Origin: a virus
IMG/VR virus record: IMGVR_UViG_3300030331_003968
Coordinates: 1-21,255 of that record
Length of the DNA stretch: 21,255 nt
Strand: one strand, 5' to 3'
Translations under genes and position numbers: made by a program
The notes under the pieces: model-generated
Databases searched by the model: none
Told to the model about the DNA's origin: nothing
The model's input: the letters and a program-made list of their open reading frames with translations, nothing else
Part shown: positions 1 through 21,255 of the stretch, piece by piece
How the letters are laid out: each line of letters begins with the position of its first letter
Position numbering within the stretch: the stretch's first letter is position 1

Positions 1-603
1 GCTACTTTCATCTGCAACTGTAACATTTGTAGATGTAGTTGCTGTAGCCGAGTTTCCTGTACAAGATCCTGAACTGCCTGATGTGTTACCTGTTACATCT
101 CCTGTCAAATCTCCTGCAAATCCAGTTGCTGTAAGAACACCTGAACTTGAGTTGAAAGCAAGATTGCTTCCTGATTTAGGAGCAAGATCACCTGTTGCTG
201 CAGTTACAAACAAAGGAAAACATGTGGTGTCAGATGATTCGTCAGCTACAGTAACATTTGTTGATGTAGTTGCGGTTGCTGCTGTGCCACTTGTGTTTTG
301 ATTCCCTGCTGAGTTTACACCAGGTAGGTCAATATTTGCTGTACCATCAAAAGATACACCACCAATGTTTCGTGCAGTCTGCAAAGCCGTTGCTGTTGCT
401 GCGTTGCCTGTGGTTGAACCTGATGTGCCACTTACATTTCCTGTGACGTTTCCTGTTATATTGCCTGAAAACGTGCCTGATAATACATCTGTGCTTGAGT
501 TGAAAGTCAATCCTGATGCTGTCTTTGGCCCTAAGTCGCCAGTCGCTGCTGTGACAAAAAGAGGAAAACAACTGGTATCTGACGACTCATCTGCAACTGT
601 TAT
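1..603 (-). repeat. In-frame repeats inside the fibre gene
   Basis: The block encoding TVADESSDT-x-CFPLFVTAATGDL is repeated in frame. The same DNA text (tcatctgcaactgt or close variants) recurs at about 8-21, 239-252 and 587-600. Offsets are 231 and 348 bases, both multiples of three. Such repeats fit modular fibre shafts that grow and shrink by recombination. Confidence 0.7.
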
Positions 604-1107
604 TGCAGTAGGCGTTGATGCAAAATAACTTTTTGCTGTATCAAGACCAACTCTTTTCAAAGTACCTGCATCTGAAATTAAAAGCTCATCAGCGTCTGCA
701 ACACCTGATGATAATTCTGTTTGACCTGAGATGACATTGTCATTAAGCATACCAGCTTCAACAGCATCATTTTGTATTGTTACTGCACCATTGGTTGCTA
801 TTGCTATATCGCCTGAAATAACCACAGGGTTAAAATTTGTGCCATCTGCAATTAAAGCTGCTCCACTTGTATTGGTAGACATGAATAAATCATCGCCTGA
901 TATAGTCACATCACCTGTAAAAGTAGCATTTCCTGAAACACTTAATGCTCCTGAAGATGTAACAGTTGTAGCTGTTAAATCAGGCATATTCGCTGCAACA
1001 TTTGCAAGAGTTACCGCTACAGATGTGTCTGAGTCAGTAATTGCAAACAAAGCACTACTACTAGGGGTGCTTGTTGTTGTCAGTTCTGAAAATTTCTTTG
1101 TTGCCAT
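1..1107 (-). CDS. Repetitive tail-fibre-like protein, C-terminus cut by window edge
   Basis: The frame is open from an ATG at 1107 to the left edge: 369 codons without a stop, so the C-terminus is missing. The protein is rich in Ser, Thr, Ala and Gly, with the shallow repeats typical of phage tail fibres. It begins MATKKFSELT, and residues about 80-140 carry TxSGDxxIATNG-like beta segments. A unit starting TVADESSDT, followed by CFPLFVTAATGDL and then FNSS, occurs twice, and a third copy starts at the edge; the first copy lies near 480-603 and the second near 131-253. Its ATG directly follows the stop of the 59-aa gene. It is the last gene seen in the late operon, where podovirus fibre genes often lie. 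It probably acts on the virion surface in host recognition. The fibre call rests on composition, repeats and position, not on a specific domain. Confidence 0.72.
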   Translation of the reverse strand, partial: MATKKFSELTTTSTPSSSALFAITDSDTSVAVTLANVAANMPDLTATTVTSSGALSVSGNATFTGDVTISGDDLFMSTNTSGAALIADGTNFNPVVISGDIAIATNGAVTIQNDAVEAGMLNDNVISGQTELSSGVADADELLISDAGTLKRVGLDTAKSYFASTPTAITVADESSDTSCFPLFVTAATGDLGPKTASGLTFNSSTDVLSGTFSGNITGNVTGNVSGTSGSTTGNAATATALQTARNIGGVSFDGTANIDLPGVNSAGNQNTSGTAATATTSTNVTVADESSDTTCFPLFVTAATGDLAPKSGSNLAFNSSSGVLTATGFAGDLTGDVTGNTSGSSGSCTGNSATATTSTNVTVADESS

Positions 1108-1287
1108 TTATTGTACTGTCCAAGTTGTTGTTGCTACTGCTGGTATATCTTGCCAATTACCAGGTGCTATATTTTTATTATCTTCTTGTTGGAAGATGTT
1201 TCCATCTTCATCGGCAAGCAAGAATATATTATCTTCTGTCTCAAAATAACCCTGTGCTACATCGCTTACATTTGTCCATGTGGTCAT
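1108..1287 (-). CDS. Small 59-aa protein between adaptor and fibre genes
   Basis: ATG at 1287 overlaps the TAA of the upstream adaptor-like gene by one base (TAATG), and its own TAA ends directly before the fibre ATG at 1107. It fills an otherwise empty 180 bases with perfect operon spacing. The 59-aa product begins MTTWTNVSDV, has an acidic stretch (LLADEDGN), and contains two similar Trp motifs, WTNV near the N-terminus and TTWTVQ at the C-terminus. No family is recognised. Position suggests a tail or fibre accessory protein, but that is only inference. Confidence 0.75.
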   Translation of the reverse strand: MTTWTNVSDVAQGYFETEDNIFLLADEDGNIFQQEDNKNIAPGNWQDIPAVATTTWTVQ

Positions 1288-1913
1288 TAGTATGCTCCGT
1301 AGTCAATTCTTGTAGTCGGTGCTACTCCTGAATGTCTGTCTCTTTCGTTTGAATCTATTATATCTTTTTTGGCTCTATCGTATAAAGCTGACCAAGTTTG
1401 TAGTCTTTTGTCATTATAGAGATAAGGCTCTGCTTCAACTAATGCTGCGTAAAGATAAGCGTCAGGGTGAAATGTAAGCATGTCATTGGTCGTATTTGAA
1501 TCTGATAAAGCTGTAAAATATTTAAAATACAGCATTTCTATTTCGTATACCCCGTCAGGTATTGGTCTTAGCTGAAAGGTATTACCAATAATAGAATATG
1601 CTTTTGGTTTGCCTGTGTTGCTTCCTGCTCTAACTCTATCCATTTGCTCAGGAGTTAGATATTCTAAAGCTGTTTTAGGATCGGTGTTAAGTTGTATGTT
1701 ACGCATAGCAACAAAATTATCAGGCAAAGTATAATATTCAGTATCAGCTATAGTGCTTGCTGTAACTCTTGTTTCCATACGCCTTATTTTAAAATCTCTT
1801 CTGTGTCTTGTCTCTGCAAGTGCAATAAATTCAGGTATTCTATCATCTAAGTCTGTTCTATCTAACCAGTTAGATATAGCTGTTTTAAGTTCTGAGTAGT
1901 TTGTAAGTGCCAT
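1287..1913 (-). CDS. Head-tail adaptor-like protein (SU10-adaptor type)
   Basis: 208 aa starting MALTNYSELKTAI, followed by a W-L-D-R-T-D-L-D-D-R-I-P-E-F-I-A-L-A-E-T pattern around residues 16-35. That arrangement is typical of podovirus adaptor/connector proteins: an N-terminal helical pair, then a beta region (TVTASTIADTEYYTLP-like, about 48-65), then a helical C-terminus around YLYAALVEAEPYL. Such proteins sit under the portal and join the head to the tail. The gene lies downstream of the capsid and small head genes, as expected for head completion. It overlaps both neighbours by one base (TAATG), suggesting translational coupling. The family assignment comes from recalled sequence resemblance and has not been tested by search. 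Confidence 0.7.
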   Translation of the reverse strand: MALTNYSELKTAISNWLDRTDLDDRIPEFIALAETRHRRDFKIRRMETRVTASTIADTEYYTLPDNFVAMRNIQLNTDPKTALEYLTPEQMDRVRAGSNTGKPKAYSIIGNTFQLRPIPDGVYEIEMLYFKYFTALSDSNTTNDMLTFHPDAYLYAALVEAEPYLYNDKRLQTWSALYDRAKKDIIDSNERDRHSGVAPTTRIDYGAY

Positions 1914-2212
1914 TATATTTTTCTATTGGTTGTTTTTAAGTATCTATATTCAGGGCTGTTGATTAATTTTTTAACGCCCTCTTTGTGATTTGGGTTAAAC
2001 ATATCAACCCCATATTTACTTTTCCATTCGTAATACACAGTCATAGGAATCCTTGCAGATAACCTAAAATCATCAGCTATGTGGTGATCTTCTTGTTGTA
2101 GTCGTTTGTTTGAGTCAATAAGGGGTTGTATATTTTCAATGTGTTCTATTGCAAACTCCCCTGTGGGATTATGATAGTGAAATATTTGATTATGTCCTAT
2201 CTTTCTACTCAT
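1913..2212 (-). CDS. Conserved-looking hypothetical protein, 99 aa
   Basis: Starts MSRKIGHNQIFHYHNPTGEF and contains an IPMTVYYEWKSKYGVD stretch and NSPEYRYLKTT near the C-terminus. No catalytic motif, signal peptide or membrane segment is evident. The ATG overlaps the stop of the preceding 93-aa gene by four bases and its own TAA overlaps the adaptor ATG by one base, so it is surely translated within the operon. The place between capsid decoration and adaptor genes suggests a virion or assembly role, but no function is assigned. Confidence 0.75.
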   Translation of the reverse strand: MSRKIGHNQIFHYHNPTGEFAIEHIENIQPLIDSNKRLQQEDHHIADDFRLSARIPMTVYYEWKSKYGVDMFNPNHKEGVKKLINSPEYRYLKTTNRKI

Positions 2213-2490
2213 TCACTTAACTCATCTATATACAGATTAGCTGTAGAACTTGCCACAATCGCAGCAATTTTCATACCGCCATCAATTTTAAATATCTCAT
2301 CATTGTTTGCTGCGAGATATGTTGAGCTTGTGGTTGCAGTAGGATTAGCACCAAATGCGATATGCACACCATCAGTATCAGCTATGACTCTGACGTATTC
2401 TGTACTTGCATTAGTTGCTGCTGTTTGCTGAGAACCTGTATTTACAGTCCTTTTGATTGTATTGGTCACTCTTAAACCATAATTAGCCAT
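2209..2490 (-). CDS. Small structural-type protein, 93 aa
   Basis: The product begins MANYGLRVTNTIKRTV and is rich in Ala, Thr and Ser, with beta-type text (YVRVIADTDGVHIAFG, residues about 32-47) followed by an acidic C-terminus (IDELSE). It looks like a small capsid-surface or tail protein. It starts with a strong AGGAG six bases before ATG. That ribosome site is shared with the last codons and stop of the upstream gene, which ends AGG AGA TAA. The gene directly follows the decoration-like gene and is likely its functional partner. No specific family is recognised. Confidence 0.7.
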   Translation of the reverse strand: MANYGLRVTNTIKRTVNTGSQQTAATNASTEYVRVIADTDGVHIAFGANPTATTSSTYLAANNDEIFKIDGGMKIAAIVASSTANLYIDELSE

Positions 2491-2492
2491 AT

Positions 2493-2840
2493 TTATCTCC
2501 TAATTACAAATGTTACTAATAATTTTTTAGTTCCTGTAGAACCACCATCTGTAATCATTTCGATAGTTCCATCTTCTTCAACTCGATTAGCTGCTGTAGG
2601 TACTGCTGAATCAACTGTACCTGCTGCTGAACCTGAGTGTGCAACTGTAATGCCACCACCTGTTACAGCAGTACCACCAATTTCAAAACTAATTGCAGCA
2701 TTACCACCACTTATAGCACCTTGTAGTGCTGTTATGATTTTAATTATTCTGCCACCATCAGGAACAGGTACAAACGTACTTGATGCAGTAGAAATATCTT
2801 CTATCTCTGCTGTTATAAAATAATCGTTTAATGTTCTCAT
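2493..2840 (-). CDS. Probable capsid decoration-like protein, 115 aa
   Basis: The best start is the ATG at 2840 (MRTLNDYFIT), preceded by GGAG at good spacing. A longer reading from 2858 would need a TTG codon and would place the ribosome site inside the gene. The protein is mostly beta-type, with VPVPDGGRIIKIIT, a G-rich loop (GGTAVTGGGITV) and a basic end, VTFVIRR. Small Gly/Thr/Val-rich proteins immediately after the major capsid gene are often head decoration or cementing proteins. The terminal Arg-Arg-stop (AGG AGA TAA) doubles as the Shine-Dalgarno site of the next gene. Function is inferred from place and composition only. Confidence 0.65.
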   Translation of the reverse strand: MRTLNDYFITAEIEDISTASSTFVPVPDGGRIIKIITALQGAISGGNAAISFEIGGTAVTGGGITVAHSGSAAGTVDSAVPTAANRVEEDGTIEMITDGGSTGTKKLLVTFVIRR

Positions 2841-2917
2841 TAAATTTCTCCATGTCAATAACCCTCGTTCCGAAGCGATACCTTCTTCAAGGTCATTATT
2901 AATTTGGTATCAAAAGT

Positions 2918-2951
2918 GGGGGAGCAAAAAAACAAGGATAAAAGCTCCCCC
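2918..2951 (-). terminator. Stem-loop after the major capsid gene
   Basis: GGGGGAGC (2918-2925) pairs perfectly with GCTCCCCC (2944-2951) across an 18-base loop. Read on the minus strand it follows the capsid stop at 2982 and is followed by ACTTTTG, only a short T run. It could be a partial terminator that lowers expression of downstream genes relative to capsid, or an RNA-stabilising hairpin. Confidence 0.5.
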
Positions 2952-2981
2952 TAACATATATATCAGGATATATGAATTTTA

Positions 2982-3923
2982 TTATGAAGTTGTTAAGTCA
3001 GCAATAGTCGCTGATGATGCTTCATTTTTAGCAACAAGTGTCCATTCTGCCAAGAGTAATCTCTTTTCAGCATCACCTGTTTTCGCTAGTTCTTGTGTTT
3101 GGAAAGGTCTTAAAAACCCTGTAGCAAACATTTCAGTATCTACGGCTAAAGCACTTCTTCCAGAAGAACGAAGGAATCTATCAGCAACCACTCTTACTTC
3201 TCCGAAGTCTGAAACGTAAACGTCAATAGTAGCCACTAGACTTCTATCTTCCGCCATGTCCATACGAGTTGAGTTACCTGTAAATCCAGATACTTTTTGT
3301 TTGTTGAAAGAACCAACTAGCAATAAGTCAGGATCACCGCCATTGTCAAAACAGCTTTTTAGTTCTGTTTTAAGTATTGACTCAGTTAAAACTCTTTGTG
3401 TGCCATCTGTTACAGAGCCACTAGAGTTTGAACCACCTGAACCATAACTGTTGTTGGTTACTGTCCAAGATTCAAAACCTCTTGACTTACGAGCCGAAGC
3501 TCCATTGCCTGAACCTGCTGTTGCATCGTTCTTGCCTGTCAAGTCTAGTTCCATATCTCTTTTGAGTTCTTTCCCTGCTTTCGCTATTTGATAAGCTAGT
3601 TCAGAATCTCTACCTGCGTGATCTACTGCTTCTTGTGTACCTGAAACCATTACCGGTTTGTAAGATATTTGAGTGTGATTAAACACCCTAGTTGTAGCTG
3701 ATAACGCAGCGCTTGGAGAATCATCTCCTTCAATTTGCGCATTTGAAGCTGCTGATGCTAATGAGTCAGTTTGCCATTCGTGCTTAGTAGCAGTCGCATC
3801 ACCTACACCGATAGATGACATAAATGGTGTGTCTGTTGGAGAGATATCGTAGATAATATTCTGCAAGTCCTCTCTATTTCCCACAGCATCATAGGTTTCA
3901 AATGTGTTTGATAATTGCGCCAT
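2982..3923 (-). CDS. Major capsid protein (SU10-type)
   Basis: 313 aa beginning MAQLSNTFETYDAVGNREDL, then a segment reading DISPTDTPFMSSIG (about 27-40), the N-terminal signature of SU10-type major capsid proteins of the HK97 fold. Further typical text includes FNHTQI near 82, GKELKRDMEL near 115 and a C-terminal LLLAEWTLVAKNE. It forms the icosahedral shell. Context agrees: scaffold directly upstream and small head proteins downstream. The start has GAGG about eight bases before ATG, and a 36-base gap separates it from the scaffold stop. The family call is recalled, but the combination of motif and position makes it firm. Confidence 0.9.
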   Translation of the reverse strand: MAQLSNTFETYDAVGNREDLQNIIYDISPTDTPFMSSIGVGDATATKHEWQTDSLASAASNAQIEGDDSPSAALSATTRVFNHTQISYKPVMVSGTQEAVDHAGRDSELAYQIAKAGKELKRDMELDLTGKNDATAGSGNGASARKSRGFESWTVTNNSYGSGGSNSSGSVTDGTQRVLTESILKTELKSCFDNGGDPDLLLVGSFNKQKVSGFTGNSTRMDMAEDRSLVATIDVYVSDFGEVRVVADRFLRSSGRSALAVDTEMFATGFLRPFQTQELAKTGDAEKRLLLAEWTLVAKNEASSATIADLTTS

Positions 3924-3959
3924 TTTTACACCTCTGTGTTAAAAGTTAAGTATTGTCGA

Positions 3960-4985
3960 TTAAAGCATGGATTTGATTAATGACGCAGCGTCATCAACTT
4001 TACCACTTCTCCTTAATCTGCTCTTTTGTCGCTTCACTTTCTCTGTATCTATATCTGATTTTGTCGTTGAAGTTCCGGGTTTAGTAACTTTAGGCACTAC
4101 TTTAGATTTTTTCTTAGAAATCTGAGTTTTTTGAAGCTGGTCGTACAACATGGCATCGTAAAGTATCTTTACCGCCCTTGCATCAACCATCGAATCAATT
4201 TCTTGCTCAGTCAAACCTTGATCCATAGCATATTTTCTGATGCTATTTTGTATTTTAGTACCTTCATCTGCATGGAAATAGTTTGGTATTTTGTCAGAAA
4301 TAATCTTCTTGTTTTCACTTAAAGTTTCTTGCCATTTCTTCTGAAACTCAATTTTTTTAGCTTCTTCGACTTTGTTCTTTTCATCAACAACTAATTTTTG
4401 TTGCTTTTCAAGATCATCTAATCTGCCTTTTTTGAGTAAATAATCAGTTGGATTCTCTACCCTGAGTCTTTCCCAATCGGTTTTTTCTAAAGTTTTAAGT
4501 TCAGAACCAACCACATCGTCAAGTTTTTCAAGTTGAGAAATGTAACGATCCCTTTCTTGTCGAGTCGCAGCTAATTCTTCATCAGCTTGTTTGCGTTGTT
4601 CGGACAATACTCGTGTCTTGTGTGTGTAATCAGCTTGTCTTGAATAACCTGCTCTAAGTTCATCGAGAGTAACCTCAACATTTTTACCATCGACCTTGAT
4701 GGTGTATGTTTCTGGTTTCTCAACTTCCTCAGTTGGTTGTTCATCAACAATGTTTTCAACATCTGCGCTAGAAATTAGCTTATCATCTGTTTCTGTTTGT
4801 ACTGATTCGGCAACATCATTTGCCTGTTCGACTAACTCATCCTGAGTAGTCATTTCTTCTTCGGTGCTTTCAGATTGTTCTTTCGAGTTCTGCATGACTC
4901 CGAGAAGTGCTTTCTGTGCTGATTCAACATCAGTTACAGGAATTCCTTTGTGTTTGCTTTCTTTAGTTGGTATGTTATCACTCAT
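3960..4985 (-). CDS. Capsid scaffolding protein
   Basis: 341 aa, highly charged, Glu/Lys/Asp/Gln-rich and without hydrophobic core segments. Residues about 35-95 are acidic. A YTIKVDGKNVEVTLDELRAGYSRQADYTHKT segment (about 94-122) is typical of phage scaffold-type proteins. It is followed by a long predicted coiled coil (about 122-220, rich in EEL, DRY, LEK and KKVEEAKK patterns) and a basic C-terminus (KVKRQKSRLRRSGKVDD). Scaffolds of this kind guide capsid assembly and bind the shell through a basic C-terminal helix. The ATG overlaps the upstream stop by four bases and has GGGAG upstream. It precedes the major capsid gene, the usual order. Confidence 0.85.
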   Translation of the reverse strand: MSDNIPTKESKHKGIPVTDVESAQKALLGVMQNSKEQSESTEEEMTTQDELVEQANDVAESVQTETDDKLISSADVENIVDEQPTEEVEKPETYTIKVDGKNVEVTLDELRAGYSRQADYTHKTRVLSEQRKQADEELAATRQERDRYISQLEKLDDVVGSELKTLEKTDWERLRVENPTDYLLKKGRLDDLEKQQKLVVDEKNKVEEAKKIEFQKKWQETLSENKKIISDKIPNYFHADEGTKIQNSIRKYAMDQGLTEQEIDSMVDARAVKILYDAMLYDQLQKTQISKKKSKVVPKVTKPGTSTTKSDIDTEKVKRQKSRLRRSGKVDDAASLIKSML

Positions 4986-5239
4986 TTTTTATCTCCCTTA
5001 CGTTCATCTTCTAGTATCTGTCCATTTTCGACAGTTTGCACTAGGTTGTTTTTGACCTCTAAAATGGCTCTTTGCTTATGGTAAAGCGCTTCTCTGCCTT
5101 CGGTATCTTTAATTTCAGTAGATATCCATTGTTGATATCCATTGTTCAATACAGAATTGAAAGCAGCAACCATCTGGGGATTTTCAAGTAATAACTTGGC
5201 ATCTTGTCCAGCTTTAATTTGCTGATCTTTTTCAGTCAT
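4982..5239 (-). CDS. Conserved-looking 85-aa protein before the scaffold gene
   Basis: A mostly helical, charged protein starting MTEKDQQIKAGQDAKLLLEN, with LENPQMVAAFNSVL (about 18-31) and DTEGREALYHKQRAIL (about 44-59). Small proteins with this kind of LxNP...Re-x-LY pattern are often seen just ahead of phage scaffold or capsid genes, but I cannot name the family with certainty. GGAG lies six bases before the ATG, inside the end of the preceding HTH gene, and the stop overlaps the scaffold ATG. An assembly-related role is plausible. Confidence 0.72.
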   Translation of the reverse strand: MTEKDQQIKAGQDAKLLLENPQMVAAFNSVLNNGYQQWISTEIKDTEGREALYHKQRAILEVKNNLVQTVENGQILEDERKGDKK

Positions 5240-5435
5240 TTTGTTCTCCTATCTGTTTGATTCTATCCACTACATAAGTGGGTATAGTTCTTCTCCCAGA
5301 GAGATATCCCTTAATTTTATTGACAGGTATGCCTGTTTTAAGGAACAGCTCATTGATCGAAACTCGGTGTTTCAACATCAAGTGTTGTAATTCGTATCTA
5401 GTAATTTTATTTTCTTTTTGCAAATGTTTTAACAT
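5232..5435 (-). CDS. Small helix-turn-helix protein, 67 aa
   Basis: Residues about 14-60 read like a compact XRE-type helix-turn-helix: YELQHLMLKH, then SINELFLKTGIPVNKIKGYL, then GRRTIPTYVVDRI. The spacing of helix, glycine turn and recognition helix is good. It could bind DNA as a regulator, yet it sits in the middle of the head operon between tiny basic genes and the scaffold group, an odd place for a repressor. The chosen ATG at 5435 has no clear Shine-Dalgarno and overlaps the DUF5872 gene by 29 bases, so the start is uncertain. Related small HTH proteins do occur in this place in other phages (recalled, not checked). Confidence 0.62.
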   Translation of the reverse strand: MLKHLQKENKITRYELQHLMLKHRVSINELFLKTGIPVNKIKGYLSGRRTIPTYVVDRIKQIGEQND

Positions 5436-5679
5436 TCTTTGGTTTTGGTCCTGTATTACCTGCTGCTCTTTTTCTCGATACAGCAGACTTAATTTGCGAT
5501 TTGGTCATTCTTGCAGCTTTTGAAGCAGGTACACATTTAGGGTATTTGCGCCCACTTCCTTTAGACCTACCACATTTATTAAATCCACCACCTTTCTTCG
5601 GTGATCCGATATCAACCCAATTTTCTTTGAACCATTTTGTAAGTCCACCAGATGATCTAGCCACTTCTGTAGCCCCCAC
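5407..5679 (-). CDS. DUF5872-type small basic protein
   Basis: The core reads LTKWFKENWVDIGSPKKGG, followed by FNKCGRSKGSGRKYPKCVPA and then a Lys/Arg-rich tail with KSAVSRKRAAGNTGPKP. This matches the DUF5872 pattern (TKWFxExWVDI, CG...YPKC) known from phages and large DNA viruses; its function is unknown. Two cysteines (in KCGR and PKCVP) are typical of the family. The GTG at 5679 is the first possible start after an in-frame TAG; a second GTG at 5667 is also possible and the ribosome site does not decide. It overlaps the upstream 56-aa gene by 23 bases in another frame. Confidence 0.75.
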   Translation of the reverse strand: MGATEVARSSGGLTKWFKENWVDIGSPKKGGGFNKCGRSKGSGRKYPKCVPASKAARMTKSQIKSAVSRKRAAGNTGPKPKNVKTFAKRK

Positions 5680-5827
5680 CTCTTTTTTTGTAAGTCCTGA
5701 CTAGCCAAGCATTAGCATAAGCAGAGGGATAAACTTTGAACTTTCTTTTGGCTTCTGACTTTACCCTTGAATACAAAGCAGGATTGGTTGGTATATTACG
5801 CCCTTTTTTTCTTGCTTTTTTTGCCAT
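5657..5827 (-). CDS. Tiny basic protein, 56 aa (KVYPSAYAN motif)
   Basis: ATG at 5827, TAG at 5657-5659. The product begins MAKKARKKGRNIPTNPALYS and contains RKFKVYPSAYANAWLVRTYKK, ending RGGGYRSG. The phrase YPSAYAN-x-W-L-V-x-x-Y-K-x-RGG is one I recognise from many small phage and giant-virus proteins of unknown function, often beside DUF5872. The reading overlaps both neighbours in other frames (32 bases with the 40-aa gene, 23 with DUF5872). About a third of residues are Lys or Arg, so it may bind nucleic acid or the inner capsid; this is inference. Confidence 0.75.
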   Translation of the reverse strand: MAKKARKKGRNIPTNPALYSRVKSEAKRKFKVYPSAYANAWLVRTYKKRGGGYRSG

Positions 5828-5918
5828 TTTTTATGACACCTCTGCCTATTAATACGTCTTTTTTGGTTATTTTTCCATCCTTGTTAAGATCAGGAAATTT
5901 TTTTTTCCTTTTTTTCAT
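5796..5918 (-). CDS. Tiny 40-aa Lys-rich protein with a DxNxDGxxT motif
   Basis: ATG at 5918 overlaps the TGA of the preceding 56-aa gene (ATGA). The sequence runs MKKRKKKFPDLNKDGKITKK and then DVLIGRGVIK with a basic tail. The DLNKDGKIT phrase resembles a dockerin or EF-hand calcium loop (D-x-N-x-D-G-x-I-T), and the GRGVI element recurs in similar tiny phage proteins I recall. Whether it binds metal is unknown. Coupled translation and a conserved-looking motif support a real gene despite its size. Confidence 0.68.
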   Translation of the reverse strand: MKKRKKKFPDLNKDGKITKKDVLIGRGVIKNGKKSKKKRA

Positions 5919-6085
5919 GCTCTAGCTACCTTCTTTGCTCTTGCAGATAAGTCTTTAAAATGAAAGACAGGTTTCGATGTTTTGCTGTGTTTCTTGCCTG
6001 TATGTATTGATCCATTAGGCATTTTATGTACAGCTCCTTTGAACTCTTTACCTGTCCTAAAATAATGCTTAGTACCTGCTCCCAT
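5915..6085 (-). CDS. Tiny basic protein, 56 aa
   Basis: ATG at 6085 overlaps the previous stop by one base (TAATG). The product is MGAGTKHYFRTGKEFKGAVH, then KMPNGSIHTGKKHSKTSKPV, and ends RAKKVARA. Similar tiny proteins with a TGKxHxxxSK-like phrase occur in phage head operons, function unknown. It is basic and has no membrane segment. The TGA overlaps the next ATG by four bases. Confidence 0.7.
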   Translation of the reverse strand: MGAGTKHYFRTGKEFKGAVHKMPNGSIHTGKKHSKTSKPVFHFKDLSARAKKVARA

Positions 6086-6183
6086 TAGCAACTACCTATT
6101 TTCGTTTTCTTTTTCTTTTTCATCATTTTTTTCTTTGGTCTGCCTTTTTTAGAACCATAAGTTCCTGTTCCCATTGGACACAT
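6085..6183 (-). CDS. Tiny 32-aa basic protein (GTYGSKKGRP)
   Basis: ATG at 6183 with GGAG about seven bases upstream; TAA at 6085-6087 overlaps the next ATG. The product is MCPMGTGTYGSKKGRPKKKM followed by a Lys run and KIGSC. GTYGSKxGRP is a phrase I recognise from tiny marine-phage proteins. The coding call rests on the clear ribosome site, the TAATG coupling and that phrase. Function is unknown. Confidence 0.62.
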   Translation of the reverse strand: MCPMGTGTYGSKKGRPKKKMMKKKKKTKIGSC

Positions 6184-6193
6184 AGTATTTCTC

Positions 6194-6400
6194 CTAAAAT
6201 AAATTTAATATTTCTTGCATGTTATTGCTTACAAGCGCAAATACAATGACTGCTCCATAAACAATATATTTAAATCTAAATATCTCAATCTTGACATCTC
6301 GCATATCTTTCTCAATATGTTGCAGATGATTGTTTTTTATATCGCTTATATCTTTTTTGATAATCTCGATTTCAAGATTAAGTTCGTTTAAGTCTTTCAT
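6194..6400 (-). CDS. Small coiled-coil protein with a C-terminal membrane segment
   Basis: 68 aa. Residues about 5-38 are a charged helix with heptad-like hydrophobics (LNLEIEIIKKDISDIKNN). One hydrophobic segment follows (about 44-60, YIVYGAVIVFALVS), then a short amphipathic end. This coiled-coil-plus-anchor plan resembles XhlA-type phage lysis accessory proteins, so a holin-like or membrane-anchoring role is possible. Its place inside the head operon, right after the portal gene group, is unusual for lysis. The ATG overlaps the stop of the 53-aa gene (ATGA). Confidence 0.65.
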   Translation of the reverse strand: MKDLNELNLEIEIIKKDISDIKNNHLQHIEKDMRDVKIEIFRFKYIVYGAVIVFALVSNNMQEILNLF

Positions 6401-6558
6401 GCTAGTGGCAATCTTTTTCTTTTTGGATAGAGGTTAAGAGCCATAGCAACCGCTTGTTTTTGTGGTTTGCCTTCTTTTCTTAGTATTCGTATTTTTTTTG
6501 AGATGAGTCTATTTCTGCTCTCATTCTTGTAATCTGGCTTATATTTTGGAAAAGACAT
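6397..6558 (-). CDS. Tiny basic protein, 53 aa (KPQKQAVAMAL motif)
   Basis: The ATG at 6558 overlaps the portal stop (TAATG) and the TGA overlaps the next ATG (ATGA). Sequence: MSFPKYKPDYKNESRNRLIS, then IRILRKEGKPQKQAVAMALN and LYPKRKRLPLA. The KEGKPxKQAVAxAL phrase is common in tiny phage proteins of unknown function; I recall similar text in DUF6496-like proteins but do not assign that family. The gene is almost certainly translated, given the perfect overlaps at both ends. Confidence 0.72.
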   Translation of the reverse strand: MSFPKYKPDYKNESRNRLISKKIRILRKEGKPQKQAVAMALNLYPKRKRLPLA

Positions 6559-8612
6559 TATTTCGGTCCTATCCCAACCGGTCTGCCTTGTACTGCTTCA
6601 AGCGCTAATTCTTGCTCGTTTAGTTCGAGTTGTGATTTTTTCAATTCTAAATCTTTGTTTTTGAGTGCTAAGTTTATTGCAGCTTCTTCTTGTTTTAGCT
6701 TCAATTCTTGTGCTTTTATCTCGGTTTCAATTTGTAATTCTTGTGCCTGAAGTTGTAGTTTTTGTAATTCAACTTGTGCTTTTTGAGCTTGTACTTTCTC
6801 CTCAACTGTAGGTTGCGGTGGTTGAGGTGGTGGCATCATAGCAGGATTTGATATGAATGTATCAGTATTTTTATAACCAGCTTGTGCTATAAACTCACTA
6901 ACTGCATTGTATATATTCTGTGGTTGCACTAATGTACCCATACCACCTTGTTGCACTAAAGTGCTTATAATTTGCATAATACTAGACATTACTTGCATTT
7001 TGCTTTGTTGTGAGCCACTTCCTACACCTACACTAACTGTGCAGTTTAGTTTTTCTTTCCATCTCGATACATCAATCGGTACAAATTTACCATTGAGATA
7101 AAACATTTTCTCACGATCCTCGTATCTCTGGACAAGCGAGTAGATGTTTCTGAATAAATCTTTTACCCCTGTTTCTGCAAAAATACGAGCAATAAGCTCG
7201 ATTCTTTGTGTTGCTGACTCTGTTGCTGCTGATATCGCCCCAGAGGTTACATGAGATGTCAATACTTCAGGATTCAGTCCTTGTGTCATTTTAGATACAC
7301 CTGACCTTTCTTCCCTAATGCCATCTAAGTATCTAACCATATCGAAAGCATAAGGTTGTATTTGTGGTGTCGGCAAAGCAGTTACAGCATTTGGACTTCT
7401 CATTCTGACAATACCACCCGGTCTTGATGTCAATAAATCATCGAGTTCTACTTGCCCTGCTAAAACCGCATACCTTGCATTGTTGGTTAGATACATATTG
7501 TCTAACAGGTTTCTCATAATCGTTGATTTGATAAGCTGTATATCGCTTACAGTATCAGCAATACTCATGCCATAAAACTTATGTGGTATCGGTATTGGGC
7601 AGATAGCTGAGAAAGGAATCATGTCTATCTCGATATTGTCCAATATATAACTACCACCTTTGGTAATCTTTCTAAGTTCGGCAATCCCATCGCCATCGAA
7701 GTCGAGTCTTATGTAACACTCGTCAATCCAAACCTTTTTGTTCGGTCCTTCACCTTCTGATGGTGGTACTGAATCATCATCGTAGCTAAACCTTGCTAGT
7801 CTTTCCTCGTTCAATTCAGCTTCAGAACTCATGTAGCTTGGTATATCTTCGATTACTTTAGGATCGTAACCTTCCTGTATTAGCTCACTTACAGTCTTTT
7901 TTACTCTATGGCATACAAACTGAGCATCGTGTAAATCAACCGCCCTTCTCGACACCAAAAACTCCTCTGGTGGTACAGCTAAGACTCTTACTTGTCCGCT
8001 TGTTGTAGTTCTTTGTACTTTTACATCGTGGCTTTTGATTTCAGGGCTAATCATTATGCCATTTTCATCTGACTGTGCTTTTTGTATTAGTGTTTCAGTA
8101 TGTTCTAATACTTCAAGATCATCATTGGCGAGTATGGCTTGATACTCGATTTCAGTCAGATTTGTGTAATCTTCTTTGGTAACTTCTGTTTTTTCTTCCC
8201 AATAATGCTTGATTATGCCTGTTTTGCTAATGAGTGCGTCTTTAAAAGCATCATACAGCACCTTAAAGCCATTATTTTGGCGCATAAAGACATAATTGAC
8301 GTAATCGGTGGCTTGTCTAGCCATCTCGACATCTTCTGGTCCTTGTGGCTCAAATTCAGCGATGTTGTTGTGTGTAGTAAATATGCGCATAAGCGAAGGC
8401 ATAATATACTCAATCGTATCTCTAACATCTGTGGTAACAATCTCTGATCTGCCATCAATCTCGTTGCCAAACTTCTCACCAAGATAATATTTCATGGCAT
8501 CTTCTCTTTGATTTGAGAGTTCGCTGTTAGCATATCCTGTAGCTGATTGAATTTCTGTGCCTAAATGCGCAACTAATTCGCTTTCAGTCATTATTCTTGG
8601 TTTTTTTGCCAT
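6558..8612 (-). CDS. Portal protein (SU10-type)
   Basis: 684 aa, the usual size for this portal class. Key phrases are YYLGEKFGNEIDGRSEIVT and DVRDTIEYIMPSLMRIFTTH (about 43-80), the typical N-terminal text of these portals, then the wing region with PPEEFLVSRRAVDLHDAQFV and HRVKKTVSEL (about 215-247). The stem region reads VSDIQLIKSTIMRNLLDNMY near 360, with SRPGGIVRM shortly after. The C-terminal fifth is a long Gln/Glu/Lys-rich coiled coil (about 600-675), which fits the barrel of P22-like portals. Twelve copies form the vertex through which DNA is packaged. Large terminase lies two genes upstream in the same operon, as expected. A second ATG seven codons in (MTESEL) could also start it. 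Confidence 0.9.
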   Translation of the reverse strand: MAKKPRIMTESELVAHLGTEIQSATGYANSELSNQREDAMKYYLGEKFGNEIDGRSEIVTTDVRDTIEYIMPSLMRIFTTHNNIAEFEPQGPEDVEMARQATDYVNYVFMRQNNGFKVLYDAFKDALISKTGIIKHYWEEKTEVTKEDYTNLTEIEYQAILANDDLEVLEHTETLIQKAQSDENGIMISPEIKSHDVKVQRTTTSGQVRVLAVPPEEFLVSRRAVDLHDAQFVCHRVKKTVSELIQEGYDPKVIEDIPSYMSSEAELNEERLARFSYDDDSVPPSEGEGPNKKVWIDECYIRLDFDGDGIAELRKITKGGSYILDNIEIDMIPFSAICPIPIPHKFYGMSIADTVSDIQLIKSTIMRNLLDNMYLTNNARYAVLAGQVELDDLLTSRPGGIVRMRSPNAVTALPTPQIQPYAFDMVRYLDGIREERSGVSKMTQGLNPEVLTSHVTSGAISAATESATQRIELIARIFAETGVKDLFRNIYSLVQRYEDREKMFYLNGKFVPIDVSRWKEKLNCTVSVGVGSGSQQSKMQVMSSIMQIISTLVQQGGMGTLVQPQNIYNAVSEFIAQAGYKNTDTFISNPAMMPPPQPPQPTVEEKVQAQKAQVELQKLQLQAQELQIETEIKAQELKLKQEEAAINLALKNKDLELKKSQLELNEQELALEAVQGRPVGIGPK

Positions 8613-8718
8613 TTTTTGCCTTTTTTGATTGTAATTCTTGTTCTAGCTTGTCAATTCTTTCTTCTAACTCTTTGAGTTTATGTGCAACAAGCGATGGTGA
8701 TGTGATAAGTTCTGCCAT
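8584..8718 (-). CDS. Tiny coiled-coil protein, 44 aa
   Basis: The ATG at 8718 overlaps the stop of the 76-aa gene by one base (TAATG), and the TGA at 8584-8586 lies 29 bases inside the portal gene. The product begins MAELITSPSLVAHKLKELEE and continues RIDKLEQELQ, a short leucine-heptad helix, ending in a Lys/Asn tail. The longer-than-usual overlap means the portal ribosome site (AAGG) is inside this gene, so translation of the two may be coupled. Function unknown. Confidence 0.7.
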   Translation of the reverse strand: MAELITSPSLVAHKLKELEERIDKLEQELQSKKAKNGKKTKNND

Positions 8719-8948
8719 TATTTCTGTAATTTCTTGATTGCATTTTCTGAAAAACCAAATTTCTGTTTCAATATTTGGATTGATTCTCTCTCAGATGGTC
8801 CGCCTAAAAGCGCTTTATTAGGGTTTCTTACTGTATCTTTGAGAATTTTTAATTGGTTTTTGTCAGCAGGATTAAGGTTTTTTGTTGCTCTCTTTCTTAA
8901 TTTTTTAGCTGCTAATCTTGCTGCAAATCCTACTAATGGTCCTGCCAT
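8718..8948 (-). CDS. Small basic hypothetical protein, 76 aa
   Basis: Begins MAGPLVGFAARLAAKKLRKR, an amphipathic, positively charged N-terminal helix. A second half follows with NPADKNQLKILKDTV and ESIQILKQKFGFSENAIKKL. No known family is recognised. AGGAGATAAATATG precedes it; the AGG AGA TAA of that ribosome site is also the end of the upstream gene. The place between large terminase and portal suggests a packaging or head role, not shown directly. Confidence 0.7.
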   Translation of the reverse strand: MAGPLVGFAARLAAKKLRKRATKNLNPADKNQLKILKDTVRNPNKALLGGPSERESIQILKQKFGFSENAIKKLQK

Positions 8949-8950
8949 AT

Positions 8951-9229
8951 TTATCTCCTAAATTTACTTGGTTTGAGCAAATCTTTTCTTCTTTCTGAGT
9001 TCATGCCACGAATCGGTTGTCCACCCATAGTATTCATTGTATTCATCAGCTTTCTCAATTCTTCTTCAGAAATAGCTCCTTTAATGTATTTCATGCTTGG
9101 TGACATATCCATTAAAAATTGTCTTTCGGCATCGGATATAAGACCTTTGAATTTGCTCGGTTCATCTCGCTCCATGCCTTTTTGTTTTTTCATGCGCTTT
9201 ATGCCTTTTTGTTTTTTCATGTCTGCCAT
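8951..9229 (-). CDS. Small hypothetical protein, 92 aa, with duplicated N-terminus
   Basis: The N-terminus contains a nine-residue near-duplicate, MKKQKGIKR then MKKQKGMER, encoded by an exact 21-bp direct repeat. The rest is charged and helical (DAERQFLMDMSPSMKYIKG, then SEEELRKLMNTM). No family is recognised. The start overlaps the ribosome site and TAG stop of large terminase (TAGGAGATAAATATG). It ends RR-stop, whose codons form the next Shine-Dalgarno. Confidence 0.72.
   Translation of the reverse strand: MADMKKQKGIKRMKKQKGMERDEPSKFKGLISDAERQFLMDMSPSMKYIKGAISEEELRKLMNTMNTMGGQPIRGMNSERRKDLLKPSKFRR
9174..9221 (-). repeat. 21-bp tandem duplication in the 92-aa gene
   Basis: atgcctttttgttttttcatg occurs at 9174-9194 and exactly again at 9201-9221. 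The offset of 27 bases preserves the frame. It looks like a recent slippage or unequal-crossing duplication adding nine codons. Confidence 0.85.
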
Positions 9230-9238
9230 ATTTATCTC

Positions 9239-10660
9239 CTAGACTATTGCTACTTTTGGTCCTAAACGACCTTTTTTGTTCCATTTTGATGTTTCTGTGG
9301 TTGAATGTCTTAGACTCATCACTCCATATCTGGTCGCTGACATCAAATCGTCTTTGAGTTTGACAATTTTGCCATCTTTTCGGTGATAGAGTCTGTATTC
9401 ATCAAACCAATCGTATAATGTGTTAAATACTTTGAATCTTCCTTGCTCCATACGAGTAAGCATATCCATAATTCCTGCTTCAACACTATTGCCACCCTTT
9501 TTTTCACCTAATGCTGGGGGATTTTCAAAGTGAAAGGGTAGCATATTTACATTTGCTTGGCGGTATTGTTCCGCCAGAGTAATTCCTGATCCTTTATCAT
9601 GCTGGTAGCCATCGTGAGGAAAAGCTATTGGAATGTAATGACTACCTTGTCTTTCGTTGATGTGTGTTGCATGATAATCCGGTGTCTGTTTAGACATTTT
9701 GTAACAATCATATATATATACAATGTCCTCATCACGATCCCAAGCAACCCAAACTACTGCGGTTGGATGGTCGTAACCAAAATCAAGACCTGCGATTCGT
9801 GCAAAGTGGGTTGGTATTGCGAAAGGTTCACAGGTCAAGCTGTCCTCTGCGACAGGAAATACAAGTCCACTACCAATCATCGGAATACCTTTGGATCGCA
9901 TATCCCTTTCATGTGGTGGCAGAGCAGCTAAAATCTGTTGTTTCATATCCTGAGTTAAATGTTCAGCATCTTCCCAACCAGCAGTTACCAAACCTTGTCC
10001 CGGTCTTAAATCGTTAGTAAAGTTTTGCACAACCTCTGTCATGCCTGATTCTGGGGTAAAAGTTAGGTAAACCGCCCCATTTTTATCTAAAGTCCTCGTT
10101 ATACATTGAGAGTAGATATCCTGTGGTGGTTCTTCATCGAGCCAGATCAAATCTAAACTCTCACCCATAAACTTCTCAGCGCCCATCTCGTATGCTTTGA
10201 AGGCAACCCTCGACCAACCTCCTGATTTATGTTTTACAAGGACTGATGAGTGTGCATTGGGTACACCAGGCTTCCTTGTGGTTTCGCCAATGAGATGTTT
10301 GGGGATCGAACCTTGCCCTTTATCTCTTGGGTTGTCAGGTTGCCCAAATAATTCTTTTTGACAGATATCTCTAGTGGTTTCATTACTCGCACCACATACC
10401 CATGCCCTAATAGGTTTATCGTATTTTCTTCCTTCCCACCAATCCGGGTATTCACCGGTTAAATGAATAGCAATCTCCATAGCCCCCACATAAGACTTCC
10501 CAACCCTATTCGCTGCCATCAATAGTCTTTGATTAGCTTCCGAGCCTAAATCGTGGAAGTTCTTTTGAAATTTATAGGGTTTGTAATATTTGAGCTTGTT
10601 TTCTTCTTTTCGTTTATTAAGAGTGTTTAGAATCTCTTGAATTCTGTGGTTGTTTTGCAT
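9239..10660 (-). CDS. terL: Terminase large subunit (ATPase-nuclease packaging motor)
   Basis: 473 aa. The ATPase half has a Walker A of the terminase kind, MAANRVGKSYVG (K55, S56), and Walker B LIWLDEEPP (about 171-179, acidic pair DE). A coupling-type TFTPE follows near 200. The nuclease half starts GLDFGYDHPTAVVW (D293), with IAFPHDGY (D350) and a late KDDLMSATRYG, giving the RNase H-like acid set. The protein cuts concatemeric DNA and drives it into the prohead through the portal. The start overlaps the upstream unknown gene by 44 bases. The stop is part of the next gene's ribosome site. The partner small subunit is not adjacent but about 10 kb away at the right end. Confidence 0.95.
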   Translation of the reverse strand: MQNNHRIQEILNTLNKRKEENKLKYYKPYKFQKNFHDLGSEANQRLLMAANRVGKSYVGAMEIAIHLTGEYPDWWEGRKYDKPIRAWVCGASNETTRDICQKELFGQPDNPRDKGQGSIPKHLIGETTRKPGVPNAHSSVLVKHKSGGWSRVAFKAYEMGAEKFMGESLDLIWLDEEPPQDIYSQCITRTLDKNGAVYLTFTPESGMTEVVQNFTNDLRPGQGLVTAGWEDAEHLTQDMKQQILAALPPHERDMRSKGIPMIGSGLVFPVAEDSLTCEPFAIPTHFARIAGLDFGYDHPTAVVWVAWDRDEDIVYIYDCYKMSKQTPDYHATHINERQGSHYIPIAFPHDGYQHDKGSGITLAEQYRQANVNMLPFHFENPPALGEKKGGNSVEAGIMDMLTRMEQGRFKVFNTLYDWFDEYRLYHRKDGKIVKLKDDLMSATRYGVMSLRHSTTETSKWNKKGRLGPKVAIV

Positions 10661-11063
10661 TTCTTAAATTTTCGTTATATTGCTCTCCTCTACCATTTAA
10701 TGCTTCATAGTTACCAGCATCTATCATTCCAGCAGGAGAGGTGTGAAAAAATTTGAAAGTAACAACATCTTTTAAAATATCATCTATATGCCCAAAGATT
10801 TGGTCTCGTGAGTCTTTATTAAAAATCTCAAAATCATTTCTATCATCAAAGAATTGTTCATTTTCCATCTTTTTGATGGTTTTATATACATCTAAAAAAC
10901 TTTCTTTTTTTTCTGTAGCATCTAATATCAAACTAAAAATTCTTTCTCTGTATTCTTCCCAATGGTCGGTGCAACCCATTTGGTCTACAAATGTTGGTGA
11001 ATGTTCCCAAATTCTAGCAAAAATATAACCTCTTATCATTGATATTTTTTCTTCTAGCGTCAT
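10617..11063 (-). CDS. Unknown 148-aa protein, first gene of the late operon
   Basis: An acidic-to-neutral helical protein, MTLEEKISMIRGYIFARIWE, with WEEYRERIFSLILDATEKKE (about 35-54) and a Gln/Asn/Arg-rich C-terminus (NAKQPQNSRDSKHS). No family is recognised and no catalytic motif is visible. AGGA lies seven bases before the ATG, and a good promoter lies about 55 bases further upstream. It occupies the position normally held by the small terminase gene, but it lacks the HTH-like start seen in small terminases, and a better small-terminase candidate exists at 20686-21183. A packaging helper is possible. Confidence 0.75.
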   Translation of the reverse strand: MTLEEKISMIRGYIFARIWEHSPTFVDQMGCTDHWEEYRERIFSLILDATEKKESFLDVYKTIKKMENEQFFDDRNDFEIFNKDSRDQIFGHIDDILKDVVTFKFFHTSPAGMIDAGNYEALNGRGEQYNENLRNAKQPQNSRDSKHS

Positions 11064-11117
11064 TTCGTTTTCCTATCGTTATTCTTCATAAAAAAGGCAT
11101 AGTTGTCCTTAGTTTCG

Positions 11118-11146
11118 ATTATAGTTTTTTTAATTATTGTTTGCAA
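11118..11146 (-). promoter_or_regulatory. Strong sigma-70-type promoter for the late operon
   Basis: Read on the minus strand: TTGCAA at 11146-11141, a 17-base spacer and a perfect TATAAT at 11123-11118. It faces the 148-aa/large-terminase/portal operon, whose first ATG is at 11063. A TTAAGGTA copy (11173-11180) lies about 27 bases upstream of the -35 box and could be a control site. Confidence 0.7.
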
Positions 11147-11172
11147 TAGCCCACATATAAATTGGTTTAGTG

Positions 11173-11180
11173 TTAAGGTA
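11173..11180 (+). promoter_or_regulatory. TTAAGGTA element, single copy near late promoter
   Basis: TTAAGGTA followed by AAA, like the other second-class copies. It lies between the late promoter and the tandem array and is in the same orientation as all other copies. A binding site for a phage regulator acting on the leftward promoter is plausible. Confidence 0.45.
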
Positions 11181-11201
11181 AAAGCAATATTTCCGATGAG
11201 A

Positions 11202-11223
11202 ATAGGAATAAGACTATTCCTAT
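11202..11223. other. Perfect 9-bp hairpin
   Basis: ATAGGAATA (11202-11210) pairs with TATTCCTAT (11215-11223) across an AGAC tetraloop. There is no T run on either side, so it does not look like an intrinsic terminator. It may be an RNA structure or protein-binding palindrome. Confidence 0.5.
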
Positions 11224-11338
11224 ATTTATATCTGACTCAGGGGTTGCCTACCTGACCTACTCATGCTCTGGTTCTACGATCTGGTTTGCTAGTACCAAAC
11301 ATAGTCCTTGCTCAACCCTAGTTTACCATATTGTGTCA

Positions 11339-11395
11339 TTAAGGTAAAGAAATATAATTGCAATTAAGGTAAATATTTATCTTGTAGTTAAGGTA
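11339..11395 (+). repeat. Tandem array of three TTAAGGTA elements
   Basis: Copies at 11339-11346, 11364-11371 and 11388-11395, spaced 25 and 24 bases. The first two are followed by AA or AAA; the third is embedded in TCTTGTAGTTAAGGTA and forms the start of a promoter spacer. The spacing of just over two helical turns places repeats on nearly the same DNA face, as expected for a cooperatively bound operator. Confidence 0.7.
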
Positions 11396-11410
11396 TTGAT
11401 GTGCTACAAT
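11382..11410 (+). promoter_or_regulatory. Plus-strand promoter P1 with TTAAGGTA in the spacer
   Basis: TTGTAG (11382-11387), a 17-base spacer beginning TTAAGGTA, then TACAAT (11405-11410). No gene begins in the next 460 bases, so its transcript would start with a long leader or be a small RNA. Confidence 0.55.
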
Positions 11411-11435
11411 TAGGTGAGGGAGAAATTATATTTGG

Positions 11436-11462
11436 TCTAGCGCTAGATTAGATGAGATCTAA
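11436..11462. other. Two abutting palindromes
   Basis: TCTAGCGCTAGA (11436-11447) is a perfect 12-bp palindrome. It is followed directly by TTAGAT-GAG-ATCTAA (11448-11462), a perfect inverted repeat with a 3-base centre. They lie about 25 bases downstream of the P1 -10 box, where an operator or the 5' structure of a transcript would be. Confidence 0.55.
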
Positions 11463-11770
11463 AGATATTCCGGGCTTACCAGATTAATGATCCCAGATTG
11501 TTAAAAATTTCTAGCAGCAAAAGAGTGTGTGTCAATTATAGTCTTTTTACCTAAACGACATAAGATATTATCAATAACTTGGCTAAAGAAGAACGAATCA
11601 TAATGCCTTTTAAAATCTAGTTACTCTAATCTAGTATCTCTTATATCTCTATGAGTAGAATATCAATGAATTAGCCCCTTTTTGGCGATTCTGATAGCTA
11701 TTACCGGGCATTATTTTTTATTGGACATGACAAACCATGAGCTATTGTGATCTGGGTAATTATTTTGTTA

Positions 11771-11801
11771 TTAAGGTAAAATATATCTTGTAGTTAAGGT
11801 A
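11771..11801 (+). repeat. Pair of TTAAGGTA elements
   Basis: Copies at 11771-11778 (followed by AAA) and 11794-11801 (inside TCTTGTAGTTAAGGTA), 23 bases apart. This repeats the arrangement upstream of P1: a TTAAGGTAAA copy about two turns ahead of the promoter-linked copy. Confidence 0.7.
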
Positions 11802-11815
11802 TAATATAGTATAAT
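11788..11815 (+). promoter_or_regulatory. Plus-strand promoter P2 for the 11879 operon
   Basis: TTGTAG (11788-11793), a 16-base spacer starting TTAAGGTA, and a perfect TATAAT (11810-11815). Transcription would start about 55 bases before the ATG at 11879. A small hairpin (GGAAG 11841-11845 with CTTCC 11852-11856) lies in the leader. Confidence 0.68.
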
Positions 11816-11878
11816 AGATACATAAGGAAATGATTAATTAGGAAGTAGGATCTTCCGGGAAAAACAAAGGAGTAAATT

Positions 11879-12058
11879 ATGAAAAAAAACAAATACGAAA
11901 AATTAGTCGACACAATAATTGGTGGTGACTTCATAGACGTAGACACATTAATTGAATTAATGATTATGAGTGATTGGTCTGCTGATGATGTAGCTAACGA
12001 ACTTGGCGAAGATTTCAGAGATCAATATAATGCTTGTAGAGTAATGCGTGTAAAGTGA
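11879..12058 (+). CDS. Small acidic protein, 59 aa
   Basis: ATG at 11879 with AAAGGAG at good spacing; TGA ends at 12058. The product begins MKKNKYEKLVDTIIGGDFID and continues VDTLIELMIMSDWSADDVAN, then ELGEDFRDQYNACRVMRVK. It is helical and acidic and could contain a small three-helix or HTH-like fold (TLIELMIMSDWSADDVANELG), but the match is weak. It is the first gene after promoter P2, so it is probably made early and in quantity. A regulator or host-interaction protein is possible; nothing direct shows this. Confidence 0.75.
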   Translation: MKKNKYEKLVDTIIGGDFIDVDTLIELMIMSDWSADDVANELGEDFRDQYNACRVMRVK

Positions 12059-12090
12059 GGTTAAATATAAAAAACTTAGGAGAAAATAAT

Positions 12091-12615
12091 ATGTTTGACA
12101 AAAAAGTAGAGAAATTTAAAAGAGCAAAAAAAATATACGTTGGTTCTTTTGTTAAAGACCAATATCAAAAAATTCATGCAAAAATGAAAAGATATAATGT
12201 GTATGGTTATCAAAAATGCAGAGGTGGTATCGAACTTTGGATTAAGGTAAAGTATCGTAAACTTACTGCAAAAAAAGGTAAGGAGCAAATATCTTTAAAG
12301 TTTGCTGACCAATCACTTTGTGATATTGACAAAAATTATGTAATTAGTGTCATGGCAAATAGATATAAAAGACACATTCAAGACCTTATAGACAATCATC
12401 AGAATTTTATTGATTCTGAGAGTGAAAGGATTGAAAAATGCAAACAAGACACCATACAAAGAAAGAAAGTTGTTGATGAGTATGAGAAGATATTGAAACA
12501 ATGTGATATTAATGCAGAAAATTATCATTGGAAAGTCGATAATGACCTTAACATAACTAATCGACCTTTACTTATTCAAGACCAAATCGAACAAGAAGAA
12601 CAACTGTACTTGTAG
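12091..12615 (+). CDS. Unknown 174-aa lysine-rich protein
   Basis: The start chosen is ATG 12091 (MFDKKVEKFKRAKKIYVGSF), preceded by AGGAG at 9-base spacing. A GTG at 12055 would extend it by 12 codons but would put the ribosome site inside the gene. The protein is basic in the first half (KMKRYNVYGYQKC, then YRKLTAKKGKEQ) and a charged coiled-coil-like helix in the second (about 90-150), with an acidic end (IEQEEQLYL). No known family. It lies in the P2 operon after the 59-aa gene and is followed by a strong terminator, so the operon has just these two genes. Confidence 0.78.
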   Translation: MFDKKVEKFKRAKKIYVGSFVKDQYQKIHAKMKRYNVYGYQKCRGGIELWIKVKYRKLTAKKGKEQISLKFADQSLCDIDKNYVISVMANRYKRHIQDLIDNHQNFIDSESERIEKCKQDTIQRKKVVDEYEKILKQCDINAENYHWKVDNDLNITNRPLLIQDQIEQEEQLYL

Positions 12616-12631
12616 TATTTTGTCTGATTAC

Positions 12632-12667
12632 ATAGCCCATATATTAACTTATATGGGCTATTTTTTT
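12632..12667 (+). terminator. Rho-independent terminator of the P2 operon
   Basis: ATAGCCCATAT (12632-12642) pairs perfectly with ATATGGGCTAT (12651-12661) over an 8-base loop, followed by a run of seven T on the plus strand. It begins 17 bases after the stop at 12615. The convergent minus-strand gene ends at 12666, right at the T run; no T run lies on the minus side, so termination looks one-way. Confidence 0.92.
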
Positions 12668-12875
12668 ACCATGAATAAATGACACCACTCGCCAATATTA
12701 TCGTGCCAACTGCATTAATCAATATGATTGAATAGTCTTTCCAAAGCACACCAACCCATAACCACCCTAATACACCTATAAGTTGAATATATAAGTTCAA
12801 TGGGTAGATATTGAGTGCAGTTAGGCACAATCCACTTGATAAGATGATTGAGCTAGTCCACTTTAGTATATTCAT
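12666..12875 (-). CDS. Small membrane protein, 69 aa (DUF6552-like)
   Basis: Three hydrophobic stretches are visible: about 6-24 (WTSSIILSSGLCLTALNIY), 28-45 (LYIQLIGVLGWLWVGVLW) and 48-69 (YSIILINAVGTIILASGVIY). The pattern NILKWTS...YPLN...LGWLWV...W+...NA resembles the small marine-phage membrane family I recall as DUF6552; this is not verified. It likely sits in the inner membrane; a role in lysis or superinfection exclusion would be guesswork. It overlaps the methyltransferase gene by 23 bases and closes the minus-strand operon. Confidence 0.72.
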   Translation of the reverse strand: MNILKWTSSIILSSGLCLTALNIYPLNLYIQLIGVLGWLWVGVLWKDYSIILINAVGTIILASGVIYSW

Positions 12876-14073
12876 CTTCTGCTTCTAATATCGCAAGTCC
12901 AATTTGATAAGCAATCTGTGGCACAATCGCATTGCCTAGTCCTTTAAGTCTGTCCACCCTATCGGATATCCCATGAGCCACTCTACCCACATTGGGTTCA
13001 GATGACCACCACGAGGTTTGTCTGTGTATGCCACTTCTGTTTCTAAATACTTCTTGTGATGAAGTTTCTCCATGTTCTCTGTCAGTTTCATGTGCATACC
13101 TATCGCTGATCTCGGAGTCGGCCACATCTTGTTTGGTTTCTCCGACTGACTGTCTGTTACTGCGGCATTTAGACTCCACCCATGAGTTCCCTTTATCATG
13201 CTCGGACTTGGTTTCTCGTGGTATGCCATCCTGTTTGTTGCTCTCGGAGTCGGCCACATCTGTGACAACTTCTTGCCTCTCTCTCTCAAACCCTCTGCTA
13301 TCATAACTTCCTCGTTCAAAACCTTGCCCCCTTTTCCATTCGGTCTGCTCCCGCCCCCTGTTCTCGGAGTCGGCCACATTCTGTTGTGTACTTGTTCTCT
13401 CAGATTCGAGCATCCGCCCTTGTTCGCTTTCTCGCTTCTCTCCTCTGGCTTCCTTACATCTGTCCTGTAATCCATTGTGCTTGGAGTAGCCCACAATCCC
13501 TCTCTGACTTGTACTGTTTGCGCAAGATTCAAACTGTTTCTCTTTTCTTGACTCGGACTCATCTGTTGGTCTGCTCTCCCTGATGTCGGAGTGGGCCACA
13601 ATCCAGACTCTGTATCTTTGGTGCGGGGCATTGACTGCTGAAGCTGGAATAATAAACGATTGGACTTCGTAACCTTCGTTTTCCAAGTCAGTACACACTT
13701 GTTCGAGTACCATGCCTTCTTGGATTGAAGTAATATTCCTAACATTCTCGAAAATAACCCATCTTGGGTTCGATATTTTGATGACTCGTAACATTTCTGG
13801 CCAGAGATGGCGATCATCTTCTGTACCCTTTCTTTTACCTGCGACTGAGAAAGGTTGGCATGGTGCTCCCCCACACACAAGCCCAATTCCATCTGATCTT
13901 TTCGGTTCATAATTTTTAATATCTCCTGTAATTGGTACATTCGGAAAGTTTTTTGCCAAAACCTTCTGACACCATTCGTTATTTTCTACAAATTGGACTG
14001 TTTCAAATCCACCTGTACTCTCTAATCCTAAACTAAATCCACCTATACCGCTAAATAAATCAATAACTTTCAC
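12853..14073 (-). CDS. DNA cytosine-C5 methyltransferase
   Basis: 406 aa with the classical C5 motif order: motif I DLFSGIGGFSLGLE (5-18, AdoMet site), an acidic VENN (29-32), motif IV GGAPCQPFSVAGKR with catalytic Cys72, motif VI ENV (109-111), motif VIII QRYRVWIVA (152-160), and a C-terminal RVDRLKGLGNAIVPQIA (motifs IX-X, about 372-388). It would methylate the C5 of cytosine in phage DNA, probably to evade host restriction. The target-recognition part (about 161-360) is a polar low-complexity stretch with repeated VADSE phrases instead of a compact domain. The start is GTG 14073, with AAGGAG unusually far (13 bases). An in-frame TGA rules out a longer form. A second long frame lies entirely inside. 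Base use is visibly more G+C-rich than in its neighbours, suggesting transfer. Confidence 0.93.
   Translation of the reverse strand: MKVIDLFSGIGGFSLGLESTGGFETVQFVENNEWCQKVLAKNFPNVPITGDIKNYEPKRSDGIGLVCGGAPCQPFSVAGKRKGTEDDRHLWPEMLRVIKISNPRWVIFENVRNITSIQEGMVLEQVCTDLENEGYEVQSFIIPASAVNAPHQRYRVWIVAHSDIRESRPTDESESRKEKQFESCANSTSQRGIVGYSKHNGLQDRCKEARGEKRESEQGRMLESERTSTQQNVADSENRGREQTEWKRGQGFERGSYDSRGFERERQEVVTDVADSESNKQDGIPRETKSEHDKGNSWVESKCRSNRQSVGETKQDVADSEISDRYAHETDREHGETSSQEVFRNRSGIHRQTSWWSSEPNVGRVAHGISDRVDRLKGLGNAIVPQIAYQIGLAILEAEDEYTKVD
12936..13940 (-). CDS. Candidate overlapping gene: WPTP-repeat protein nested in the methyltransferase gene
   Basis: A 334-codon open frame in the +1 frame relative to the methyltransferase, fully inside it. 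Translation gives a mid-section reading CVLTWKTKVTKSNRLLFQLQ, then SMPRTKDTESGLWPTPTSG, repeats LWATPSTMDY, MWPTPRTGGG, MWPTPRATN and MWPTPRSAIG, and a C-terminal NPMWVEWLMGYPIGWTDL. I recall very similar WPTP-repeat proteins ending in NPxWVEWLMGxPxGWTDL in many phage genomes, often mislabelled as methyltransferases. The likely start is ATG 13910 (MNRKDQ), with AGGAG 12 bases upstream, or ATG 13940. Conservation in this frame could still be a by-product of the methyltransferase frame, so the coding call is tentative. No enzymatic motif is seen. Confidence 0.45.
   Translation of the reverse strand: MYQLQEILKIMNRKDQMELGLCVGEHHANLSQSQVKERVQKMIAISGQKCYESSKYRTQDGLFSRMLGILLQSKKAWYSNKCVLTWKTKVTKSNRLLFQLQQSMPRTKDTESGLWPTPTSGRADQQMSPSQEKRNSLNLAQTVQVREGLWATPSTMDYRTDVRKPEERSEKANKGGCSNLREQVHNRMWPTPRTGGGSRPNGKGGKVLNEEVMIAEGLRERGKKLSQMWPTPRATNRMAYHEKPSPSMIKGTHGWSLNAAVTDSQSEKPNKMWPTPRSAIGMHMKLTENMEKLHHKKYLETEVAYTDKPRGGHLNPMWVEWLMGYPIGWTDLKD
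13111..13601 (-). repeat. Five phased copies of a 17-bp repeat in the methyltransferase gene
   Basis: CTCGGAGTCGGCCACAT occurs exactly at 13111-13127, 13243-13259 and 13363-13379, with two diverged copies at 13480-13496 and 13585-13601. Offsets are 132, 120, 117 and 105 bases, all multiples of three, so the frame meaning is kept. In the methyltransferase frame the exact copies read VADSE; in the nested frame they read MWPTPR. The 3'-most coding copies are the most alike. Confidence 0.8.
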
Positions 14074-14683
14074 TATAATTCAATATCTCCTTAATAAGCA
14101 AGGGTGGAACTGCACCTTTTGCTGCACCTTTGACACCTTGCAACCCTGTAGTCGCACCTCTCGGTGCTGGTTCGTGACAAGACATCCCGGCTTTACAACT
14201 TTTAGCGACCATTTGCCAATTAGGATTGTTCGACCAGATATCAGTTGGTTTCATATATCTAAATCCATATTGGCAATATGTTACTGTAGTATATGGATAA
14301 GGTATAAGATTCATTTTTCTCAGCATGGCTCTAGGATTTTCGATATAAAAGTATTTAGGATTTAATTCTTCTATAATCTTGACTGTTTTTTTAACAATTT
14401 CCATCGCATAATAAGTTTCTTTATTTTTAGGTGTGAATGGTCCATCTTTTTTACCTTCCCAATTACGACCAAGAGCAGCTACACTAAATTTCTGACAAGG
14501 CGGACTTGCCCATATAATATCCGGCTTGTAATCTTTTAGTATAAATACATCAAAATCCATGATGTCCATAGTGAAATCAGCATTAAACTGATCTTCATTG
14601 TCTAGTGTTTTAGTTTCATAACCAAACTGTTTAGCTACTCTACTAAAACTTTTTGTGCCACAAAATAATTCTAATGTTTTCAT
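14060..14683 (-). CDS. Second cytosine-C5 methyltransferase-family protein, 207 aa
   Basis: It begins MKTLELFCGTKSFSRVAKQF, a motif I variant (LELFCGTKSFS), then IIWASPPCQKFSVAALG with a motif IV PPCQ (Cys63) and FYIENPRAMLRKM in the motif VI place (IENP instead of ENV). The protein is short: motif VIII and the C-terminal motif X helix of full C5 enzymes are not evident. Related short phage proteins are common and called DNA methyltransferases, but their specificity is generally unknown. The gene overlaps the next methyltransferase by 14 bases and its ATG overlaps the previous stop, so both enzymes come from one transcript. It may act alone, need a partner, or be specialised in non-standard substrates. 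Confidence 0.8.
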   Translation of the reverse strand: MKTLELFCGTKSFSRVAKQFGYETKTLDNEDQFNADFTMDIMDFDVFILKDYKPDIIWASPPCQKFSVAALGRNWEGKKDGPFTPKNKETYYAMEIVKKTVKIIEELNPKYFYIENPRAMLRKMNLIPYPYTTVTYCQYGFRYMKPTDIWSNNPNWQMVAKSCKAGMSCHEPAPRGATTGLQGVKGAAKGAVPPLLIKEILNYSESY

Positions 14684-15237
14684 GTGTCACCGATTTTTGA
14701 TAAGGCGGATATTTCAATATTTTGTAATTTTTCGAGTAAATTATGGTAAAAATCTTTGTAAATTGAGTAATTTTTTCTCGTTAATCCAATCATTTCTCTA
14801 CGATTATTGTCATCATATATAAAGTTACCTGAGTTATCACAATGCACACATTTAGTAATTTGACTCAGATTTGCTATAAAACCTTTGCCATTACAGATTG
14901 GACAAGCATTTTCTATAACTTCTCTCATTGCTAAATTTATAAATTTTTGTATTAAACTCCTTTGATGTCCTATAGTCGTTTTGTGTTGTAATTTTTTGTC
15001 TTTTAGTAAATTTATGAAATTGTTATAAGTTTGGTAATACAATTCTTGTGATATTAAAGACCTTGCTTTAGAGTTGTCAGCATATTTTGCTACTAGAAGG
15101 TTGTACTCAACACCAGACAAACCCCTTGTGCCGAGATAATGTGCTATATCTTCTGGTAAAACTGCATCATGGTTTTTGCTCGATGGCTCTAAGCTCATAG
15201 ATTTAGCAGTTAATAATTTGATAATCTCAGCTTTCAT
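14680..15237 (-). CDS. Zinc-finger protein resembling phage antiterminator Q
   Basis: 185 aa. A four-cysteine zinc knuckle is clear: CPICNGKGF (C112, C115) and CVHCDNSGNF (C130, C133). It is followed by RREMIGLTRKNYSIYKDFYH and a helical end (NLLEKLQNIEI). The CxxCxGxG...CxxCxxxG pair followed by an R-x-x-x-GL-x-x-x-x-Y helix is the layout of lambdoid Q-type late antitermination proteins. An alternative is a DnaJ-type zinc knuckle protein. If it is Q-like, its natural target would be the late promoter at 11118-11146. It lies just upstream of the methyltransferases and overlaps the nuclease gene by 11 bases. Confidence 0.6.
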   Translation of the reverse strand: MKAEIIKLLTAKSMSLEPSSKNHDAVLPEDIAHYLGTRGLSGVEYNLLVAKYADNSKARSLISQELYYQTYNNFINLLKDKKLQHKTTIGHQRSLIQKFINLAMREVIENACPICNGKGFIANLSQITKCVHCDNSGNFIYDDNNRREMIGLTRKNYSIYKDFYHNLLEKLQNIEISALSKIGDT

Positions 15238-15532
15238 TATCTAGTTGATCTTGCAACCATTCCCATAATTCTTGTTGTGTGCCATGTTTCGACTCCCAAT
15301 CGAAAGGTGAGTGATGATATGAGTCATTTGATGTCAAATGATGGTATGCGCAGAGTGTAATCCATTTACGAGATTTGAGGGATGTTCCTGTGTTGTGCGC
15401 AAGACCACGAAGATGATGAATTTGAATATTATCGCCCATCAATCCAAGCTCCCTTCGACACACACAACACCCAACTTTTTCAATAGCGAGAGCATATCTT
15501 TTCTGTAATTGTTTAGATGGTTTTTTTGCCAT
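15227..15532 (-). CDS. Small HNH-like nuclease (Ref-like)
   Basis: 101 aa with paired metal ligands: CCVCRREL (C22, C25), IQIHHLRG (H39, H40), WITLCAYHHLTS (C61, H64, H65), then HHSPFDWESKHGTQQELWEW. The order C-x2-C, HH, C-x2-HH and a C-terminal FxxxxG-x-QxxLW matches the Ref/RecA-dependent nuclease type of small phage HNH proteins (recalled). Such proteins cut DNA near recombination intermediates or at displacement loops. In this genome it would fit with the annealing and exonuclease pair. ATG 15532 starts MAKKPSKQLQKRYALAI. Confidence 0.75.
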   Translation of the reverse strand: MAKKPSKQLQKRYALAIEKVGCCVCRRELGLMGDNIQIHHLRGLAHNTGTSLKSRKWITLCAYHHLTSNDSYHHSPFDWESKHGTQQELWEWLQDQLDNES

Positions 15533-15547
15533 TCAAACATTATAACA

Positions 15548-15772
15548 TTAGTCTTGATAAGTGTTCTCTCTTTGTACTTCTGCATAATAATCTGCTAACA
15601 TATCCCATTCATTTTCAAGATTATTTAAAAGTTCGTTTGCTAATTCTCTTGAACAACCGATTTCTAATAATTTTTTGAATGAATATGACCGCAAATATTC
15701 CTCTGGTTCAGATTTTATTTCTTCAATCAAATCTAATGCTTCAAAATAATAATGATTAAAAACTTTGCTCAC
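15548..15772 (-). CDS. Small acidic hypothetical protein, 74 aa
   Basis: MSKVFNHYYFEALDLIEEIK followed by SEPEEYLRSYSFKKLLEIG and a helix ending WDMLADYYAEVQRENTYQD. It is acidic and all-helical, with no membrane segment or known family. Its ATG overlaps the end of the HTH gene by four bases. It may be a partner or modulator of that protein, by position only. Confidence 0.68.
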   Translation of the reverse strand: MSKVFNHYYFEALDLIEEIKSEPEEYLRSYSFKKLLEIGCSRELANELLNNLENEWDMLADYYAEVQRENTYQD

Positions 15773-15978
15773 TCCTCAATCTCCAAACTATACTCGGCAA
15801 ACTGTTTTGTGCCTGTTTCGTTATCAACCATTTGTGTTTTGATTTTATATCCTTGCGATTTCAAATCACTAATTCTAGCACTTAATCTAAAACAATTATA
15901 TTTTTTTAATGCTCTTAAAGGGTTGATTTTTCTACCTTTTTTGAGGTCTTTTAGTATCAATTCACATTGTGTCGCCAT
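15769..15978 (-). CDS. Small winged-helix/HTH protein, 69 aa
   Basis: MATQCELILKDLKKGRKINP, then LRALKKYNCFRLSARISDLK, then SQGYKIKT and a C-terminal hairpin (GTKQFAEYSLEIEE). This agrees with a short helix-turn-helix phage family (recalled as HTH_39, PF14090): first helix, I-N-P-turn, a recognition helix ending RLSARISDLK-x-x-G, and a beta wing. It probably binds DNA and could be the regulator of the TTAAGGTA sites; that link is only a guess. Ribosome site AGGAG lies eight bases before the ATG. Confidence 0.75.
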   Translation of the reverse strand: MATQCELILKDLKKGRKINPLRALKKYNCFRLSARISDLKSQGYKIKTQMVDNETGTKQFAEYSLEIEE

Positions 15979-16017
15979 AATTTTCTCCTGTTTTAATTAA
16001 TTCTTAATAAATCTAAA

Positions 16018-16563
16018 TTATTCATCCCCAAACTTTTCTTTCATTTTTCTCTCCATATATGAATTGTAAGAAATAACTTTTCCGATATATTCTCTTAAAT
16101 CTTTTGGCAGTTCAGAATCGTCAATTTCTTTCTCTTTGATTCTTTGGCTTAAAACACCCATAATGCAGTAAAAACTCAAAGTTTCTCCCATTTCGTTTTG
16201 TTGCATATATTCCTTAATCTCATCATTTGTAGCATCCATGAGATTTTCTTTTAACTTATTATATTCAAGTTTAATTTCATCAGGTTTTATCAACCCATGC
16301 ACTAAATCATAAACTAAATCTTGTAAGTTATGATGTCTTATAAAAGTCAAACCATTCGGATGATATTCGCTGAAATAAGAGTTCTTTCTGTTTTTTGTAT
16401 AACCATATCTTCCCTCAATAAAGGTGGTAAAAAATAAACGAGAATCGTCTTTAAGAGCAAATCTTCTTTCTTGTTCATATTTTTTTGTTATTTCTTCATC
16501 TTCTTTCAATAATTTATCTGCAACTTTGATTAGAGTCTTATTACTCCAATTTAAACATTCCAT
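16018..16563 (-). CDS. Unknown 181-aa charged protein
   Basis: Starts MECLNWSNKTLIKVADKLLK. A middle segment reads FFTTFIEGRYGYTKNRKNSY and then FIRHHNLQDLVYDLVHG, followed by acidic helices (ELPKDLREYIGKV). No known motif was found. CAGGAG is placed eight bases before the ATG, the same leader as the HTH gene 15978. It sits between the 25-aa membrane peptide gene and the HTH gene in a minus-strand operon of replication and regulation genes. Confidence 0.72.
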   Translation of the reverse strand: MECLNWSNKTLIKVADKLLKEDEEITKKYEQERRFALKDDSRLFFTTFIEGRYGYTKNRKNSYFSEYHPNGLTFIRHHNLQDLVYDLVHGLIKPDEIKLEYNKLKENLMDATNDEIKEYMQQNEMGETLSFYCIMGVLSQRIKEKEIDDSELPKDLREYIGKVISYNSYMERKMKEKFGDE

Positions 16564-16582
16564 AATTTTCTCCTGTTTTTTT

Positions 16583-16660
16583 TCATTTGCTTAGTAAGAT
16601 TAATGAAAATATAACCGCACATAAGCAAAATCCTGTTAAAAATATTATAAACTCATACAT
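16583..16660 (-). CDS. Possible 25-aa membrane peptide
   Basis: MYEFIIFLTGFCLCAVIFSL plus ILLSK: one hydrophobic helix over nearly its whole length. AAGGA precedes the ATG (16660) at eight bases, and the gene begins two bases after the stop of the 118-aa gene, so it sits in a translated operon gap. It is very short; function is unknown and the coding call rests on ribosome site, spacing and composition. Confidence 0.5.
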   Translation of the reverse strand: MYEFIIFLTGFCLCAVIFSLILLSK

Positions 16661-16662
16661 TT

Positions 16663-17019
16663 TTAGTTTCCTTTGTTGTACCAATCCTTTTCTTTTCTTG
16701 TATTCGCACTAATGGTCCGCCATATATCTAGCTTTGCCATTTCCAAATCGAGTCTGCGCTTATATTTTTTGTGTTTTTCGATAGCTTTAGCAACTTTTTC
16801 TTTCGCATTTATAACCTCAATGTTGGTGTTTGCCATTGCTTCTCTTTGTCTTTGTGTGCCTTCTATTTGACAAGCATGGAGATATTCTTGATCTAATATT
16901 TGTTTCGCTTCTTCTTTTAACAGAAACAACTCCGCTTCTGCTTTGGCTTCTTCTTCGCCAAGTTTTCTAATAAAATCACATTGTTTTTCGAGTTCTTCTT
17001 CTGATAATCTTAGTGTCAT
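16663..17019 (-). CDS. Coiled-coil hypothetical protein, 118 aa
   Basis: Long charged helix from residue 5 to about 95, with many Glu/Lys/Ala (LSEEELEKQCDFIRKLGEEE, then AKAEAELFLLKEEAKQILD), then WRTISANTRKEKDWYNKGN at the end. A conserved-looking RQREAMANTNIEVINAKEKV lies in the middle. No family is assigned. It overlaps the helicase-loader-like gene by four bases, pointing to a related role in replication or assembly. Confidence 0.72.
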   Translation of the reverse strand: MTLRLSEEELEKQCDFIRKLGEEEAKAEAELFLLKEEAKQILDQEYLHACQIEGTQRQREAMANTNIEVINAKEKVAKAIEKHKKYKRRLDLEMAKLDIWRTISANTRKEKDWYNKGN

Positions 17020-17465
17020 TTTTTTAATCCTATCAATTTATTTTTGATTTTGTCAGGTAATTTAACAAAACTCTCTTTGGTTTTATGGTTTTGATATAAC
17101 TCTGTGAAGATTACTAATTTCTGCTCAAACTCTTTCTCTGTTGATTTTCTTAGCGATTTCCTACCCATGATGTCGATAATTTTGTCAGCTAAGTCATCGT
17201 TTAATGGTTTTCTATCAAAGAATTTTTGGAATTTTTCTCTCAAATTGAGGTCTTGTTTTTTAAGATGTTTGATTAAGTGCGCTGGTACTTGTGGCTTCCA
17301 TTCATCGACTTTGCTGTGTTCAATAAATGCCACCACCAAATCCTGATAATCGAAATCTCTGAGTGCTGCCCAAAATACAGCTTTTTGAGTCATATTGTAC
17401 TTGGGTTGGCTAGGATATGACTCATCTATCCTTCGCATCAATGTCTTAAATTGTTCTTCTAACAT
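17016..17465 (-). CDS. Helicase-loader-like protein (G39P/replication type), tentative
   Basis: 149 aa. The N-terminal half (1-65) reads MRRIDESYPSQPKYNMTQKA, then VFWAALRDFDYQDLVVAFIE, H, and EWKPQVPAHLIKHLK. A small helical domain with W-x-x-x-L-x-D-x-x-x-x-x-V-x-x-A and KPxxPxHI is the pattern of helicase loader/inhibitor G39P-type proteins. The rest is basic and helical. It is the first gene of the minus-strand operon leaving the 17.5-kb divergent region, with AAGGAG before its ATG. No helicase or polymerase is seen in the window, so it may recruit the host replisome. The family call is from pattern memory and needs a profile search. Confidence 0.55.
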   Translation of the reverse strand: MLEEQFKTLMRRIDESYPSQPKYNMTQKAVFWAALRDFDYQDLVVAFIEHSKVDEWKPQVPAHLIKHLKKQDLNLREKFQKFFDRKPLNDDLADKIIDIMGRKSLRKSTEKEFEQKLVIFTELYQNHKTKESFVKLPDKIKNKLIGLKK

Positions 17466-17495
17466 TATCTCCTTGCCTGATCCGGGATACTGTTA

Positions 17496-17560
17496 GTTAT
17501 ATATTATTAATATAATTATATTATTTATATTATATATATATATATTAATAATAATATAAC
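17496..17560. repeat. 65-bp AT-only palindrome in the divergent region
   Basis: A left arm (17496-17514, gttatatattattaatata) is near-complementary to a right arm (17541-17560, tatattaataataatataac). The centre is alternating TA. Apart from a G/C pair at its ends, the stretch is A/T only. Such a site melts easily and could be an origin unwinding element or the shared -10 zone of divergent promoters. Confidence 0.6.
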
Positions 17561-17565
17561 TACAA
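17537..17565 (-). promoter_or_regulatory. Promoter candidate for the minus-strand 17465 operon
   Basis: On the minus strand: TTGTAG (17565-17560), 17-base spacer starting TTATATTATT, and TATATA (17542-17537). The -35 hexamer and following TTA agree with the TTGTAG-TTA of the TTAAGGTA promoters but the AAGGTA part is absent. The -10 lies in the AT palindrome. Confidence 0.45.
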
Positions 17566-17615
17566 TGTAAAAGTAAAGGTTGAATTAACGACAATATTGT
17601 AGTAATTTGGAATTG

Positions 17616-17682
17616 CTAGATGATGATTTGAGTAAAAATCTAAATGATCTGGGGGATTTTCACTTAGGGTATCATCATCTAG
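17616..17682 (+). other. Very long hairpin upstream of the recombination operon
   Basis: CTAGATGATGAT (17616-17627) pairs perfectly with ATCATCATCTAG (17671-17682). Inside, after a 3-base bulge, 17628-17640 pairs with 17655-17667 with one mismatch and two wobble pairs. About 24 pairs stand under a 14-base loop, TAAATGATCTGGGG. It ends 52 bases before the ATG at 17735, so it is either in the mRNA leader or a DNA-level structure. No T run follows. Confidence 0.7.
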
Positions 17683-17734
17683 TCCCGGATATCCCAGACA
17701 AAATAATTCCAGATCGTAAAAATAAGGAGCAATT

Positions 17735-18301
17735 ATGCCTAATTTAACCTACAAAGAGGTTTGGGATGTTTTGTCAAAAAAAGATTGTACACCACATCAC
17801 GAAATTATACCTCTTAAAAAGCCAACAAAAGATGGCAAAACAGAACTTACTTACATTTCTTGGACAGGAGCTTGGAAAATGCTGATGGAAAGTTATCCAC
17901 AGGCAACTTATGAGTTTCCAGAGGAGAAAGTGTTGCCGAATGGTTCGGTTACTGTCTTTTGTATAGTCAGGATTGAAAATCTTTCAAGAGAAATGTGGTT
18001 GCCGGTTTATGATAATTGGTATCAAAGCATAACTAACCCCACATCTGCACAAATCAACAACACAAGGATGAGGTGCTTTGTTAAATGTATTGCTATGTAT
18101 GGACTTGGTTTATACATCTATGATGGCGAAGATTTGCCTGAAAAACCAAATAAACCTAAAGAATCAGTAAAAGCTGATCCTCATGTTCAAGAAGTAGCCA
18201 ATGCAAAAGGCAAAGAAAAGACTAAAATTTTACAAAAAAAACTTAAATCAGGAGAAATAAATGAAAAAACAGACACAATCGGACTCGGAAATGCACTCTG
18301 A
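17735..18301 (+). CDS. Single-strand annealing recombinase (DUF1071 type)
   Basis: 188 aa. Diagnostic phrases run in order: LTYISWTGAWKMLMESYPQA (38-57), SREMWLPVYDNW (84-95), NNTRMRCFVKCIAMYGLGLY (108-127) and IYDGEDLPE (128-136). This is the DUF1071 signature of Sak/Erf-like single-strand annealing proteins. The protein anneals complementary strands during phage recombination and recombination-dependent replication. The last 50 residues are a basic, lower-complexity tail. The exonuclease gene overlaps it by 41 bases, the usual SSAP-exonuclease pairing. AAGGAG lies upstream of ATG 17735. Confidence 0.88.
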   Translation: MPNLTYKEVWDVLSKKDCTPHHEIIPLKKPTKDGKTELTYISWTGAWKMLMESYPQATYEFPEEKVLPNGSVTVFCIVRIENLSREMWLPVYDNWYQSITNPTSAQINNTRMRCFVKCIAMYGLGLYIYDGEDLPEKPNKPKESVKADPHVQEVANAKGKEKTKILQKKLKSGEINEKTDTIGLGNAL

Positions 18302-19028
18302 GGGCAAAAAAACATACAGGATCAGCTCATCAAATGGCGCTAATTATGTATATGGTCATTACAAAGCTCGGAATACTCAGATATCAGAAGATAGAGAGGG
18401 TAAAGTTGAGGACCTTTCGGACAACCCATTAGTAACTTATGGAAACGATAACGAGAAATATGGGGTGGCAGCTTTCATAAAAAAAACGAAAACTGTTCCT
18501 GAATACATACTTGCCGACCAAGATCGTGATAGATTTGTCGTCAAAGATTGGTTAAAACTTGGTGATAAAGCTGATGCAATCATTGATATATCGGCTACAC
18601 CTGATGGTTTAGTCAATAAAACATCTATTTTGGAAATAAAATGCCCAGATATGGGTAATTCTTGTTTTGATAAAGATGGCAAAGACAACACATTTGGTGT
18701 GCCGAAGAATGGATTTCCGATCCAATATCTATGTCAATTAGCTATGCAACAAGCTGTTATGAATATGATAGTAGATGCTGATGGCGAACATATATACAAA
18801 ATACAAAGGTCTTACTTGTTAGGTTGGTCGCCAAACAGGACAAGAATATGGGAATACAAATATAATCAGGAATTTATTGATTGGATTTGTAAGCAACTAG
18901 AGGAATATTCTTTATGTTTGATAGATGGCGAGAAAGTTAAACCAAAACCAGACGATTATAAAGATATCGTGGTCGCAGAGTACGAAAACATTAAGCTGAA
19001 ATGGGATTCAGCAGGAGAAAATAAATGA
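18261..19028 (+). CDS. YqaJ/lambda-type 5'-3' exonuclease
   Basis: 255 aa. The nuclease core has YGNDNEKYGVAAF (E65), then ISATPDGLV (D115), LEIKCPD (E125, K127) and FPIQYLCQLAMQQA (Q155, Q159). This is the PD-(D/E)XK arrangement of YqaJ/lambda-exonuclease-like enzymes that degrade the 5' strand of double-stranded DNA to make 3' tails. Its partner annealing protein overlaps directly upstream. CAGGAGAAATAAATG gives a clear start at 18261. An unusual polar N-terminus (about 1-20) precedes the core. Context leaves little doubt. Confidence 0.88.
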   Translation: MKKQTQSDSEMHSEGKKTYRISSSNGANYVYGHYKARNTQISEDREGKVEDLSDNPLVTYGNDNEKYGVAAFIKKTKTVPEYILADQDRDRFVVKDWLKLGDKADAIIDISATPDGLVNKTSILEIKCPDMGNSCFDKDGKDNTFGVPKNGFPIQYLCQLAMQQAVMNMIVDADGEHIYKIQRSYLLGWSPNRTRIWEYKYNQEFIDWICKQLEEYSLCLIDGEKVKPKPDDYKDIVVAEYENIKLKWDSAGENK

Positions 19029-19315
19029 AAAATCAACAAATCGATGAGTTTATTAGTACACATAGCTCTGAGAAATGGTCGAAAGAAAATATTTATAAGT
19101 GCATTGCAAATTGGAATCATTTTGCAGGTGAATTTTTAGATGAACTTATTTCTTTAGCGGCAGACGAAAGAACTCATGTTACAGATAAAAAAGAACTTGA
19201 TTTGATTGACGACAGACTAATGAAATTGACTCAACTCAAAAATGTTAGTAGAAATATTATACGTCATGGATTGTCAGCTCATAAAGATTATGGAAGGGGG
19301 TATGACATAAAATGA
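19025..19315 (+). CDS. Small helical hypothetical protein, 96 aa
   Basis: MKNQQIDEFISTHSSEKWSK, then IYKCIANWNHFAGEFLDELI, then helices with DLIDDRLMKLTQLKNVSRN. No family is recognised. It overlaps the exonuclease stop by four bases (ATGA) and the next gene by four, so it is part of the recombination operon and may assist it. Confidence 0.72.
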   Translation: MKNQQIDEFISTHSSEKWSKENIYKCIANWNHFAGEFLDELISLAADERTHVTDKKELDLIDDRLMKLTQLKNVSRNIIRHGLSAHKDYGRGYDIK

Positions 19316-19599
19316 AAATTACCAAAATAAATAGTGGTGCTTACACAATCAATTTGTTTACACCTAATGGGAAAAGAGTTCAGATATCAATAAGGCATAC
19401 AGATGCTACCAAAAGACATTGGGAAATTGATAGTCCTGAATTGTACAAATTAGTACAGAAATGTCCTAATTTATTGAAGAAGTTTCCAAATGGTTTTGGA
19501 ATATTTGACAAAAAAACTCATGCAAAAAAGTGTATCGATGATCTAGTGCAAGATGTTTGGATAAATTTACTTATTGAAATTACAGGAGAAAACACATGA
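19312..19599 (+). CDS. Small hypothetical protein, 95 aa
   Basis: MKITKINSGAYTINLFTPNG, followed by KRVQISIRHTDATKRHWEID, and LYKLVQKCPNLLKKFPNGFG, ending LLIEITGENT. An N-terminal beta-like half and a helical second half; no known domain. Overlaps both neighbours by four bases (ATGA), so it is surely co-translated with the recombination genes. Confidence 0.72.
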   Translation: MKITKINSGAYTINLFTPNGKRVQISIRHTDATKRHWEIDSPELYKLVQKCPNLLKKFPNGFGIFDKKTHAKKCIDDLVQDVWINLLIEITGENT

Positions 19600-19946
19600 A
19601 AATTAGTTTAACTTTGTTTCCACAGAAGATACACTCTCGTATCTTTTTAGGGATAAAAAAAATATTTAGCAGACTCAATGAGAACAATGAGAAAATCAAG
19701 CCATTGTTTAAGAACTCTAAATTTACCATAAGAGAGGGTATACACCTTCCACCCGGAGATTATGAGCTAACAGGGTGGTATAATTGTAAAGAACTTGATG
19801 ATGATGACGATTTAGGTTCTGTAAATTTTACGATTGAGCCAAAAAAATCTGAGGGTAGCGGTAGTTTTGCTAATAACCCACAAGAAGGTATTAAGCCAAA
19901 ATCAGCACCGACAGATGATTATGATGACTTTTTTGACAAGGAGTAA
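19596..19946 (+). CDS. 116-aa protein with an SSB-like acidic tail
   Basis: The N-terminal 75 residues look beta-like and basic (MKISLTLFPQKIHSRIFLGI, then HLPPGDYELTGWYNCKEL). A DDDDD run follows, then a flexible Ser/Gly/Lys linker, and the end reads TDDYDDFFDKE. Single-stranded DNA-binding proteins end with a similar acidic, aromatic tip that recruits partners, although here DKE follows the FF. Beside the annealing protein and exonuclease, a phage SSB or SSB-like helper is plausible, but no OB-fold signature is certain. GGAG lies before the ATG, which overlaps the previous stop. Confidence 0.55.
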   Translation: MKISLTLFPQKIHSRIFLGIKKIFSRLNENNEKIKPLFKNSKFTIREGIHLPPGDYELTGWYNCKELDDDDDLGSVNFTIEPKKSEGSGSFANNPQEGIKPKSAPTDDYDDFFDKE

Positions 19947-19948
19947 AT

Positions 19949-20233
19949 ATGCCAACAAAACGAGCTTATCAAAAAGATCCTAAAAAATATAAGAAAAAAA
20001 ATGCTGAATATTACAAGGAAAACAAAGAGAAATGGGCAGATTATCGTTCAAAAAAGACTCCAGAGCAGTTGGAAATTGAACGAGAAAAGCGCAGAGCAAG
20101 GTATCAAGCCAATAAAGAGAGAGAGAAAGCTAACTCAAAGGCAAGGTACGAAAAGCTGAAAAAAGCACTAAAAACTAGTGTTTCTAACGATCAGGAACAG
20201 TCAAATCAAGATAAGGATGGCATAGATTGGTAA
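19949..20233 (+). CDS. Highly basic Lys/Arg/Tyr-rich protein, 94 aa
   Basis: MPTKRAYQKDPKKYKKKNAE, then YYKENKEKWADYRSKKTPEQ, then a charged helix ERARYQANKERE-like with RARYQ and KARYEK repeats, ending NQDKDGIDW. The repeated YxxNKE/RARYxxN pattern resembles the basic arms seen in phage HNH endonucleases and DNA-binding adaptors; no nuclease motif is present here. It begins two bases after the previous stop (AAGGAG in the end of that gene), and ends the long operon. Nucleic-acid binding is likely but unproven. Confidence 0.7.
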   Translation: MPTKRAYQKDPKKYKKKNAEYYKENKEKWADYRSKKTPEQLEIEREKRRARYQANKEREKANSKARYEKLKKALKTSVSNDQEQSNQDKDGIDW

Positions 20234-20249
20234 ATCGAACATAAATATC

Positions 20250-20278
20250 TTGTAATTAAGGTAAATAAATCCTAATAT
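20250..20278 (+). promoter_or_regulatory. Plus-strand promoter P3 with TTAAGGTA element
   Basis: TTGTAA (20250-20255), a 17-base spacer that opens with TTAAGGTA (20256-20263), and TAATAT (20273-20278). The surrounding ATCTTGTAATTAAGGTA differs by one base from the P1 and P2 copies. It would drive the single DUF3085 gene. Confidence 0.6.
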
Positions 20279-20282
20279 ATAG

Positions 20283-20300
20283 ATATGGCATGAGCCATAT
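20283..20300 (+). other. Leader hairpin before the DUF3085 gene
   Basis: ATATGGC (20283-20289) pairs perfectly with GCCATAT (20294-20300) over an ATGA loop, right at the expected transcription start of P3. An outer, alternative pairing CTAATAT/ATATTAG overlaps it. It may be an operator or mRNA 5' structure. Confidence 0.5.
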
Positions 20301-20323
20301 TAGTTAAAAACAGGAGAAAACAA

Positions 20324-20689
20324 ATGACAACATTAACATTTAAAAATTCAAAAATTTTGAAACAACTTGCAGAGGAAACTCGCAAGTCTAAAGACATTAA
20401 AAAACCTTATACGAGAGAAAAAGCCACAAATAAAGGTGTATGGCTTGTTAAAGATGAGGGAATATATTTAATGAACGCCTTTTCGACCAAAGGAAAGGAA
20501 AACCTTGTGGTCTATGCAGATGGATATAATCCTAATAAAAGAGATTGTTGGGAAGATTGTGTCCATGCAGTTGGTGGCGATGATTTTGCAGAATTTGTGC
20601 CACTAGATGATGGGCAACTTTATAGACTTCGTGTGGATGGTAATTTAACTATTAAATGGGGCGAAACTTCATTTAGTGTTATTGCCTAA
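20324..20689 (+). CDS. DUF3085-family protein
   Basis: 121 aa. The run KGVWLVKDEGIYLMNAFS (about 37-54), VVYADGYNPNKRDCW (62-76) and VGGDDFAEFVPLDDGQLYRL (83-102) matches the pattern I recall for DUF3085: G-x-WLV-x-D-x-GVYLM, VYAxGxNP, GGDDxxEFxPL. The family is found on plasmids and phages and has no established function. CAGGAG lies eight bases before the ATG. It has its own P3 promoter, apart from the operon before it. The stop overlaps the convergent small-terminase stop by four bases. A host-takeover or defence-related role is speculation. Confidence 0.75.
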   Translation: MTTLTFKNSKILKQLAEETRKSKDIKKPYTREKATNKGVWLVKDEGIYLMNAFSTKGKENLVVYADGYNPNKRDCWEDCVHAVGGDDFAEFVPLDDGQLYRLRVDGNLTIKWGETSFSVIA

Positions 20690-21183
20690 TGCTTAGTTAA
20701 ATCTTCATTATCTGACTGTTTAGAGGGCAATATTTCATTGTCCTCTTTGCTTTTGGACTCTTTTAAAATACTCAAACTATTAGCTAAATGTGGCATATCT
20801 TTGACCAAAGACTGTAGTTCTTGCACAAGCTCATCATCGGTCTTACTTGCAATATTATCGACATTGAGGTTGATATTCTGGCTAGAGTAGTTGCCTAATT
20901 CGAGTATAAGTTTTGCTACATTCATTTTGACACTATCTTGTTCTGAGTGTACTAATAGGTCTTGTAATACATTTATAGCCATGCCACTACTACTAGCAAT
21001 TCTTTGCTCGTTAAATGCCCTTATTTCAGCTTGTAGCTTGTTTTTTAGGTAACTACCCATCTGTCGTGGATTTTGCTTATATCCACACTTTTGTGCGCTT
21101 TTGGTGGCATTTCCTGCTGTAGTACCTTCACAAAAGCACTCTATAAATGCTTTTTCTTGATCTTTAGTAATTTTTTTTGGCAT
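20686..21183 (-). CDS. terS: Terminase small subunit
   Basis: 165 aa from ATG 21183 (MPKKITKDQEKAFIECFCEG), preceded by GGAG at five bases; a longer form from 21210 is less likely. The N-terminal HTH-type text reads KITKDQEKAFIECFCEGTTA, then NATKSAQKCGYKQNPRQMGS and YLKNKLQ. That is typical of Terminase_2 small subunits, which recognise the packaging start. A helical oligomerisation part and an acidic C-terminus follow. It is unusual in being about 10 kb from the large subunit and at the end of the early region, convergent with the DUF3085 gene. The late operon instead starts with an unknown 148-aa gene. Confidence 0.8.
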   Translation of the reverse strand: MPKKITKDQEKAFIECFCEGTTAGNATKSAQKCGYKQNPRQMGSYLKNKLQAEIRAFNEQRIASSSGMAINVLQDLLVHSEQDSVKMNVAKLILELGNYSSQNINLNVDNIASKTDDELVQELQSLVKDMPHLANSLSILKESKSKEDNEILPSKQSDNEDLTKH

Positions 21184-21203
21184 ATTTACTCCAATATGTA
21201 TAG

Positions 21204-21233
21204 GTAACAAAGCGATATAATCGCTGTTGTTAC
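21204..21233. other. 30-bp inverted repeat upstream of the small terminase gene
   Basis: GTAACAA-AGCGAT (21204-21216) pairs with ATCGCT-G-TTGTTAC (21220-21233) around ATA: 13 pairs with one bulged base. It lies 21 bases upstream of the ATG on the minus strand and contains TATAAT on the plus strand. It could be an operator, terminator-like stem, or packaging-protein site. Confidence 0.55.
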
Positions 21234-21255
21234 TAGTGCTTCTAGTATCATTGTC

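Follow-up and report, generated by a model that had tools for sequence, protein, structure and literature searches.

The 21,255-nt stretch of viral DNA analysed here (the window) encodes an SU10-type major capsid protein (2982-3923), an SU10-type portal (6558-8612) and a large terminase (9239-10660), all on the minus strand, which mark it as a fragment of an SU10-like phage. On the same strand lies a 406-aa C5-cytosine DNA methyltransferase (MTase), which matches PF00145 (2.3e-51) and TIGR00675 (1.9e-45) and whose core is grouped structurally with M.HaeIII and M.HhaI by Foldseek. The features of the MTase frame are as follows.

12853-14073, minus strand: C5-cytosine DNA methyltransferase (catalytic polypeptide), 406 aa, GTG start
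13585-14073, minus strand: catalytic core, motifs I-VIII, residues 1-163, matching the M.HhaI profile
12940-13524, minus strand: tail, residues 184-378, predicted disordered, amino-acid-neutral, stop-free
12856-12948, minus strand: motif X and C-terminal helix (LKGLGNAIVPQIAYQIGLAILEAED...), where the MTase frame is again constrained

The match of the MTase profile to M.HhaI is confined to residues 1-163 and ends at motif VIII. In the AlphaFold2 (AF2) model, the pLDDT is mostly 80-97 in the catalytic core, where the catalytic loops score lower, stays below 50 at nearly all of residues 184-380, and is about 75-95 in the C-terminal helix (379-405). Because the M.HhaI match stops at residue 163 and the tail scores below 50, the MTase frame has neither a folded TRD nor motif IX. 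It differs in this from the canonical single-chain C5-MTase, whose catalytic frame includes both elements, and has the composition of an M.EcoHK31I-type large polypeptide, namely motifs I-VIII and X and no motif IX.

A second ORF of 334 codons with an ATG start (12936-13940, minus strand) lies fully within the MTase ORF in the +1 frame of the same strand, as an earlier reading from the sequence only had described; the LTWK...LLFQLQ..MPRT start, the five W(P/A)TP units and the WVEWLMGYPIGWTDL end given in that reading are all present. The nested stop codon, TAG at 12936-12938, falls within the GLG codons of MTase motif X. VADSE in the MTase frame (GTGGCCGACTCCGAG) reads WPTPR one base later, and the MTase-frame EPxVGRVAHGIPxRVDR corresponds to the nested-frame LNPxWVEWLMGxPxGWT. 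The nested protein matches phrog_1008 (named 'DNA methyltransferase') at 3.4e-29, and zero matches were obtained for it in Pfam and NCBIfam or in a PDB sequence search with the nested profile. The features of this frame are listed below.

12936-13910, minus strand: nested +1-frame gene, 324 aa when read from the conserved ATG 13910 (334 aa with ATG 13940)
13923-13927, minus strand: Shine-Dalgarno sequence AGGAG, 12 bases ahead of ATG 13910
13599-13847, minus strand: conserved N-terminal part, residues 22-104, with predicted helices (22-62) and a β-hairpin (LTWKTKVTKSNRLLFQLQ, 73-93)
13494-13598, minus strand: WPTP module 1 (WPTPTSGRADQQ...)
13377-13493, minus strand: WPTP module 2 (WATPSTMDYRTD...)
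13257-13376, minus strand: WPTP module 3 (WPTPRTGGGSRP...)
13125-13256, minus strand: WPTP module 4 (WPTPRATNRMAY...)
13002-13124, minus strand: WPTP module 5 (WPTPRSAIGMHM...)
12945-13001, minus strand: C-terminal motif LNPMWVEWLMGYPIGWTDL, resembling motif IX of C5-MTases in a spaced pattern

The ribosome site suggested by the sequence-only reading, AGGAG before ATG 13910, stood, but the ORF start at ATG 13940 did not, since relatives carry +1 stops at MTase codons 47-51 and the conserved start is therefore ATG 13910. With this ATG and the AGGAG at 13923-13927, the nested protein is most likely 324 aa long. Across relatives, the last +1 stop is found at or before MTase codon 57, and the first nested ATG mostly falls within codons 48-55 and is usually accompanied by a Shine-Dalgarno site, as in AGGAGGATATAAAAAATG and AAAGGAGTTAGTAAATG. 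A five-base Shine-Dalgarno sequence is present in 34 of 65 distinct nested-start contexts, against 10.4 expected by synonymous redrawing. The frame possesses its own start and ribosome site, as an overprinted gene should. The synonymous divergence of the MTase, a check that the sequence-only reading had proposed, drops near the nested start. From about 0.29 it reaches 0.05-0.11 around codons 50-59, returns to about 0.25 at codons 70-79 and is 0.03-0.13 from codon 80 onward.

Stop codons and selection in the two frames

We pooled the distinct genes from all searches, and relatives were gathered twice by the MTase N-terminus alone, so that the selection cannot favour the nested frame. In 117 distinct related phage MTase genes, the +1 frame contains no stop in 22,187 tail codons, whereas 821 are expected from amino-acid-preserving codon resampling with neighbouring-gene usage and 368 after shuffling each gene's own synonymous codons; the genes are kin and the counts are not independent trials, which the use of disjoint pairs and of two subfamilies reduces but does not remove. 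The shuffling comparison had been put forward with the sequence-only reading, which had also named frequent nested stops in homologues as the sign of a mere shadow; such stops are absent from the relatives chosen blind to the nested frame. In the window's own subfamily (L089-L168), every full-length gene is free of +1 stops from the end of the core up to its last 32 codons. A second MTase subfamily (MNELALFAGAGGG-type, GC 0.46-0.63) has three +1 stops against 281 expected, with the +1 frame open across practically the whole MTase and with the two ATGs four bases apart (ATGAATG). In contrast, canonical M.HhaI-type phage MTases have 903 +1 stops against 886 expected, with no depletion and no open gene.

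In the reverse test, with the nested protein held fixed, the MTase frame shows 0 stops where 869.5 are expected, compared with 1607 against 1488 in the third frame. By these counts, the MTase frame and the +1 frame are both maintained open, and no other frame is. The alternate frame is open beyond the expectation from its host frame, as the sequence-only reading had held. One gene of the second subfamily (L219) is the sole gene seen with a nested stop in the early overlap, at codon 120, from either a sequencing error or decay.

The distribution of substitutions changes along the gene. We compared 50 disjoint pairs for their divergence at MTase codon positions 1/2/3. Ahead of the overlap it is 0.096/0.041/0.279, within the overlapped core 0.072/0.029/0.135, across the tail 0.270/0.158/0.169, and for the C-terminal end 0.133/0.082/0.278. 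Single changes in the tail comprise 730 that are MTase-nonsynonymous and nested-synonymous versus 123 that are MTase-synonymous and nested-nonsynonymous. We calculated the selection ratios w0 (MTase) and w+1 (nested) by a counting version of the dNN/dNS/dSN/dSS method, with no likelihood model, and obtained the following values.

Non-overlapped start (control): w0 0.16-0.25, w+1 0.9-1.4
Overlapped core: w0 0.12-0.20, w+1 0.36-0.59
Tail: w0 0.97-1.44, w+1 0.38-0.56
Tail, window's own clade: w0 1.0-1.6, w+1 0.27-0.43
WVEWLMG block (the motif-IX-like element): w0 0.5-0.9, w+1 0.18-0.34
Motif X end: w0 0.32, w+1 0.67

The core values apply to nested residues 22-104, whose DNA also encodes MTase motifs IV-VIII. 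The ratios show the alternate frame to be under purifying selection, as for an overprinted gene. By the same ratios, conservation of the tail serves the nested protein, and the MTase crosses it as an unconstrained linker that is merely kept open. The sequence-only reading had proposed a gene made from the variable region of the MTase; the tail ratios reverse this relation, as the 'variable region' is itself the passenger.

At ten loci, the nested frame runs 126-171 aa beyond the MTase stop. In eight of the ten, the other frames of this extension hold 14-19 stops each, and the nested-frame differences amount to 682 synonymous versus 96 nonsynonymous, summed over 26 non-independent pairwise comparisons; together with the stops in the other frames, they indicate that the extension is ordinary coding sequence.

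The nested frame is almost certainly a real coding sequence, and the stop, substitution and start evidence strongly supports the widespread overprinted gene and two-product locus that the sequence-only reading had offered as one of two options. The other option, a conserved shadow left open only through MTase conservation or compositional bias, could draw on the regular look of the +1 readings over the conserved motif VIII and motif X regions. It is refuted by the depletion of stops in both subfamilies and its absence in canonical MTases, by a tail conserved in the nested rather than the MTase frame, and by nested coding that continues past the MTase stop, and we give it practically no weight. 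Hardly more credible is a constraint at the DNA level, in which recombination or binding sites, and not coding, keep the repeats alike: GTGGCCGACTCCG is indeed repeated in an AT-rich phage and such repeats may aid module recombination, yet tail changes concentrate at nested-frame third positions and the third frame shows no shortage of stops, a frame-specific pattern that led us to reject this explanation.

WPTP modules and the motif-IX-like end

The AF2 model of the nested protein has a mean pLDDT of 52, with the helices at 22-62, the hairpin at 73-93 and the C-terminal WVEWLMG helix above the remainder. For the WPTP modules between them no fold is predicted, in contrast to the TRD of M.HhaI. 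A Foldseek search with this low-confidence model gave a known relative from marine phage KT997847 as its sole match (E 1.5e-3).

Each module consists of [WYF]xTP, a variable part and LxxxV, with a median of 41 aa. We counted 435 units in 117 nested proteins, with one to seven per protein and five in the window, and clustering at 55% identity yields 76 types. Each of the 37 types with at least three members occurs beside differing neighbours, and 33 of the 37 occur at differing positions in the row. Identities between modules refer to the nested frame, and the MTase frame goes along with it. A total of 481 module pairs are at least 60% identical between genes whose cores are less than 55% identical, and modules up to 87% identical are found in genes with 36-45% identical MTase cores, also across both subfamilies. 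In the window, module 1 is 86% identical to a module of L073, with which the MTase core shares 49% identity, and module 4 is 88% identical in L019 and L062, with cores about 57% identical. Such shuffling indicates that the WPTP modules are exchanged as cassettes between distant phages, as specificity modules would show.

The nested protein ends in a motif-IX-like LxP.....LMGYP. The pattern L.P.....[LVIM][QM][GA][FYWL], chosen after both motifs were seen, is present in 168 of 189 nested proteins and in none of the 189 MTase frames, while the same pattern is present in 48 of 53 canonical MTases (motif IX) and in 2 of 3780 shuffled proteins. An unbiased motif-IX profile scores weakly on the nested proteins (0.2 bits for the window; median 0.7). 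As the pattern was post hoc and the profile score low, the similarity is only suggestive of a counterpart of motif IX.

Some nested proteins carry an extra, conserved C-terminal domain (...HWLRSDHCFAYPTVEYWNMIKPYL...; L163:3909-4286 and L018:3275-3697), for which searches of Pfam, PHROGs and the PDB gave no clear match.

Known methylases and the probable role of the nested protein

M.EcoHK31I was reportedly described as a two-polypeptide C5-MTase by Lee, Kam and Shaw in 1995, and its small gene is said to be nested within the large gene in another frame. According to PMC3404938, this enzyme (YGGCCR) has a large polypeptide with motifs I-VIII and X and a small one with motif IX, and its predicted TRD is placed in the large subunit. 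This division of motifs would be shared here, with motifs I-VIII and X in the catalytic frame and a candidate motif-IX element on the other polypeptide. However, the present nested protein has one to seven shuffled WPTP modules, and the tail of the large frame is neutral and predicted disordered; recognition thus appears to reside in the nested protein, unlike in M.EcoHK31I. M.AquI likewise carries motif IX on another polypeptide than motifs I-VIII, but its motif X is on the small subunit instead of the large frame (PMC3404938).

In the case of the Bacillus phage C5-MTases (SPR, phi3T, rho11 and H2), tandem exchangeable TRDs address several targets, according to PMC8936443. Tandem modules in a phage C5-MTase are common to both systems, and those described here are exchanged and have a putative recognition role. 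The Bacillus phage TRDs, however, lie in the MTase polypeptide, whereas the WPTP modules lie off the catalytic polypeptide, in a separate overprinted +1 frame with its own start, and have no predicted fold. The ShiLan-type hidden homing endonuclease is likewise a second protein in another frame of a phage methylase, but that one is a patchily distributed mobile insertion that encodes an HNH nuclease, while the present nested frame occurs in nearly every gene of the tested subfamilies and starts within the catalytic region; no Pfam match to any HNH family was found in it.

The locus probably encodes a two-polypeptide C5-methylase, with the gene for its recognition subunit overprinted on that for the catalytic one. 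The long frame would give a catalytic polypeptide with motifs I-VIII, a disordered linker and motif X, and the nested +1 frame, translated from its own Shine-Dalgarno sequence and ATG 13910, would give a partner supplying the motif-IX-like C-terminal element that the long frame lacks. Between a docking N-terminus and this end, the tandem exchangeable WPTP modules may choose the DNA sequence to be methylated, and the phage may mark its own DNA against host restriction and change the specificity by module swapping. We infer the recognition role of the nested protein as the likelier function, and we consider the whole reading, in which two proteins form one enzyme, the modules act as TRDs and the product is protection from restriction, to be likely but well short of secure. 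A more specific form is put forward tentatively, at somewhat less than even chances: each module may be an independent target-recognition cassette acting in trans and the nested protein a programmable specificity subunit, so that the module list would set the methylated sequences while divergent cores exchange cassettes with both frames kept open.

All of the coding evidence fits equally well a nested protein that is real and independently translated yet acts outside the methylase, for example, as an anti-restriction, DNA-binding or host-takeover protein, and the predicted disorder of the module region and the extra C-terminal domain without known function at some loci agree with it. We consider such a role unlikely, because the MTase has no TRD or motif IX at the very place where the nested frame has a motif-IX-like element, canonical TRD-bearing MTases have no open nested frame, the modules shuffle like specificity cassettes, and M.EcoHK31I offers a precedent. 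The order of motifs in the DNA, I-VIII in frame 0, modules and IX in +1 and X in frame 0, is that of a canonical MTase and would suit programmed ribosomal frameshifting, with a fusion of core, WPTP modules and motif IX made beside an unshifted motif X product. This is highly improbable, as the nested constraint sets in at about MTase codon 50, far ahead of the junction of core and tail, and the nested ATG is conserved with a Shine-Dalgarno site.

If recognition does lie with the nested protein, earlier work has looked for the specificity of these enzymes in the wrong reading frame, and phage DNA methylation would have a readable code in the list of modules. The locus also offers an unusually clean and large natural case of overlapping genes, in which one frame is amino-acid-neutral, the other is selected, and both are open.

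Occurrence and annotation

Both frames co-occur in very different MTases across phage records, and the phages and prophages with the nested gene include marine phages, actinophages and those of Paenibacillus, Lacticaseibacillus, Acinetobacter and Enterobacteriaceae. The WPTP-repeat proteins mentioned in the sequence-only reading do exist, and in every phage record whose frames were inspected they represent the same +1 frame; a standalone WPTP family without an overlapping MTase was rejected since all frame-inspected records had an MTase in the other frame. A genome-collection search returned two loci only. A restriction-modification system with the nested frame was sought in E. coli and plasmids, where the inspected loci were prophages or lay beside other methylase genes, and we found no paper describing the nested WPTP family in the openly licensed literature.

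The nested-frame product is already in databases, as 'DNA methyltransferase' or 'hypothetical', and the family so labelled is a separate gene overprinted on the C5-methylases of many phages and prophages. The same +1-frame product is phrog_1008, which bears the PHROG label methyltransferase yet has no catalytic motifs, and the 'g50 internal gene' (REDBUD_51) of Paenibacillus phage Redbud, to which the submitters gave no function. In Pseudomonas phage phPA-G (L170:2707-3432), only the nested frame is annotated, and the MTase frame, open alongside, was missed. In marine phage KT997847 (L004:2363-3199), the MTase is annotated as two pieces, the second of which is the nested frame, named 'putative cytosine-specific methyltransferase'. 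The copy in an E. coli prophage (L340:2989-4158) is annotated as two incomplete MTase pseudogenes with about 100 bases between them.

Directly upstream of the MTase in the window, and overlapping its start by 14 bases, a gene at 14060-14683 (minus strand) encodes a 207-aa C5-methylase-like protein (PF00145, 3.6e-10; phrog_757) with no apparent TRD or motif X. The gene at 14680-15237 (minus strand) encodes an antitermination Q-like protein (phrog_127, 8.7e-9) that weakly matches the DnaJ zinc domain.
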